This document shows, in pieces, positions 1 to 64,000 of a stretch of DNA of 64,000 bases. The notes beneath the pieces are model-generated. The model did no database searches. It was given only the letters and a program-made list of their open reading frames with translations, and was not told the origin of the DNA. Source of the DNA: Dyella sp. SG609. GTDB lineage: Bacteria > Pseudomonadota > Gammaproteobacteria > Xanthomonadales > Rhodanobacteraceae. The position numbers and the translations under genes are program-made. Each line of letters starts with the position of its first letter. The stretch's first letter is position 1. The DNA lies in NCBI RefSeq assembly GCF_012275375.1, contig NZ_JAAZQJ010000008.1:186001-250000 (forward strand). The letters are read 5' to 3'.

Positions 1-159
1 GCAATGAGCGGCAATGGCGGCAACTACGTGTTCGTGGTGCCGTCGCGGCGGCTGGTCGCGGTGGTCACCAGCACGGCCTACAACCAGCGCTATGCGCATC
101 CGCAGTCGCAGGAAATCCTGCGCGAATATCTGCTGAAGGCGGTGTCCGGCGCACGCTGA
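1..159 (+). CDS. Serine hydrolase (beta-lactamase family), C-terminal end
   Basis: Only the last 52 codons are in the window; the frame is open from base 1 and stops with TGA. The remnant reads GNGGNYVFVVPSRRLVAVV, which is the closing strand pattern of class C beta-lactamase-like serine hydrolases, where a G-N-G-G turn precedes two hydrophobic strands. The catalytic SxxK and YxN motifs would lie upstream and cannot be seen, so substrate and localisation are unknown. An esterase or D-aminopeptidase of the same fold is equally possible. Confidence 0.6.
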   Translation, partial: AMSGNGGNYVFVVPSRRLVAVVTSTAYNQRYAHPQSQEILREYLLKAVSGAR

Positions 160-305
160 CGCGCACACCCGGGTTACTGAAAAGTAACCAATTTACAGCG
201 TGCTCCGGCGCGCTCAGACTGATGCCTCGCTTATCGACGGAATCTTCCCGGTGGCTCCTTCAGGAGCCGCCGACGTCGATTCACACCCACCAGGAGGCAC
301 GCATC

Positions 306-890
306 ATGACGACCCGAAAGACCGCATTTGCCCTGGCGCTCGGCGCGGGCCTCGCCCTCGGCGGGCTGGCGGCGGCACAGGCCGCGGAGCAGGATCACTG
401 GCCGGCCAGCAAGAACGGCCAGGCGGTGCCGAAGGTGGCCGGCATGCCGGCCGAACTGGCGAAGAACCTGGCCAACTTCGACGACCTGGATTTCCGCGTC
501 TATACCAGCCAGCAGTGGGAAAACCTGCACAAGAGCCATGGCCAGGACATCGTCGTGCACTACCCCGACGGCCACACCACCAAGGGCATCCCGGACCACA
601 TCAAGGAACTGCAATTCATGTGGACCTGGGCGCCGGACAACCGCATCACCGAACACCCGGTGCGCTTCGGCACCGCCGATGCGCAATGGACGGCGGTGAT
701 GGGCTTCCTCGATGGCACTTTCACCAAGCCGATGGTGCTGGCCGACGGCACCGTGATCCAGCCGACCGGCAAGGCCTACCACCTGCCGATGGCAACGCTG
801 GGGCACTGGAACAAGCAGGGCACGATGGACGAGGAATATCTGTTCTGGGACAACGCAACCCTGCTGAAGCAGATCGGCGTGGGCAAGTAA
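306..890 (+). CDS. Exported SnoaL-like / ester cyclase family protein
   Basis: 194 aa. The start is fixed by an AGGAGG ribosome site about 9 bases upstream of ATG 306. Residues 1-27 form a Sec signal peptide (TTRKTAFALALGAGLALGG then a small-residue stretch ending AQAAE), so the product is probably periplasmic. The mature part has the SnoaL/NTF2-like pattern of aromatic and His-rich strands (VVHYPDGHTTKGIPDHIKEL, WTAVMGFLDGTF, LPMATLGHW, DEEYLFWDN) seen in proteins annotated as ester cyclases. The true reaction is unknown. A HxlR-type regulator follows in the same direction 64 bases downstream, a common pairing with small-molecule stress genes. Confidence 0.7.
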   Translation: MTTRKTAFALALGAGLALGGLAAAQAAEQDHWPASKNGQAVPKVAGMPAELAKNLANFDDLDFRVYTSQQWENLHKSHGQDIVVHYPDGHTTKGIPDHIKELQFMWTWAPDNRITEHPVRFGTADAQWTAVMGFLDGTFTKPMVLADGTVIQPTGKAYHLPMATLGHWNKQGTMDEEYLFWDNATLLKQIGVGK

Positions 891-954
891 TCCCGTCGAC
901 ATTCGTACGGGCCGGCGATTGGCGCCAGCCCGGCGAGCTTCCATACTCGCGCTC

Positions 955-1272
955 ATGGCCACCGACCCTTTGAACATCTGCGCCGCCGAAGTGGTGCTGC
1001 GCGTTCTGCGCGGACGCTGGGCCATGACCATCCTGATGACGCTGGCCGAACGCGGCCCCGTGCATTTCGGCGCGATGGAGCGCTCGATCAAGGGCGTCTC
1101 CGCCAAGGTGCTGTCGGAACAGCTGCGCTATCTGCGGAATGCGGGTGTGGTAAGCCGCAGTTCGTCCGCGCAGCGGCGCGAGGTCTATTACGAACTCACG
1201 CCGCGCGGCCAGGAACTGACACTCGCGCTCGATGCGATCAACGACCTGGCGCGCCGCTGGCCCGACCTGTAG
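955..1272 (+). CDS. HxlR family transcriptional regulator
   Basis: 105 aa from ATG 955. A TTG at 919 in frame would add 12 residues but has no family support. The body matches the HxlR winged helix: LRGRWAMTILMTLAERGPVHF, then an S-A-K-V-L-S-E-Q-L-R-Y-L recognition helix and a wing (REVYYELTPRGQEL). HxlR proteins are DNA-binding repressors or activators that respond to aldehydes, quinones or redox stress, usually acting on adjacent genes. The SnoaL-like gene just upstream is the obvious candidate target. Its effector is not visible. Confidence 0.85.
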   Translation: MATDPLNICAAEVVLRVLRGRWAMTILMTLAERGPVHFGAMERSIKGVSAKVLSEQLRYLRNAGVVSRSSSAQRREVYYELTPRGQELTLALDAINDLARRWPDL

Positions 1273-1275
1273 CGC

Positions 1276-2853
1276 TCAATGCGTGTCGTGCAGGTCCGCC
1301 GGGCGCCAGTCCGCAGCCAATACCTGGGCGCGCTGCGCGGCGACGCGCCGGCTCAGCGTGTCGATCGAGGCGGCGTAGGCCGGATCGCTGGCAAGGCCGC
1401 GCCATAGGGGCGAAGTCTGCAGATAGGCGCGGTCGCTGTAGCCGCCCTGCACGGCCGCATCCACCGAACGCAGCGCGTCGGCATGCCGTCCGCGCGCATC
1501 CTGCAGCAGGGCCAGTTCGAGATAGTCGCCGGGATAGCTCGCGCCGCCCAGGAACTGGCGCTGCATCTGCGCGATGCGCTCGTCCAGCCACGCCGGCGCG
1601 GGCGATGCCGCGCCATACAACGCCGTCAGCGTGATGGGCAGGCTCATCTGCGGACGCAGCTGCCGTGCCTGCTCGAAGGCGTGGCGGGCACCGTCGCGGT
1701 CGCCGCGCAGCAAGGCGAGTTCGCCGCCAAGCACATAAAGATCGACGTGTGGGGTATTGCGCGCGAGCGCCTGATCCAGCGCTTCCTGCGCCTCCTTGAA
1801 GCGCCCCTGCAAGAACAGATGCCGCGGCCAGGCGATATTGGAGAACACATTGTCCGGATAGAGCTGGAAGCTCTCGCGATAGCGCCGCTCCGCCGCGTCG
1901 GTGAAGCCCAGCAGCTCCAGCTCGCGCGCCACCTGCACGTCGCGGAAGCGCACGCGCGCCGGATCGCCGTGCATCTGCAGGTTGGCATGCAGCGCTTCGG
2001 CCAGTCGCCCCTGTTCCTGGTAGAGGTAGGCGGCCGAGGCGCGCGTTGCATCGTCGCCCGGATCGAGCGCCAGCGCTTTTTCATAGGCGCGCAAGGCGGC
2101 GGCGAGTTCTCCCGCGCAGTCGTGCGCATAGGCGAGCGCGGACCACGCGGCACTGTTGTCCTGCTGCGTTTTCAGCACCAGCTCCGCTTCAGCGCGCGCC
2201 TGTTGCGTCCATTCGTAAGGGAAGTTGTAAAGGCAGACCCGCGCGCTGTAGGCGCGGCTCAGGCCGATATGCGCAACCGCGCTGGCCGGGTCGCGCGCCA
2301 GCACCTGCTGATAGAGCAGGATCGCGCGCTCGTTGTTGTCCTTCTGGCCGATGCCGGCGTAGTAGGACGCGCGAACGGTCAGCGTTTGCGCCGGATCGAT
2401 GCGGCCGTGCTCGATGGATGAGCGATACCACCACGTGCCGGCCAGCCCCAGCGCGGCAAGCACACCGAAGCCGATCGACCATGGGCGCAAAATCCGCTGC
2501 CGCATCACCGGCTCGTCGGCGATCAAGGCCTCTGCCGTCCGCGGCGCTTCGCACAACTGATAACCCCGCCCGCGCACCGAGCGGATATAGCGCGGATTGC
2601 GCCCGTCATCGCCCAGCGCCTGGCGCAGCAGCTTCACGCGCTGGGTGACGGTCTCCTCGTTCACCACCGCGGGCGCCCACACTTCGGCCATCAGCGTGTC
2701 GAAACCCACCACCGCATCGCCATGCCGCAACAGGCAGGCCAGCAGCTGGAAGTTCAGGCCCTGCACGTCGAGCGCGCCGCCGTCGCGCGTCACGCGCTGG
2801 CGCGCGAGGTCGATATGCAGGTCGAGCAGGCGGTAGTGGGATGACGGTTCCAT
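1276..2853 (-). CDS. CadC-like winged-helix regulator with membrane segment and TPR domain
   Basis: 525 aa. Residues 1-105 are an OmpR/CadC-type winged helix (LNFQLLACLLRHGDAVV, VTQRVKLLRQALGDD, YIRSVRGRGYQL). A hydrophobic stretch at about residues 124-142 (WSIGFGVLAALGLAGTWW) would anchor the protein in the inner membrane. The remaining periplasmic part, about 370 residues, is alpha-helical with TPR-like repeats (SAAWSALAYAHDCAGELAAALRAYEKAL and similar). This is the layout of one-component membrane regulators in Xanthomonadales. The signal and target genes are unknown. It converges on the HxlR gene with only 3 bases between the stops. Confidence 0.8.
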   Translation of the reverse strand: MEPSSHYRLLDLHIDLARQRVTRDGGALDVQGLNFQLLACLLRHGDAVVGFDTLMAEVWAPAVVNEETVTQRVKLLRQALGDDGRNPRYIRSVRGRGYQLCEAPRTAEALIADEPVMRQRILRPWSIGFGVLAALGLAGTWWYRSSIEHGRIDPAQTLTVRASYYAGIGQKDNNERAILLYQQVLARDPASAVAHIGLSRAYSARVCLYNFPYEWTQQARAEAELVLKTQQDNSAAWSALAYAHDCAGELAAALRAYEKALALDPGDDATRASAAYLYQEQGRLAEALHANLQMHGDPARVRFRDVQVARELELLGFTDAAERRYRESFQLYPDNVFSNIAWPRHLFLQGRFKEAQEALDQALARNTPHVDLYVLGGELALLRGDRDGARHAFEQARQLRPQMSLPITLTALYGAASPAPAWLDERIAQMQRQFLGGASYPGDYLELALLQDARGRHADALRSVDAAVQGGYSDRAYLQTSPLWRGLASDPAYAASIDTLSRRVAAQRAQVLAADWRPADLHDTH

Positions 2854-2878
2854 GGCGCGCGGAACTATGTCATGGAAC

Positions 2879-2972
2879 GTAGGTTGGGGTGAGCCATAAG
2901 GCGAACCCCAACATGGCCAGGCGCATGGAGCTGGCGTTGTTGGGGTTCGCCTGGCGGCTCACCCCAACCTGC
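2879..2972. repeat. Palindromic intergenic repeat, family R, copy 1
   Basis: About 94 bases with long imperfect inverted arms: GTAGGTTGGGGTGAGCC near the left end and its complement GGCTCACCCCAACCT near the right end, plus inner arms GGCGAACCCCAAC / GTTGGGGTTCGCC. Two further copies lie at 37001-37092 and 55148-55243. Here it separates uppP from the CadC-like gene. It has no coding capacity and looks like a REP/MITE-type element. Confidence 0.9.
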
Positions 2973-2983
2973 GAAGTGTGCCC

Positions 2984-3781
2984 TCAGGCGCCGGCCGGCA
3001 TCAGCAACAGCAGGGCGATGCCCAGCGCGATGCGGTAGAGCGCGAACGGCGTGAAGCGGTGCGTGCGGATATAGCCCAGCAGCCACTTCACCGCGATAAA
3101 GGCGACGATGGCCGAGACCACGAAGCCGACGATCAGCGCGCTCCAGTCCTCGTGCGCCACGCCGCCGCTCTTCACCACCTTCAGCAGCTCATAGCCGGTG
3201 GCGGCGTACATGGTGGGAATGCCCACCAGGAAGGCGAACTCCGTCGCCGCCGCGCGATTGCTGGTACCGGCCAGCATGGCGGCGAAGATGGTGGCGCCCG
3301 AACGCGAGGTGCCGGGAAACACGCCGGCCACGATCTGCGCGATGCCGACCAGGATCGCCACCGTCCAGGTCACTTCGGTGCGGTCGGCCTGGCGCGCCGC
3401 CATCTGCTCGGCGCCGATCATCCACAGGCCGCCGATCACCAGCGCCCAGGCGATCGGAGTCACCGCCTCGGGCAGCTTGAAGCCCATGTGGGTGACGATG
3501 AAACCCAGCACCGCGGTGATCATGAAGGCCACGAACAGCTTCAGCACGTAGTCGCGGTTGGCCGGATCGCGCCACTGCGTGAGCAGGCCCCAGATGCGCT
3601 TCCAGTAGATGAAGGTGACCGCGAGGATGGCGCCGGCCTGGATGCCCACGTTGAACAGGTCCGAGCGCTCGCCCAGGCCCAGCTTCTCAGCGATCAGCAG
3701 GTGGCCGGTGCTGGAGATGGGCAGGAACTCGGTGATGCCTTCGATGATGCCGAGCAGGACGACTTTGATCAGATCGCTCAC
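2984..3781 (-). CDS. uppP: Undecaprenyl-diphosphate phosphatase
   Basis: 265 aa integral membrane enzyme that recycles the C55-PP lipid carrier of peptidoglycan and other envelope polymers; it also gives bacitracin tolerance. Both family signatures are present: EGITEFLPISSTGHL near the N-terminus (acidic residues, SSTGH) and PGTSRSGATI in the middle, with about eight hydrophobic segments. The GTG start at 3781 is preferred because CGGAG lies 8 bases upstream and the protein then begins SDLIKVVLLGIIEG, as in homologues. An upstream TTG at 3805 is less likely. It follows the acid phosphatase gene on the same strand after 73 bases. Confidence 0.95.
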   Translation of the reverse strand: MSDLIKVVLLGIIEGITEFLPISSTGHLLIAEKLGLGERSDLFNVGIQAGAILAVTFIYWKRIWGLLTQWRDPANRDYVLKLFVAFMITAVLGFIVTHMGFKLPEAVTPIAWALVIGGLWMIGAEQMAARQADRTEVTWTVAILVGIAQIVAGVFPGTSRSGATIFAAMLAGTSNRAAATEFAFLVGIPTMYAATGYELLKVVKSGGVAHEDWSALIVGFVVSAIVAFIAVKWLLGYIRTHRFTPFALYRIALGIALLLLMPAGA

Positions 3782-3854
3782 GTGCGGGACTCCGGGCCAC
3801 TGCAAAGCGCCATAGCTTAAGCGCTAGCCCCTTCCTTGGGGCACGCTCATGCCG

Positions 3855-5147
3855 CTACTTGCTGACCGCTGGTTCATGCGGAGCTTCTTGCGATACCGCC
3901 GGCCAGGCACGCATCGGCGGCAGGGCGGGATCGATGCGCGTGGCATCCATGCGCATGCGCAACCAGCGCGAGACCTTGTCCAGCGGACATCGGTCGGCGG
4001 CGGGGCAGGGTGCGAGCCTCAGCGTCTTGCGCACCAGCGCATCCGCTGCCGCGTAGTTGGCGCTGCGCAAACTTGCGAGGGTGGGCATCGCGGTGGATAC
4101 GCTCACGCTGTACTTGCCATGCGTCTGCCATAGATCGAACACCAGTGCGCCACCGGGCGGATAGTCGTCCGGGTGCGCGGCGTCGTGCCAGTCGGCATCG
4201 AGCAGGCCGGCGAGCTGCGCGAGATTGGTGTCGTGGCCCACCACCAGCACGGCGCGCGTGGACGCTGCCGTCAGCGGCGCGATCGGCGTCTTCTCGCCGC
4301 CGGCCTGCTGCAGGCTGGCCAGCACGTGCGCCAGCAGGTTGGTACCACCGCGCGCCGCGGCCGGCATGGCCTTCTTGCTCAGCGCGAACTGCAGGTTGTG
4401 CAAGGTGACGAGACGGCCGATGGTCGCTTCGTCGCCCTGGCCCCAGGCTACGTTCGCGGCGGGGAAACCTTGCGCGTACTCCAGCATCAGGTTTTCGCTG
4501 AGGCTGCCGGCGGTCTTCAGCGCCTTGGCGCGTTCGCCGTCGTCCTGCGCGTCGAGCAGCGTCTTGCGGCCATCCGCATGCGCCTTGGCCAGGCAGGCCG
4601 AACCTTCGCAGCCGAGCAGCACGCGCTGCAGCTGCGCCAGTTCGGCCGGCGGCCAGGTGGCGGGCAAGGCGGGCTTATCGTCGTCGTCCTTGTCGTCGTC
4701 CTTGGCGCCGAAATGGAACAGCGGGTTGTTCCGGTCGGTGGGCAGGGCGAGATACGTGGGTTGGCAATCCGCCGCCAATCCCTGCGCCAGCGCCGCGCCG
4801 CTGGCGTGATTGCGCGGCGTGCTGTCGGCAATCACCACCACGTCGTTCACGCGGTCGCAGGCGCCGGACCACAGTCCATCCGCCGCGAACAGGCGGCGAT
4901 AGCTTTCGCCCAGCGCGCGCATGCCTTCGCTGCCATGCGGCGTGAGCTGCCCCGGTGCGACCGGCCACGCGGCCCATGGCCGGCTGGCATAAGGCGCCAG
5001 CGCCTCCGGCGCCTTGGTCGGCGCACGCACGCCATGGCGCAGCACCACCACGCGCAGGCGCAGCGTGGCCGCGCCGGCCTGCGCCAGCAGCGGCGCGCAC
5101 AGCGCCGCGCCGAGCAGGGCCGCGCGAACGAAGGCGCGCGCCCTCAC
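3855..5147 (-). CDS. Histidine acid phosphatase (AppA/phytase-like), exported
   Basis: 430 aa. The GTG start overlaps the stop of the upstream TonB receptor (GTGA), so translation is probably coupled. A signal peptide covers residues 1-27 (FVRAALLGAALCAPLLAQAGA). The branch-2 histidine phosphatase motif RHGVRAPT is at residues 37-44 and the proton-donor motif GHDTN at 304-308, giving a periplasmic phosphomonoesterase or phytase. An odd acidic insert (DDDKDDDDK, about residues 150-158) lies between them. Pairing with an STN-type TonB receptor under FecI/FecR suggests the receptor imports, or is fed by, a phosphorylated ligand. Phytate or ferric phytate is a guess; glucose-1-phosphate is another AppA/Agp-type substrate. 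Confidence 0.88.
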   Translation of the reverse strand: MRARAFVRAALLGAALCAPLLAQAGAATLRLRVVVLRHGVRAPTKAPEALAPYASRPWAAWPVAPGQLTPHGSEGMRALGESYRRLFAADGLWSGACDRVNDVVVIADSTPRNHASGAALAQGLAADCQPTYLALPTDRNNPLFHFGAKDDDKDDDDKPALPATWPPAELAQLQRVLLGCEGSACLAKAHADGRKTLLDAQDDGERAKALKTAGSLSENLMLEYAQGFPAANVAWGQGDEATIGRLVTLHNLQFALSKKAMPAAARGGTNLLAHVLASLQQAGGEKTPIAPLTAASTRAVLVVGHDTNLAQLAGLLDADWHDAAHPDDYPPGGALVFDLWQTHGKYSVSVSTAMPTLASLRSANYAAADALVRKTLRLAPCPAADRCPLDKVSRWLRMRMDATRIDPALPPMRAWPAVSQEAPHEPAVSK

Positions 5148-7633
5148 AGCTTCACCGACAGGTCGAGGAACACTCCGCGGCCCGGCAGTCCGAAGTACAG
5201 CGGCGTGCCGCTGACCGACTGCGTGCCCGCATAGCCGGCCAGCTTGTGCACATTGAACAGGTTGTTGACGTCCACGCTCACCGAATAACCCTTGCCGCCC
5301 AAGGGACCATGATCGCCGCGGAAACCGAAGGCCGCATCCCAGGACATGTAGCCGGCCAGGCGCGCGCCGTTGGCGAAGACGTCCTTGCCGCTGGCGTCGG
5401 TGGCGTTGTCCAGGCCGTACTGGTGGCCCACGAACTTGCCCATCAAGGAACCGAACCAGCCCTGCCGGCTGCTGTAGAGCAGGCCCAGCGCTGCCGTCAC
5501 CTTCGGCGTGGCGGCGACCTGCACGCTGCTGCCCTTGTAGGTGGCCTTGTTGTAGCTGGCGTTGCCGTACAGGCTGAGCGTGGGCGTCAGCGCATAGGTC
5601 GCTTCCGCCTCGGCGCCCTGGTAGACCGCGCCGCCGCCGTTGACGTAGGCGCTCTCGTTGCCGTTGGCGGTCTTCACCTCGGTCTGCGCGATCAGGTTCT
5701 TGAAGTCGATGTAGTACAGGTTGGCGCCGAAGGTGAGTCCGCGCGTCGCATACGCCGTGCCCACCTGATAGTTGGTGGTCAGTTCCGGAGCCAGCGCGCG
5801 CGTGCCGTTCAATTCGATCACGTCGATCGGCGGCGCCAGGAAGCCGCGGGCCACCTGCGCATACGCGCTCCACTCGTCGCTCAGGCGGTCGTGCAGGCTG
5901 AGCGAGGGCAGGGTCGCGCTGTAGGTGGCCTCGGCGTGCGCGGGCACCGGCGGCGAGATCTTGTTGAGCGTGGCATCGAGGCTGCGCGTGACGGAGGAGT
6001 AGCGCAGGCCCGGGCTCAGCGTGAGCTGGTCGGTGAGGCGCCAGTCGTACTGCACGAAGGGCTGCGCGGTGTCGGTGCGGTCCTTCAACTGATAGTTGTA
6101 GACGGGGCCGTACTTGGTACCGCTGCGCTGGCCGGTCGTCATGTCCAGCGGCACCTGATAGCGCTGATCGAGATTGCGTTCCAGCCAGACGCCGGTCTGC
6201 AAGCTGCCCGGACCCAGCTCGCGGCCCAGGCGCAGCACGTCGCCGAAGGCGCGGAAGCCGTTGTCGGCCTGCTTGCCCGGCACGTCGGTGGCGGACTTGC
6301 CCACCTTCTTGCCCTTGGCGTCGTAGAAGGTCACGCCGTTGTCGGCCGCATGGTTGTCGGTGGCGTCGCTGGTCTTGAGCGACCAGTGGTCGAAGCTGTT
6401 GTAGTAGACCTTGTTGTCCACGTCCCACTCGCCCAGCCGCGTGACCAGGCCGACATAGGTGAAGCTGGAGTAGTACGCGGCCCGGTTGTAGCCCTGGTAC
6501 GACTGCAGGCGCGGGTCGTCGCGCAGGCCATAGCGCCAGCCGTACTGCGCGATTTCGCCCAGCGTCGCGCCCTGCACCGTGTTCTGGTGTTCCTGGTTGT
6601 AGCTGGTGACGAAGGTGAGCGTAGTGGCGGCGCCGAGGTCGCTCACCGTCTTGATGAAGGCATGCTCGCGGCGGTCGTCGGTGCCCTTGAGATAGGTGTC
6701 GCTGGCTTCCTTGGAGAGATCGGCGAACAGCCTGGTGTGCGCGCCGATCTGCTCGTCCGCGGCGACGCCGCCGGCGCGCGTGTTCCAGCTGCCCACGGTG
6801 AGGTAGGGCGTGACGCCCGGCACGTCGCTCGGGTCGCGCGAACGCAAGCCCACCGTGCCGCCGAACGTCGCATTGCCGATGGTGGAGCCGCCGCCGGGGC
6901 CGCGGTCGATCTCGGCCTGGCCCAGCACGTGGTTGTTGAAGTAGGCCGAGGTGGTGTGGTGCAGGTCGCTGGCGTCGCCGAACGGAATGCCGTCGAAGGT
7001 GATGTTGAACTGGCCGTCCTGGAAGCCGCGGATGCTGATGCCTTCGTTCTTGCCCAGGCCCGGGCCTTCCGGCGAGGTGACGGTGACGCTGGGCGCGTAC
7101 TTGATGATGTCGTCGAAGTTGGAGTTGAAGCGCAGGCCGTCGCGGATAAAGCGCTCGTCGATCACCGAGGTCGGCTGCACCGCATCCAGCGGCGCGGCGC
7201 TCGGCGCCAGCGTATCCACCGCGTTGGCGTGCACGCTGATCGGCGCCAGTTCGCGCGTGGCGTTGTCAGTGTCCACCGGCGGCAGGCCGCGCGACGCCGT
7301 CGCGTCCGCGGCCGGTGCGTTTCCCGCGCGCGCGGCCGGCACGATGGTCACCGTGGTGGGTGTGACGAAGCGGTAATCCAGGCCGGTGCCGGCCAGCAGC
7401 TGGCGCAGCTGCTCGCGCGGTTCGCCGGCGGCGGCACCGCGGCTTTTCACGCTTTCGGCGACGTCGGCCGCATACACCAGCTGCAAGCCGCTGCGGCTGG
7501 CGACCAGATCCAGCGCCTGGGCCAGCGGCATCGGTGCGATCGCCGGCGCGGCGGTGTGATCCTGCGCATGCAGGGCAAGGGAGAGCGTGCCGCCGAGCAG
7601 CAGCGCGATATGGAGGGCGAGCGTCTTGCGCAT
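5144..7633 (-). CDS. TonB-dependent receptor with N-terminal STN signalling domain (FecA-like)
   Basis: 829 aa outer-membrane transporter. Order: signal peptide (1-23), STN domain about 35-100 (MPLAQALDLVASRSGLQLVY, LLAGTGLDYRFV), a linker, plug domain from about 145 (GISIRGFQDGQFNITFDGIP) and a 22-strand barrel ending in the C-terminal aromatic-rich strand (GLPGRGVFLDLSVKL). The STN domain contacts FecR-type anti-sigma factors, which fits the fecI-fecR genes immediately upstream. The product should signal ligand occupancy inward as well as transport. The acid phosphatase gene overlaps its stop codon. The ligand is unknown. Start at ATG 7633; the ribosome site is weak. Confidence 0.93.
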   Translation of the reverse strand: MRKTLALHIALLLGGTLSLALHAQDHTAAPAIAPMPLAQALDLVASRSGLQLVYAADVAESVKSRGAAAGEPREQLRQLLAGTGLDYRFVTPTTVTIVPAARAGNAPAADATASRGLPPVDTDNATRELAPISVHANAVDTLAPSAAPLDAVQPTSVIDERFIRDGLRFNSNFDDIIKYAPSVTVTSPEGPGLGKNEGISIRGFQDGQFNITFDGIPFGDASDLHHTTSAYFNNHVLGQAEIDRGPGGGSTIGNATFGGTVGLRSRDPSDVPGVTPYLTVGSWNTRAGGVAADEQIGAHTRLFADLSKEASDTYLKGTDDRREHAFIKTVSDLGAATTLTFVTSYNQEHQNTVQGATLGEIAQYGWRYGLRDDPRLQSYQGYNRAAYYSSFTYVGLVTRLGEWDVDNKVYYNSFDHWSLKTSDATDNHAADNGVTFYDAKGKKVGKSATDVPGKQADNGFRAFGDVLRLGRELGPGSLQTGVWLERNLDQRYQVPLDMTTGQRSGTKYGPVYNYQLKDRTDTAQPFVQYDWRLTDQLTLSPGLRYSSVTRSLDATLNKISPPVPAHAEATYSATLPSLSLHDRLSDEWSAYAQVARGFLAPPIDVIELNGTRALAPELTTNYQVGTAYATRGLTFGANLYYIDFKNLIAQTEVKTANGNESAYVNGGGAVYQGAEAEATYALTPTLSLYGNASYNKATYKGSSVQVAATPKVTAALGLLYSSRQGWFGSLMGKFVGHQYGLDNATDASGKDVFANGARLAGYMSWDAAFGFRGDHGPLGGKGYSVSVDVNNLFNVHKLAGYAGTQSVSGTPLYFGLPGRGVFLDLSVKL

Positions 7634-7754
7634 GGAGCGAGCCTTGGGGCGAGAGGGAGAACAAAGGCGGCGAAGCGCACACGCATCGCCGCCGCATGAT
7701 CTCTACGAGTGCCCCGCGCGCCCGTCGGGTACCGCCGATTCGATGAATTTTTTC

Positions 7755-8798
7755 TTACAGCTTGCGTGTAATGCGGATGTCATCCGCGCCGCGCTGTACA
7801 CGTACGCCAGGCAGAGTGCCCAGGTAGGCCACGAAAGCTTCCGGGTCGCGCGCATGGAAACGGCCGCTGATGCGCGTGGCGGCCAGCGCCGCATCGTCGA
7901 TATGCAGCGGCGTGCCGCCGTAGATCGCGAAACGCCGCGCCACTTCGGCCACGGTGCTGTGTTCGAAATGGATGTCCGCGGGCAGCCAGGCGGTGTGCTG
8001 CGCCAAGTCCGCGCGGCGCTCCAGCGCGGCCAGGCGGCCGCCTGCCACTTCCGCGTACTGGCCCGCGCGCAGGTCGGCCAGCGCTTCCGCTTGCGTGGCG
8101 GCGGGCTCGCCCGTCCAGATGCGGACCTCGCCGCTCACCACCGCGACGCTGGCGCCGTCCGCGCGGCGATGCGCGTCGAACACGGTGCCGACGTCCTCCA
8201 GCACCTGCTCGCCCACGCCCACGCGCAGCGGCCGCGCCGGGTCCCTGCCCACGTCGAACAGCGCGCCGCCGCGCAGCAGTTCGAAGCGGCGTTGTGCCTG
8301 GCCGTAGCGCACCGCCACCGCGCTGGCGCGGTCCAGCTGCAGCAGGGTGCCGTCGTCCAGCGCGACGTCGCGTACCTCGCCGGCGGAGGTATAGACGTCC
8401 ATCGGCGCCGGTGCCTCGTGCAGGAAGGCCGCGCCGCCGATCAAGGCGACGGCCACGGCGGCGATGGCCTGCTGCCACCATGGCGTGCCGGCGCGGCGCA
8501 CCGGTGCGGCGGAAGGCGCACGCGGCAGCAGCGGACGCAGCTGCACCACCGCACGCTCGGTGGCGGCGAGGTCGGCCAGCCCGGCGGTATCCAGGGCATC
8601 GAGCGCGGCGGCGGCGCCCAGGTCGCCGTGCAGGCGCGCCATGCCGATGTACTCGGATACATGCAGCGGCGATTGCCGCAGCCAGGCGAGGAAACGCGCG
8701 CGCTGCGCGGCATCCAGCCCTTCGCGCTGGTCCAGGTACCACTCGGCCGCCTGCTCGGCGGCGCGGCGCAGCAGGCGCGGGTCGATGGCGTCAGTCAT
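7755..8798 (-). CDS. fecR: FecR family anti-sigma factor / signal transducer
   Basis: 347 aa. The N-terminal cytoplasmic region carries the DUF4880-like anti-sigma segment (AAEWYLDQREG, ARFLAWLRQSPLHVSEY). One membrane span follows at about residues 106-127 (WWQQAIAAVAVALIGGAAFL). The periplasmic FecR domain follows (YTSAGEVRDVALDDGTLLQL, GGALFDVG, GTVFDAHR) and a C-terminal STN-binding region ends DIRITRKL. It should hold or activate the FecI factor depending on contact with the receptor encoded next. The ATG overlaps the end of the sigma factor gene by 8 bases, indicating a two-gene operon; 121 bases separate it from the receptor gene. Confidence 0.93.
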   Translation of the reverse strand: MTDAIDPRLLRRAAEQAAEWYLDQREGLDAAQRARFLAWLRQSPLHVSEYIGMARLHGDLGAAAALDALDTAGLADLAATERAVVQLRPLLPRAPSAAPVRRAGTPWWQQAIAAVAVALIGGAAFLHEAPAPMDVYTSAGEVRDVALDDGTLLQLDRASAVAVRYGQAQRRFELLRGGALFDVGRDPARPLRVGVGEQVLEDVGTVFDAHRRADGASVAVVSGEVRIWTGEPAATQAEALADLRAGQYAEVAGGRLAALERRADLAQHTAWLPADIHFEHSTVAEVARRFAIYGGTPLHIDDAALAATRISGRFHARDPEAFVAYLGTLPGVRVQRGADDIRITRKL

Positions 8799-9306
8799 AG
8801 CGCGCCATCCCGACGCGGCACGCGGCCAGCGCCTTGACGATGTATTTCTTGACCATGTTCGAGGAGACGCCCAGGCGCTCGCCGATCTCGCGGTAGCCCA
8901 GCTCGTCGCGGTAATGCATCACCAGCACCGCGCGGCAGCGCGGGGTGAGGCGGGCGATCAGTTCGCCGAGCCGGCGGCGGCGCAGCTCGCGGTCCACGCC
9001 GGCGGCGGCCTCGCAGGGCGTGGCCAGGCGTTCCAGCACGTCTTCCAGGGCATCGCCGTTGACCGGTGCGCGCTGGCGCAGGGCGGCGTGCTCGCGCAGC
9101 AGGTTGGAGGCGATGGTGAACAGGTAGGCCTCGGGATTGCGGATGTCCTGCGCCCCGTGCCGGTCCGCGCGCAGCAGGCGCAGGTAGACCTCCTGCACCA
9201 GGTCCTGCGCATCCCAGGCATGCGCGGTGCGCCTGAGGAAATAGCGGTTGAGGGTGTCGCGCTGTTCCTCGAACAGGCGCGACAGCCCGGCGGCGGGGTC
9301 GGTCAC
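8791..9306 (-). CDS. fecI: ECF RNA polymerase sigma factor, FecI family
   Basis: 171 aa from GTG 9306. The frame stays open far upstream, but that extension runs through an intergenic repeat and is not family-like. Region 2 is recognisable (DAQDLVQEVYLRLLRA, NPEAYLFTIASNLLREH) and region 4 at the end (LTPRCRAVLVMHYRDELGYREIGERLGVSSNMVKKYI). It would direct transcription of the receptor-phosphatase genes when released by FecR. No Fur box or obvious FecI-dependent promoter was identified by eye. A GTG start without a clear ribosome site makes the exact N-terminus uncertain. Confidence 0.92.
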   Translation of the reverse strand: MTDPAAGLSRLFEEQRDTLNRYFLRRTAHAWDAQDLVQEVYLRLLRADRHGAQDIRNPEAYLFTIASNLLREHAALRQRAPVNGDALEDVLERLATPCEAAAGVDRELRRRRLGELIARLTPRCRAVLVMHYRDELGYREIGERLGVSSNMVKKYIVKALAACRVGMARYD

Positions 9307-9381
9307 GGGCGCTCGCGGCGCGGAGTGTGGACGCGGGACGCTAGTGCGTGGGAGTGACGATTGTGTGACGACGCATGGGCG

Positions 9382-9500
9382 GGCAGATGAGGGGCGGGCT
9401 CGCCAAGACGTAGCGACAGGGCGGGGCTTGCTTACTGCTTCTGCTTCATCGCTCCGCCCGCCCCTCACCCCAGCCCTCTCCCCGGAGGGGAGAGGGGGTT
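9382..9500. repeat. Intergenic repeat, family T (CCCCTCACCCC...CTCTCCCC), copy 1
   Basis: About 120 bases containing GGCAGATGAGGGGCGGGC at the left, GCTCCGCCCGCCCCTCACCCC in the right half (arms complementary to the left), and a separate short hairpin CCTCTCCCCGGAGGGGAGAGG at the right end. A second copy of the same layout lies at 24067-24232. It sits between fecI and the glnA control region, so it may insulate the two divergent units. Confidence 0.8.
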
Positions 9501-9583
9501 GGCTGTGTGGGCCCGGAGGGTCACGTGCCCGAATGAGGGATGACGGGCTAGGATGGCGGGCGTTGTTCGCGGGCGATGGATGA

Positions 9584-9633
9584 AGCGCATTGTTGGTGCA
9601 AAATCGCGATTGATTTAGCGCCTTAAAGGTGCA
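9584..9633 (+). promoter_or_regulatory. Two NtrC-like enhancer sites upstream of glnA
   Basis: AGCGCATTGTTGGTGCA at 9584-9600 and AGCGCCTTAAAGGTGCA at 9617-9633 both fit the dyad NtrC site (TGCACCA-N3-TGGTGCA type), each with an exact GGTGCA right half. Their centres are 33 bases apart, three helical turns, so two dimers would lie on one DNA face. They end about 64 bases before the sigma-54 promoter, the usual enhancer distance range. Confidence 0.7.
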
Positions 9634-9696
9634 AAGCGACCATCGCCATTCACGCAATCCTTACGCAAGTAACTGATCCGGCTTGGCTCCTTCCGC

Positions 9697-9712
9697 TGGC
9701 ATGGAGCTTGCC
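9697..9712 (+). promoter_or_regulatory. Sigma-54 promoter of glnA
   Basis: TGGCATGGAGCTTGCC matches the -24/-12 consensus TGGCAC-N5-TTGCW, with both GG and GC dinucleotides correctly spaced. It is 45 bases before the glnA start. Together with the upstream NtrC-like sites this predicts nitrogen-limitation control. Confidence 0.75.
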
Positions 9713-9756
9713 AAAGAGCAAGTTGTTTCCACGTCCCCATCTATTCGAGGTTCGTC

Positions 9757-11166
9757 ATGTCCGCCCAGAAAGTGCTCGACCTGATCCAGGAACACGACGT
9801 CGAGTTCGTCGACCTGCGTTTCGCCGACATGCTCGGCAAGCATCACCACGTCACGTTCCCGGCGCACACCATCGACGAGTCGACCTTCGAGGACGGCAAG
9901 ATGTTCGACGGTTCCTCGATCGCCGGCTGGAAGGGCATCAACGAGTCGGACATGATCCTGCTGCCCGACCCGGACACCGCCTACCTCGACCCGTTCAGCG
10001 GCCACACCCAGCTGGTCCTGCACTGCGACGTGCTGGAGCCCAGCACCATGCAGGCCTACGGCCGCGACCCGCGCTCGATCGCCAAGCGCGGCGAGGCGTT
10101 CCTGAAGTCCACCGGCATCGCCGACACCGCCTTCTTCGGTCCGGAGCCGGAATTCTTCATCTTCGATTCCGTGCGCTGGCAGAACGACATGGGCCGCGTG
10201 TTCTACGAAATCGGCTCCGAAGAAGCCGCCTGGTCGTCGCGCTACAAGTACGAGGACAACAACACCGGCCACCGTCCGGGCGTGAAGGGCGGCTACTTCC
10301 CGGTCAGCCCGGTGGATTCGCTCGGCGACCTGCGCGCCGACATGTGCAAGGTGCTGGAGTCGCTGGGCCAGGTGGTGGAAGTGCACCACCATGAAGTGGC
10401 CAATGCCGGCCAGTGCGAGATCGGCGTGAAGTTCAACACGCTGGTGCAGAAGGCCGACGAACTGATGACCATGAAGTACGTCATCAAGAACGTGGCGCAC
10501 CAGAACGGCAAGACCGCCACCTTCATGCCCAAGCCGATCGTCGGCGACAACGGCAGCGGCATGCACGTGCACCAGTCGCTGGCGAAGGACGGCAAGAACC
10601 TGTTCGCCGGCGACCTGTACGGTGGCCTGAGCCAGACGGCGCTGTGGTACATCGGCGGCATCTTCAAGCACGCCAAGGCGATCAACGCCTTCGCCAACTC
10701 CACCACCAACAGCTACAAGCGCCTGGTGCCGGGCTTCGAAGCGCCGGTGATGCTGGCGTACTCCGCGCGCAACCGCTCGGCGAGCTGCCGCATCCCGTAC
10801 GTGTCCAACCCGAAGGGCCGCCGCATCGAAGTGCGCTTCCCCGACCCGATGAACTCCGGCTACCTGGTGTTCACCGCGCTGATGATGGCCGGCCTCGACG
10901 GCATCATCAACAAGATCGACCCGGGCGCGCCGGCCGACAAGGACCTGTACGACCTGCCGCCGGAAGAAGAGAAGAACATCCCGCAGGTGTGCTCCAGCCT
11001 CGACCAGGCGCTGGATGCGCTGGACAAGGACCGCGACTTCCTCAAGGCCGGCGGCGTGTTCACCGACGACTTCATCGACGCCTACATCGCGCTGAAGATG
11101 CAGGAAGTCACCCGCTACCGCGCCAGCACGCATCCGCTGGAGTTCCAGATGTACTACGCGCTCTGA
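9757..11166 (+). CDS. glnA: Glutamine synthetase, type I
   Basis: 469 aa, the normal length of the dodecameric GS-I. It makes glutamine from glutamate, ammonia and ATP in the cytosol. Visible signatures: FDGSSIAGW, the metal-binding [52 protein letters not shown], and the adenylylation loop DLYDLPPEE with Tyr at about residue 398, so GlnE-type covalent control is expected. GAGG lies 8 bases before ATG 9757. Transcription is predicted from the sigma-54 promoter at 9697; the cognate NtrB/NtrC pair is encoded at 33988-36376 in this window. An intrinsic terminator follows at 11194. Confidence 0.98.
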
Positions 11167-11193
11167 CTGGCGCAGAAATCTTTGCAGGCATGG

Positions 11194-11222
11194 AACGGGC
11201 GCTTCGGCGCCCGTTCTGTTTT
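11194..11222 (+). terminator. Intrinsic terminator after glnA
   Basis: Stem AACGGGCGC / GCGCCCGTT around a TTCG tetraloop, followed by CTGTTTT. It lies 27 bases after the glnA stop and touches the 3' end of the convergent MFS gene. Confidence 0.85.
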
Positions 11223-12421
11223 CAGGACGCGGCGGTTGCCGTGGCGCGGAAGCGCATGACCACAATCGCCACCGCGCCGAACAGCACCACCGCGCTGCCC
11301 GCGAACACGCCGCGCGCACCGCCCGCGTCGAAGATCACGCCGCCGATCGCCGCGCCCAGGCTGATCGCCAGCTGCACCGCCGCCACGATCAGGCCGCCGC
11401 CGCTTTCGGCCTGGTCCGGCACCGTGCGCGTGATCCAGGTGGACCACGCCACCGGCACGCCGCCGAAGGCCATGCCCCACAGCGCGATCAGCGCGGCGTG
11501 CGCCGCCGGCACGCGGCCCAGCGTGACCAGGCCGATGGCGATGAGGCCCATCAGCAGCGGCATGCCCAGCAGCATCGCGCGCAGGTTGCGTTCCAGCACC
11601 AGGCCGGCCAGCGAAGTGCCGACGAAGTTGGCGATGCCGAAGCCGAGCAGGATCGCGGACAAGCCGCCCACGCCGACGCCGGTGACGGTTTCCACAAACG
11701 GCCGCAGATAGGTGAAGAACGCGAAGTGGCCGGTGAACACCAGGGTGCAGGCGAGCATGCCGCGGCTCATGCCGGGGCGCTGCAGCACCTCGACCAGGGT
11801 GCGCAGGCGCGTGGTACCGGTGGGCGCCATCCGCGGCAGCGTCACCAGCTGCCACACCAGCGCGAGCAAGCCCAGCAGCACGGCCAGCAGGAACACGTTG
11901 CGCCAGCCGATCAGCGCGCCGAAATAACTGCCCATCGGCGCCGCCGCGATGGTGGCCAGCGACACGCCGCTGAACATCAGCGACAGCGCGCGCGGCACCA
12001 GGTGCTCGGGCACCAGGCGCATGGCGGTGGCCGCCGACATGGTCCAGAAGCCGCCGATGGCGATGCCCAGCAACACGCGGCCGGCCAGCACCGCGGCGAG
12101 GTTGGGCGCGTAGGCCACCAGCAGGTTGGAAACGATCAGCAGCACCGAGAACGACACCAGCACCCAGCGCCGGTCGATGTTCCGCGTGGCGGCCGAAATC
12201 AGCAGGCTGGTGATCATCGCCACCACCGCGGTGGCGGTTACCGCCTGGCCGGCCACGCCTTCGGTAATGCCCAGGCTGGCGGCCATCGGCGTCAGCAGGC
12301 TGGCCGGCAGGAATTCCGCCGTGACCAGGCCGAACACGCCCAGGGTGAGTGAGAACACCGCGCCCCAGGCGGGCTGTTCGCGCGTCTCGCCGCGGGTGGT
12401 CAACTGTATGCCTCCGTCCAT
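11222..12421 (-). CDS. MFS transporter, DHA1-type (NepI/AraJ-like) efflux pump
   Basis: 399 aa from ATG 12421, which has GGA 7 bases upstream; a GTG at 12454 would add 11 residues. Twelve hydrophobic segments are apparent, with the MFS motif region NIDRRWVLV after the second helix and GRVLLGIAIGGFW in helix 4. The closest recognisable type is the sugar/nucleoside/drug efflux group (NepI, AraJ). It is divergently transcribed from an AraC regulator, which probably controls it. The substrate cannot be read from sequence. Confidence 0.85.
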   Translation of the reverse strand: MDGGIQLTTRGETREQPAWGAVFSLTLGVFGLVTAEFLPASLLTPMAASLGITEGVAGQAVTATAVVAMITSLLISAATRNIDRRWVLVSFSVLLIVSNLLVAYAPNLAAVLAGRVLLGIAIGGFWTMSAATAMRLVPEHLVPRALSLMFSGVSLATIAAAPMGSYFGALIGWRNVFLLAVLLGLLALVWQLVTLPRMAPTGTTRLRTLVEVLQRPGMSRGMLACTLVFTGHFAFFTYLRPFVETVTGVGVGGLSAILLGFGIANFVGTSLAGLVLERNLRAMLLGMPLLMGLIAIGLVTLGRVPAAHAALIALWGMAFGGVPVAWSTWITRTVPDQAESGGGLIVAAVQLAISLGAAIGGVIFDAGGARGVFAGSAVVLFGAVAIVVMRFRATATAAS

Positions 12422-12471
12422 CGTGCGTTCCGTTCTCGGGTATGGGGGAGGCACAGCGTAGGAAAGTACAG

Positions 12472-12519
12472 CCGGACGGTCTATGATGATGAATCTTTCG
12501 ATCTTGATCGATCGTCCGG
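12472..12519. promoter_or_regulatory. Inverted repeat between divergent MFS and AraC genes
   Basis: CCGGACG at 12472-12478 and CGTCCGG at 12513-12519 form separated inverted half-sites in the short gap between the two divergent starts. The gap also holds an AT-richer stretch suited to overlapping promoters. AraC proteins usually bind direct repeats, so this could equally be bound by another factor. Confidence 0.3.
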
Positions 12520-12525
12520 ATCGCC

Positions 12526-13518
12526 ATGGATATCCAGCCTTCCACCATTCCTCACGACCTGGCCAGCGAACTGCTGCTGGGCATGCGCCTGGTCGGCGTG
12601 CAGTACCGCCGTATCGAGGTGTCGCCGCCGTTCGGGCTGGCCTTCGGCGAGGAGCCGGAGCGGGCGCAGTTCCATTTCGTGGCGCGCGGGCCGGTGTTCC
12701 TGCGCAGCCCCGGCGGGGTCATCCATCGGCTGGATACCAGCGCCGCGGTGCTGCTGCCGCGCGGCGGCGCGCACCAGTTGCTGTCGAGCGCGCAGCCGGA
12801 ACAGCCGTGCAGGGACATCGCCACCCTCAGCGCCACCGAGCTGTGCCCGACCGTGCGTGGCTGCGCCGACGCCGGCGTCTGCCAGGGCGAGCGCACCCTG
12901 GTCTTCAGCGGCTGCATGGAATTCGATCTCGGCGGCATGCAATCGCTGGTGGCTGCGATGCCCGAGGTGATGCTGGTCGGCACCCTGCTGAACAGCAACC
13001 CGGAACTGCGCGCGATGCTCGACGCGATGGAGCGCGAATCGCTGGCGCCGCGCGCGGGTTCGGCCGGCATCCTGGCGCGGCTGGCCGACGTGGTATCGGC
13101 TTTTATCGTGCGCGGCTGGGTGGAGTGCGGCTGCGGCGACGCCAGCGGCTGGGTGGAAGCGCTGCGCGATCCGCGCCTGGGCAAGGTGCTGGTGGCGCTG
13201 CACCGCGACCCGGGCCGCCAGTGGACGGTGGCGGAACTGGCCGCGCAGATGGACAGCTCGCGCTCGGTGTTCGCCGAACGCTTTCTCGCCGTCACCGGCA
13301 TGACCCCGCTGCGCTATCTCACCGAACTGCGCATGCGCCTTGCCGCGCAGTGGCTGGCGCGCGACCGCGAGCCGATCGAGAGCGTGGCCTACAAGCTGGG
13401 CTATGGTTCGCTGGCCGCCTTCAGCCGCGCCTTCAAGCGCGTGGTGGGCCGGCCGCCCGGCGCGCTGCGCGCGCATGCGCCGGGGGAATCCAGGAACGCC
13501 AAGGAGTCCACCGCATGA
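12526..13518 (+). CDS. AraC family transcriptional regulator (cupin_6 N-terminal domain)
   Basis: 330 aa. The N-terminal half is a cupin-like ligand domain (PPFGLAFGEEPERAQFHFV, GGVIHRLDTSAAVLLPRGGAH). The C-terminal 110 residues are the two-helix-turn-helix AraC domain (WTVAELAAQMDSSRSVFAERF, ESVAYKLGYGSLAAFSRAFKR). Several cysteines lie in the middle (residues about 91-125: PCRD, LCPT, GCAD, VCQG, GCME), unusual for this family and possibly redox or metal sensing. It probably regulates the divergent MFS pump and perhaps the overlapping amidotransferase. Confidence 0.9.
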   Translation: MDIQPSTIPHDLASELLLGMRLVGVQYRRIEVSPPFGLAFGEEPERAQFHFVARGPVFLRSPGGVIHRLDTSAAVLLPRGGAHQLLSSAQPEQPCRDIATLSATELCPTVRGCADAGVCQGERTLVFSGCMEFDLGGMQSLVAAMPEVMLVGTLLNSNPELRAMLDAMERESLAPRAGSAGILARLADVVSAFIVRGWVECGCGDASGWVEALRDPRLGKVLVALHRDPGRQWTVAELAAQMDSSRSVFAERFLAVTGMTPLRYLTELRMRLAAQWLARDREPIESVAYKLGYGSLAAFSRAFKRVVGRPPGALRAHAPGESRNAKESTA

Positions 13519-14210
13519 CACGCACCGCCATCGCCATACGCCACGTGGCTTTCGAGGATCTTGGCCTGCTGGCGCCGATGCTGGCAGAGCGCGGCTATGC
13601 GGTGCGTTATCTGGAGGCGGGCGTCGATGCGATCGACGCCGGCGTGCTGGATGCGGCCGATCTGGTGGTGGTGCTGGGCGGGCCGATCGGTGTGTATGAA
13701 GTCGACCGCTATCCCTTTCTTGCCGGTGAGCGTGCGGCGATCGCCTCGCGGCTGGCCTTACGTAAACCGACGCTTGGCATCTGCCTCGGCGCGCAGCTGA
13801 TCGCGCAGGCGCTGGGTGCGGAGGTGGCATCCACGGGAAAGGTGGAGATCGGTTTCGGTCCGCTCACGTTGACCGACGAAGGCCGCGCTTCCGTGCTCAA
13901 GGGGATCGGCACGGTGCCCGTGCTGCATTGGCACGGCGATCAGTTCGCGATCCCGGCCGGCGCGCAGCGCCTGGCGCAGACGCCGGGTTTTCCCCACCAG
14001 GCCTTCGCCATCGACCGGCACGTGCTCGGCCTGCAGTTCCATCTGGAAGTGGAAGCCACGCAGTTGGAGCGCTGGCTGATCGGGCATGCGCATGAGCTGG
14101 CCGCGCATCGGATCGATCCGAATTCGTTGCGTCGCGATGCAGCGACGCACGGCGCTGAACTCACCCATGCAGCACGCGGCATCTTCGCCGCCTGGCTCGA
14201 CGGCCTGTGA
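13515..14210 (+). CDS. Class I glutamine amidotransferase-like protein
   Basis: 231 aa. The start overlaps the AraC stop (ATGA), with AAGGAG 8 bases upstream, so both are cotranslated. The catalytic triad is visible: Cys90 in LGICLGAQL, His176 and Glu178 in LQFHLEVE. The protein is a stand-alone GATase1 of the YfeJ/GMP-synthase-like type, with no synthetase domain attached. Such proteins hydrolyse glutamine or gamma-glutamyl compounds; the acceptor is not known. Its coupling to an efflux regulator suggests amine or gamma-glutamyl detoxification, which is inference. Confidence 0.85.
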   Translation: MTRTAIAIRHVAFEDLGLLAPMLAERGYAVRYLEAGVDAIDAGVLDAADLVVVLGGPIGVYEVDRYPFLAGERAAIASRLALRKPTLGICLGAQLIAQALGAEVASTGKVEIGFGPLTLTDEGRASVLKGIGTVPVLHWHGDQFAIPAGAQRLAQTPGFPHQAFAIDRHVLGLQFHLEVEATQLERWLIGHAHELAAHRIDPNSLRRDAATHGAELTHAARGIFAAWLDGL

Positions 14211-14341
14211 TGATTTCCGCCAATGCCTTGATGATTTTCCCCAGGGCAGCGGCAAGCTCGACGGACAACTAAGCGCCCGGCGTGCATACTCCGGCTCCTC
14301 GGCCATCGCACCGCGGCGATGCCATTGCGGAGGACTGAAGG

Positions 14342-16555
14342 ATGAAACGCAAAGCCGGCAATGCACTGCGCTGCGCCATCGTGTTGGGACTGGCCGGCTG
14401 GATGGGCCTCGCCATGGCGCAACAGGCGCCCGCCGCGCATCCATGGAGCGATGCGAAACTCTCGCCGGACCAGCGCGCCGACCTGCTGCTGAAGCAGCTC
14501 ACGCAGGACGACAAGTTCCATTTGATCCGCAGCTACTTTGCCGGCCCGCGCAAGCCGGAAGACAAGCCGGTGCCGCCGGGCTATATCGGCTCCGCTGGCT
14601 ATATCCCTGCGATCGAACGCTTAGGTATTCCCGCCATCCAGGAAAGCGATGCGGGCCTGGGCGTAGCCAGCTCCGAGCGCATGCGGCCCGGCGACTACGC
14701 CACGCCGCTGCCTGCCGGCCCCGTCACCGCCGCCACCTGGGATCCGAAAGCCGCCTTCCGCGGCGGCGCCATGATCGGCGGCGAAGCGCATGCCAAGGGC
14801 TTCAACGTGCTGCTGGCCGGCGGCACCAACCTGATGCGCGAGCCGCGCAACGGCCGCAACTTCGAATACGCCGGCGAAGACCCGCTGCTGGCCGGCACCA
14901 TGGTCGGCGAAGCGATCCGCGGCATCGAAAGCCAGCATGTGGTGTCCACCATCAAGCACTTTGCCTTGAACGACCAAGAGACCGGGCGCACCACGGTGGA
15001 CGTGCGCATCGGCGAGCAGGCCATGCGCGAATCCGACCTGCTGGCTTTCGAGCTGGCGATCGAGCGCGGCAAGCCCGGCTCGGTGATGTGCTCGTACAAC
15101 AAGCTCAATGGCGACTGGGCCTGCGAGAACGACTATCTGCTCAACCAGGTGCTGAAGCGCGACTGGAAGTATCCCGGCTTCGTGATGTCCGACTGGGGTG
15201 GCGTGCACAGCGCGGCGAAGGCGGTGAATGCGGGGCTGGATCAGGAATCGGCCGCCGAGATCTTCGACAAGCAGATCTACTTCGACGCACCGCTGCGCGA
15301 CGCACTGGCGAAGGGCGAGGTAAAGCAATCGCGCGTCGACGATATGACGCGGCGCATCCTGCGCAGCTTCTTCGCGGCGGGCGTGTTCGAGCATCCGGCG
15401 AAGAAGGCCCCGATCGACGAGAAGGCCAACCTTGCCGTGGCGCGCGAGACGCTGGAGGCGGGCGCGGTGCTGCTGCGCAACCAGAACGCCTTGCTGCCAC
15501 TCGATGTCGCCAAGCTGGAATCGGTGGCGGTGATCGGCGCGCACGCCGACAAGGGCGTGCTGGCCGGCGGCGGTTCGTCGCTGGTGACGGCCAAGGGCGG
15601 CAATGCGGTGCCGGGTTTGAAGCCGACCGATTGGCCGGGCCCCGTGACGTACCACCCGTATGCGCCGCTGAAGGCGCTGCAGTCGATGGCGCCGCAGGCG
15701 AAGGTGCAGTTTGCCGGCGGTGAGGACGTTGCCGCCGCAGCGGCGCTGGCGGCGAAGTCGCAGGTGGCCGTGGTGTTCGTGCAGAAATGGGCGGGCGAAG
15801 ATTTCGACGCGCGCGACCTGTCGCTGCCCGATGGCCAGGACGCCCTGGTCGCCGCGGTTGCCAAAGCCAACCCGCGCACCATCGTGGTGCTGGAGAACGG
15901 CAGCCCCGTCGCCATGCCGTGGCTGGAGCAGGCCGGCGCGGTGCTGGAGGTGTGGTATCCCGGCGGCGATGCAGGCAACGGCATTGCCAATATCCTCTCC
16001 GGCAAGGTCAATCCCTCCGGCCGCCTGCCGCTGAGCTGGCCCCGCGATGTATCGCAGCTGCCGCGTCCGGAGCTGCCGGGTGCAGGCGGCGGTACGCCGC
16101 CGGAGAGCGTGGATTACGCGATCGAAGGTGCGAACGTCGGTTATCGCTGGTACCAGTCGAAGAACATCCAGCCGCTGTTCCCGTTCGGCTATGGGCTGTC
16201 GTACACCACGTTCGAGCATGGTGGGCTGAAGGTGGATGCGAAGGGTGGCAAGGTCACTGCCACGGTGACGGTACAAAACACCGGCAAGCGTGCGGGTGCC
16301 GATGTGGCCCAGGTCTATGTGCAGGTGCCGGGGACGAAGGTGCGGCGGCTTGCCGGGTTTGCCAAGGTGTTCCTGAAGCCGGGGGAGCAGCGGGTGTTGA
16401 GTATTCCCCTGGAGCGGAAGCTGCTGGCGGATTTCGATACGGTGAAGCATGGGTGGGTGGTGCGTGGGGGGGAGTATGTTGTGAGTGAGGGGCGGTCCTC
16501 CGCGGATTTGGGCGCACCGGTCGCGACCCAGCTCGCGGGCGATGGCACCAAATAA
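14342..16555 (+). CDS. Exported beta-glucosidase, glycoside hydrolase family 3
   Basis: 737 aa. A signal peptide covers residues 1-26 (CAIVLGLAGWMGLAMAQ). The GH3 TIM barrel follows, with the nucleophile Asp in PGFVMSDWGGVHSA (about residue 286) and the substrate-binding KHFALNDQE stretch. The second alpha/beta domain (EAGAVLLRNQNALLPL, VFVQKWAGEDFDARDLSLP) and a C-terminal fibronectin-III-like domain (TATVTVQNTGKRAGADVAQVY) complete the usual BglX-type layout. It would release glucose from beta-linked oligosaccharides in the periplasm. It stands alone: no transporter or other hydrolase is adjacent. Confidence 0.95.
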   Translation: MKRKAGNALRCAIVLGLAGWMGLAMAQQAPAAHPWSDAKLSPDQRADLLLKQLTQDDKFHLIRSYFAGPRKPEDKPVPPGYIGSAGYIPAIERLGIPAIQESDAGLGVASSERMRPGDYATPLPAGPVTAATWDPKAAFRGGAMIGGEAHAKGFNVLLAGGTNLMREPRNGRNFEYAGEDPLLAGTMVGEAIRGIESQHVVSTIKHFALNDQETGRTTVDVRIGEQAMRESDLLAFELAIERGKPGSVMCSYNKLNGDWACENDYLLNQVLKRDWKYPGFVMSDWGGVHSAAKAVNAGLDQESAAEIFDKQIYFDAPLRDALAKGEVKQSRVDDMTRRILRSFFAAGVFEHPAKKAPIDEKANLAVARETLEAGAVLLRNQNALLPLDVAKLESVAVIGAHADKGVLAGGGSSLVTAKGGNAVPGLKPTDWPGPVTYHPYAPLKALQSMAPQAKVQFAGGEDVAAAAALAAKSQVAVVFVQKWAGEDFDARDLSLPDGQDALVAAVAKANPRTIVVLENGSPVAMPWLEQAGAVLEVWYPGGDAGNGIANILSGKVNPSGRLPLSWPRDVSQLPRPELPGAGGGTPPESVDYAIEGANVGYRWYQSKNIQPLFPFGYGLSYTTFEHGGLKVDAKGGKVTATVTVQNTGKRAGADVAQVYVQVPGTKVRRLAGFAKVFLKPGEQRVLSIPLERKLLADFDTVKHGWVVRGGEYVVSEGRSSADLGAPVATQLAGDGTK

Positions 16556-16889
16556 CCAGCGACATGCGGACTGCCTGAATACGCCATGGGCATATTTATC
16601 CCGGAGATAACGCCTTTCGACCGCCGGAAGGCGTACCCGCACGAGGCTGCGCGGAAAATTTGAACCCCTCCATTCGGGACTCTTGACCGAATCAGCGCCG
16701 CGCTCGCCAAACCGAAATAAATTTCGTTGCGAAGCTTCTTGCGGTCTGCTACTAAATCGTCGCTGCCTCGTCACTCCCGTGAAGCGGCAAAGGGGAAAGG
16801 TCATCGCGTCACTCCGTCGTGCCTGAAAAGGTGCGCGATAGACCGTTGCGTCTTGTTGCAGCCATTGCGTCAAGGTGAAGGGGAAAGGG
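16556..16889. other. Intergenic stretch without a gene
   Basis: 334 bases between the beta-glucosidase and the Rhs gene. It is less GC-rich than its neighbours around 16640-16760 and includes the small dyad CGAAATAAATTTCG near 16711. It probably holds the promoter and leader of the Rhs gene. No convincing coding frame or terminator was seen. Confidence 0.5.
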
Positions 16890-19800
16890 ATGACGAGTCG
16901 CGATTGGCGCAAGCCGCGCCGCGTTCTGCTGGCTTTTGCTCTGGCTATTTGTTCGTTCCCGGCCTGGTCGCAATCAGCGGCAGTGAAGCCGGAGGACGAG
17001 TACAAGAAGAAGATCAAAGTCACTGAAGACATCCAGCCTCTCGGGGAAAACCCCTTTGGCGAAAGCATCAGCCTGTACAACGGTTCGCTTTCCTTCATGC
17101 AGACGGACGTGAGTGCGGCAGGCATCGGGCCCTTGCTGCAGCTCAGTCGCTCTTTCCATATCGCCGACGTCGATCCCACCTATTCCTATCAGGAATTCCT
17201 GAACAACACATTGGTGGACTGGGGCCTCGATGTTCCGCGCATCGAGACCCTATCGGCCAACTACAAGTGGAGCGACACCGGTGGCCAGCTCCATACGGGC
17301 TGGTTCTTTCGCGACAACACGCAGCGATGCTCGATATTGGCCACCGCGCCAGACATTGTCGTTGACACCAAGGCCGGTTTCGAACCGGTGACTTACAGCA
17401 GTTCGGACTGGTGGCATGGCTATCAGATGATCATGCCGGGTAGTTCGCAAGATCTGATGAAGCGCGATGCAGGCAATACGCTCGCGCCACAGATGACGGT
17501 GCCGGGCACCAGCAGCACATCCTTTCCCATCGTCACCAAGGATCATTGGTCGATCGGCTGTCTGGCACAGACTGCAAATGGGCAACCGGGAGAAGGCTTC
17601 TTCGCTGTCTCGCCCGACGGCACGAAATACTGGTTCGACTGGTTCGCATACAAGATCGGCGAATCGATGGTGAGGAATGGCGGCGGCTCGCTGCATCGGC
17701 AAGTCGATACGATGCTGGTATCGCGTATCGAGGACCGCTTCGGCAACAGCCTCAGCTATTCCTACGATGCGAATGGCAATCTGACCCAGATTCTCGGTAG
17801 CGATGGCCGCAAGCTCACACTCAGCTATGAAGTGTGGCAGCGGCCGGAGAAAGATCCGTTCGGCAATTACTATGCACCGCCTTCTTATCGTCTTCACTCG
17901 GCGACGCTGCAGCCAGATTCTCCGAACGCGCGAATCTGGAATTACTCGTACAGCTCAGACCCGCATATTCCCAGGCTGACGGCGGTCACCCAGCCGGACG
18001 GATCCAACTGGTCGTTCAATCTTGGCGGGTTCCGTGCGCCCAGCCTCGACAACCTTGCCGGTAGTCCCGAGGTTGGCGGTTGCTTCAGCGTCAACGCATA
18101 TACGGGGGCGTCCTCGCAAGGCAGCATCACGCATCCGTCGGGGCTCACCGGCACGTTCACCGTGATGAGCCGCGTGCGTGGGCGTTCGTATACACCCAAT
18201 GTATGCATTCAGAGTCCTTCCGGCGATTTCACGCTGGTGCCCGATGCTTATGTGGTTGCCGCCCTGAGTCAAAAGAAATTCTCTGGCGCAGGAATGGCCG
18301 ACCAGGTGTGGACCTACGGCTACTCGCCTGCGAATGAGAGCAAGATCGAAGATTGCTCGGCGGGCTGCGCATCGTCGGTATGGACAGACGTCACCGATCC
18401 GGCGGGTAAAGGGGTGCGCTACACCTTCAGCAACAAGTACGACTTCACTGATAGCCAGCTGCAGCGGACGGATTTCTATGCGCAGGGCATCGGATCGAAC
18501 GTGCTGCGGTCGGAGGTGAACACGTATGCGATGTACTCCTCCGGGCCATGGCCCGTGCGCTTTGGCGATGACCCGCAACGGCGACTCAATGACGACCAGC
18601 TGGAAACGCAATCGCCGTTGAGCCGGCGAGATATCCAGCAGGATGGAGATACATATACCTGGCTGGCGATCAGCTTCAATGAATATGCCCAGGCCACCAC
18701 GGTAAAGCGCTTCAACAGCTTCAGCAGCTTCAATATCGATCATCCCGTCCAGGAGCAGACCACCTACCTCAACGACCTTCCGCACTGGGTGCTGGGCCTG
18801 CCGGCACAGGTGGACATCACCTATGACGGCAAGACCGAGACCACCGACAAGTACGACTACGACCCGGGCAGCGTGACGCTGTCGCAGCGCTATCGTTTCG
18901 GCCAGGCGGTGATGAGTTACACGTTCAACGCCCAGGGCCAGCTGGCGAGCTTTACCGACGGCAACCATCACTCCACCACGCTGGGCAATTACAAGCGGGG
19001 TATCCCGCAGTCGATCGGTTATCCGGACAGCACCACGCAGAGCCTGGTGGTGGATGACTTCGGCCAGATCGCCAGCATCACCGACCAGGCGGGCAGCACC
19101 ACCAGCTACGCCTACGACGCCATCGGGCGCATCCACCGCATCGACTACCCGTCCGGCGACGAAGTGGCTTGGCTGCCCAAGACCTTCGACTACGCCTTCG
19201 TCGGCGCCGCGGAGCAGGGCGTGCCGGCGAATCACTGGAGGCGCACCAGCACCAAGGGTAGTGCGGTTACCACCACGTACTTCGACGCGATGCTGCGCCC
19301 GGTGCTGAGCCGCACGGCGATCGCCGGCACCAGCATCAATGCGCGAACGGACTACGACTGGAAGGGACAGAAGACCTTTGTGTCCTATCCGGTGAACGGC
19401 ACGCCGGATCTCGGCACGATCACCGCGGGCACCACCAGCACCTACGACGCCCTGGGCCGCTTGACCCAGACCCAGCAGACCTCCGAGCTGGGCACGCTGA
19501 CCGCGCTCACGGCGTATCTCTCCGGCGCGCGCAAGCAGGTTACCGATCCCAAGAACAACGTCATCATCACCAGCTACCAGGTGTTCGACCAGCCCGGTTA
19601 CGACGCGGTGATCCAGGTGCAGGCGCCGGAAGGAATCAACCAGGCCATTACCCGCGACGTGTATGGCAACCCGCTGGCGATCCACCAGTGGGGCAGCGCC
19701 AACGGCTTCAGCAACGATGCCACCAAGACACTGGCGTACGACAGCTACCACCGCCTGTGCCGCACCTCGGAGCCGGAGAGCGGCAGCGAGGTGACGGCGT

Positions 19801-22800
19801 ACGACGATGCCAACAATGTGGCGTGGACGGCCGCGGGCCTGAGCATCAGCGGCGATGGCTGCGGTACTGAGCAGGTGGCCGTCGCCGCCCAGACCAAGCG
19901 CAGCTACGACACAATGAACCGTGTGTTGAGATTAGACCCACCGGCCGGGACGCAGAACACCGTCTATTCCTACGATCTGCTGGGCAACCTGCAGACCGCC
20001 AACTCCGGCGTGACGTACTGGACCGGCTACCGCAACAAACTGGGCCTGCTCACCGGCGAGTCGCTGCAAGTGGCTGGCCAGGACCTGTGGCGCATGGGCT
20101 ATGCCCACGATGCCTATGGCGCCATCAGCACCATCCAATACCCGGATGGCGAGGCCATCAGCTACGCGCCGGATGCATTGGGCCGGGCTACCCAGGTGGG
20201 CAGCTATGCCACCGGCGTGAGTTACTACCCGGATGGCGACGTGGCGTCCTTCACCTTCGGCAATGGCGATTCGTATGCGGTGCAGAAGAACGCGCGCCTG
20301 CTGCTGAGCAACTTCACCTATGGCAACGGCGGCACGCTGAAGCTCAGCGAGGACTATGCCTACGACAACAATGGCAACATCACCGCCATCACCGACCTGA
20401 CCGACGGCACGCGCACCAAGAGCTTCGGCTACGACGCGCTGAACCGCCTGACCCAGGCGCAGGCCAGCCACTTGTGGGGCAGCGAGAGCTACGGCTACGA
20501 CCCGCTCAACAACATCGCGAGCCGGATCAGCAGCGGCCAGACCTTCACCTACAACTACGACGGCAGCAAGCGCCTGGCCAGCATCACTCAGGGCGGCAGC
20601 AACGTCATCACGCTGGGCTACGACAACCGCGGCAACGTCAACAACCGCAACGGCGTGACGCTGAACTTCGACCAGAAGAACCAGCTCACCGATATCCCGG
20701 GCTACGACAGCTACCAGTACGACGCCTCCGGGCGGCGCGTGGTGAAGAACCCGACCAGTGGTACCGGCGCGACGTACTACTTCTACACGCAGGCGGGACA
20801 GCTCGTGTACGCCTTCGATGCGGGCACGTCCAAGGCCACCAACTATGTGTACCTGGGCAAGAAGCTGATCGCGCGCAACGAGTCGTTGAAGCTCAGCAAT
20901 CCCGCCGGCATCAGTTTCAGCGCCAACCCCAATGCCGGCAACTACACGGTGAGCTGGACGGCCGTGCCTGGGGCGACGGGTTACAACCTGCAGGTGAGCG
21001 CCGATGGCGGCACGACCTGGAATGTCGCCGGCAGTGGCATGTTGACGACCACCAGCCTGGCCGTGATCAACCAGGATGGCGGCAGCTATCTGTACCGCGT
21101 GCAGGCCTGTGCCGCGAGCGGCTGCGTCGGCGGATGGACGGTCTCGCAGAACCTGGGCGTAACGCCGGCGGCGCCGGTGATCACGGTGCCGGGCAGCATC
21201 GTCAACGGCAACTACACAGTGAGCTGGACGGCGCCGATCTCGGCGACGAGCTACGACGTGCAGGAAGCAGTGAACGGCGGGGCGTGGACATCGATCGCCA
21301 CCGGCACCACGGCCACCTCGATCAGCCGTCCGGGTACCAGCAGCGGCAGCTACACCTATCAGGTGCAGGCCAAGAACAGCTATGGCACCCGCGGCTGGGT
21401 GACGTCCAACGCAGTCACCGTCGACACCACCTACGGCGTGGTGCCGCCGGCACCGGCGAGCCTCACCGTGCCGGCTGCGAGCGCCGACGGCAACGTGAGC
21501 TTGAGCTGGGCGGCGGTCAGTCAGATCACGCATTACGTGGTGCAGCAGAGCAGCGACGGTGGCACCAATTGGAGCGGCATCTACGACGGCACCGCCACGA
21601 CCACATCGCTGAGCGGTCTGGCCAATGGCAGTTACCAGTACCGCGTCGAGGCCTGCAACGCCTACAACTGCAGCGCCTGGCAGAACGGCAGCAATGCCCT
21701 GGTGGTGACGCATCCGCCGACCGGCGTGCCAACGCTCACTGCCCCTGCCAACAGCACCAATGGCAGCTTCACCATCAGCTGGACGGCAGTGAGCACGGCC
21801 ACCAGCTACACGCTGCAGGAGAGCGTCAACGGCGGCGGCACCTGGACGCAGGTGCAGGCCAACGGCAATACCAGCTGGCCGACCAGCGGCCGCGGCAACG
21901 GCAATTACAGCTATCGCGTGCAGGCCTGCAACGTGGGCGGTTGTGCGAGCGGATGGAGCAGTACGGGCACGACCACGGTGCTGTTGCCTCCACCTACGCC
22001 TACGGGAATTACCGTGCCGGCGACGAGCAACGGCCCCATTCCGGTCAGCTGGAATGCCAGCCCGACCGCAACGCGTTACGACCTGTATCAGAACATCAAC
22101 AATGCCGGCTGGACGCTGGCGGCCAGCGTCTCTTCCACAAGCGTCACTGTGACGGCGACCACCTCCGGCACTTATCTGTTCTTCGTTGCCGCCTACAACG
22201 CCAGCGGCTGGAACGGCGCGGTCAATAACAGCTCCCAGGTCACCGTTACGATTCCGCCCAGCGCTGCACCGAACTTAAGCACGCCCGGAAGCAGCAGCAC
22301 GGGCAGCTACACGGTGAGTTGGTCCGCCGTGAGCGGTGCGACCTCGTACAACCTGCAGGAGCAGTTGAACGGCGGCGGCTGGACGCAGGTGCAGGCCAGT
22401 GGCGCGAGCAGTTGGGGTGCGTCAGGTAGGGGCAATGGCACCTGGGGTTATCGAGTCCAGGGTTGCAACGCAGGCGGTTGCGGTCCGTGGAGCGCTACTG
22501 CCAATACGGTGGTCACGCTGATTCCGCCGACACCAACCGGTTTGACGCTCAGCACGTCGGGCGCAGTCAACAAGCCGGTCGTGCATGTGTCGTGGAATGC
22601 TTCGACTGGAGCCACTGTTTACAACGTGGAGGAAACCCATCCGCAGGATGGCGTGTTCATTCTGTACAGCGGGCCGAATACGAATACGGGCTCCCAGATC
22701 ACCGCCGATGGCAGCGTGAAGTTCCGTGTACAGGCTTGTAACTCATCGGGCTGCTCCGCTTGGAGCAACTACGCCAGCGTGTGGCTTGCTTCGGGGGCGT

Positions 22801-22802
22801 GA
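16890..22802 (+). CDS. Secreted Rhs/YD-repeat protein with seven C-terminal FN3-like repeats
   Basis: 1970 aa from ATG 16890, preceded by GAAGGGGAAAGG. A signal peptide (about 1-29, RVLLAFALAICSFPAWSQ) directs it to the Sec pathway. An N-terminal Rhs-associated region (FGESISLYNGSLSF, LLQLSRSF) is followed by many YD repeats from about residue 290 to 1330 (YSYDANGNLTQI, YAYDAIGRIHRI, FGYDALNRLTQA, YQYDASGRRV), the strands that wrap Rhs shells. Residues about 1335-1970 hold seven FN3-like repeats (YTVSWTAVPGATGYNL and variants). The Rhs core/autocleavage domain and a toxic tip are missing; they are on the next gene instead. It is probably a secreted or surface-exposed adhesin or toxin-delivery shell. 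Confidence 0.9.
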   Translation: MTSRDWRKPRRVLLAFALAICSFPAWSQSAAVKPEDEYKKKIKVTEDIQPLGENPFGESISLYNGSLSFMQTDVSAAGIGPLLQLSRSFHIADVDPTYSYQEFLNNTLVDWGLDVPRIETLSANYKWSDTGGQLHTGWFFRDNTQRCSILATAPDIVVDTKAGFEPVTYSSSDWWHGYQMIMPGSSQDLMKRDAGNTLAPQMTVPGTSSTSFPIVTKDHWSIGCLAQTANGQPGEGFFAVSPDGTKYWFDWFAYKIGESMVRNGGGSLHRQVDTMLVSRIEDRFGNSLSYSYDANGNLTQILGSDGRKLTLSYEVWQRPEKDPFGNYYAPPSYRLHSATLQPDSPNARIWNYSYSSDPHIPRLTAVTQPDGSNWSFNLGGFRAPSLDNLAGSPEVGGCFSVNAYTGASSQGSITHPSGLTGTFTVMSRVRGRSYTPNVCIQSPSGDFTLVPDAYVVAALSQKKFSGAGMADQVWTYGYSPANESKIEDCSAGCASSVWTDVTDPAGKGVRYTFSNKYDFTDSQLQRTDFYAQGIGSNVLRSEVNTYAMYSSGPWPVRFGDDPQRRLNDDQLETQSPLSRRDIQQDGDTYTWLAISFNEYAQATTVKRFNSFSSFNIDHPVQEQTTYLNDLPHWVLGLPAQVDITYDGKTETTDKYDYDPGSVTLSQRYRFGQAVMSYTFNAQGQLASFTDGNHHSTTLGNYKRGIPQSIGYPDSTTQSLVVDDFGQIASITDQAGSTTSYAYDAIGRIHRIDYPSGDEVAWLPKTFDYAFVGAAEQGVPANHWRRTSTKGSAVTTTYFDAMLRPVLSRTAIAGTSINARTDYDWKGQKTFVSYPVNGTPDLGTITAGTTSTYDALGRLTQTQQTSELGTLTALTAYLSGARKQVTDPKNNVIITSYQVFDQPGYDAVIQVQAPEGINQAITRDVYGNPLAIHQWGSANGFSNDATKTLAYDSYHRLCRTSEPESGSEVTAYDDANNVAWTAAGLSISGDGCGTEQVAVAAQTKRSYDTMNRVLRLDPPAGTQNTVYSYDLLGNLQTANSGVTYWTGYRNKLGLLTGESLQVAGQDLWRMGYAHDAYGAISTIQYPDGEAISYAPDALGRATQVGSYATGVSYYPDGDVASFTFGNGDSYAVQKNARLLLSNFTYGNGGTLKLSEDYAYDNNGNITAITDLTDGTRTKSFGYDALNRLTQAQASHLWGSESYGYDPLNNIASRISSGQTFTYNYDGSKRLASITQGGSNVITLGYDNRGNVNNRNGVTLNFDQKNQLTDIPGYDSYQYDASGRRVVKNPTSGTGATYYFYTQAGQLVYAFDAGTSKATNYVYLGKKLIARNESLKLSNPAGISFSANPNAGNYTVSWTAVPGATGYNLQVSADGGTTWNVAGSGMLTTTSLAVINQDGGSYLYRVQACAASGCVGGWTVSQNLGVTPAAPVITVPGSIVNGNYTVSWTAPISATSYDVQEAVNGGAWTSIATGTTATSISRPGTSSGSYTYQVQAKNSYGTRGWVTSNAVTVDTTYGVVPPAPASLTVPAASADGNVSLSWAAVSQITHYVVQQSSDGGTNWSGIYDGTATTTSLSGLANGSYQYRVEACNAYNCSAWQNGSNALVVTHPPTGVPTLTAPANSTNGSFTISWTAVSTATSYTLQESVNGGGTWTQVQANGNTSWPTSGRGNGNYSYRVQACNVGGCASGWSSTGTTTVLLPPPTPTGITVPATSNGPIPVSWNASPTATRYDLYQNINNAGWTLAASVSSTSVTVTATTSGTYLFFVAAYNASGWNGAVNNSSQVTVTIPPSAAPNLSTPGSSSTGSYTVSWSAVSGATSYNLQEQLNGGGWTQVQASGASSWGASGRGNGTWGYRVQGCNAGGCGPWSATANTVVTLIPPTPTGLTLSTSGAVNKPVVHVSWNASTGATVYNVEETHPQDGVFILYSGPNTNTGSQITADGSVKFRVQACNSSGCSAWSNYASVWLASGA

Positions 22803-22813
22803 GGGAAAAGCGC

Positions 22814-23707
22814 ATGAAAAAAATCTGCCTGATGGCCGCACTATGGATATCGCTGAGTCTCTGCGCTCAAGCAACCACAGTCACGTATATCTATACAGAT
22901 CCACAGGGCACCCCGTTGGCCGAAGCCGACGCCAGTGGAAATGTCACCGCGACATTCGACTACAGGCCTTATGGCTTGCAAGCACAGGGGGCACCTGCCA
23001 ATGGGCCGGGCTACACAGGCCACGTAAGTGATCCCGATACGGGATTCATCTACATGCAGGCCCGATTTTATGACGCCTACTCTGGTCGGTTCCTGAGCGT
23101 GGATCCTCTCCCAACACAGCCGGGAAACAGCTACTCATTCAATAGGTATCTGTATGCGAACGGGAATCCGCTCCTGTATCTCGATCCGAATGGACGAGCG
23201 CCACAACAGTCGCCTCTCATTGAGCTGGACTGGTTTCATAAGTTTTTGAATAAGGCGGTCAACGATGACATCAAGACGCCATTGCGGCCGGCCTATGAAG
23301 CAGGCAGCGCGGTTTACGATCACGTGGATAGCGTTGTAGCCATCACCGTCTCAGTGGAGGGCGGTCATAACGTTGGTGGCGGTTACGAATTGAACGTGCT
23401 TCATCCGAAGCAGTCGACGGCAAGTCTTTATCCTGTAGCAGTTGGAAGAAATGTAAGCATTGATATCGCCCCCAAAGAGGGCTTCAAATTCAATCTTGTG
23501 CAGAATCCGCAGGAGACTACGCCAAAGGTGACGTACAGCGTGGAAGGAGGCGAGTTCCTTCATGGAGGCCTCAGTTTCACGCTGAATCCTGGTGGAACCC
23601 TTGAGGTCACCCCAAAAGTTGGACTTGGGGTTGGCACAATGGTTAAGGGGCCCGGGTACACTTTCGATATTTTCAAAGATAAGACCGATAACACGACGAG
23701 ACAGTAA
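22814..23707 (+). CDS. Secreted Rhs-core domain protein with variable C-terminal tip
   Basis: 297 aa, 11 bases after the large Rhs gene; GAGGG precedes ATG 22814. A signal peptide (1-20, CLMAALWISLSLCAQA) is followed at once by the last YD-type strand and the Rhs-associated core (TYIYTDPQGTPLAEADASG, YMQARFYDAYSGRFLSVDPL, SFNRYLYANGNPLLYLDPNG, residues 22-128). After the core boundary at about residue 128 comes a 170-residue tip of unrecognised type, rich in Gly and predicted beta strands (VEGGHNVGGGYELNV, GLGVGTMVKGPGYTF). This core-then-variable-tip layout is the mark of polymorphic toxins. GC content falls compared with upstream. No nuclease or deaminase motif is seen; a membrane-active tip is a guess. 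Confidence 0.8.
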   Translation: MKKICLMAALWISLSLCAQATTVTYIYTDPQGTPLAEADASGNVTATFDYRPYGLQAQGAPANGPGYTGHVSDPDTGFIYMQARFYDAYSGRFLSVDPLPTQPGNSYSFNRYLYANGNPLLYLDPNGRAPQQSPLIELDWFHKFLNKAVNDDIKTPLRPAYEAGSAVYDHVDSVVAITVSVEGGHNVGGGYELNVLHPKQSTASLYPVAVGRNVSIDIAPKEGFKFNLVQNPQETTPKVTYSVEGGEFLHGGLSFTLNPGGTLEVTPKVGLGVGTMVKGPGYTFDIFKDKTDNTTRQ

Positions 23708-23721
23708 AATGCCTGGCTCAG

Positions 23722-24024
23722 ATGAAAAGGCGCGGACGTATGGCATTCAAATTGGTGGCGCTCATCATGGCAATTTATATATTGTCGCAACATGCTTTCA
23801 CCATATTTGTCGCCCGCAGGATGAGCAGGTATGACCCGAATTATTTTAAGGATGTGGACTTTTCGAGCCTGGGGATACGGTTGTCTTTCCGCTTGACAAG
23901 GATGCTGTTTGACCCTCACCTTCCGGCCGAAAATTATTCCGCGGGAATGAAAGGGCTTTTGTTGGCGGCAAGAATTGTTTATGCGGGCATAATTCCGCTA
24001 TTTGTCGTGCTGATGACTATATAG
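23722..24024 (+). CDS. Small two-span membrane protein, possible immunity protein
   Basis: 100 aa, starting 14 bases after the Rhs-core gene. ATG 23740 (AAAAGG 9 bases upstream) is an alternative start giving 94 aa. Hydrophobic segments lie at about residues 8-31 (MAFKLVALIMAIYILSQHAF) and 78-99 (LLAARIVYAGIIPLFVVLM), with a charged loop between. No family was recognised. Composition is clearly more AT-rich than the chromosome average. Position directly after a toxin-like tip, on the same strand and in the same compositional island, is what an immunity gene would show; function is inferred from context only. Confidence 0.55.
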   Translation: MKRRGRMAFKLVALIMAIYILSQHAFTIFVARRMSRYDPNYFKDVDFSSLGIRLSFRLTRMLFDPHLPAENYSAGMKGLLLAARIVYAGIIPLFVVLMTI

Positions 24025-24066
24025 CTCACGAATTGCACTTCTCGCTTATCATCATCACCTATCGAA

Positions 24067-24232
24067 ACTCTCTCCGCTCCGGGGAGAAGATGCCGGCAGG
24101 CAGATGAGGGGCGCGTGCTTGCGGTGGTGTTTCTACGCAGGGAAGAAAAGCTTTGGCGCTTGTAATGGCCCTCTGCCTGTCGCTCCGCCCGGCCCCTCAC
24201 CCCGGCCCTCTCCCCGGAGGGGAGAGGGGGAT
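24067..24232. repeat. Intergenic repeat, family T, copy 2
   Basis: About 165 bases. Contains GGCAGATGAGGGGCGCG on the left, CGCTCCGCCCGGCCCCTCACC on the right, and the terminal hairpin CCTCTCCCCGGAGGGGAGAGG, as in the copy at 9382-9500. It also has an outer left arm CTCTCTCCGCTCCGGGGAGA. It ends the Rhs island. Confidence 0.8.
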
Positions 24233-24256
24233 TGAGAGGGTGTGGCTAGGTTCGTT

Positions 24257-24571
24257 CTAGGAAGCGTCGCGCTCGTCGTCGGTGATCGAGCACTCTTCAC
24301 TTCGCACCTGAAATAGCTGCATGCGCAAATGCGCCTGCGTCGCGCAGCGCGCGCCCATTTCGATAAACGCCGCGATGCTTTCCAGCATGGTCGGCAACCG
24401 CTGCGCGTTCACGCTGCCACGCTCATCGACGAGTTCCGCCAGAAGCCGGATCGCGTTGTGTGCGTAATGCAGCCACTCGGTCGCATCGTTCAACAACGCA
24501 TCCGGCCCCGCCTCCGGATCGGAAAAATACTCCACGTGGCGTGTGAGCCACGCTTCGCCATAGATATCCAT
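24257..24571 (-). CDS. Hypothetical helical protein (DUF6124/DUF3077-like)
   Basis: 104 aa from ATG 24571, with AAGGAG 7 bases upstream. The protein begins MDIYGEAWLTRHVEYFSD and is almost wholly alpha-helical and acidic (ALLNDATEWLHYAHNAIRLL, RLPTMLESIAAFIEMGAR). It resembles in style the short DUF6124/DUF3077 proteins of gamma-proteobacteria, whose role is unknown; this resemblance is from memory and weak. It has no signal peptide or catalytic motif. Confidence 0.55.
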   Translation of the reverse strand: MDIYGEAWLTRHVEYFSDPEAGPDALLNDATEWLHYAHNAIRLLAELVDERGSVNAQRLPTMLESIAAFIEMGARCATQAHLRMQLFQVRSEECSITDDERDAS

Positions 24572-24805
24572 AAGCAACTCCTTGCCATGCGCCGCCCTCG
24601 TCCCGAGAACGGCACGCCGCCGGACAGCACGGCGTGCCGCGACCATACGGACTCGAGGCTGACCGATCACCTGGAACACAGGCGCCGGGCGGCTTGATTG
24701 AGGAAGTGGAATGCGGCTTCAGGTGCTTTCGCCGTTGCACGAGGCAACGCGCCGGGTTTCACGGCTAGGAATCATTACCTGCGAAAACTCTTAGGCCGCG
24801 GCTCT

Positions 24806-24907
24806 TCAACCGTGTCCGCGAAGATGGCGGACAGCCCGATTAGTCGGCGGATGTGTCGCCCGGGGGATCGGTGAGCGTACGAGTGACGTATGATCTGGCA
24901 CAGCCAT
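24806..24907 (-). CDS. Possible 33-aa small ORF
   Basis: ATG 24907 has a strong AGGAG 6 bases upstream and reads 33 codons (MAVPDHTSLVRSPIPRATHP and on) to TGA. The peptide is basic and Pro-rich with no recognised family. It may be a leader peptide or simply chance; only the ribosome site argues for it. Confidence 0.2.
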   Translation of the reverse strand: MAVPDHTSLVRSPIPRATHPPTNRAVRHLRGHG

Positions 24908-24995
24908 GATCAACTCCTGCTTAGTTGGTGATGGTCAGCGGGTCAGGGGTGTTAGTCGCACCCTTGGCCCGCGCTCTCACGACATTGCTGCCATG

Positions 24996-25034
24996 GTTGC
25001 CCGCGCCGCGCATCGAAACCACAGCGCGGGCAAC
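24996..25034. terminator. Strong hairpin downstream of the TonB receptor gene
   Basis: Perfect 11-base arms GTTGCCCGCGC / GCGCGGGCAAC around a 17-base loop, 64 bases past the stop of the receptor gene. No T-tract follows on either strand, so it may stabilise the transcript end or act with Rho rather than be a classical intrinsic terminator. Confidence 0.4.
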
Positions 25035-25097
25035 GAGAATCACGCTAGCAGAGCAACCCAAGGCTGTCTGTAGGGGGATTCTTAATTACGCGAAGTA

Positions 25098-27869
25098 TCA
25101 GAACGAATACTTCGCCGTCAGCAGAGTAGTCATCCCCGAATCCACCACATCGGAAATCGCCAGGCTGTTGCGGCCCACGTGCGACCAGTACGTGTAGTTC
25201 CTGGTGAGGTTCGAAATCGACAGATCCACCTGGAAGCCATGCGCAAACGCGTAGCCGGCATGCAGGTCGACGCGCGCCACCGGGCGGATCCACAGATTGT
25301 CCCAAGGCTGGTTCTGGCCGAAGTAATCGTAGGTCGACACGTACGAACCGGCGTAGTGATAGCTCAGATTCACCGAGAACCCGTTCTTCTCGTAGAACAG
25401 CTCCGCATTCGCCATCAGCTCCGGCGCGTTCTGGATGCGCTGGTGGTGGAAACCATCCAGGCCCAGATCCACCGACGTCCACTGCCGCGTGGCATTGAAG
25501 CCCACACCGAAACCATCGAACGGCGCCGGCATGTCCTGGAACTTCTGCCGCAGCGCCGTTTCCACGCCATAGACCTTGCCGTCGCCACCGTTCTGCGGAC
25601 GCACGTACTGGATCGAGCCGGCGTCGGTGGTGCCCGCATTCACCGGATTGCTGCCCGATTCGTAGATATAGTTGGACAGGCTCTTGTAGAACAGCGCAGC
25701 CATCGCATGGCCGCCGTGCTGATTGCCCCATTCGCCGGAGAGGTCGAAGTTCAGCGACTTGATCGGCTTCAGGTTCGGGTTGCCCTCGGTAATCGTGGTC
25801 AGGCCGTCGGCCGACACGCTAACCTGCGAGCCGCCGCCCAGCTGGACGAAGGCCGGACGCGTATAGCTGGTCCAGATCGAGCCGCGGTACACCGCGTTGT
25901 CGCCGTCGCGGTAGTTGACGAACAGGCTCGGCAGCGGCTCGTCGTAGTGGGTGAAGTTGCGCGCGAAGTGGCCCGGCTGCTCGGTGCCGGCGTCGCGCGG
26001 CGTGCTCCAGAAGGTGTTGCGGATGTCGGTATGCTCGAAGCGCAGGCCGGGGATCACTTCCAGGTCGCCCCACTTGAAGCTGGCCATGGCGTAAGCGGCG
26101 CTCACCGTTTCGCGCGCGCGCTGGGTGTTGCAGTTCCAGTTGTTGATGTACAGGTTGCTGCAGGTGTCGAGGTTGGCGTCGGTCACGTTCGCGGCGATCA
26201 GGCGCTTGAGCGCGGCCTGGTCGATGGTGGGCACGTCGTAGCCGTACACGCCGGGGAATACCGACGAATAGCCGCCGTCGATCAGGCCGAGCGAGCCGAA
26301 GCTGCGGCCGTCGGTGTACTTGGCGGTGGTCCAGTCGCGGTTGGTGAACTCGCGGTGGGCGTCGCTGTACTTCACGCCGAACTGCAGGCTGCGCAGCGCG
26401 CCGTCTTCGAAGTCGTAGCGCGCGTCGAACTTCGCGCCACCCTTCTCCTGGCCGCTGTAGGACTTGGTCAACTGGCCCGAGCGGCGCGCATACAGGGTGG
26501 CCACGCTGTTGAGCTGCGCATTCATGGCCGGCGTCAGCATGGGGTAGGGCAGGTGGTCGGCGCCGTAGCTCATCACCGTGCCCGCGCCATAGGGGAAGTT
26601 GGCGGAGCTGTACTGGTCGTTGCGCGCGGAGATCTCCACGTGGTCCGGGCGGTCGTTGTCGCCGAAGCTGTAGAACAGGCTGGGCGACAGGGTCCAGCCG
26701 CCGAGGGTCTTGTCGCCGCCGACCTGGAAGGTGGCCAGATCCGCCTTCTCCGGGTTGGTCTCGTACCAGAAGCGGGTGGCGATGCGGCCGATCACCGGCT
26801 GATACAGGCCGGTGCTGCCGATCGGCGCATAGCTGACATTGGCGGGGATGATCTGCAGATACGTGGTGTCCTGCTCGGTCTGCGCATAGCCGTAGGTGGC
26901 GCGCGCGTAGGCGGTGAGCGTGTCGTCCACCTTCCAGTCCAGCGACACGTTGCCGCCGTAGCGCTTGGTATGGCCGGAGGAGGTGCCGATGTTCATGCCG
27001 GTGCTGAGCAGGTTGCGCACGGGGTCTAAGCCCGGCGCGTTGTCGCCCTTGGCGGTGGTGCGCGCGAATTCCCAGGAACCGTCGTTCAAGGCGGACGAAG
27101 CGGCGGCCGCTTCGCTGTTCACGTAGTTGCGCTTGTCGTAATAGGCGCTGGCATAGATGCCGAACTGCTTTTCTTGCCCGAACTTGCTCTGGAACTCGCC
27201 GGCCAGGCCGCCGCCCAGGCCGTTGTCGCCGTAGTCGCGGGCGCGGCTTTCCATGCGGCCGCTGGCGGTGACGCTGCCGCTGGTCGGCGCGCTGAAGTCG
27301 AAGGCGGTGGGCGTGCGGAAATCGATGGTGCCGCCGATCGCGTCGCCGTCCATATCGGCGGTAGAGGTCTTGTTCAATACGATGGTCTGCAGGCCCGAGG
27401 GCGGCAGCAGGCTGAGCTGCACGCCGCGGCTGTACGCCATGCCCTGCGCCACGTTCACGCCGTTGATCAGGTTGACGTTGTACTCGGCATTGAGGCCGCG
27501 CACCGAGGTGAACATGCCTTCGCCGCGCGAGGCGCCGTCGATGCCGCCGAAGTACGACTGCCCGGTATTGAACACGTTGACGCCCGGCAGCAGGCCCAGT
27601 GCCTCGGCCACGTTGTGCACGGCGGTGTACTTCAAGTCATCGGCCGACAGCACGTTAACCGTATTTACCGCATCCATCTGCAGCTGGCTGGCGTCGTAGC
27701 GGTTGGCGGCCACGGTGATCTTGCCCAGCGTGGTGGCGGCGGCAGGGGCAGTGGTGCTGTCCTGCGGGGCGGCGGGTGCGTCGCCGGCGCAAGCCACGGT
27801 GGCAAAGCCAGCGGTGACGATGGCCGCCGCGATCGCGCGCGCCAGCAGGTGATGTTTGGTCGAACGCAT
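25098..27869 (-). CDS. TonB-dependent receptor, Xanthomonas-Caulobacter type
   Basis: 923 aa from ATG 27869 (GGAG 9 bases upstream; a TTG three codons earlier is less likely). A signal peptide covers about residues 1-29. The plug domain shows the typical series NVAEALGLLPGVNVF, RGLNAEYNVNLINGVN, DMDGDAIGGTIDFRTP, characteristic of the large TonB receptor group of Xanthomonas and Caulobacter that take up carbohydrates, peptides or siderophores. The barrel ends TTLLTAKYSF with the terminal Phe needed for assembly. Unlike the receptor at 5144 it has no STN domain, so it does not signal through FecR. The ligand is unknown and no hydrolase or inner-membrane transporter is adjacent. Confidence 0.92.
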   Translation of the reverse strand: MRSTKHHLLARAIAAAIVTAGFATVACAGDAPAAPQDSTTAPAAATTLGKITVAANRYDASQLQMDAVNTVNVLSADDLKYTAVHNVAEALGLLPGVNVFNTGQSYFGGIDGASRGEGMFTSVRGLNAEYNVNLINGVNVAQGMAYSRGVQLSLLPPSGLQTIVLNKTSTADMDGDAIGGTIDFRTPTAFDFSAPTSGSVTASGRMESRARDYGDNGLGGGLAGEFQSKFGQEKQFGIYASAYYDKRNYVNSEAAAASSALNDGSWEFARTTAKGDNAPGLDPVRNLLSTGMNIGTSSGHTKRYGGNVSLDWKVDDTLTAYARATYGYAQTEQDTTYLQIIPANVSYAPIGSTGLYQPVIGRIATRFWYETNPEKADLATFQVGGDKTLGGWTLSPSLFYSFGDNDRPDHVEISARNDQYSSANFPYGAGTVMSYGADHLPYPMLTPAMNAQLNSVATLYARRSGQLTKSYSGQEKGGAKFDARYDFEDGALRSLQFGVKYSDAHREFTNRDWTTAKYTDGRSFGSLGLIDGGYSSVFPGVYGYDVPTIDQAALKRLIAANVTDANLDTCSNLYINNWNCNTQRARETVSAAYAMASFKWGDLEVIPGLRFEHTDIRNTFWSTPRDAGTEQPGHFARNFTHYDEPLPSLFVNYRDGDNAVYRGSIWTSYTRPAFVQLGGGSQVSVSADGLTTITEGNPNLKPIKSLNFDLSGEWGNQHGGHAMAALFYKSLSNYIYESGSNPVNAGTTDAGSIQYVRPQNGGDGKVYGVETALRQKFQDMPAPFDGFGVGFNATRQWTSVDLGLDGFHHQRIQNAPELMANAELFYEKNGFSVNLSYHYAGSYVSTYDYFGQNQPWDNLWIRPVARVDLHAGYAFAHGFQVDLSISNLTRNYTYWSHVGRNSLAISDVVDSGMTTLLTAKYSF

Positions 27870-28104
27870 GCAGTACAACTCCGGAGTGGGGATAAAGCCC
27901 GGCCACGGGAGGTGGCCGAAGGGAAGCCGGCCAAACTAGAGAGCATGCGTGAAAATTCCGTGGCGCCCGGATGAAAAACCCACACCAAGCTGACGCGTCC
28001 AGACGTCTAAATGAAATATGCGCGGACGGCTTCGCGCGTCATACGCACGACATATAGGTCAGCAAAAATGCCCTGGAAAGATCGATCTAAATCGATTTCC
28101 CGGA

Positions 28105-29919
28105 TCAGGCGACCTTGGCGTCGGTTGCGGCGTCGCCGTCGGCCACGACGCGATTGCGGCCACTGCGCTTGGCGCGGTACAGCGCTGCGTCCGCATCGCG
28201 GCACAGCGGCTGCATCGCATAGCCGGAAGTGGTAGTCACCGCCATGCCGATGCTGGCGGACAGCGCCACCACCTGGTCGCCGGCGCCCGCCGGCGTGGCC
28301 TCGATCGTGCGGCGCACGCGTTCGGCCAGCATCAGGCCCTGCTCGCGGCCGCAGTCCAGCAGCAGGATGCCGAACTCCTCGCCGCCGAGGCGGCCGAACA
28401 GGTCGGAGGAACGCAGCAGCGGCTGGCACAGCGAGACGACGTGCTTGAGCATGTCGTCGCCCACCGCATGGCCGTGCGTGTCGTTGATCTGCTTGAAGTG
28501 ATCGAGGTCGATGAACATCAGGCAGGCCGTGCCGTGCTTCTTGTCCAGCAAGTGCAACGCGCGGTCGGCGTCGGCGATGAAGGTCTGGTGGTTGAGGATG
28601 CCGGTGAGGCCATCCACGCAGGAGAGTTTCTTGAAGCGCAGCTGCGAGCGCTTGATGCGGAACAGCCAGAACACGATCGACACCAGCAGGAGCAGCAGCA
28701 TGGCGATATACAGGCGGCTGGTTTCCACCGCCTTGGTGTTCAAGGCCTGCTGCAGGCGCAGGATGCTGTTCTGCTTGGCCAGCGACTCGGTTTCCAGCCG
28801 CTGCACGTGCAGATGCTGCTGGGCCATCTCGTAGGCCAGCGTGCGTGCGCTGACGTCGTTGAGATAGCCCTTGTCCTGCGCGGCGTATTGCTCGTGGTAG
28901 GCCAGCGCGGCGGCGGCGTGGCCCTGGCGCTTTTCCACCTGGTACAGCACTTCGTAGGCCACCATCAGCCATTCGCTGATCTCGCCCTGGTGCGCCATGG
29001 CGATGGCGGCGAGGCCGGCTTTGCGCGCTTCGCCGTCGTTGCCCAGCATGGCCTGCGCCTGCGCGCGCTCGGCCTGCGCGGACAGCATGTGCGGATAGAA
29101 GCGATTGAGTTCGATGGTGGGCGCGACATGGTCGAGCAGGGCCATCGCCTTGGCCGGCTGCTTCTCGTCGATAAACAGGCTGCCCAGCACCAGGCGGATG
29201 CTGTTGGTGGCCACCGGTTGCTGCGCGTCGGTGCAGGCGTCGATGCCGGCCTGCACCTCGGGGCTGGCCGAATGCAGGCGCTTGCCGTTGTACAGCGCGG
29301 CCACCAGCAGGTTGAGCGGCAGGCAGCGGTTCTCGCCGGACGGGATGGCTTCGTCCATCATCCGCGCGTACTTGATCGCCAGGTCGGTCTGGCCGGCCAG
29401 GTCGAGCATCTGCGAGAGATTCATCAGCACCAGGAACCGGGTCATCGGGTCCTTGATCGCCGGCAGCTCGGAAGCCAGCCGGTTGGCCAGGGTGAAGGCC
29501 TCTTCGTAGCGCTGGTTCCAGCCCAGGTTCATCAGCAGCAGCGAGGAAGCGCGCAGGCGGATCGCGTCGTCGCCCGCGTGCTCGATGATGTCGTGCAGTT
29601 CCTGTTCCGACTTGGCGTAGTTGCCCTGGAACATCACTTCCCACGCATCGAGATAGCGCAGGCGCCAGGCATCGCGCGGCGTCAGCGGCGGGGCCTCGCG
29701 GTGCAGGCGCGCCAGCATCTGCACGAAGCGCGGATGGTCCTTGCGCTGCAGGTTCTCGGCCTGGTCGAGGAAGGCCGTGGCGTCGCCGATGGTGGACGCC
29801 GCGGCGGGTTCGGCCGCGATGGCGCCGGGCATGTCGGCATGGCCGGGCTGCGCAAGCGCGCCCAAGGCCAGGACCGCGAGCGCGGTCCAGGTCTTCAGGC
29901 GGTCTGGCAGCCGGGCCAT
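28105..29919 (-). CDS. TPR-containing membrane diguanylate cyclase (GGDEF)
   Basis: 604 aa. A signal-like N-terminus (1-28) leads into about 370 residues of periplasmic helical repeats of TPR type, a coiled-coil stretch (HVQRLETESLAKQNSILRLQ), one membrane span (LYIAMLLLLLVSIVFWLF) and a C-terminal GGDEF domain. The active-site motif is GGEEF (about residue 510), with an intact inhibitory RxxD site (RSSD) five residues before it. It should make cyclic di-GMP from GTP in response to a periplasmic signal and be product-inhibited. It begins 31 bases after the stop of the 88-aa precursor-like gene on the same strand, so co-transcription with the borosin-like genes is possible. Confidence 0.9.
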   Translation of the reverse strand: MARLPDRLKTWTALAVLALGALAQPGHADMPGAIAAEPAAASTIGDATAFLDQAENLQRKDHPRFVQMLARLHREAPPLTPRDAWRLRYLDAWEVMFQGNYAKSEQELHDIIEHAGDDAIRLRASSLLLMNLGWNQRYEEAFTLANRLASELPAIKDPMTRFLVLMNLSQMLDLAGQTDLAIKYARMMDEAIPSGENRCLPLNLLVAALYNGKRLHSASPEVQAGIDACTDAQQPVATNSIRLVLGSLFIDEKQPAKAMALLDHVAPTIELNRFYPHMLSAQAERAQAQAMLGNDGEARKAGLAAIAMAHQGEISEWLMVAYEVLYQVEKRQGHAAAALAYHEQYAAQDKGYLNDVSARTLAYEMAQQHLHVQRLETESLAKQNSILRLQQALNTKAVETSRLYIAMLLLLLVSIVFWLFRIKRSQLRFKKLSCVDGLTGILNHQTFIADADRALHLLDKKHGTACLMFIDLDHFKQINDTHGHAVGDDMLKHVVSLCQPLLRSSDLFGRLGGEEFGILLLDCGREQGLMLAERVRRTIEATPAGAGDQVVALSASIGMAVTTTSGYAMQPLCRDADAALYRAKRSGRNRVVADGDAATDAKVA

Positions 29920-29950
29920 GGCGGCGTCGATTCCGACGCGGGCGCCGTAC

Positions 29951-30217
29951 TTATTCTTCTTCTTCGGGAGACAGCGGCTTCGGCAGATCCTCGGGGAGGT
30001 CTTCCTCCTCGGTGCCCGGAGCCTGCGTGACCTGCGGCGGTTCGGATTTCTGCGCGCCGAGTTCGACGATCAGCGGCGCGCTGTCGCCGGTGCTGGCGGC
30101 CGTCTTCAGCGCCTCGGAAGCCTGCGCTTCCAGCTGTTTCGCCAGTTCGTCGCCCGGTAGGTGGCGCAACGACGCATCGCTGCCAATGGCCTCGAGCAAA
30201 TCGATGGTGTCCATCAT
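29951..30217 (-). CDS. Putative split-borosin precursor peptide
   Basis: 88 aa. Two adjacent ATGs (30217, 30214) follow GAGGGGAG. Residues 1-45 look like a compact helical leader (TIDLLEAIGSDASLRHL, GDELAKQLEAQASEAL), of the kind that binds borosin methyltransferases. A short hydrophobic segment follows (APLIVELGAQ, 47-56), then a disordered Pro/Glu-rich tail (EEEDLPEDLPKPLSPEEEE). It lies downstream of a SonM-like N-methyltransferase gene on the same strand, 179 bases away. By analogy with SonA/SonM of Shewanella, backbone amides in the hydrophobic segment or nearby would be alpha-N-methylated. The core position is inference; without the neighbour this would be an unknown acidic protein. Confidence 0.65.
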   Translation of the reverse strand: MMDTIDLLEAIGSDASLRHLPGDELAKQLEAQASEALKTAASTGDSAPLIVELGAQKSEPPQVTQAPGTEEEDLPEDLPKPLSPEEEE

Positions 30218-30396
30218 GGTTCTCCCCTCAGTCCCCTGTTTACGTTCGTTATGGTGCGGCTGCTTGGTGTCGCACGCCGGCGCGATGGATGCACCGGTCG
30301 GTTTCCTGGCCGTTCGCCGCGCCCCGAAGCGCGGCGTACCGCCGGATCACGCGGGGCGATGAGCCCCCAAAAGCATAAGCGCGCGCCGTGCCGGCA

Positions 30397-31230
30397 TCAT
30401 GCCAGCGCGCTCTCCTTGTCCAAGGCTTCCAGTCGTTCCCGCATGGCCAGGTTGAGTTGCAAGGCCCGTGCCGGCGGCAGCACCACCGTCTCCTCGGAGG
30501 TGACGGACACCTGCGGCAGCTCGCCCAGGGTCACGCGGCGGATGCGCGGCTTCTCGATCGGCAGCGTCGCGCCGCGATAGATGATGACTTCGTGGTCGAG
30601 CGGGTAGTCGCGGTGGAGCAGTTCCACCAGCAGCTCGCGGTACTTCGGGCCGGTGGCGAAGCGGCCGAGCGAGCGGTCGCCGACCAGGCCCACCTGCCAC
30701 AGCACCAGATAACCGGCGTTGTCGATGCGGCGCTCGTAGAACAGCAGCTGGCTGGCTTCGAAATGCTGGCAGCCGTAGCGGCCGGGGTCGATGCCTAAGT
30801 CCGCGTAGAGGCAATCCTCGGCGGAAATGCCCGGCTCCATATGCGCCTGGAAGCCTTCCGCGCGCGCCGTTTCGATCACCTTGTGCGGCGACCACGCGAA
30901 GATGCCCGGATGCCCGTAGAACACGCCGCATACCCGCTTGCCGGCGCGCACCTCGGTCATCATCAGCTCGACCCATTCGCGATAGGTCTTCATGCGCGAC
31001 TTGCCTTCGCGGTAGTACGGCTGAAGGCTGCGCACGTCCGAGTGCATGCGCTGCAGCCACAGCTCCACCACGCCGTCGGAAAGCCCGGCGAACACCACGT
31101 CGGCCTGCTGGATATGGCTGCGCGCGAGCGGCGTGAGATGCGACCCGAGGGTCATCCCCAGGCCGACGCAGGCGAGGCTGCCGCGGCGCGGTTCGGGTTC
31201 GTTGGCGAGTGGTGAAGGCGAGGTCGGCAT
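30397..31230 (-). CDS. Split-borosin-type peptide alpha-N-methyltransferase (SonM-like, tetrapyrrole methylase fold)
   Basis: 277 aa from ATG 31230. The protein has the tetrapyrrole (corrin/porphyrin) methylase fold: an SAM-binding N-terminal strand-loop (GSLACVGLGMTLG, 17-29), the conserved YGHPGIF loop (105-111) and MEPGISAEDCLYADLGIDPG (131-150). As I recall the family, these features and YPLDHEVIIY, LPPARALQLN match SonM, the Shewanella enzyme that methylates backbone amides of a separate precursor, better than CobA/CbiF enzymes. Candidate catalytic residues are Arg79/Tyr83 (SRMKTYREW) and Tyr105. No cobalamin or sirohaem gene is nearby. The 88-aa gene downstream is the expected substrate. 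Confidence 0.8.
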   Translation of the reverse strand: MPTSPSPLANEPEPRRGSLACVGLGMTLGSHLTPLARSHIQQADVVFAGLSDGVVELWLQRMHSDVRSLQPYYREGKSRMKTYREWVELMMTEVRAGKRVCGVFYGHPGIFAWSPHKVIETARAEGFQAHMEPGISAEDCLYADLGIDPGRYGCQHFEASQLLFYERRIDNAGYLVLWQVGLVGDRSLGRFATGPKYRELLVELLHRDYPLDHEVIIYRGATLPIEKPRIRRVTLGELPQVSVTSEETVVLPPARALQLNLAMRERLEALDKESALA

Positions 31231-31387
31231 CGCGTGATAGTAGGGCAGTTTTGTGAGCGCACGCACATCTTCATTTGTGAAAAATGAGGCCTGGCTGTCG
31301 GCACGCTGTCGCTCCGTTGGCACAGAAGATGCCAAGCAGCGCTGTCATACAGGACGGCGCGATCACGACAGCGCTGCCTATGCCGGC

Positions 31388-32308
31388 TCAGCCGACGGTT
31401 CGCACTGCACTGCGGTATGCCTTGGGCGATTGCCCGGTCATGCGTTTGAAGGCGCTGCTGAAAGCGCTTTCGGAGGTATAGCCCAGCGCCCGGGCGATGC
31501 CCGCTACCGGCGTGCTGTGCTCGCGCAGGCTGCGCTCGGCCAGGCGCATCCGCCATTCGGCGAGATAGGCCAGCGGGGTGATGCCGGCCACCGTGCGGAA
31601 ATGCAGCGCGAAGCTGGTGCGCGACATGGCGCAGGCCGCGGCCAGCTCGTCCAGGTGCCAGTCGCGCGCGGGTTCGCCGTGCATCAGGCGCACGGCCGGG
31701 GCGATGCGCGGATCGCCCAGCGCGCGCAGCCAGCCTGCCGGCATGGGGCGCGATGTCTTCAGATGCGCCCGCAATATCTGGATGAAGAGCAACTGCGCCA
31801 GATGCTTCGATACCAGCTGCGTGCCCGGCTGGTCGAGCGCACGTTCTTCCATCAGCTGGTCGAGCAGCCAGCGGAAGTTGCTGGCATGCGGCGACGCGGC
31901 CGGCACGTGGATCCACGGCGGCAGCACGTCCGCCAGCAGCTTGCCGCTGGCCGGGTCGAGCAGCACATGGCCGCCGATATGCGCGAAGTCGCGGCCGTCG
32001 CCCAGCTGCGCGGTGCCGTTGGTGCCGGCAAACACGGCCATCGCATCGATGGGCTCCACGCCGGGTTCGCTGGCCAGCACGAAGGAGCGCGGCGCCGCTA
32101 TCAGCCCGACGTCGCCCGTGTCGAAGCGCAGCGGCGCAGGCTCGCCGTCGATCAGCACCCAGCCATGGCCGCGCACCACGGCGAAGAACTTGATCTTCTC
32201 CGGCGCCGGAAAGCGGATGGCCCAGGCGCCGCCGGCGGTGAAGCCGCCGGTCAGCAGCGATTCGGCGCTGGTGAACTTGAGGATCTCGGAGAAGGGGTCG
32301 GTGCTCAT
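31388..32308 (-). CDS. AraC family transcriptional regulator
   Basis: 306 aa from ATG 32308. The N-terminal cupin_6-type domain (GGAWAIRFPAPEKIKFFAVV, GDVGLIAAPRSFVLAS) is followed by the C-terminal AraC DNA-binding domain (WHLDELAAACAMSRTSFALHF, PVAGIARALGYTSESAFSSAF). Its start lies 103 bases from the divergent reductase gene, which is its likely target. This subgroup typically controls one neighbouring oxidoreductase or efflux gene in response to an aromatic or aldehyde ligand; the actual ligand is not evident. Confidence 0.9.
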   Translation of the reverse strand: MSTDPFSEILKFTSAESLLTGGFTAGGAWAIRFPAPEKIKFFAVVRGHGWVLIDGEPAPLRFDTGDVGLIAAPRSFVLASEPGVEPIDAMAVFAGTNGTAQLGDGRDFAHIGGHVLLDPASGKLLADVLPPWIHVPAASPHASNFRWLLDQLMEERALDQPGTQLVSKHLAQLLFIQILRAHLKTSRPMPAGWLRALGDPRIAPAVRLMHGEPARDWHLDELAAACAMSRTSFALHFRTVAGITPLAYLAEWRMRLAERSLREHSTPVAGIARALGYTSESAFSSAFKRMTGQSPKAYRSAVRTVG

Positions 32309-32411
32309 GTCCGTACTGTCGCGACAGAAACTCGCACTTTCAAGCATTCAAAGTGCGGCGGGGCGCACCTAGGCTTATCCGCCCAGGCAACGCCATTCCT
32401 CAGGATTCGAG

Positions 32412-33440
32412 ATGAACAACGAAACGGTATTGGTCACCGGCGGCACCGGCTTCATCGCGCAGCACTGCATGCTCGCCCTGCTGCGCCAGGGCTACCGGGT
32501 GCGCACCACGGTGCGCTCGCTGGCACGCGAGGCGGAGGTGCGGGCGCAGCTCAAGGTGGGCGGCGCCGAGCCGGGCGAGCGGCTGTCGTTCGTGCGCGCC
32601 GACCTGGTCGACGACGCGGGCTGGGCCGCCGCCGCGGCCGGCTGCCGCTACGTGCTGCACGGTGCCTCGCCCACGCCCTCGGGCGAGCAGCGCCATGAAG
32701 ACGACTGGGTGCGGCCCGCCGTCGACGGCAACCTGCGCGTGCTGCGCGCCGCAAGGGACGCCGGGGTGAAGCGCGTGGTGCTGACCTCGGCCTTCGGCGC
32801 GATCTGCGCGGGACACAAAGATATGAAGCGGCCGTTCGACGAATCGGATTGGAGCGACCTGTCGGGCGAGGTGTGGCTTTACCAGAAGTCGAAGACGCTG
32901 GCCGAGCGCGCCGCCTGGGACTTCATCGCCAAGGAAGGGCGCGGGCTGGAACTGTCCGCGGTGAATCCGGTGGGCGTGCTCGGCCCGGTGCTCGGCGCCG
33001 ATTACTCGCACTCGATCCGCCTGATCAAGAACCTGCTCGACGGCCAGTTCGCCACGGCGAAGATCAACTGCGGCTTCGTCGACGCCCGCGACGTCGCCGA
33101 CCTGCACCTGCTCGCCATGGCCCACCCCGCCGCCAGGGGCGAGCGCTTCCTCGCCACCGGGGGCGAGAGCATGTGGATGGTCGACGTGGCCAAGGTGCTG
33201 CGCCGGCGCATGGGCGCCGCCGCCGGCAAGGTCTCCACCCGGGTGCTGCCGAACTGGGTCATCCGCCTGGGCGCCCTGCGCGACCCGGTCATGCGCGGCA
33301 TCGTTCCCTTGCTGGGCGTGACCATGAACGCCACCAGCCAGAAGGCCATCCGCCTGCTCCAGTGGGCGCCGCGCAGCCAGGAGGAGGCAATTGTGGCGAC
33401 GGCGGAGAGCCTGGTGCGGTTGGGGTTGGTGGGGCAGTAG
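32412..33440 (+). CDS. NAD(P)-dependent reductase/epimerase, dihydroflavonol-reductase-like
   Basis: 342 aa extended short-chain dehydrogenase. The nucleotide-binding motif GGTGFIA is at residues 10-16, and the catalytic YxxxK at Tyr157-Lys161 (YQKSK) with an upstream TSAFGA serine region. NPVGVLGPVLG and FVDARDVADLHLLA are typical of the dihydroflavonol 4-reductase/cinnamoyl-CoA reductase-like branch that reduces aldehydes and ketones in bacteria. It is divergent from an AraC regulator, suggesting substrate-induced expression. The physiological substrate is unknown. Confidence 0.88.
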   Translation: MNNETVLVTGGTGFIAQHCMLALLRQGYRVRTTVRSLAREAEVRAQLKVGGAEPGERLSFVRADLVDDAGWAAAAAGCRYVLHGASPTPSGEQRHEDDWVRPAVDGNLRVLRAARDAGVKRVVLTSAFGAICAGHKDMKRPFDESDWSDLSGEVWLYQKSKTLAERAAWDFIAKEGRGLELSAVNPVGVLGPVLGADYSHSIRLIKNLLDGQFATAKINCGFVDARDVADLHLLAMAHPAARGERFLATGGESMWMVDVAKVLRRRMGAAAGKVSTRVLPNWVIRLGALRDPVMRGIVPLLGVTMNATSQKAIRLLQWAPRSQEEAIVATAESLVRLGLVGQ

Positions 33441-33483
33441 AAGCCCCTCGCACCCGGAAAGTGGATCGATCGCGCCTCGATTG

Positions 33484-33505
33484 ATGGTAACCTATTAGTT
33501 ACCAT
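33484..33505. promoter_or_regulatory. Perfect palindrome upstream of antitoxin-like gene
   Basis: ATGGTAAC-CTATTA-GTTACCAT: 8-base perfect arms around a 6-base spacer, 90 bases before the antitoxin-like gene. This is the form of an autoregulatory operator of a toxin-antitoxin promoter, probably bound by the HTH protein downstream. Confidence 0.55.
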
Positions 33506-33533
33506 GTTGGCATATGCCCCGAGGAAGCACTGA

Positions 33534-33605
33534 ATGATCGAGCCACCTCACGATGAAACACTTACCAGGATCCACAGCCAGCGAGGCGTAATGCCATGGC
33601 ACTGA
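33534..33605 (+). CDS. Possible 23-aa ORF overlapping the antitoxin-like start
   Basis: ATG 33534 has GAGGA 8 bases upstream and runs 23 codons (MIEPPHDETLTRIHSQRGV and on) to a TGA that lies inside the first codons of the antitoxin-like gene. It may be a translation-coupling leader or the relic of a lost toxin gene. No homology is recognised. Confidence 0.25.
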   Translation: MIEPPHDETLTRIHSQRGVMPWH

Positions 33606-33937
33606 CCGTCGACTACCGCGAGACCATCGCGAACCGCATCCAAAACGACCCGGCATTTGCGCGCGCGCTGCTGGACGAGGCCACCTCCATGCTGCTCAAC
33701 GGCGAGACGGAAGCGGCCCGCCTTCTGATGCGCGACCTGACGCACGGCCTGATGGGCTTCGAGGGCCTTTCCAAAGCCACCGGCACACCATCCAAGAGCC
33801 TGCATCGCATGCTTTCCAAAGCCGGCAACCCCGGCATGGATGCGTTGGGCGCGATCTTTCGCCAGCTCACCCGCGCGGTGCTCGATGCCCCGGCAGCAGT
33901 GGCACACGTGCAGCCCGCCGAGGCCCTTTCGGCCTGA
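33596..33937 (+). CDS. Orphan HTH antitoxin-like protein
   Basis: 113 aa. The middle (MGFEGLSKATGTPSKSLHRMLSKAGNPGMDALGAIFRQL) is a helix-turn-helix of the kind found in antitoxins of HigBA/Gp49-type modules, in which a short basic toxin gene normally comes first. Residues 1-45 form a helical N-terminal domain. Here the 155 bases upstream hold a palindromic operator and a 23-codon frame but no toxin, and no toxin follows, so the gene is solitary. GAGG lies 9 bases before the ATG. The predicted role is DNA binding and autorepression; whether it still has a toxin partner elsewhere is unknown. Confidence 0.7.
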   Translation: MALTVDYRETIANRIQNDPAFARALLDEATSMLLNGETEAARLLMRDLTHGLMGFEGLSKATGTPSKSLHRMLSKAGNPGMDALGAIFRQLTRAVLDAPAAVAHVQPAEALSA

Positions 33938-33952
33938 GCGCATCGCCGCCAT

Positions 33953-33988
33953 TTGCACCAGACCAAGGCATTGTCCATGATGGTGCAA
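33953..33988. promoter_or_regulatory. NtrC-like inverted half-sites overlapping the ntrB start
   Basis: TTGCACCA at 33953-33960 and TGGTGCAA at 33981-33988 are perfect inverted copies of the NtrC half-site. They can also be read as two abutting 17-base sites (33954-33970 and 33971-33987), each with one exact half. The right half touches the ATG of ntrB, so NtrC binding would block expression: likely autoregulation. Confidence 0.5.
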
Positions 33989-34995
33989 TGGACACGGCAT
34001 CCTGGCGGGCCTGGGCGGAACCGATGTCGACCGGGCTGGCCCTGGTCGACGCGGGGCTGCGGGTGCTGTGGATCAATCCCGCGCTGGCGGAGTGGCTGGA
34101 TACCGGGCCGCGCAGCGCGGCCGGGCAGCCGCTGGGTTTGTTGCTGCATGAGCCGGACTGGTTCGCCCAGGCCGGGCGCGCGCTGACCGAACAACGGGCG
34201 GTGCAGTTGCGTGGCGTGGCGCTGCGCACGGCGCGCGGGCGCGAATGGCCGGCCGACGTGGCGCTGCAGCCGGTGGACGGCGGGCTGCTGCTCGAAGTGC
34301 ATGTGCTGGCGCCGGCCGCACCGGCTTCGTCGCCGCTGTCGGCGACGCTGCGCGGCTTTGCGCACGAAGTGAAGAACCCGCTCGCCGGCCTGCGCGGCGC
34401 GGCGCAGCTGCTGCAGCGGCGGGTGGCGGATGAGGACCTCAAGGCGCTGGCGGGACTGGTGATCGCCGAGGCTGACCGCCTCGCCTCGCTGGCCAACCGC
34501 CTGCTGCATCACGACGGCGCGCCGCGGCTGGGCCCGGTGAATATCCACGAGCAGCTCGAATGGCTGGCGGATCTGCTGCAGGCCGAGCCCGAGCCGCCGC
34601 AGCTGCGCCACGACTACGACCCCAGCCTGCCCGACGTGAAAGGCGACGCCGAGCGCCTGCAGCAAGTGCTGCTGAACCTGGCGCGCAATGCGGTGGAAGC
34701 CGGCGCGCGCACGCTCACCTTGCGCACGCGCGTGGAGCACGGCCTGCGCGTGGGCGAGCGCATGCTGCGCACCGCGCTGCGCGTGGACGTGGCCGACGAC
34801 GGCCCGGGCGTGCCCGCCGCGCTGCGCGACACCTTGTTCGAACCGCTGGTCTCCGGGCGCGCCGACGGCAGCGGCCTGGGGCTGGCCCTGGCGCGCGAGA
34901 TCGCGCGCGAGCACGGCGGCGAGCTGCGCTACGCCAGCCGGCCGGGCGAGACGGTGTTTTCGCTGTACCTGCCGCTGGAGCGCACGCATGAGTGA
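33988..34995 (+). CDS. glnL: Nitrogen regulation sensor histidine kinase NtrB
   Basis: 335 aa, cytoplasmic. An N-terminal PAS-like domain (TGLALVDAGLRVLWINPALAEWL) is followed by the H-box HEVKNPLAGLRGAAQLL, the N-box LLNLARNAVEAGA and the G boxes DDGPGVP and GSGLGLALA. The short H-box with the HEVKNPL form is diagnostic of NtrB. It phosphorylates or, with PII, dephosphorylates NtrC according to nitrogen status. Its stop overlaps the ntrC start by 8 bases. The ATG at 33988 has no clear ribosome site; ATG 34024 is an alternative. Candidate NtrC sites overlap the start. PII (glnB/glnK) is not in the window. Confidence 0.93.
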   Translation: MDTASWRAWAEPMSTGLALVDAGLRVLWINPALAEWLDTGPRSAAGQPLGLLLHEPDWFAQAGRALTEQRAVQLRGVALRTARGREWPADVALQPVDGGLLLEVHVLAPAAPASSPLSATLRGFAHEVKNPLAGLRGAAQLLQRRVADEDLKALAGLVIAEADRLASLANRLLHHDGAPRLGPVNIHEQLEWLADLLQAEPEPPQLRHDYDPSLPDVKGDAERLQQVLLNLARNAVEAGARTLTLRTRVEHGLRVGERMLRTALRVDVADDGPGVPAALRDTLFEPLVSGRADGSGLGLALAREIAREHGGELRYASRPGETVFSLYLPLERTHE

Positions 34996-36376
34996 GGAAA
35001 TCTGGATCGCCGACGACGACCGCGGCGTGCGCTTCGTGCTGGCCGAGGCGCTGCGCGACGCGGGCCTGGCGGTGCGCGAGTTCGGCGATGCGGAATCGGT
35101 GCGCGACGCCTTGCGCGATGCGCGCCCGGCCCTGCTGGTCACCGACGTGCGCATGCCGGGCGAGGACGGGCTGGCGCTGATCAACGATCTGAAGGCGCGC
35201 GGCATCGGACCGGTGATCGTGATGAGCGCCTTTACCGACGTGGCGACGACGGCCGCGGCGTATCGCGCGGGCGCCGCCGACTACCTGGCCAAGCCGTTCG
35301 ATCTCGATCAGGCCGTGGCCGCGGTGCAGCGCGCGCTGGCCGACGTACCGGCCAGCGCGGCGCCGCCGCCGGCGCCGATGGCTCCCGCCCACGCGCTGCT
35401 CGGTGAAAGCCCGGCGATGCGCGAAGTGTTCCGCCTGATCGGCCGCATCGCGGCGAGCGAACTCAATGTGCTGATCACCGGCGAGACCGGCACCGGCAAG
35501 GAACTGGTGGCGCGCGCGCTGCACGAGGAAAGCGCGCGGCGCGATCGGCCCTTCGTCGCGCTCAACACGGCGGCGATTCCCAGCGAGCTGCTGGAAAGCG
35601 AACTGTTCGGCCACGAAGCCGGCGCCTTCACCGGCGCCACGCGCCGCTACGCCGGCCGCTTCGAACAGGCCGAAGGCGGTACGCTGTTCCTGGACGAGAT
35701 CGGCGACATGCCGCTGGCGCTGCAGACGCGCCTTCTGCGCGTGCTGGCCGGCGGCGAGTTCTATCGCGTGGGCGGGCGCGAGCTGATCCGCGGCAACGTG
35801 CGCATCGTGGCGGCCACGCATCAGGATCTGGATGCGCGCGTCGCGGCCGGCCTGTTCCGCGCGGACCTCAAGCATCGCCTGGACGTGGTGCGCATCGAGC
35901 TGCCGCCGCTGCGCCAGCGCCGCGCGGATATTCCGCTGCTGGCGCAGCATTTCCTCGCCGCGGCGGCGCGCGAACTGAAGCTGCCGCCGAAGCGTTTTGC
36001 CAAGGCCGCGCTGAAAGCGGTGGCGCAGCGCGATTTCCCGGGCAATGTGCGCGAGCTGGAAAACCTGTGCCGCCGCCTGGCGGTCATCGCGCCCGGCGCG
36101 GAAATCCTGCCGGCCGATCTGGGCGGCGCGCCTGCCGTGCCCGCGCTGGGCGACTGGACGGATGCGCTGCGCGAATGGGCCGCGCAGGCGCTGGCCGATG
36201 GCGAGAGCGACATCCACGCGCGCGCCCGCGATGCGATGGATCACACCTTGATGCAGGCCGCGCTGGCCGTGCACGGTGGCCATCGCCAGAACGCGGCGGC
36301 CGCACTCGGCGTCGGCCGCAATACCTTGACGCGCAAGCTCGGCGCCTCGCGCACGCGGCGGCCGTCGCGGCCTTGA
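34988..36376 (+). CDS. glnG: Nitrogen regulation response regulator NtrC, sigma-54 activator
   Basis: 462 aa. Receiver domain 1-120 with the phosphoacceptor Asp53 ([10 protein letters not shown]); AAA+ sigma-54 interaction domain with Walker A GETGTGKE, the sigma-54 contact loop GAFTGA and Walker [12 protein letters not shown]; and a Fis-type HTH at the C-terminus ([20 protein letters not shown]). When phosphorylated by NtrB it should activate glnA, whose upstream region in this same window carries matching sites and a sigma-54 promoter. The gene overlaps ntrB by 8 bases. Confidence 0.96.
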
Positions 36377-36405
36377 GCATTCACGATCACAGCGGAGTTC
36401 CAGCC

Positions 36406-36855
36406 ATGTCGCTCACCGTCCGGGCCGCCCAGCGCGGCGATATCCATCACATCGCCAGCTGGAACCAGGCGATGGCCTGGGAGACCGAAAGCAAGCGGCT
36501 GGACCCCGAGGTATTGGCGCGCGGCGTGGCGGCGGTGTTCGACGAACCGCGGCGCGGCTTCTACCTGGTGGCCGAGCGCGACGGCGAGCCGGTGGGTTGC
36601 CTGCTGGTCACCTATGAATGGAGCGACTGGCGCTGCGGGGATTTCTTCTGGATCCAGAGCGTGTACGTGACCGCATCCGCGCGGCGCGGAGGCGTGTTCC
36701 GTGCGATGTACGAAGCGGTGGTGGCACGTGCGCGCGAGGCTCGCGCGGTGGGTGTGCGGCTCTATGTGGAGACGGAGAACGAGCGTGCGCAGCGGACGTA
36801 TGCGGGGTTGGGGATGGAGCGGTGCCATTACTTCATGTACGAGGCGGGCTTCTGA
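36406..36855 (+). CDS. GNAT family N-acetyltransferase
   Basis: 149 aa from ATG 36406 with GGAG upstream. The GNAT core is visible: PVGCLLVTYEWSDW (strand 4), IQSVYVTASARRGGVFRAMY (acetyl-CoA loop, with R-R-G-G in place of the usual Q/RxxGxG/A) and VRLYVETENERAQRTYAGLG (strand 5 and helix, the ENxxAxxxYxxxGF-like region). The acetylated substrate is unknown. It follows ntrC by 29 bases and may be co-transcribed with it. Confidence 0.88.
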   Translation: MSLTVRAAQRGDIHHIASWNQAMAWETESKRLDPEVLARGVAAVFDEPRRGFYLVAERDGEPVGCLLVTYEWSDWRCGDFFWIQSVYVTASARRGGVFRAMYEAVVARAREARAVGVRLYVETENERAQRTYAGLGMERCHYFMYEAGF

Positions 36856-36857
36856 AA

Positions 36858-36988
36858 GCTCGTCATTCCGGCGCAGGCCGGAATCCAGTGGCGACGGTGT
36901 CCGATTTTCGCGAAAGCGGCTGAGCAGGCTCTTCGCGAAAACCCGGCGATACCGTTACTGGATTCCGGCCTGCGCCGGAATGACGAGC
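36858..36988. repeat. Long inverted repeat, family L (CGTCATTCCGG...), copy 1
   Basis: About 130 bases with long arms: GCTCGTCATTCCGGCGCAGG at the left and its complement CCTGCGCCGGAATGACGAGC at the right, and inner arms related to TTTTCGCGAAAGC / CTTCGCGAAAACC. A second copy lies at 51171-51296. It directly follows the GNAT gene and is 12 bases from family R copy 2. Confidence 0.9.
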
Positions 36989-37000
36989 TAATGCAGCGGC

Positions 37001-37092
37001 GTAGGTTGGGGTGAGCCGCAGGCGAACCCCAACACAGCCAGGCCGGAGCGCACCGCATCGTTGGGGTTCGCCCAGGGCTCACCCCAACCTGC
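37001..37092. repeat. Palindromic intergenic repeat, family R, copy 2
   Basis: Starts GTAGGTTGGGGTGAGCCGCA and ends in the complement GGCTCACCCCAACCTGC, with inner arms GGCGAACCCCAAC / GTTGGGGTTCGCC. It lies between the GNAT gene and the convergent PAS-GGDEF-EAL gene. Confidence 0.9.
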
Positions 37093-37107
37093 ATCGGTCT
37101 TCGGGTT

Positions 37108-39585
37108 TCAGGCCGGCACCAGCAAGCGTTCGAACTCCACCGCCGGCATCGGCGCGCCGTACAGGAAACCCTGCAGCAGCCGGCAGCCGGCCTGGCGCAG
37201 ATAATCCGCCTGCTCCGGCGTTTCCACGCCTTCGGCCACCACGCTCATCTCCAGGCTTTGCGCCATGGTGATGATGGCGTCGGCGATCGCCGCGCTGTCG
37301 GTATCCGTCGCCACGTCGCGCACGAACGCGCGCGGGATCTTCAGTACGTCGATGGGAAAGTGCTTGAGGTAGGACAGGCTGCTGTAGCCCGTGCCGAAAT
37401 CGTCCAGCGCCAGGCTCACGCCCAGCTCCTTCAGCTGCTGCATCAGCGCGCGGCTGTGGTCGCCGCCGGCCATCACCATGCGCTCGGTCAGTTCCAGCTC
37501 GATCATGCCGGGCGGCAGGCCGCTCTCGCGCAGGATCTCGCGCAGCACGTCGTGGAAGCCCGGCTGCAGGAACTGCGGCGGCGCCACGTTCACCGCGATC
37601 GACACACTGCGGCCGGAACGGTGCCAGGCGGCCGCCTGCTGGCAGGCCTGCTGCAGTGCCCAGCGGCCGAGCGGGCCGATCAGGCCGCTTTCCTCGGCCA
37701 CCGGCACGAACTGGTCGGGGCGGTAGACGTCGTGGCCGTCCACCTGCCAGCGCAGCAGCGCCTCGGCACCGACCACCACGCCGGTGAGCGCGTCCACCTT
37801 CGGCTGGTAATGCAGCTGCAGGTCGCCGCGGCGCATGGCGGTGCGCAGGTCGCGCTCGATGCGCATCTGCGCCGCGGGGCGCTCGGTCATCGCCGCGGTG
37901 AACAGCCGGTAGCTGTTGCGGCCCTGCATCTTGGCTTCGTACATGGCGGTGTCGGCGTGGCGGATCAGCGCCTCGGCGTCGTCCGCATCGTCCGGATACA
38001 GGCTGATGCCGGCGCTGAAGCCCAGCGCCAGCTCGGCCAGCTCGTGCGGCGGGTGCTCGTGCCAGCGGCGCATCAGCAGCTCGCAGGTCTTGGCCGCGTC
38101 GCCGGCGCTGTCCACGTGCGGCAGCACCACCATGAACTCGTCGCCGGCGGTGCGGCTGACGATATGGTCGCCGCCGAGCAGGCCGCGCAGGTGCGCGGCG
38201 AACAGGCGCAGCAGCTGGTCGCCGGTCTGGTGGCCGAGCGAATCGTTGATGTGCTTGAAGTGATCCAGGTTGATGAAGATCAGCGCGGCGCGCCCGTGGC
38301 GGCGGCGCGCCGCGGCGATCACCTGGGCCAGCCGCGCCTGCAGCAGGTGCCGGTTCGGCAGGCCGGTCAGCGTGTCGTGCTGGGCCATGTGCGCCATCTT
38401 CAACACCAGCGCTCGGGTGGCGCTGACGTCGTGGAACACCAGCACGCCGCCGATCACGTTGCCCGCGTGGTCGTGGATGGACGCGGCCGAATCCTCGATC
38501 GGCGTGCGGAAGCCGTTGCGGTGCACCAGCATGGCGTTGCCGCGCAGCTCGACGATGGTGTCGCGGCCGATCGCCTCGCGCAGCGGGTTGCGCAGCAGTT
38601 CGCCGCTGTCGCCGTCGAGCAGGCGGAACACGTCTTCGATCGCGCGGCCCAGCGCCTCGGCGTGGCTCCAGCCGGTCATCGCCTCGGCGATGGGGTTGAG
38701 CGAGGTGACGCGCAGCTGCAGGTCGGTGGTGATCACCGCATCGCCGATCGAGCGCAGGGTGACCTCGGCCAGTTCGCGCTCGCGGAACAGCGCTTCCTCG
38801 TAGGCCTTGCGCTGGCTGATGTCCTGGATCTGCGCCACCGCGTGGAACGGCGTGCCGTCCGGCGCACGCACCAGCGACACGGTCAGCAGCACGTGCACCA
38901 CGTGGCCGTCGCGGTGGAAGTAGCGCTTCTCCAGCTGGTAGGAATCGCGCTTGCCTTCCATCAGCTCGGTGGCCAGCTGGAAGCTCTTGGCCACGTCGTC
39001 GGGGTGGGTGATGTCGCGGATATTGAGCTGCAGCAGTTCCGGCTCGCGGTAGCCCAGCATGTGGCACAGCGCGGCGTTGACGCGCAGCAGGCGGCCATCC
39101 GGCGCGACCAGGCCCATGCCGATGGCGGCATGCTGGAAGGCGCCGAAGAAGCGCTGCTCGCTCTCGCGCAGGCGGGTTTCCAGTGCGTGGCGCTCGGTGA
39201 TGTCGATCAGCACGGTGAAGATGCCGCAGACGGCGCCGTCGGCGTCGTAGTCCGGCTGGAAGCTGCCGTGCACGTAGCAGCGCGACTGGCCAGCGAACAT
39301 CTCGCCTTCGTAGACGGAAGCGTGGCCGCGCAGGGCTTCTTCCAGGCAGGGGCCGGCGCGCTGCAGGCTGGCTTCGTCCAGCACTTCGGCCACGTGGCGG
39401 CCCTGCAGTTGCGCCGGGTCCACGCCCAGCCAGGACTGGTGCGCGGCGTTGGCGAAGCGGATGCGCAGCTCGCGGTCGATGTAGGCGATCAGCGCCGGCG
39501 CGCCGTGCACGACACGAGCGGCCCAATCGGGCTCGGACGACGCCGGCCCGGTCGGTCGATCGGGTTCGATCCGCTGCATGCCCAT
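37108..39585 (-). CDS. PAS-GGDEF-EAL cyclic di-GMP signalling protein
   Basis: 825 aa from ATG 39585 (ATG 39579 or 39627 also possible). Three PAS domains occupy about residues 20-400 ([59 protein letters not shown]), then a GGDEF domain with a degenerate active site (RTAGDEF, Ala for the first Gly) and an EAL domain with GAEALLRW and the metal-binding [13 protein letters not shown]. The EAL part looks competent to hydrolyse cyclic di-GMP. The cyclase part is doubtful and may act as a GTP-sensing regulator. No membrane span is seen, so it is a cytoplasmic redox or ligand sensor. Confidence 0.92.
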
Positions 39586-39727
39586 ACCGCCCGTCCATCC
39601 ACCCCTGTAGGACGCTAGAGATCGCATGATGCGCCAAGTCGCAGCGGGTGGGCAGTAGGCGGCGACCCCGATAAGGTGAAGGAAATGTCTAAGCCGCCGT
39701 ACTTTTCTGAAGTGTGCCTTGCGGGCC

Positions 39728-40891
39728 TCAGTGCAGCGGTTCGGCCGGCGCGCCCAGGCGGCCGGACTCATCCAGCACGATGCGCCCCAGGGCGTGCAGC
39801 TCGGTGGCGATGCCGCTGCGCTCGGCCAGCGCGGCGACCAGCGGACCCAGTGCGCGCGGCTGCAGCGGATAGCCATTGGCCAGCACGCGTGCGCGGCCGT
39901 TCTCGCCGCGCTGGGCCAGGGTCACCGCGATCACGCCCAGGCCCGGCGCCTCATGCGCATGCAGGCGCGCCTCGCCGTAGGCCGGGTCGAGCGCACCGAA
40001 CACTTCCAGCAGATAACCGGGCTCGGCCGCGGTGGCGGTGGCGTCGATCGATTCGAGCGCTTGCGGAATGCGATGGGCATCGAGCAGGGCCACGTACTGG
40101 CGCAGCTCGAACACGATGCCGGCCAGCTCATGCGCGCGCTGTGCCGGCTCGATCGCCTGCGCCGCGGCCCAGTCGGCCGGCGACTGGATCCACACCTTGC
40201 CCTCGGCATAGCGCAGCGCCAGGCCGCGGGCGGTGAGGGTGGTTTCCTCGCGGTAGGGCGTGAGCAGCGCGCATTCCAGCAGCGACCACAGCGCGGCGAG
40301 GTTGACGTGCTCGTACTGCACGCAGGTCATCGCCAGCAGGTCGTTGCGGCTGAGGTACCGCGCATGTTCCAGGCGCACACCCAGCGTGCGCATCAGCCAG
40401 TCCGAGCTGCGCGCGCCGGCTTCGCCGCGGCCGACCAGTTCCACTTCCAGGCGCTCGGCCAGTTCCTCGGCCAGCGCCTCGGGGGCGAGCAGGCTCAGCG
40501 GCAGCAGGCGCATCGGGCCGTCGGCGTAGCCGCGTTCCGGCTCCAGCGGCTGGGCCGGCATGCGGCCGTCGTGGGTGCCGAAGGCGACCACGTTGTCCAG
40601 GTGGCCGCGCGGCACGCGGCGGGCCAGCTCGTCCAGCGTGGCCCAGACGGGAAAGCCGGGGCGCAGCAGTTCCACCGCGTCGAACAGCGCCCCGGCCACG
40701 GCTAGGCGGCACTGCTCCACCTGCGGCACCAGCGCGTGCAGGTCGGCGGCGGCCAGGGCGGCCAGTTCGGCGGCCTCGTCGCGGCTCAGCGTGAGGCGGT
40801 CCGGCGTCTCGCCGGGCGACAGCTCCAGCGCGAGCACGATGGGCAGGGCGACCAGCGACGAGGCTTCCACGTGGGCGAATCCGAACGGCAA
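39728..40891 (-). CDS. Conserved protein of unknown function
   Basis: 387 aa if the TTG at 40891 is used; a GTG at 40870 is an alternative, and no clear ribosome site decides between them. The sequence is regular in composition, cytoplasmic and leucine-rich ([59 protein letters not shown]). No catalytic signature, membrane span or known fold was recognised. It stands between the PAS-GGDEF-EAL gene and the divergent thiolase gene, which gives no functional hint. Codon use and open length leave little doubt that it is a real gene. Confidence 0.65.
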
Positions 40892-40987
40892 AGAACCGGG
40901 AGTCTAGCATTCACTTAACACGGGCTTTCGCGCGCTGGCGGGGCGCGCTAGCCTTGAACGCTCGGCCCGGCAGGAACCTTCTAGGAC

Positions 40988-42271
40988 ATGGACAACACCT
41001 CCAAGCGCGTCGGTGTGATCGGCGGCATCCGCATTCCCTTCTGCCGCAACAACACCGCGTATGCCGACGTCGGCAATTTCGGCATGTCGGTCAAGGTGCT
41101 CGGCGCCCTGGTCGAACGCTTCCGCCTGCATGGCGAGGAGCTGGGCGAAGTGGCGATGGGCGCGGTGATCAAGCATTCCTCGGAATGGAACCTGGCGCGC
41201 GAGGCGGTGCTGTCCTCGGGACTGGCGCCGACCACCCCCGGCATCACCACGGCGCGCGCCTGCGGCACCTCGCTGGACAACGCCATCATCATCGCCAACA
41301 AGATCGCCACCGGGCAGATCGAGGCCGGCATCGCCGGCGGCTCGGACACCACCAGCGACGTGCCGATCGTGCTGGGCGAGCGCTTCCGCAAGCGCCTGCT
41401 GGCGATCAACCGCGCCAAGGGCTGGCAGGACAAGATGGCCGCCTTCACCCGCGGCTTCTCGCTGAAGGAACTCAAGCCCTCCTTTCCCGGCGTGGCCGAG
41501 CCGCGCACCGGCATGTCGATGGGCGACCACTGCGAGCGCATGGCCAAGGAATGGCATATCGGCCGCGAGCCGCAGGACCGCCTGGCGCTGGAAAGCCACC
41601 AGAAGCTGGCCGCCGCCTACGAGGCCGGTTTCTTCGACGACCTGGTGGTGCCGTTCCGCGGCCTGAAGCGCGACGGCTTCCTGCGTCCGGACTCCACCAT
41701 GGAGAAGCTCGGTACGCTCAAGCCCGCGTTCGACAAGATCTCCGGCCACGGCACGCTCACCGCCGGCAATTCCACCGGCCTTTCCGACGGCGCCGCCGCG
41801 GTGCTGCTGGGCAACGACGAATGGGCGGCCAGGCGCGGCCTGAAGGTGCAGGCGTATTTCCTCGACGCGGAAGTGGCGGCGGTGGACTTCGTGCACGGCG
41901 AGGGCCTGCTGATGGCGCCCACCGTGGCGGTGCCGCGCATGCTGGCGCGCCATGGGCTGAGCCTGCAGGACTTCGACTTCTACGAGATCCACGAAGCCTT
42001 CGCCGCCCAGGTGCTGTGCACGCTGCGCGCGTGGGAGAGCGAAACCTACTGCCGCAACCGCCTCGGGCTGGACCAGCCGCTGGGCAGCATCGACCCGGCC
42101 AAGCTCAACGTGCACGGCTCCAGCCTCGCCGTGGGCCACCCGTTCGCCGCCACCGGCGCGCGCATCATCGCCACCCTGGCCAAGCTGCTGGAAGAGAAGG
42201 GTTCGGGCCGCGGCCTGATCTCGATCTGCACCGCCGGCGGCATGGGCGTCACCGCCATCCTCGAGCGCTGA
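40988..42271 (+). CDS. Acetyl-CoA C-acyltransferase (thiolase)
   Basis: 427 aa. The acyl-enzyme Cys92 lies in TARACGTSLDN. The second conserved block is HEAFAAQVL and NVHGSSLAVGHPFAATGAR (His base), and the third is ICTAGGMG with the second catalytic Cys. Length and N-terminus (VGVIGGIRIPF) resemble the FadI-type, long-chain or general thiolase rather than the 390-aa PhaA enzymes. It would cleave 3-ketoacyl-CoA in fatty acid oxidation or condense acetyl-CoA. No hydratase/dehydrogenase gene is adjacent. A small TonB-C protein follows after 9 bases. Confidence 0.92.
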   Translation: MDNTSKRVGVIGGIRIPFCRNNTAYADVGNFGMSVKVLGALVERFRLHGEELGEVAMGAVIKHSSEWNLAREAVLSSGLAPTTPGITTARACGTSLDNAIIIANKIATGQIEAGIAGGSDTTSDVPIVLGERFRKRLLAINRAKGWQDKMAAFTRGFSLKELKPSFPGVAEPRTGMSMGDHCERMAKEWHIGREPQDRLALESHQKLAAAYEAGFFDDLVVPFRGLKRDGFLRPDSTMEKLGTLKPAFDKISGHGTLTAGNSTGLSDGAAAVLLGNDEWAARRGLKVQAYFLDAEVAAVDFVHGEGLLMAPTVAVPRMLARHGLSLQDFDFYEIHEAFAAQVLCTLRAWESETYCRNRLGLDQPLGSIDPAKLNVHGSSLAVGHPFAATGARIIATLAKLLEEKGSGRGLISICTAGGMGVTAILER

Positions 42272-42280
42272 GGCACCGCC

Positions 42281-42805
42281 ATGTTCCGCCTGCGCACCAC
42301 CACCGCCCTGAGCCTGCTGGCACTGGCCGTGGGCGTGGCCGGTACCGCATGGCTGAGCGAACAGACCGCAGGCTGGAAGGGGCCGGAGCGGATCGCCGCC
42401 AGGCGCTCCGCCGCACCGGCCGAGCCGGCGCATCCACGCCTGGCTGCCGTGCCGCGGCGTCCCGCCCATGCCGTGCATCTGCCGCCGGTGGATGCCGAGC
42501 AGGCTATCGCCGCACCGGCGGCCGTAGACACGCCGACGCTGACGCCCATCGAGATGCCGCAGGCGCCCAGCTCGATCTTCAGCCGCCGCGTCGCGCGCGC
42601 CGGCCTGGTGGTGCTGCATCTCTCGGTCGACGGCCAGGGCCATGTCACGCACGCCGCGGTGGACCAGTCCAGCGGCGATCCGGCCCTGGACCAGGAGGCC
42701 GTGCAGACCGTGCAGGGCTGGCGCTTCGCCGTGCCGGCCGACCACCCCGAAGGCCTCAGCGGCAACCTGCCGATGCGCTTCGCCGCGGACGACCGCCAGG
42801 CCTGA
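42281..42805 (+). CDS. TonB C-terminal domain (energy-transducer family) protein
   Basis: 174 aa. One N-terminal membrane anchor (TALSLLALAVGVAGTAWL, about residues 8-25), a Pro/Ala-rich periplasmic linker (AAPAEPAHPRLAAVPRRPAH), and a TonB-like C-terminal domain (GLVVLHLSVDGQGHVTHAAV, SSGDPALDQEAVQTVQGWRF). This is the layout of small TonB paralogues common in Xanthomonadales. ExbB and ExbD are not adjacent, so a transport role is not proved. It converges on the phospholipase-D-like gene with 15 bases between stops. Confidence 0.8.
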   Translation: MFRLRTTTALSLLALAVGVAGTAWLSEQTAGWKGPERIAARRSAAPAEPAHPRLAAVPRRPAHAVHLPPVDAEQAIAAPAAVDTPTLTPIEMPQAPSSIFSRRVARAGLVVLHLSVDGQGHVTHAAVDQSSGDPALDQEAVQTVQGWRFAVPADHPEGLSGNLPMRFAADDRQA

Positions 42806-42820
42806 TCCGGCCTCGGCCGA

Positions 42821-44725
42821 TCAAAGAATCCCGTTGGCCCCGGCGCCGAACGCCGTCAGCAGGCGCGTATAGATCAGCTTGGGCGGGCTGGCCACTTCCG
42901 GGAAATCGCCCACCGCCTCGTAGCAGCTGAAGAAGTTCGGGTCGCTCGGCCGCATCGGCGTGCAGCCCTGCTTGAGCTGATAGCTGGTGGCGTAGCGGTA
43001 CGGCCAGAAATCGAACAGCGGCAGGGCGGCGGAGATGTCGCCGATGGCGGCGCTCAGGTCCGACAGCAACGGAATGGAGCGCTGGCGCGGTCCGATCACC
43101 CAGGCGTTCTCCGGCTCGGTCTCGCGCATGATCGCCGTGCGCAGCTGCTGTGCGAAGGCGGCGTCGTACACGATCACGCCGGCCTCGGTGTTGTAGTGGT
43201 CCGAGCGCGGGTCGAAGTTGTGCGAGCCGACCATGGCGAAGCGGTCGTCCACCACGATGGACTTGGCATGCAGGCCGAAGCGCCGGCCCGCGCTGAGCAG
43301 CGGCGCCGGCCGGTTGCGCTTGCCGCCGCGGCCGAGCAGGGTGCGCGCCTCCACGCCCACGTAGCGGCGCTTGCTGGCTGGCTTGCCGGCGGTGGGTCTG
43401 GCATCGCTGGCGGTGTCGTCGTCGGGGCCGTCGTCCGAGCTGGCCCAGGCGTTGTCCTGCGCGGGGCCGAGCGCGCGCGGCTTCAGTTCGTAGATCTCGA
43501 AGCCGTATTCCTTGAGATAGCGCTTGCGGTGCTTGTACGACATCGCATACACCGCGAACGCGTCGGTGGAGGCCAGCGAATTGGTGGAGACCACGATGCG
43601 CGGCGGCGCGTCCTGCTTCTGCAGCCGGTCGAAGATCTTCCGCGCGCGCTTGCTCATTACGAGGTAGGGCGTCTGCAGCACCACTTCCTGCTTGGCCGAG
43701 CCGACCATGCGCATCACGTTGGCGGTGAATTCGCGGGCGGCGCGTTCGCGCGGTTGGTCGGTCTTGGCCGGCAGGTCGCTGAAGAATTCCACCGGCGCGG
43801 TGGTGCGCAGGGTGGGCGCCACCAGGTATTCGTCCAGCCAGTCCGGGTCGTCGGCTTCTTCCTGCACGCGCGCCACGCGCTGCGGGTGCAGGTACACCGG
43901 CTCGCGCCAGGGCGAGGGCGTGCCGTCGACAAGCAAGCGATAGATGTCGCGCAGATGGGTCAGCGGCACCGAGCGCTTGTGTGCCCAGAAACGCTCGAAG
44001 GTCTCGCCCATCGCCTGCGCGGCGGGGCCGCCGACCATCACGTCGCGGTCGACGTAGTCGAAGTCGTTGTCCCAGTCGAAATAGCGGTCCTGGTAGTTGC
44101 GCCCGCCGGTGATGCCGATGCTGTTGTCCACCAGCAGGATCTTGTTGTGCATGCGCTGGTTGAACTTGTAGAAGCAGCACACGATGCCGGCGGCGAATTC
44201 CAGCGGCGAGGTTTCCGACTTGTGGAAGGTCGGGTTGTACAGCCGGATCTGCAGGTTCTCGTGCGCCCGCGCCAGGCGGGTCAGCCACACGCTGTCGTTG
44301 AAGGAGAACAGCTGGTCGGCCAGCACGCGCACCTTCACGCCGCGGCGCGCGGCGCGCACCAGTTCGTCCAGGATCAGCTGGCCGGCATCGTCCTGGTCCC
44401 AGATGTAGATCTGGATGTCGATCGAGTGCTTCGCCGCGCGGATCAGGTTGATGCGCGCCACCATTGCCGGCTCGCTGTCGTTGAGCAGGGTGACCACGTG
44501 CACCGGTGCCTGCGCGGTGGAGGCGGCGATCGCGGCGCTGGCGGCATCCAGCAGGGGCGAGGCTTCGGCGCAGGCGGTGCCGGGGTTGTCGCAGTCGATC
44601 CGGTGGTCGGTCTGCGCGGCCACGATGGCGTCGGCACGGCGGATCTTCGCCGCCGACAGGCTGCATCCCGGCAGCAGGGTCGAGGCGAGCAGCAGAAGGA
44701 GAACGCACGTCCAGCGCGGTGACAT
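42821..44725 (-). CDS. Phospholipase D / cardiolipin-synthase-like lipoprotein
   Basis: 634 aa. The lipobox LLPGC puts the lipidated Cys at residue 21, so the enzyme is membrane-tethered on the periplasmic side. Two HKD motifs are present: RMHNKILLVDNSIGITGGRN and GLHAKSIVVDDRFAMVGSHN, each with HxK(x)4D. Proteins of this shape are annotated as phospholipase D family or cardiolipin synthase C-like. A Lys/Asp-rich insert (about residues 430-470) separates the halves. It is the last gene of a minus-strand run that begins with an unknown exported protein and includes parA, sixA and yceI. Confidence 0.88.
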   Translation of the reverse strand: MSPRWTCVLLLLLASTLLPGCSLSAAKIRRADAIVAAQTDHRIDCDNPGTACAEASPLLDAASAAIAASTAQAPVHVVTLLNDSEPAMVARINLIRAAKHSIDIQIYIWDQDDAGQLILDELVRAARRGVKVRVLADQLFSFNDSVWLTRLARAHENLQIRLYNPTFHKSETSPLEFAAGIVCCFYKFNQRMHNKILLVDNSIGITGGRNYQDRYFDWDNDFDYVDRDVMVGGPAAQAMGETFERFWAHKRSVPLTHLRDIYRLLVDGTPSPWREPVYLHPQRVARVQEEADDPDWLDEYLVAPTLRTTAPVEFFSDLPAKTDQPRERAAREFTANVMRMVGSAKQEVVLQTPYLVMSKRARKIFDRLQKQDAPPRIVVSTNSLASTDAFAVYAMSYKHRKRYLKEYGFEIYELKPRALGPAQDNAWASSDDGPDDDTASDARPTAGKPASKRRYVGVEARTLLGRGGKRNRPAPLLSAGRRFGLHAKSIVVDDRFAMVGSHNFDPRSDHYNTEAGVIVYDAAFAQQLRTAIMRETEPENAWVIGPRQRSIPLLSDLSAAIGDISAALPLFDFWPYRYATSYQLKQGCTPMRPSDPNFFSCYEAVGDFPEVASPPKLIYTRLLTAFGAGANGIL

Positions 44726-44802
44726 TCCGCGATGATAAATAACCCCGGGGCATTCCGTCGCCGGTCCACCGGCCGGCGCGCGGGCGCCGGGCCAGCGCGC
44801 GT

Positions 44803-45417
44803 TCATGACCCGCTGCTGGCGGGCGCGCGGTCGATGGCGATGACCAGCCCGAGGCGGACCTGGTCGGACAAGGCGGTGCGATGCCCGGTCATGCCGAACT
44901 CGCTGCGCTGGATGTCGCCGCGCGCTTCGATGCGGCAGTCGCTGGGGTTGGTGAGGATGGACTCGTTCAGCGGACAGGGCGAGGGCAGCAGCTCGAAGCG
45001 TGCCGGCCGCGATATGCCGCGCAAGGTGAGCGTGCCGAACAGCTCGCCGCCATGTTCCAGCGCGGCCACCGGCACCGGCTCGGAGACGAAGTGGATGGTG
45101 GGGTAGCGCTCGGCGTCGAAGAATTCCGGCGCCATCACCCAGCGGCGGAAGCGCTCGGACGACATGCGGATGCTGTCCACCGCGATATGCGCGTCGACCA
45201 CGGCCACGTCGCGCCGGGCGCTCAGGGTCACGTCGCCGTCGATGCGCTCGAAGCTGCCGGTGACCTGGGTGAGCCACAGCAGGCGCACGCCGAATTCGGC
45301 GTGCGAGCGGGCCGGGTCGATGCGGTAGTCGGCGGCGTGGAGCGAGGCGGCCGCGGCAGCGAGAACGAGGCAGGCGGCGGCGCGCTGGCCAGGCCAGCGG
45401 CGGCGCGGGCGGCTCAC
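44803..45417 (-). CDS. YceI family periplasmic lipid-binding protein
   Basis: 204 aa from GTG 45417, which overlaps the sixA stop (GTGA). A signal peptide (AAACLVLAAAAASLHA) precedes a YceI lipocalin-like barrel: YRIDPARSHAEFGVRLLWL, GSFERIDGDVTL, HIAVDSIRMSSERFRRWV, EFFDAERYPTIHFVS, FGTLTLRGISRPARFEL, FGMTG. YceI proteins bind polyisoprenoid or fatty-acyl chains in the periplasm. The ligand and role in this cluster are unknown; proximity to a phospholipase-D lipoprotein suggests envelope lipids. Confidence 0.9.
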   Translation of the reverse strand: MSRPRRRWPGQRAAACLVLAAAAASLHAADYRIDPARSHAEFGVRLLWLTQVTGSFERIDGDVTLSARRDVAVVDAHIAVDSIRMSSERFRRWVMAPEFFDAERYPTIHFVSEPVPVAALEHGGELFGTLTLRGISRPARFELLPSPCPLNESILTNPSDCRIEARGDIQRSEFGMTGHRTALSDQVRLGLVIAIDRAPASSGS

Positions 45418-45902
45418 GGCGACCAGAAAGCTTCCAGGCGGGCGTGGCCCGGTTCGAAGCCCTCGTCCGAATGGAACACCGCGATGCCGGCCGGCGGCAT
45501 GCCGCGGTATTCGTCGGAACGTCCCTCGGCCAGCAGCGCGACGAGGCGCTCGATGCCGGGGTTGTGGCCGACCAGCAGCACCGAATCGGCGTCGCTGTGG
45601 TCGTCCAGCAGGGCCAGCAGCTCGCCCTGGGTGGCCTCGTAGATGTCTTCGCACAGCTCCGGCTCCGGCGCGCCGTTCACTTCGGCCAGCGCCAGCGTGG
45701 CGGTGGCGCGGGTGCGCTCGGAGGGCGAGCAGAGCACGCGGCTGGGCCGCTGCTGGCCATGCCGTTTCAGCCATTGCTCGAGCCAGCGGCCCGCGGCGCG
45801 GGCCTCCTGCTCGCCACGTCCGCTCAGGCGGCGGCCTAGGTCGTCGCCCCCGGGCTGCGAGGGCTGGGCTTCGGCGTGGCGCAACAGGATGAGTTCTCGC
45901 AT
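45414..45902 (-). CDS. sixA: Phosphohistidine phosphatase SixA
   Basis: 162 aa from ATG 45902, with GGAG upstream. The branch-1 histidine phosphatase motif is RHAEA (8-12) in place of RHG, as in SixA, with later VLCSPSERTRATATLAL and LLVGHNPGIERL carrying the second His. SixA removes phosphate from phosphohistidine in signalling proteins (ArcB HPt, NPr in E. coli). The partner here is not evident. Its gene is coupled to yceI downstream and follows parA by 25 bases. Confidence 0.9.
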   Translation of the reverse strand: MRELILLRHAEAQPSQPGGDDLGRRLSGRGEQEARAAGRWLEQWLKRHGQQRPSRVLCSPSERTRATATLALAEVNGAPEPELCEDIYEATQGELLALLDDHSDADSVLLVGHNPGIERLVALLAEGRSDEYRGMPPAGIAVFHSDEGFEPGHARLEAFWSP

Positions 45903-45927
45903 GGACGGCTCCGGGACGGACGGTGAA

Positions 45928-46563
45928 TTAATGCTGGCGCTTGATCCAGCGCAGGAGTTGTTTCCAGTCTTCCTGGTGGTTGCGCACCTGCTCGGAGGCA
46001 TAGTCGAAGATGCCCTTGCCGAGCGCGGTGAGCAGCACGTAGGCCTGGCTGTCGCGCAGCTCGGCCACCAGCGGGAACGGCGCGTCGGCGGCGAGCCGCT
46101 CCATCGCGTCCTGGCTGGCATGGGTCCACGGCTTGAGGCGGTTGCCGACCAGGCCCACCGGCAGCTTGCCGCGCTTGATGCGCGGGATCTCCCCGAGGTG
46201 GGCGAGGAAGTCCATGGTGGCGTCCATGTCGAAGCTGGACGGCAGCACCGGCACCAGCAGCACGCTGGCCTGTTCCAGGTAGGGTTCCAGCTCGCGCTCG
46301 TGCGAGCCGGCGGGTGTGTCGATCAGGGTGCGCTGGGTGTCTTCGGGAAGCTTTTCCAGCGCCTTGCGGCTGCCTTCCACGGCGAGCACGCCGGGGACGT
46401 TCTGTTCGGCGCGCCGCGCCGCCCAGCGGAAGCTGGAGCCTTGCCGGTCGACGTCCACGATGGCCGTGTGCTTGCCGTCCTGCGCCCAGTGCGAAGCCAG
46501 CTGGGTGACCAGCGTGCTCTTGCCGCAACCGCCCTTGCTGCTTGCCACCAGCACCGTCAGCAT
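45928..46563 (-). CDS. ParA family ATPase (solo)
   Basis: 211 aa. Deviant Walker A KGGCGKS at residues 10-16 with the signature first Lys, Walker A' VDVDRQGSSFRWA and switch LIDTPAG. The protein is short, without an N-terminal DNA-binding extension, and there is no parB. It belongs to the group of stand-alone ParA/MinD-like proteins that position chemoreceptors, secretion systems or other cargo. The cargo might be encoded in the same run, but none is obvious. Confidence 0.9.
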   Translation of the reverse strand: MLTVLVASSKGGCGKSTLVTQLASHWAQDGKHTAIVDVDRQGSSFRWAARRAEQNVPGVLAVEGSRKALEKLPEDTQRTLIDTPAGSHERELEPYLEQASVLLVPVLPSSFDMDATMDFLAHLGEIPRIKRGKLPVGLVGNRLKPWTHASQDAMERLAADAPFPLVAELRDSQAYVLLTALGKGIFDYASEQVRNHQEDWKQLLRWIKRQH

Positions 46564-46643
46564 GCGCCGCCCCTTCGTTTCGAGGTGGGCCAAGGGTACA
46601 CGGGAAGAGGGAACCGGCAACAGCGCGCCGCGTGCGCCAGTGC

Positions 46644-47690
46644 TCAGCCTTTCGCCTGCGCCTGCCCGGCGCCGGCCGGCTTCTGGCTGTCCCAGTCCGC
46701 CGGCGCATCCGTCGGGATCTTGTAGTCGCGCAACGCCGCCAGCACCAGGCTCATCTCGGTACCGCCGTTGCGCGCCAGCGCCAGCAGGTGCTGGGCCAGG
46801 GCCAGGTCGCCCTGCGCGCGGGCCGACAGCTGGGCGAAGTTCTGCACCTGCCAGACCAGGTTGCGGCGTGCGTGCCTGGCGTCTTCCTGCTGCGACGGAT
46901 CGGCGGCCAGCACCTCGCGCAGATGCAGGCCCAGCGAGCGGGCCAGCGGGCTGGAACCCCACTCGAGCAGGCGGCCGAGCTTGAGGCAGTCCTCTTTCAG
47001 CGCGGCATCGTCGCCGGCGTTCTCGCACAGCCGCGAGGTGGCCTGCAGGCCCGGCTGCGGCTGGGTGGCGGCCATGCCGAAGACCAGGGTCAGCTCGACG
47101 CCGGCGGCGCCGGTGGGCGAGGACGGATCGATGGTCGCGGCCGGCGGCGGCAAGGTGCTGACGTTGGCGGCCAGGGCCTTGAGGCTGGTGCCGGTGTAGT
47201 CGTCGTAGAGCTTGGCGGCGGCGGCCTTGGCCAGGTCCTCGCGCGCGGCCTGGTCCTTGCCGTCGTGGTGGTCCTGGCCCAGCTTGAGCAGCCACACGGC
47301 GGCGTTGTCCGGCGCCTGCTGGCCCAGCGCGGCCAGCGCGTCGGCGTTGGGGCAGGCGTCGGCCTTGGCGTCGCAGTCGCTCAGGCGCAGCCAGGTCACG
47401 GCGGGGGTGGTGTCCTCGGCTTTGGATGCGCGCTCGATCAGGGTATGGAAGTCGTTGTACTTCGGCTGGTTGGGCAGCGGGCGGGCGAGCAGGGCGGCGC
47501 CGAGCAGGGGCATGGCGTCCGCGCGCGGGGCCAGCACGCTGATCAGGTCGCGCTGGAAGGCCAGCAGCGCGTCGTTGCGCGCATCGCCGGCCTTGGCGGG
47601 CACCGGCTTGGTGGAAGCCTGCTTGGCGGCGACCGGGGCGATCGACAGGACACCGGCCAGGCCCAAAGCGAGATAGCGCCATCCGCGCAT
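46644..47690 (-). CDS. Exported protein of unknown function
   Basis: 348 aa from ATG 47690; GGAG lies 6 bases upstream. A signal peptide (RYLALGLAGVLSIAPVAAK) precedes a helical, Ala-rich periplasmic protein with TPR-like spacing (AVTWLRLSDCDAKADACPNADALAALGQQAPDN, AVWLLKLGQDHHDGKDQAA) and four or more cysteines that could form disulfides. The C-terminus is Gln/Ala-rich. No family was recognised. It heads the minus-strand run leading to parA, sixA, yceI and the phospholipase-D-like gene. Confidence 0.65.
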   Translation of the reverse strand: MRGWRYLALGLAGVLSIAPVAAKQASTKPVPAKAGDARNDALLAFQRDLISVLAPRADAMPLLGAALLARPLPNQPKYNDFHTLIERASKAEDTTPAVTWLRLSDCDAKADACPNADALAALGQQAPDNAAVWLLKLGQDHHDGKDQAAREDLAKAAAAKLYDDYTGTSLKALAANVSTLPPPAATIDPSSPTGAAGVELTLVFGMAATQPQPGLQATSRLCENAGDDAALKEDCLKLGRLLEWGSSPLARSLGLHLREVLAADPSQQEDARHARRNLVWQVQNFAQLSARAQGDLALAQHLLALARNGGTEMSLVLAALRDYKIPTDAPADWDSQKPAGAGQAQAKG

Positions 47691-47879
47691 GCTGTTCTCC
47701 ATCCGCAAAACGAAGCGGCCAGCATACTTATTCAGCATTAAGCCTGCCTGATCCTGCGAACGCGCGCGGCCGCCGCGCGCTTCCACGCTTGTTAGCATGG
47801 CCCTTCACCGATTCGGCCGCGCACCCGCGCGCCACCACTATGCTTCGGGCGCGCTCGCGCGCCGCGCACGGGAGAGACG

Positions 47880-48077
47880 ATGGATCAGATAGCGATCATG
47901 GCCGACGGGCGAGCCCCCTGGTTCGTGGGCTGGGGCACCCTGGCGTTGATCAATGCGGGCCTGGCCCAGGGCAAGAATCGCAGCGGCCTGGTGTGGTTCC
48001 TGGTGTCGCTGCTGCTGGGGCCGATCGCGACCCTGGTGCTGGTGCTGCTGCCGAAGGTGCGTTCGACGCTGTTCTGA
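47880..48077 (+). CDS. Small membrane protein, 65 aa
   Basis: GGGAGAGACG precedes the ATG. Two hydrophobic segments (WFVGWGTLALINAGLAQG and SGLVWFLVSLLLGPIATLVL) flank a short basic turn (KNR). Similar short proteins occur widely in gamma-proteobacteria without known function. It converges on speE, sharing the terminator region at 48096-48128. Confidence 0.6.
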   Translation: MDQIAIMADGRAPWFVGWGTLALINAGLAQGKNRSGLVWFLVSLLLGPIATLVLVLLPKVRSTLF

Positions 48078-48095
48078 GTGTCCCCCCGGAAACGC

Positions 48096-48128
48096 AAAAA
48101 CCCGCCCCGCGTGGCCGCGAGGCGGGTT
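48096..48128 (-). terminator. Intrinsic terminator of speE
   Basis: On the minus strand the stem AACCCGCC / GGCGGG with inner CGCG pairing is followed by TTTTT. It is 14 bases after the speE stop and also lies after the convergent 65-aa gene, which has no T-tract of its own. Confidence 0.8.
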
Positions 48129-48141
48129 GCAGGCGGCGGGC

Positions 48142-48993
48142 TTATTCGCCCAGCGCTTCCTTCATGAACTCCGGCATCGCCAGCGCGCCCTTGTGGATCT
48201 CGGCGTTGTAGTAGCGGGTGGGGAAGTTCTTGCTCAGCGCGCCGCGCTCGCGGAAGCCGGCCAGGTCGCCGCCCTTGCGCACCATGGTGCAGCTCCACCA
48301 GCCGGTGGGGTAGCAGGGCTGCGGGAACGGCAGGGTCTTCACCGCGCTGAAGCCGGCGGTGCGCATGGACGAGCGCATCGACTTGATCAGTTCGATGTGC
48401 GCCAGCGGCGACTCGCTCTGCTGCACCAGGATGCCGCCGTGGCGCAGGGCCTTGTAGCAGCTGGCGTAGAAGGCGGCGTTGAACAGGCCTTCGGCGGGGC
48501 CGACCGGGTCGGTCGAGTCGACGATGATCAGGTCCAGCGATTCCGGCTCGGCCTCGGCCATGTACTTGATGCCGTCGATGAACAGCAGTTCGGCGCGCGG
48601 ATCGTGGTTGGCCTCGCACAGCTCGGGGAAGTACTGCTCGGCCAGGCGCGTGACGCGCTCGTCGATCTCCACCTGCACGGCCGATTCCACTTCCTCGTGC
48701 TTGAGCACTTCGCGCAGCGTGCCGCAATCGCCGCCGCCGATGATCACCACGCGCTTGGCGCGCGCATGGGTGAACAGCGCCGGGTGGGTCATCATCTCGT
48801 GGTAAAGGAAGTTGTCGCGGCTGGTCAGCATCACGCAGCCGTCGATCACCATCAGGTTGCCCCAGTCGGTGGTCTGGTAGATCTCGATGGTCTGGAACGG
48901 GGTTTTCTCGGCATGAAGCAGCTTCTCCACGCGGTAACCGATGGAGGAGCCGGAGGCCTGGTGGGCCTCGGTGAACCAGCTGGGCTGCGACAT
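48142..48993 (-). CDS. speE: Spermidine synthase
   Basis: 283 aa from ATG 48993. Aminopropyltransferase that makes spermidine from putrescine and decarboxylated SAM. Characteristic stretches are TTDWGNLMVIDGCVMLTSRD, the SAM-site VVIIGGGDCGTLREVLKH, the catalytic acidic loop IIVDSTDPVGPAEGLF and YPTGWWSCTMVRK. It is divergent from speA across 281 bases. SAM decarboxylase and agmatine-to-putrescine enzymes are not in the window. Confidence 0.96.
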   Translation of the reverse strand: MSQPSWFTEAHQASGSSIGYRVEKLLHAEKTPFQTIEIYQTTDWGNLMVIDGCVMLTSRDNFLYHEMMTHPALFTHARAKRVVIIGGGDCGTLREVLKHEEVESAVQVEIDERVTRLAEQYFPELCEANHDPRAELLFIDGIKYMAEAEPESLDLIIVDSTDPVGPAEGLFNAAFYASCYKALRHGGILVQQSESPLAHIELIKSMRSSMRTAGFSAVKTLPFPQPCYPTGWWSCTMVRKGGDLAGFRERGALSKNFPTRYYNAEIHKGALAMPEFMKEALGE

Positions 48994-49274
48994 GGCGTGT
49001 GTTCCTGTTCCTGACGTCACGGTGGGCAAAGAGGCGCAATTGTAGCCGTTCCGGGCCCCGGCGTACCGGGCGCGGATGCCGCATGGTCACATTCGGCCAT
49101 TACAATAGGCGGCCGTCCCGCCTGCGACCGGTCGCAGCGGGACCGTAGAGTCCGATCCGGCCCCGCGGCGTGCGAGGCTTCCGGCCGGCCGGCTTCTTCC
49201 TCGTCAAGGCTCGCCGCTGCGACGACATGACCGACGGGCGCCCCGCGCCCGCTGACCCCAAGGAATACCCGTCC

Positions 49275-51164
<1,890 letters not shown>

Positions 51165-51170
51165 ACATGC

Positions 51171-51296
51171 TCGTCATTCCGGCGCAGGCCGGAATCCAGT
51201 AGCGGTATCGGCAGGTTTTCGCGAAAGGCTTCATTCAACGCTTTCGCAAAAACCCGGCACTGTCGCTACTGGATTCCGGCCTACGCCGGAATGACG
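51171..51296. repeat. Long inverted repeat, family L, copy 2
   Basis: Left arm TCGTCATTCCGGCGCAGGCC, right arm GGCCTACGCCGGAATGACG, inner arms TTTTCGCGAAAGG / CTTTCGCAAAAAC. It matches the copy at 36858-36988 over most of its length. It lies directly after speA and could act as its transcript end. Confidence 0.9.
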
Positions 51297-51404
51297 GCGT
51301 AGGGAAGGTTCTTCGTGATGTCCATTCGTCGCATGGATGCGGCATCCCAGCTGTGCGAGCCTTCGTCGTCTCCCGCATCCCCTAGCGAATTCGAAGGAGT
51401 GGTT

Positions 51405-52193
51405 ATGGCAGCAAGTCTCGAAGGCAAGGTCGCTCTGATCACCGGTGCCGCCAGCGGCCTGGGCAAGGCCATCGCGGAGCTCTATGCGAAGAACGGCTGC
51501 GCCGTGGCGATCGCGGACATCAACCAGCAGGCCGCCGATGCGGCAGCGGCGGAGATCAATGCGGCCGGCGGCAAGGCGGTCGGCATCGCCATGGACGTCA
51601 CCGACGAAGCGGCGGTGAATGCCGGCACCGACAAGGCGGTCGCCGCCTTCGGTGCGCTGGACATCCTGATCTCCAACGCCGGCGTGCAGATCATCAATCC
51701 GATCGACCAGTTCGCCTTCGCCGACTGGAAGAAGATGCTGGCGATCCACCTGGACGGCGGCTTCCTCACCACCAAGGCCGCGCTCAAGCACATGTATCAG
51801 GGGGACCGCGGCGGCACCGTCATCTACATGGGTTCCGTGCATTCGCACGAAGCGTCGAAGCTGAAGTCGGCCTACGTCACCGCCAAGCACGGCCTGCTGG
51901 GCCTGGCCCGCACGCTGGCGAAGGAAGGCGCGGCGCACAACGTGCGTTCGCACGTGATCTGCCCCGGCTTCGTGCGCACGCCGCTGGTGGAGAAGCAGAT
52001 TCCCGAGCAGGCCAAGGAACTGGGCATCAGCGAAGCGGAAGTGATCAAGAACGTGATGCTGAAGGACACGGTGGACGGCACCTTCACCACCGTCGAGGAC
52101 ATCGCGCAGACCGCGCTGTTCCTCGCCGCGTTCCCGTCGGCCGCGCTGACCGGCCAGTCGGTCGTGGTCAGCCACGGCTGGTACATGCAGTAA
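51405..52193 (+). CDS. bdhA: 3-hydroxybutyrate dehydrogenase
   Basis: 262 aa from ATG 51405 with AAGGAG upstream. Classical short-chain dehydrogenase: TGAASGLG (13-20) for NAD, NAG motif, catalytic Ser144, Tyr157 and Lys161. The C-terminal part ([34 protein letters not shown]) matches D-beta-hydroxybutyrate dehydrogenases, which interconvert 3-hydroxybutyrate and acetoacetate. It precedes acetoacetate decarboxylase and patatin genes, a grouping suited to polyhydroxybutyrate or ketone-body breakdown, though a terminator at 52202 separates the first gene. Confidence 0.93.
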
Positions 52194-52201
52194 GCGTCGC
52201 G

Positions 52202-52237
52202 CGCCTGCCCGGCGAGTGCCGGGCAGGCGTCGTTTTT
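52202..52237 (+). terminator. Intrinsic terminator after bdhA
   Basis: Perfect 12-base stem CGCCTGCCCGGC / GCCGGGCAGGCG around GAGT, then TCGTTTTT. It begins 9 bases after the bdhA stop. Confidence 0.92.
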
Positions 52238-52300
52238 CTATTGCATGCAGCGTGCGCCCTGCCGGCGCGCGCCTGACGGGATCGCCAGGAGGATGGCTCG

Positions 52301-53044
52301 ATGAAGATCGCCGACGTCAAGGCCAATGCGTTCGCCATGCCGCTGACCAGCCCCGCGTTTCCGCGCGGGCCCTATCGTTTCGTCAACCGCGAGTTCCTGG
52401 TCATCACCTACCGCACCGACCTCGACGCGCTGCGCGCCGTGGTGCCGGAGCCGCTGGAGATCACCGAGCCGCTGGTGAAGTACGAATTCATCCGCATGCC
52501 CGATTCCACCGGCTTCGGCGACTACACCGAGTCGGGCCAGGTGATACCGGTGAGTTTCCGCGGCGTGCACGGCGGCTACGTGCATTCGATGTATTTGAAC
52601 GACCATCCGCCGATCGCCGGCGGCCGCGAGCTGTGGGGCTTCCCCAAGAAACTGGCCAGCCCGGTGCTGGAAACCGAGATCGACACCCTGGTCGGCACGC
52701 TCGACTACGGCAAGGTGCGCGTGGCCAAGGCCACCATGGGCTTCAAGCACGCCGAGGCCGACCGCGCCGCGGTGCTCGCGTCGCTGGCTGCGCCGAATTT
52801 CCTGCTCAAGATCATCCCGCACGTGGACGGCAGCCCGCGCATCTGCGAGCTGGTGCGCTACTTCACCACCAATGTCACGCTCAAGGGCGCCTGGACCGGA
52901 CCGGCCGCGCTGGAGCTGCACTCGCATGCGCTGGCGCCGGTGGCGGACCTGCCGGTGCTTAAAGTTGAATCGGCGCTGCACTTCATCACCGATCTGACCC
53001 TGGACCTGGGCGAAGTGGTGTACGACTACCTGGCGGAGGCTTGA
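52301..53044 (+). CDS. Acetoacetate decarboxylase family protein
   Basis: 247 aa. The Schiff-base region [15 protein letters not shown] contains the adjacent Lys pair typical of acetoacetate decarboxylase, and the N-terminal [21 protein letters not shown] is the family start. Acetoacetate is the product of the BdhA encoded just upstream, so decarboxylation to acetone and CO2 is a plausible role. Some family members act on other 2- or 3-keto acids. A patatin gene follows after 4 bases and is surely co-transcribed. Confidence 0.9.
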
Positions 53045-53048
53045 GCCC

Positions 53049-54227
53049 ATGGGCAAGGCGACACAAGACGACAGCAAGGAAGCGCTGGCGAAGATGGTGC
53101 GCGAGTCGTACTCCACCGTGGCCCTGGTGCTGCAGGGCGGCGGCGCGCTCGGCGCCTACCAGGCCGGCGTGTACCAGGCGCTGGCCGAGGCGGATCTGCG
53201 GCCGCGCTGGCTGGCAGGCATTTCGATCGGCGCCTTGAATGCCGCGATCATTGCCGGCAATCCGATCGGCCAGCGCGTGGAGAAGCTGCGCGAATTCTGG
53301 GAAACCATCTGCAAGCCGCCGTATTTCCCCGCCACGCCCGCGTTCGACAGCGGCGGCTGGCCGCTGGCGCTGCAGAACGGCTTCAGCAGCCTGGCCGCGT
53401 GGCGCGCGCTGCTCGAAGGGCAGGCGGGTTTCTTCGTGCCGCGCCTGCCGCCGCCGTTCCTGCCGTTCCACCGCGCTTCCGGTCCCGGCGACGTGAGCTG
53501 GTACGACACCGCGCCGCTGCGCAGCACGCTGGAGCGGCTGGTGGATTTCGACCGCGTCAACGACCCGCGTTCGATGCGCGTGTCGGTGGGCGCGGTGAAC
53601 GTGCGCACCGGCAACTTCGCCTACTTCGACAACAGCCACGGCAAGCTGCGGGTGGAGCATTTCATGGCCTCCGGCGCGCTGCCGCCGGGTTTCCCCGCGG
53701 TGGAGATCGACGGCGAGTTCTACTGGGACGGCGGCATGGTTTCCAACACGCCGCTGTACAAGGTGCTGTCGGACCGGCCCTGCCACGATGCGCTGATCTT
53801 CCAGGTCGACCTGTGGCGCGCCACCGGCGAGCTGCCGCGCGATCTGTCCGGCGTGGCCGAGCGCTCCAAGGAAATCCAGTATTCCAGCCGCACCCGCCTG
53901 ATCACCGAATACATGCGGCTGAACCAGGAAAACCAGCGCCTGCTGCACGACCTGATGGCCCTGGTGCCGGCGGACAAACACGACGATCCGGCCTTCAAGC
54001 GCGCGCAGGCGCAGGCTTCCGGCGCGCTGACCAACCTGATCCACCTGATCTACCGCGACAAGCCGTACGAAGGCCATTACAAGGACTACGAGTTCAGCCT
54101 GACCAGCATGCACTCGCACTGGGAGAGCGGCCTGGCCGACATGCGCCACACGCTGGCGCATCCGCAGTGGCTGGAGCGGCCCACGGCGGAGAAGCCATTC
54201 GTCACGCACGACGTGCACCGCCGCTAA
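53049..54227 (+). CDS. Patatin-like phospholipase (DUF3734 type)
   Basis: 392 aa. Oxyanion loop LQGGGALGAYQAGV, nucleophile elbow GISIGAL (Ser in GxSxG) and the catalytic Asp in the DGG motif (YWDGGMVSNTPL). The C-terminal third (SKEIQYSSRTRLITEYMRLN, HEGHYKDYEFSLTSM-like region) is the DUF3734 extension seen in patatins linked to bdhA in proteobacteria. It would hydrolyse acyl esters, perhaps membrane lipids or PHB-granule material. It is tightly linked to the decarboxylase gene upstream. Confidence 0.92.
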   Translation: MGKATQDDSKEALAKMVRESYSTVALVLQGGGALGAYQAGVYQALAEADLRPRWLAGISIGALNAAIIAGNPIGQRVEKLREFWETICKPPYFPATPAFDSGGWPLALQNGFSSLAAWRALLEGQAGFFVPRLPPPFLPFHRASGPGDVSWYDTAPLRSTLERLVDFDRVNDPRSMRVSVGAVNVRTGNFAYFDNSHGKLRVEHFMASGALPPGFPAVEIDGEFYWDGGMVSNTPLYKVLSDRPCHDALIFQVDLWRATGELPRDLSGVAERSKEIQYSSRTRLITEYMRLNQENQRLLHDLMALVPADKHDDPAFKRAQAQASGALTNLIHLIYRDKPYEGHYKDYEFSLTSMHSHWESGLADMRHTLAHPQWLERPTAEKPFVTHDVHRR

Positions 54228-54283
54228 CATAGGCCGCTCCGCCTTCCGGGGCGGCCGTGTTTCTCCTCTGCTGGAATTCCCCG

Positions 54284-55144
54284 ATGAGCCTCAAGGCAGC
54301 TTTCGTCGGTCTCGGCGCCATGGGCGCGCCGATGGCCGGACATCTGAACTCCAAGGGCCTGCTGCACGCGGTGGCCAACCGCACCCAGGCCAAGGCCGAT
54401 GCGCTGGCGCGCGAACTGGGCGTGACCGCCCCGCCGCTGGAACAGCTGGCCGCGCAGTGCGATGTGATCGCGCTGTGCGTGACTGCCGATGCCGACGTGC
54501 TGGCCACCATCGACACCATGCTGCCGCACTTGAAGCGCGGCGCCATCGTGGTCGATCACTCCACCGTGGCGCCCGACACCGCCAAACGCGCGGCCGCACG
54601 GCTGGCGGCGGCCGGCGTGGATTTCCTCGACGCGCCGGTGTCCGGCGGCGTGGAAGGCGCCAAGAACGGCAAGCTCTCGGTGATGGTCGGCGGCGACGCC
54701 GCGGTGCTGGAACGCGCGCGTCCGGTGCTGGAAGCCTATGCGCTGCGCGTCACCCACCTGGGCGCCGTCGGCGCCGGCCAGGCCACCAAGGCGGTGAACC
54801 AGGTGCTGGTGGCCGGCATCGCGCAGGCGGTGTGCGAGGGCCTGGCGCTGGGCGAGGCGCTGGGACTGGAAGCGGAGCGCCTGCTGCCGACCCTGGGCGC
54901 CGGCGCGGCCGGCAGCTGGTTCCTGGAGAAGCGCGGCGCCACCATGCTGCGCGACGAATTCAGCGTGGGCTTCAAGCTGGCCCTGCTGCACAAGGACTTG
55001 GGCATCGTGAACCGCATCGCCGAGGGCGCGGGCACGGACCGCACGGTGATCGAAAAGTCGCTGGCCGACTACGCCGAGCTGATGGCGCAGGGTTATGGCG
55101 ACGACGATATCTCGGCGCTGATCCGGCTCAAGCGCAAGCGTTGA
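54284..55144 (+). CDS. NAD(P)-dependent beta-hydroxyacid dehydrogenase (GarR/HIBADH family)
   Basis: 286 aa from ATG 54284. N-terminal Rossmann motif [15 protein letters not shown], the substrate-binding [22 protein letters not shown] and the catalytic Lys in [11 protein letters not shown]. This is the 3-hydroxyisobutyrate / tartronate semialdehyde reductase / glyoxylate reductase family; which acid is reduced cannot be told from sequence alone. It lies 56 bases after the patatin gene and ends just before family R copy 3 and a terminator. Confidence 0.9.
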
Positions 55145-55147
55145 TCG

Positions 55148-55243
55148 GCGTAGGTTGGGGTGAGCCGAAGGCGAACCCCAACACGACCTCATCCAGGCGC
55201 ATCGCATTGTTGGGGTTCGCCTTCGGCTCACCCCAACCTACGC
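55148..55243. repeat. Palindromic intergenic repeat, family R, copy 3
   Basis: The most symmetric copy: GCGTAGGTTGGGGTGAGCC at the left end and the exact complement GGCTCACCCCAACCTACGC at the right end, inner arms GAAGGCGAACCCCAAC / GTTGGGGTTCGCCTTC. It is in a convergent gap beside an intrinsic terminator. Confidence 0.92.
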
Positions 55244-55258
55244 CAGACGCTCAGCCAA

Positions 55259-55290
55259 AGAAAAAGCCGCGCATTCGCGCGGCTTTTTTA
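55259..55290. terminator. Bidirectional intrinsic terminator
   Basis: AAAAAGCCGCGC / GCGCGGCTTTTTT around ATTC, with A/T tracts on both sides. It ends the plus-strand dehydrogenase gene and the minus-strand argS-SPOR operon. Confidence 0.93.
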
Positions 55291-55312
55291 ATCGCGAAGC
55301 CGTAGTGGCGGC

Positions 55313-56053
55313 TCAGCGGCCTTCCTTCAGCGCGATCGCATTGAAACCGGCCGAGGACAAGCGCTGCTTGGTCGACTCAAGCTCCGTGGCCGACTTGAAC
55401 GGGCCAAGGCGCACGCGGTTGTAGGTCTGGCCGTTGACGTTGACCGAAGCCACGTTGGCGACGAAACCCTGCAGCGCCAGCTTGGCCTTCAGGCTTTCTG
55501 CATCGGAGGCGCTCGGAAACGCACCCACCTGCAGCAGATAGCCGCCACCGCCCGCGGCCGGCGGCGCGACCGCGGCAGCCGGCGCCGCGGTGACGTTCTC
55601 GGTGACCGCGGCCGGCGCATTCGCCGCCGCGGCGCGCTGCGCGGCCGCCTGCTGCTGGGCCTGCTGCGCCGCCTGGGCCTGGGCTTGCGCCTGCTGCGCG
55701 GCGGCCTGCTTCTGCTGCTCGGCGCGCGCCTGCGCGCTGATCTCGGCGTCGGGAATGCGCACTTCCTTCTCCGACAGTACAGAGTAGAAATCGAACTGCG
55801 GCTTCTTCGGCGCGGCGGGCGTGGAGTCGGCACTGGCCGGTTCCACCGCGCCGGCATCGCTGCCGTGCTGGGCGGTGGCCTGCGCGTTGGGCTGCGGCGC
55901 GTCGCCGGCGCGGCCGCCCATGGGCAGCTTGCCGCGCATGGCGAACATCAGCAGCGCGCCGACCGCGATGCCGACGATGGCCCAGCCCCAGGCCGGAAAC
56001 CCGCCGCTGTTGTTGCGCACGGCCTGACGGCCCTTGCCCTTGCGTGCTGCCAT
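55313..56053 (-). CDS. SPOR domain membrane protein
   Basis: 246 aa. A basic cytoplasmic start (AARKGKGRQAVRNN), one span (WGWAIVGIAVGALLMFAM, about residues 22-39), a long Gln/Ala-rich periplasmic linker (residues about 105-150) and a C-terminal SPOR domain (YLLQVGAFPSASDAESLKAK, YNRVRLGPFKSATELES). SPOR domains bind denuded septal peptidoglycan, as in FtsN and DedD; this layout after argS matches the FtsN-like/DedD-like protein of many gamma-proteobacteria. Its ATG directly follows the argS stop with no gap, so the two are coupled. Confidence 0.92.
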   Translation of the reverse strand: MAARKGKGRQAVRNNSGGFPAWGWAIVGIAVGALLMFAMRGKLPMGGRAGDAPQPNAQATAQHGSDAGAVEPASADSTPAAPKKPQFDFYSVLSEKEVRIPDAEISAQARAEQQKQAAAQQAQAQAQAAQQAQQQAAAQRAAAANAPAAVTENVTAAPAAAVAPPAAGGGGYLLQVGAFPSASDAESLKAKLALQGFVANVASVNVNGQTYNRVRLGPFKSATELESTKQRLSSAGFNAIALKEGR

Positions 56054-57745
56054 TTACATCTTCTCCGGGGCACTGAGTCCCAGCAAATCCAAACCGTTGC
56101 GGATGACCTGGCGTGCCGCGACCGCCAGGGTGATGCGCGCGTTGCGCAGCCCGGCGTCGTCCACGATCCACTTATGCTCGTGATAGTAACTGTGCAGGGC
56201 GCCGGCGAGGTCGCGCAGGTACTGCGCGATCAGGTGCGGTTCCAGATTGCCGGCCGCCGCTTCCACCACTTCCGGATAGCGCGACAGCTCCACGAACAGG
56301 GCCTGCTCGTGCGCCGTGTCCAGCCGCTCGAAATGCGCCGCGCCCGCGGCGGTATCCAGCGCCGGCAGGCCGCGCTCGGCCAGTTCTTCCAGCACGCGGC
56401 AGACGCGGGCATGGGCGTACTGGATGTAATAGACCGGGTTGTCGTTGCTCTGCGAGCGCGCCAGGTCGATGTCGAACACCAGCTGCGAGTCGGCCTTGCG
56501 CGAGATCAGGAAGAAGCGCGTGGCGTCCTTGCCCACTTCGTCGATCAGGTCGCGCAGGGTGACGTAGCTGCCGGCGCGCTTGGAGATCTTCACCTCTTCG
56601 CCGCCGCGCATCACGGTCACCATCTGGTGCAGCACGTATTCCGGCCAGCCCTTGGGGATGCCGCAATCCAGCGCCTGCAGGCCGGCCTTCACGCGGGCCA
56701 GGCTGCCGTGGTGGTCCGAACCCAGCTCGGTGATGGCGCGCACGTAGCCGCGCTGCCACTTGCTGCGGTGGTAGGCCACGTCCGGCACGAAATAAGTGAA
56801 CGTGCCGTCGGACTTGCGCATCACGCGGTCCTTGTCGTCGCCGAAGTCGGTCGAGCGCAGCCACAGCGCGCCGCCTTCCTCGTAGGTGTGGCCGTGGGCG
56901 ACCAGTTCGCGCACGGTCTCCTCCACCTTGCCGCCGCTGTACAGCGAGGACTCCAGGAAATAGGTGTCGAAGCCGACGCCGAAGGCTTTCAGGTCCAGGT
57001 CCTGTTCGCGGCGCAGGCTGGCCACGGCGAACTGGCGGATGGCCTCGAGGTCGTCGGCATCCTTGGCGCCGGTGACGGTGTGGCCGTCGGCCAGCACGGA
57101 TTCGCCGGCCATGTAGGCGCGGGCCACGTCGGCGATGTAGTCGCCGCGGTAGCCGTCTTCCGGCCAGCCGGCCTGGTCCGGCGCCAGGCCGCGCGCGCGC
57201 GCCTGCGTCGAGATGGCCAGGTTCTGGATCTGCACGCCGGCGTCGTTGTAGTAGAACTCGCGCCGCACCGCCCAGCCGTTGGCGTCGAGCAGGCGGCTCA
57301 GGCAGTCGCCGATCGCCGCGGCGCGGCCGTGGCCCACGTGCAGCGGGCCGGTCGGGTTGGCCGAGACGAATTCCACGCCGGCGACCACGCCCTTGCCGCT
57401 GTCGTTGCGGCCGTAGGCGTCGCCCTCGCCCAGGATGCGGCGCAGCTCGGCGTGGTAGGCGCCGGGCGCCAGGAAGAAGTTGATGAAGCCGGGGCCGGCG
57501 ATCTCGATCTTCGCCACCTGCGCATTGGCGGGCAGGGCGGCCACCAGTTTCTCGGCCAGTTCGCGCGGCTTGGCGCGGGCCGGCTTGGCCAGCAGCATGG
57601 CGGCGTTGCTGGCGAAATCGCCGTGGTCGCGGCTGCGCGTGCGCTCGATCACGAAGTTCGGCACTTCGAGCTCGGCGGGCAGGGTGGAGTCGTTCTGCAG
57701 GGACCGGATGGCCTGCAGCAGCAAATCGCGCAGCGCTTGTTTCAC
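56054..57745 (-). CDS. argS: Arginyl-tRNA synthetase
   Basis: 563 aa from GTG 57745; the frame stays open upstream but the extension is Pro/Arg-rich and not family-like. Class I synthetase: HVGHGR (136-141) is the HIGH motif, and KISKRAG is the KMSKS equivalent. The N-terminal Arg-tRNA additional domain ([20 protein letters not shown]) and the C-terminal anticodon-binding helical domain ([15 protein letters not shown]) are complete. It charges tRNA-Arg. It heads a two-gene operon with the SPOR protein. Confidence 0.97.
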
Positions 57746-57865
57746 GGGGCTGGGTCTGGCTTCGATGGAACCGGCAATCCTAGCAGAGCGGGGCGGCCCG
57801 CTCCGAGGCCTGGGCGGGGCGGCCGAAGGCGGCGAGCGGGCATGCTGCGGCGCGGCTGCGGGGGC

Positions 57866-57874
57866 TGTGGATAA
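57866..57874 (+). promoter_or_regulatory. Single perfect DnaA box
   Basis: TGTGGATAA is an exact complement of the consensus TTATCCACA. It stands alone in the argS-radC gap, so it is not an origin; it may be a titration or regulatory site, or chance. Confidence 0.35.
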
Positions 57875-57929
57875 CTCTGTGGGGAAAGTAAGGGCTGGCG
57901 GGAGCGTCGCGGGTTTTTGCGCGGCGGAA

Positions 57930-57990
57930 ACGTATATGTCACTTAAATTTCCACGTAGTATCAATAGTTTACATTGACAATTTCACGAGT
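57930..57990. promoter_or_regulatory. AT-rich dyad in the argS upstream region
   Basis: An unusually AT-rich 60-base patch in a GC-rich context, centred on TCAATAGTTTACATTGA at 57961-57977 (arms TCAAT/ATTGA around 7 bases). It probably marks the argS promoter with an operator-like dyad. No clean -35/-10 pair could be assigned. Confidence 0.35.
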
Positions 57991-58171
57991 GTCGACGGAA
58001 TGACCGCTAAGCGGCGATCTGAGGCCGATGTGCATAAGTCGCGCCGGCCCGGCTTCCGGCGGAGCCCGCCGGCACGTCACTGTCCTGTCATGCCGCACTG
58101 CCACAATGCCGCCCGTACCCCAGGCACCCTCCCCGCCGACGGGTATGCGAGACGCCGTCCCTCTCACCTCC

Positions 58172-58212
58172 CCAAAAACGGCCTGACGGCGCGGTCCCCA
58201 CCGCGCCGTTAT
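58172..58212 (-). terminator. Possible terminator of radC
   Basis: Stem ACGGCGCGG / CCGCGCCGT around six bases at 58186-58209; on the minus strand a TTTTT tract follows seven bases after the stem. The gap makes it a weak intrinsic terminator. Confidence 0.4.
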
Positions 58213-58243
58213 TCTTTCCGGGTCAAACGGCACCCGCCCGCGC

Positions 58244-58915
58244 TCAGAGCAGGCCCAGCGAGGCCATCGACACCGGTTCGGCGGCGCCGATCACCAGGTG
58301 GTCCAGCACGCGCACTTCGACCAGCTGCAGCGCCTCGCGCAGGCTGCGGGTGATGGCGCGGTCGGCCAGGCTGGGCTCGGCCACGCCCGACGGATGGTTG
58401 TGGGCGAAGATCACCGCGCTGGCGTTGTGCTTGAGGCAGGCGCGCACCACTTCGCGCGGATGCACGCTGGCGCCGTCGATGGTGCCGCGGAACAGCTCCT
58501 CGTAGGCCAGCACGCGGTGGCGGTTGTCCAGGTACAGGCAGGCGAAAACTTCGTAGGGCAGGTGGCGCAGCTTGGCGCGGAGGAAGTCGCCGCTGTCGCG
58601 CGGACTGCGCAGCGCGGCGCCCGTGCGCAGCTGTTCGTTCAAGGAGCGGCGCGCCAGCTCCAGCGCGGCGATCACGCGTGCCCGCTTGGCCGGGCCGATG
58701 CCGGGCATGCGCGTGGTGGTGTGGGGGTCGGCCAGCAATGCATGGATGCCGCCGGCTTCGGCCAGCAGCTGGCGGCCGAGGGTGAGCGCATCGACGCCGG
58801 CCACGCCGCTGCCCAGCAGCACGGCGAGCAGCTCCGCATCCGACAGCGCGGACGTGCCTTGCTGCAGCAGTTTTTCGCGCGGACGTTCCCCGGCTGGCCA
58901 GTCTCGAATGCTCAT
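58244..58915 (-). CDS. radC: RadC (JAB domain) protein
   Basis: 223 aa from ATG 58915, beginning with the typical [15 protein letters not shown]. An N-terminal helix-hairpin-helix region ([20 protein letters not shown]) precedes the JAB/MPN domain with the metal motif [14 protein letters not shown] and an upstream Glu. RadC is a widespread protein once thought to act in DNA repair; its real activity is unsettled. It is divergent from coaBC, the common gamma-proteobacterial order. Confidence 0.94.
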
Positions 58916-59011
58916 TCGCTCACGATGCCGCAATCGCGCCGGCGCCTGCAGCGGAAGACGCGGTTGATTCCGGTAAGCTTGGCGTCTGCCCGTTTGTCAG
59001 GCCTGTCCTAC

Positions 59012-60217
59012 ATGCAACTTGCCAACCGTCGCATCCTGCTCGGCGTGTCGGGCGGCATCGCCGCCTACAAAGCCTGCGAGCTGGTCCGCCGCCTGCGCGA
59101 CCTGGGCGCCCAGGTCCGCGTGGTGATGACGGAAAGCGCAACCCATTTCGTCAGCGCCACCACCTTCCAGGCCCTGTCCGGCGAAGCCGTGCGGGTGAGC
59201 CTGTGGGACGAGCAGGCGGAGATGGCCATGGGCCATATCGAGCTGGCGCGCTGGGCCGAACGCATCATCGTCGCGCCCGCCAGCGCCGACCTGATCGCCC
59301 GCCTCGCGCATGGCATGGCCAACGACCTGCTCACCACGCTGTGCCTGGCCAGCGCCGCGCCGCTGTACGTGGCGCCGGCGATGAACCAGCAGATGTGGGC
59401 GCATCCGGCCGTGCAGGAAAATGTCGATACCCTGCGCCGCCGCGGCGTGCACCTGCTCGGCCCGGCCTCGGGCGACCAGGCCTGCGGCGATATCGGTTCC
59501 GGCCGCATGCTCGAAGCGCTGGAATTGCGCGCGGCCCTGGTGGGCTCGTTCGGCGACGGCGCGCTGCGCGGCCTGAAGATGGTGGTGAGCGCGGGGCCGA
59601 CCTACGAAGACATCGACCCGGTCCGCTTCATCGGCAACCGCAGCTCCGGCCGCATGGGCTTCGCCGTGGCCGGCGCCGCCGCGGATGCCGGCGCGCAGGT
59701 GACCCTGGTCGCCGGCCCCGTGCACCTGGCCACGCCGCATGGCGTGGCACGGCGCGTGGACGTGCGCAGCGCCGCCGAAATGCATGCCGCCGTGCTGGCC
59801 GCCACCGCCGGGGCGGACATCTACGTCGGCGCCGCCGCGGTGGGCGACTACCGCCCGGCCAGCGTGGCCGGCCAGAAGATCAAGAAGCAGGACGGCGCCG
59901 GGCTGACCCTGGCGCTGGCCGAGAATCCCGACATCCTCGCCAGCCTGGCCGCCCAAACCGTGCACCCTTTCCTGGTCGGATTCGCCGCGGAAACGCATGA
60001 TGTGGCGGATTACGCGCAGGACAAGCTCCGGCGCAAGGGATTGGACATGATCGCCGCAAACCTGGTGGGCAACGGCCTCGGCTTCGAGGCCGCCGACAAC
60101 GCATTGAACGTGTACTGGCCCGGCGGCTCGCTGGAGCTGCCGCGCGCAGGCAAGGAACAACTCGCCCGCGAGCTGGTGGCGAGCATCGCGCAGCGCTACC
60201 GGGCGGTGCGCTCATGA
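59012..60217 (+). CDS. coaBC: Bifunctional phosphopantothenoylcysteine decarboxylase / phosphopantothenate-cysteine ligase
   Basis: 401 aa. The N-terminal CoaC flavoprotein domain shows [21 protein letters not shown], the PXMNXXMW motif (PAMNQQMW) and the catalytic [14 protein letters not shown] region. The C-terminal CoaB domain starts with [20 protein letters not shown] and [11 protein letters not shown], followed by AAAVGDYRP and the Lys-rich KIKKQDG loop. The two activities make 4'-phosphopantetheine for coenzyme A. The stop overlaps the dut start (ATGA). Confidence 0.96.
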
Positions 60218-60687
60218 CGGTGCGGCCGGGCCTGGTCGACGTCGAACTGAAAATCCTCGATCCACGGCTGGGCGACAGCATCCCGCTGCCGCAGGCGGCG
60301 ACCGCCGGCAGCGCGGGCATGGACCTGCGCGCCGCGATCGATGCGCCGCTCACTTTGGCTCCCGGCGAAAGCGCGCTGGTGCCCAGCGGCATGGCCATCC
60401 ATATCGGCGATCCGCTCTGGTGCGCGCTGATCGTGCCGCGCTCGGGCCTGGGCCATAAACACGGGCTCGTCATGGGCAACCTGGTAGGCGTGATCGACGC
60501 GGATTACCAGGGGCCGCTGATGATTTCCTGCTGGAACCGCGGCACGCAGCCGTACACCATCGAGGTGGGCGACCGCATCGCCCAGCTGCTGCTGGTGCCG
60601 GTGGCGCAGGCCCGCTTGAACGTGGTGACGGAGTTCAAGCCTTCGCAGAGGGGCGAGGGCGGTTTCGGCTCCACCGGCGTCAACTAA
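60214..60687 (+). CDS. dut: dUTP diphosphatase
   Basis: 157 aa trimeric dUTPase. The five motifs are complete: [26 protein letters not shown] (catalytic Asp), [10 protein letters not shown] and [10 protein letters not shown] at the C-terminus. It removes dUTP and supplies dUMP for thymidylate synthesis. Translationally coupled to coaBC by a 4-base overlap; a phosphomannomutase gene follows after 31 bases. Confidence 0.97.
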
Positions 60688-60718
60688 GTATTCGAGAGCC
60701 TGCAGAGGGGACAGGACG

Positions 60719-63055
60719 ATGGCGATGGACATCGCGATGGAATGGCGCGAGCGCGCGTCCGACTGGCGGCGGCTGTTGCCGCTGGCCGGCGGCACGCTGC
60801 TGGTCGTGAGCGGTTTGTTCTGCGCCTGGCAGACCTGGCTGATCGCCGACGAAGGCGCCGCGATCGAGCGCGTGCACCGCGCGCAGGACCAAGCGGCGCA
60901 GTCGCTGGCCGAGGAATTGACGCGCGAACGCCACGCCCTGCAGCAGCAGCTCGACGCGCTCGACCCCGCCGCCGCCCAGGCCGACCGCGCCTACGCGGCC
61001 ACCGTGCTGCGCGGCAAGCTGCCGCAGACCCGGGCCGTGGAGTTCTACAGCGGCAGCCTGGACGAGGTGCTGCACGCCAACTACCGCGACTTCGGCTACG
61101 CCAGGGCCGCACAGCTGATGGCCGCGCAGACCGCCGACGGCGACACGCTCGCCCAGACCCTGCCCAAGGGCGCCGGCGAGCGCAGCCTCAGCTTCGTGCT
61201 GCCGATGGGCGCGCGCCAGCGGCCCAGCGCATGGGTGCTGTTCGAGCTTCCGTTCGCTCCGCTGGAGGAACGTTTCAACGCCGTTCCGCCGGGAAGCGGC
61301 AGACTGGAACTTCGCCAGGGCGACGACCGCGGCCGCGGCGACCTGCAACTGCTCGCCCATGGCTCGGCCTCCGCGCAAAGCGAAGCCACCGGCAAGCCGG
61401 TGGCGGGCAGCAACCTGAGCGTGGTCGCCGCCTTGCCCGCGGCCTACATCGTGCTGCCGAAGTCGTGGCCGCTGGCCGCCCTGCTGGCCTTGCTGGGACT
61501 GGGCGGCGGCATTTATCTGCTGTGGCTGCGCGGCCGCGTCCCCGGCCTCAACCTTGGCAAGCACAAGACTTCATACGAGGAACCGATTTTGTCCGACCTG
61601 ATCGACAACACGCCCGAGCCGGCCAAGCCGGAAGCCCGCCCCGCCAAGCCCGCCGCACCGGCGCCCGGTCCGGTCACGGTGGACCCGACGATCTTCCGCG
61701 CGTACGACGTGCGCGGCATCGTCGGCAAGTCGCTCACCGTCGACGTGGCGCGCCTGCTCGGCCAGTCCATCGGCACGGTGATGCGCGAGAAGGGCCTGCG
61801 CGAGATCGTGGTCGGCCGCGACGGCCGCCTGTCCGGTCCGGAACTGGCCGGCGCGCTGTCCGACGGCCTGCGCGAGGCCGGCATCGACGTGATCGACGTC
61901 GGCGCCGTGCCGACGCCGGTCGTCTACTACGCGGCCTACCGCTTCAACACCGGCAGCGGCGTGGCCGTCACCGGCAGCCACAATCCGCCGGACTACAACG
62001 GCTTCAAGATCGTGGTCGGCGGCGAGACCCTGTCCGAAGGCGCCATCCAGGACCTCTACCGCCGCATCGCCGCCAACGAGCTGGAGCGCGGCGGCAAGGG
62101 TTCGCTGCGCCATATCGACGTGGTGCCGGACTACGTCGAGCGCATCACCTCCGACGTGCAGGCGGGCCGGCGCATGAAGGTGGTGGTCGACTGCGGCAAC
62201 GGCATCCCGGGCGCGGTGGCGCCGCAGGTGCTCGAAGGCATCGGCTGCGAAATCATCCCGCTGTACTGCGATGTGGACGGCACCTTCCCGAACCACCATC
62301 CGGACCCTTCCGACCCGCACAACCTGGAAGACCTGATCCTGGCGGTGAAGAGCACCGGCGCGGATCTCGGCGTGGCCTTCGACGGCGACGGCGACCGCCT
62401 GGGCGTGGTCACCAGGACGGGCGAGATCATCTTCCCCGACCGCACGCTCATGCTGTTCGCGCGCGACGTGCTGTCGCGCCAGCCCGGCGCCACCATCATC
62501 TACGACGTGAAGTGCACGGGGCACCTCAAGGGCCAGATCCTCGATGCCGGCGGCAGCCCGCTGATGTGGCGCACCGGCCACTCGCTGATCAAGAGCAAGA
62601 TGCGCGAGACCGGCGCGGAACTCGCCGGCGAGATGAGCGGCCACTTCTTCTTCAAGGAGCGCTGGTACGGCTTCGACGACGGCATCTACGCCGGCGCCCG
62701 CCTGCTGGAGATCCTGGCCGGCGACCTGGAAGAGCGTACGCCGGAAGAGATCTTCGCCACCTGCCCCAAGGGCGTGTCCACGCCGGAGCTGAAGATCGAG
62801 ATGCAGGAAGGCGAGCACTACAAGTTCATCGAGAAGTTCCGCCAGAGCGCCACCTTCGGCGACGCCGCGCTGACCACCATCGACGGTGTGCGCGCCGACT
62901 GGCCGGACGGCTGGGGCCTGGTGCGCCCGTCCAACACCACGCCGATCCTGGTGCTGCGCTTCGACGCCGACAACGACGCGGCGCTCAAGCGCATCCAGCA
63001 GGTGTTCCGCGAGCAGCTGCATGCGGTGGATCCGGCGCTGAAGCTGCCGTTCTGA
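60719..63055 (+). CDS. algC: Membrane-anchored phosphomannomutase/phosphoglucomutase (AlgC type)
   Basis: 778 aa, much longer than the 450-460 aa of a soluble enzyme. Residues 1-320 are an extension with two membrane spans (LLPLAGGTLLVVSGLFCAW; PLAALLALLGLGGGIYLLWL) enclosing a periplasmic part, then a Pro/Ala linker. The catalytic part begins near 323 (VDPTIFRAYDVRGIVGKSLT) and has phosphoserine Ser420 (TGSHNPPDYNGFK), metal loop DGDGDR, sugar loop GEMSGH and phosphate loop RPSNTTP. It interconverts 6-phospho and 1-phospho hexoses for exopolysaccharide and LPS. Long forms with this anchor are usual in Xanthomonadales and Pseudomonas after dut. Confidence 0.94.
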   Translation: MAMDIAMEWRERASDWRRLLPLAGGTLLVVSGLFCAWQTWLIADEGAAIERVHRAQDQAAQSLAEELTRERHALQQQLDALDPAAAQADRAYAATVLRGKLPQTRAVEFYSGSLDEVLHANYRDFGYARAAQLMAAQTADGDTLAQTLPKGAGERSLSFVLPMGARQRPSAWVLFELPFAPLEERFNAVPPGSGRLELRQGDDRGRGDLQLLAHGSASAQSEATGKPVAGSNLSVVAALPAAYIVLPKSWPLAALLALLGLGGGIYLLWLRGRVPGLNLGKHKTSYEEPILSDLIDNTPEPAKPEARPAKPAAPAPGPVTVDPTIFRAYDVRGIVGKSLTVDVARLLGQSIGTVMREKGLREIVVGRDGRLSGPELAGALSDGLREAGIDVIDVGAVPTPVVYYAAYRFNTGSGVAVTGSHNPPDYNGFKIVVGGETLSEGAIQDLYRRIAANELERGGKGSLRHIDVVPDYVERITSDVQAGRRMKVVVDCGNGIPGAVAPQVLEGIGCEIIPLYCDVDGTFPNHHPDPSDPHNLEDLILAVKSTGADLGVAFDGDGDRLGVVTRTGEIIFPDRTLMLFARDVLSRQPGATIIYDVKCTGHLKGQILDAGGSPLMWRTGHSLIKSKMRETGAELAGEMSGHFFFKERWYGFDDGIYAGARLLEILAGDLEERTPEEIFATCPKGVSTPELKIEMQEGEHYKFIEKFRQSATFGDAALTTIDGVRADWPDGWGLVRPSNTTPILVLRFDADNDAALKRIQQVFREQLHAVDPALKLPF

Positions 63056-63078
63056 TCCGCGGGGCCTTGGCCCAGGCA

Positions 63079-63112
63079 TAAAAAAACGCCACGCATCGCG
63101 TGGCGTTTTTCT
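63079..63112. terminator. Bidirectional intrinsic terminator
   Basis: AAAAAACGCCACG / CGTGGCGTTTTT around CATCG, with A/T tracts on both sides. It lies between the convergent phosphomannomutase and DUF4124 genes. Confidence 0.93.
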
Positions 63113-63123
63113 TTGGGGCCGGC

Positions 63124-63759
63124 TTACTTCTTGTTCTGCGCGGCTTTCAGGTCGCGGTAGTGCTGCAGCTGGGTGGTCATCCGGGTGCTGGCCGCGTCGC
63201 GGGCGGCCTGCTGGCGGTCCAGCGCGGCGCGCTGGCCGGCCACCACGTTGCGCTGCTTGGCGATGCCGTCGTTGAGGAACTTCGGCACCGCCTGCTTGGC
63301 GCGCTCCATGTCGCCGGCGCGGGTGAGCAGGTCGGTCAGCGCCTTTTCCTGGCTGTGCAGGTTGATCTGGGTGGTGCGGATCTGCTGGTCGATATTGTCG
63401 ATTTCCTGCTGCAGCGAGGCCTTGTAGTCGGCCTCGTTGGGGTAGGCGGCCAGCATCTGCGCGTCGTTGCGCGAGCGGTCCTGTGCCGCGCGCTGCTGCG
63501 CGGCCTGTTCCTCGGCGGCCTTGCGGGCGGCCTCGCGTTCCTCGGGATTGAGCTGGCGCTCGACGTGGCGCATGACCAGGCCGCGGTCGTTGACCACGTC
63601 GTAGCCGTACTTGATGGCTTCGCCGGTGAGGCTGTCGCTGTAGTGCGGCAGGCCCTGGCCGTCGCGCCACTTGTAGCGCATGCCGTTGGTGTTTTCCGTC
63701 TGCGCATGGGCGCAGGCGACCGCGATGACGGCGGCTAGGATCAGACTGGTTCGACGCAT
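63124..63759 (-). CDS. Exported DUF4124 domain protein
   Basis: 211 aa from ATG 63759, preceded by GGGGGAATTCC. A signal peptide (TSLILAAVIAVACAHA) leads to a short DUF4124 motif (YKWRDGQGLPHYSDSLTGEA). The rest is a long charged coiled coil with many Gln, Arg and Ala (residues about 75-205). DUF4124 proteins are periplasmic, common in gamma-proteobacteria, and of unknown function. It converges on the phosphomannomutase gene. Confidence 0.82.
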   Translation of the reverse strand: MRRTSLILAAVIAVACAHAQTENTNGMRYKWRDGQGLPHYSDSLTGEAIKYGYDVVNDRGLVMRHVERQLNPEEREAARKAAEEQAAQQRAAQDRSRNDAQMLAAYPNEADYKASLQQEIDNIDQQIRTTQINLHSQEKALTDLLTRAGDMERAKQAVPKFLNDGIAKQRNVVAGQRAALDRQQAARDAASTRMTTQLQHYRDLKAAQNKK

Positions 63760-63852
63760 GGAATTCCCCCTGTGAATTGGGAGTATAGCCTTCGCCCCTG
63801 CATGGTCCGGCTCAGGCATGTTCGCGGATGTGACGCCGTTCGCCCCGTGGCC

Positions 63853-64000
63853 TCAGGCCGCCACGCCATAGCGTTCCCGATAGGCCATCAAGCGTTCGTA
63901 TTCGTCCGCCAGCTCCGGCCGCTCGCCGGCGTAGGCCATCACGTCGCTGAGGCTGGTGATGGCGATCACCGGGATGCCGTAGTCGGCGGCCACCTCCTGG
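63853..64000 (-). CDS. pyrE: Orotate phosphoribosyltransferase, C-terminal end
   Basis: Only the last 49 codons are present; the 5' part lies beyond the window. The remnant (EVAADYGIPVIAITSLSDVM, then ELADEYERLMAYRERYGVAA) matches the C-terminal helices of PyrE, which converts orotate and PRPP to OMP in pyrimidine synthesis. The PRPP-binding loop would be upstream and is not visible. Confidence 0.8.
   Translation of the reverse strand, partial: QEVAADYGIPVIAITSLSDVMAYAGERPELADEYERLMAYRERYGVAA

Follow-up and report, generated by a model that had tools for sequence, protein, structure and literature searches.

The window analysed here is a stretch of 64,000 nucleotides from the soil bacterium Dyella sp. 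SG609. A 277-aa ORF of the tetrapyrrole-methylase fold (30397..31230) and an 88-aa ORF (29951..30217) lie on its minus strand, both where the initial annotation had placed them, with the smaller one 179 bp downstream of the larger. That annotation described a locus of two genes and overlooked a third. A conserved gene for a predicted diguanylate cyclase (28105..29919, minus strand, 604 aa) begins 31 bp after the stop codon of the 88-aa ORF. The methyltransferase ORF was read from the ATG at 31230, and an alternative TTG start at 31335 would give a protein of 312 aa. A purine-rich stretch was seen by eye immediately 5' of the ATG of the small ORF. A simple consensus search of 29900-31420 found neither promoters nor terminators and was uninformative.

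The 277-aa protein matched Pfam TP_methylase at 80.5 bits (cut-off 27.8) and contains the motifs YGHPGIF, MEPGISAED and YPLDHEV, as had been noted. This general fold would also suit a corrin, porphyrin or sirohaem methylase accompanied by an unrelated or spurious small ORF. In comparison with PDB sequences, the protein matched SonM at E = 4.3e-73 (homology over 251 residues), dbOphMA at 7.7e-51 and OphMA at 5.3e-48, whereas precorrin-2 methylase reached 1.2e-4 and sirohaem synthase 1.6e-3. The NCBIfam corrin and sirohaem models scored at most 22 bits, well under their cut-offs of at least 163. Because the E-values for SonM and OphMA are far better, the enzyme was assigned to the borosin family as the initial annotation had expected, and a corrin or sirohaem identity was rejected on scores, being already refuted by sequence. 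A spurious small ORF is opposed by its conservation next to methyltransferase homologues, and we give this alternative as a whole practically no weight.

In the available text of Miller 2021 (PMC8429565), Tyr58, Arg67 and Tyr71 are important active-site residues of SonM. Their counterparts in the window enzyme are Tyr73, Arg79 and Tyr83, and the equivalents of these residues are conserved in 172, 171 and 171 of 173 aligned sequences, respectively. Judged by its sequence, the 277-aa protein is a SonM-like borosin alpha-N-methyltransferase. Its closest relative among the matches listed is from Dyella marensis, with 94% identity. Three further TP_methylase matches were detected in the genome, all on contigs other than that of the window, and we infer from the match scores that the window enzyme is the only borosin-like one of the genome. 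At another locus (L231:3838-5448), a single ORF of 545 codons carries two methyltransferase domains.

Of 80 loci with a related methyltransferase, 77 also have a relative of the 88-aa ORF, and the contigs of the other three stop less than about 130 bp from the methyltransferase. The expected conservation of the small gene was thus borne out. Between the 88-aa ORF and its relative in D. marensis, the differences fall on 12 third, 4 first and 1 second codon positions. By these comparisons, the methyltransferase ORF and the 88-aa ORF are both real genes. When a profile of 22 precursor-family sequences was searched against the PDB, SonA was the best match (E = 2.2e-4) and aligned without gaps over residues 1-60. 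A profile of 69 sequences again ranked SonA best (E = 5.2e-4), and a distant precursor relative (L234) matched SonA at 7e-16. The PDB search with the single window sequence did not find SonA. Its top matches were designed helical-repeat proteins, which were individually weak (domain E of at least 1.9 in the top match) and were gone when the family profile was used, and they were treated as composition artefacts and rejected as relatives.

The AlphaFold2 model of the precursor contains five helices (residues 4-13, 15-19, 22-32, 35-43 and 47-53) followed by disorder. Searches with this model by Foldseek and VIA-align returned no PDB match and neither support nor exclude kinship. The model helices and the gapless profile match place the predicted leader, or borosin-binding domain, at residues 1-55 (30053..30217, minus strand). 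Profile and model together agree with the separate SonA-like precursor that had been proposed, and the window locus almost certainly holds a borosin enzyme and its precursor.

As described in the available text of PMC8429565, SonA consists of a five-helix leader (1-53), a linker (54-61) and a core (62-71) that is methylated at residues 63 and 65. Since the alignment with SonA puts this core at residues 58-70 of the window precursor, the core (SEPPQVTQAPGTE; 30008..30046, minus strand) should lie near these residues, with a register of about one residue either way. The hydrophobic segment APLIVELG, which had been pointed out, is present at residues 47-54, and it was rejected as core because the last model helix (47-53) and the SonA alignment make it the final helix of the leader together with the leader's end. 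Many precursor relatives carry PQ(I/V/S/A)(T/S)(Q/N)xPG at the core position, and others carry cores like NVCCLLVPA. The latter Cys-rich cores are those of Rhodanobacter-type precursors (L062, L066, L068, L075, L148, L149 and L150), some of which repeat a core-like segment (CCLLVPAQVRCLLVPG). Two further loci (L166 and L168) have no cyclase, and their methyltransferase has one short precursor upstream and two downstream, with cores unlike the PQxxQ type.

The product of 28105-29919 is a predicted diguanylate cyclase, whose GGDEF domain (residues 435-590) scored 138 bits with Pfam and has the motif GGEEF. The N-terminal part comprises a signal-like segment and a TPR-like helical solenoid at about 47-332, and one strong membrane segment follows at about 397-424, with its helix at about 400-424. 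By eye the N-terminal segment resembles a signal peptide, at a score under the threshold used. In the structural model (mean pLDDT 89.6), residues 47-332 form the helix pairs, a long helix runs through the membrane segment, and the GGDEF domain comes last. A structural comparison matched residues 43-366 with APPBP2, a TPR protein (317 residues aligned, Z 24.8, rmsd 4.0), to be read with the caution that scores of helical repeats easily run high. Pfam TPR models did not match the window cyclase, and TPR_12 was above cut-off in one fused relative. Of 195 distinct sensor cyclases, 190 have an intact GGEEF/GGDEF motif. An RxxD site, a place where c-di-GMP can bind, stands five residues before the motif in 130 of the 195. 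The window holds another GGDEF match in a 922-aa protein (37108-39876, minus strand), about 6 kb upstream of the methyltransferase; by eye it has PAS-like and EAL-like parts, and its GGDEF motif reads AGDEF.

The cyclase gene accompanies the pair far beyond the window. A same-strand sensor cyclase was present in 74 of the 80 relative loci, or in 74 of 76 after omission of L064, L081, L087 and L090, whose contigs extend little or not at all beyond the methyltransferase or precursor; it is truly absent from L088 and L097. Among 398 genomes of the order, the enzyme was found in 204 and the sensor in 160, with both in 157 and the sensor alone in 3. The coordinate comparison covered 150 sensor places and 150 enzyme places, a part of those in the order. 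For 119 of the 150 listed sensor places there is a listed enzyme no more than 8 kb away; the sensor is always on the strand of the enzyme and lies downstream in 116. Conversely, 106 of 150 listed enzyme places of the order had a listed sensor nearby by coordinates, and re-reading the remaining 44 with profiles recovered a sensor in 35, which brings the total to 141 of 150 and leaves 9 without one. With 17 GGDEF matches over the 5.13 Mb of the window genome, simple arithmetic gives a chance of about 2% for a same-strand GGDEF gene within 5 kb. In a selected set of 151 enzymes that had sufficient flank, 131 had a cyclase and 20 had none; of 161 distinct methyltransferases, 10 had been omitted for having less than 2.5 kb downstream. 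The loci for this set and for the tail counts given below were not chosen at random, as L118-L147 have no listed methyltransferase nearby, L148-L191 have no listed cyclase and L207-L236 are weaker matches; the counts of 74/76 and 141/150 are free of this choice. The genetic linkage to the TPR-GGDEF cyclase is strong, and we read it as a functional one: the precursor and its enzyme are highly likely to work with the cyclase.

An ordinary natural-product locus could also come to look like this, if the cyclase were a co-transcribed regulator or an inherited neighbour that never touches the peptide. Common descent can keep neighbours together, and type IV borosins without GGDEF exist, the available text of Miller 2021 making no mention of it. 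The cyclase link weakens outside the order: among seven distant loci of the class, L200 has a cyclase, L201 has a weak sensor match and the other five have none. Other neighbours, however, were not kept in this way. Beyond the three families, the most shared neighbour family reached no more than 11 of 81 loci. The AraC-type regulator upstream and the TonB receptor downstream were considered as parts of the module and rejected, since no form shared with the window appeared among the 25 most widespread neighbour families. Gene order also varies among lineages and fusions occur, yet the enzyme, precursor and cyclase remain together, and precursor-cyclase pairs without methyltransferase exist. We therefore regard the peptide and the cyclase as probable functional partners, and consider a mere neighbour unlikely.

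The fusions are found at six loci (L221, L222, L223, L224, L227 and L228), where a single ORF of 829-893 codons combines the sensor, GGDEF and methyltransferase and is preceded by a SonA-like precursor. The methyltransferase part stands directly behind the GGDEF domain and matched SonM at 1.3e-71. In a tree of 152 enzymes the six fused ones form one clade, and the presence of a cyclase requires 8 changes. At the same time, precursors and cyclases were seen together without the enzyme. A listed enzyme was missing near 31 sensor places. At 19 of them a precursor stands directly upstream and the examined stretch contains no enzyme, although two of these 19 (L118 and L131) are less than 2 kb from the contig start and the enzyme may be cut off. 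The other 12 comprise 3 with an enzyme missed by the list and 9 with neither enzyme nor precursor.

One of the 19 pairs is located in the window genome itself, on contig C9 (L117). Its precursor (L117:5582-5869) is a second one of borosin type, with 95 aa, an acidic tail and a predicted core near LMAVQLP, and it is directly upstream of a second TPR-GGDEF cyclase (sensor match from L117:5953) whose sensor is 38% identical to the first. No methyltransferase was found in the 13 kb examined there. Because this second pair has no enzyme of its own and the genome seems to have a single borosin-like TP_methylase, the arrangement suggests that the window enzyme may serve both precursors.

The direction of control between peptide and cyclase can be read in two ways. 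The cyclase or c-di-GMP might regulate peptide methylation. In that case the methyltransferase would be gated or localised by the GGDEF part, and the peptide would have its effect elsewhere. The position of the methyltransferase directly behind the GGDEF domain in the six fusions fits this possibility, and so does the RxxD site of the 130 sensor cyclases. But the cyclases of the order are mostly separate proteins (126 separate versus 6 fused), and the 19 of 31 sensor places with a precursor and no methyltransferase better suit a partnership of precursor and cyclase. Such reverse control appears improbable to us, and we lean slightly towards a peptide that acts on the cyclase.

The acidic Pro/Glu tail of the window precursor (residues 71-88; 29954..30007, minus strand) is present as the initial annotation described and is predicted to be disordered, with a mean pLDDT of 54-56 over the last blocks. 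It had been singled out as a difference from SonA; of 201 distinct precursors, 140 have acidic tails and 61 do not. Precursors were counted as tailed when they had at least 80 aa and at least 7 Asp/Glu after residue 65, and at least 1.5 kb of downstream sequence was required. A cyclase follows directly in 136 of the tailed precursors and not in 4, compared with 22 and 39 of the untailed ones, and the fused-cyclase lineages have short SonA-like precursors. A phylogenetic control of this association yielded only 3 independent pairs on well-supported branches, none of them contrary, and was not significant. In Luteibacter sp. dw_328 (L063:5879-8138), seven tandem precursors follow one methyltransferase; the first six are short-tailed, and the seventh is acidic-tailed and adjoins the cyclase. 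We hypothesise that the acidic tail is linked to the partnership with the cyclase. A 140-aa precursor at L173:6500 has a tail in which a unit like DKDEEEIR is repeated four times.

Taken together, we marginally favour a type-IV-like split borosin that has a dedicated diguanylate cyclase, the peptide being either a regulator of this cyclase or its signal. The SonM-like enzyme would first bind the helical leader of the 88-aa precursor, a step that is strong by homology, and would then methylate backbone amides around residues 58-70. The adjacent TPR-membrane-GGDEF protein could work with the precursor in its modified form or with a peptide released from it, and the acidic tail may have a role in this partnership. 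The methylated peptide would be sensed by the TPR solenoid, which probably lies outside the inner membrane, and c-di-GMP synthesis by the cytoplasmic GGDEF domain would change as a result.

The module has no transporter gene, which could be because backbone N-methylation can favour both protease resistance and membrane passage. In the available text of PMC8429565, backbone N-methylation is said to confer membrane permeability. Against the mechanism, the precursor has no obvious signal peptide, whereas the sensor probably lies outside. The search for a pepsin-type peptidase (PF00026), prompted by shewasin A, which we take to be a borosin protease, gave no match in the window genome and none in 14 control genomes, so that it had no positive control.

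A wider proposal can be put forward more tentatively, as one that we think possible rather than probable. A TPR-type membrane diguanylate cyclase may have a backbone-N-methylated ribosomal peptide as its cognate signal, in a peptide-to-c-di-GMP circuit that would be widespread in Rhodanobacteraceae, Lysobacteraceae-like relatives and Steroidobacter-type bacteria. One methyltransferase could act for several precursor-cyclase pairs, and the methyl groups might let the peptide reach the sensor without a transporter. If this is true, backbone-methylated ribosomal peptides join the signals that control c-di-GMP, and a function is predicted for many borosin loci of soil bacteria that are uncharacterised. 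As of 2021, the available text of PMC8429565 states, the final product was not known for any split-borosin pathway. A conserved and sometimes fused cyclase partner points to a concrete candidate function for split borosins, with c-di-GMP as output, and suggests that the modified peptide has a part in signalling and is not only a natural product.

No paper joining borosin and diguanylate cyclase was found in a search that lay outside the surveys Imani 2022, Cho 2022 and Lee 2024. The literature searched also gave no paper joining RiPP, GGDEF, precursor peptide and methyltransferase, and none that assigns split borosins a signalling role. We make no claim of priority, because the legend of Figure 1 in Xu 2024 (PMC11395268) names 'GGDEF' among the borosin architectures of its type scheme and the link between GGDEF and borosins is therefore partly known. 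The depth of this link, the pairs without methyltransferase and the acidic-tail association are added here, and earlier surveys may report them.

The nearest characterised system is SonM/SonA of Shewanella oneidensis, a type IV split borosin (PMC8429565). Like the window, it has a separate methyltransferase and precursor, the same three active-site residues and a leader of matching length that aligns without gaps to the family profile; the window helices end at residue 53, and in the text available the SonA leader spans 1-53. The window precursor differs from SonA in its core sequence and in the long acidic Pro/Glu tail after the core. The window also has a downstream TPR-GGDEF gene, and neither GGDEF nor diguanylate appears in the available text of Miller 2021. 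The fungal OphMA and dbOphMA belong to the same methyltransferase family (E of about 1e-48 to 1e-51), but carry leader and core on the enzyme itself, in contrast to the separate precursor of the window. The type scheme of Xu 2024 likewise places GGDEF in a borosin architecture, which, as far as its legend tells, is probably the fused form of L221-L224, L227 and L228, whereas the window enzyme, precursor and cyclase are three genes.

For the cyclase, a likeness by description of domains and control only is offered by RcbA/RcbB of Vibrio vulnificus (PMC12282931). RcbB is also a GGDEF protein with an N-terminal TPR domain; its GGDEF domain is kept repressed by the TPR domain, through which RcbA, encoded by the neighbouring gene, relieves the repression. 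Unlike the window precursor, RcbA is itself a TPR protein, and the available text of that study names no methyltransferase. By analogy, RcbA/RcbB may serve as a precedent for a TPR domain that restrains a GGDEF domain until this restraint is lifted by a partner.
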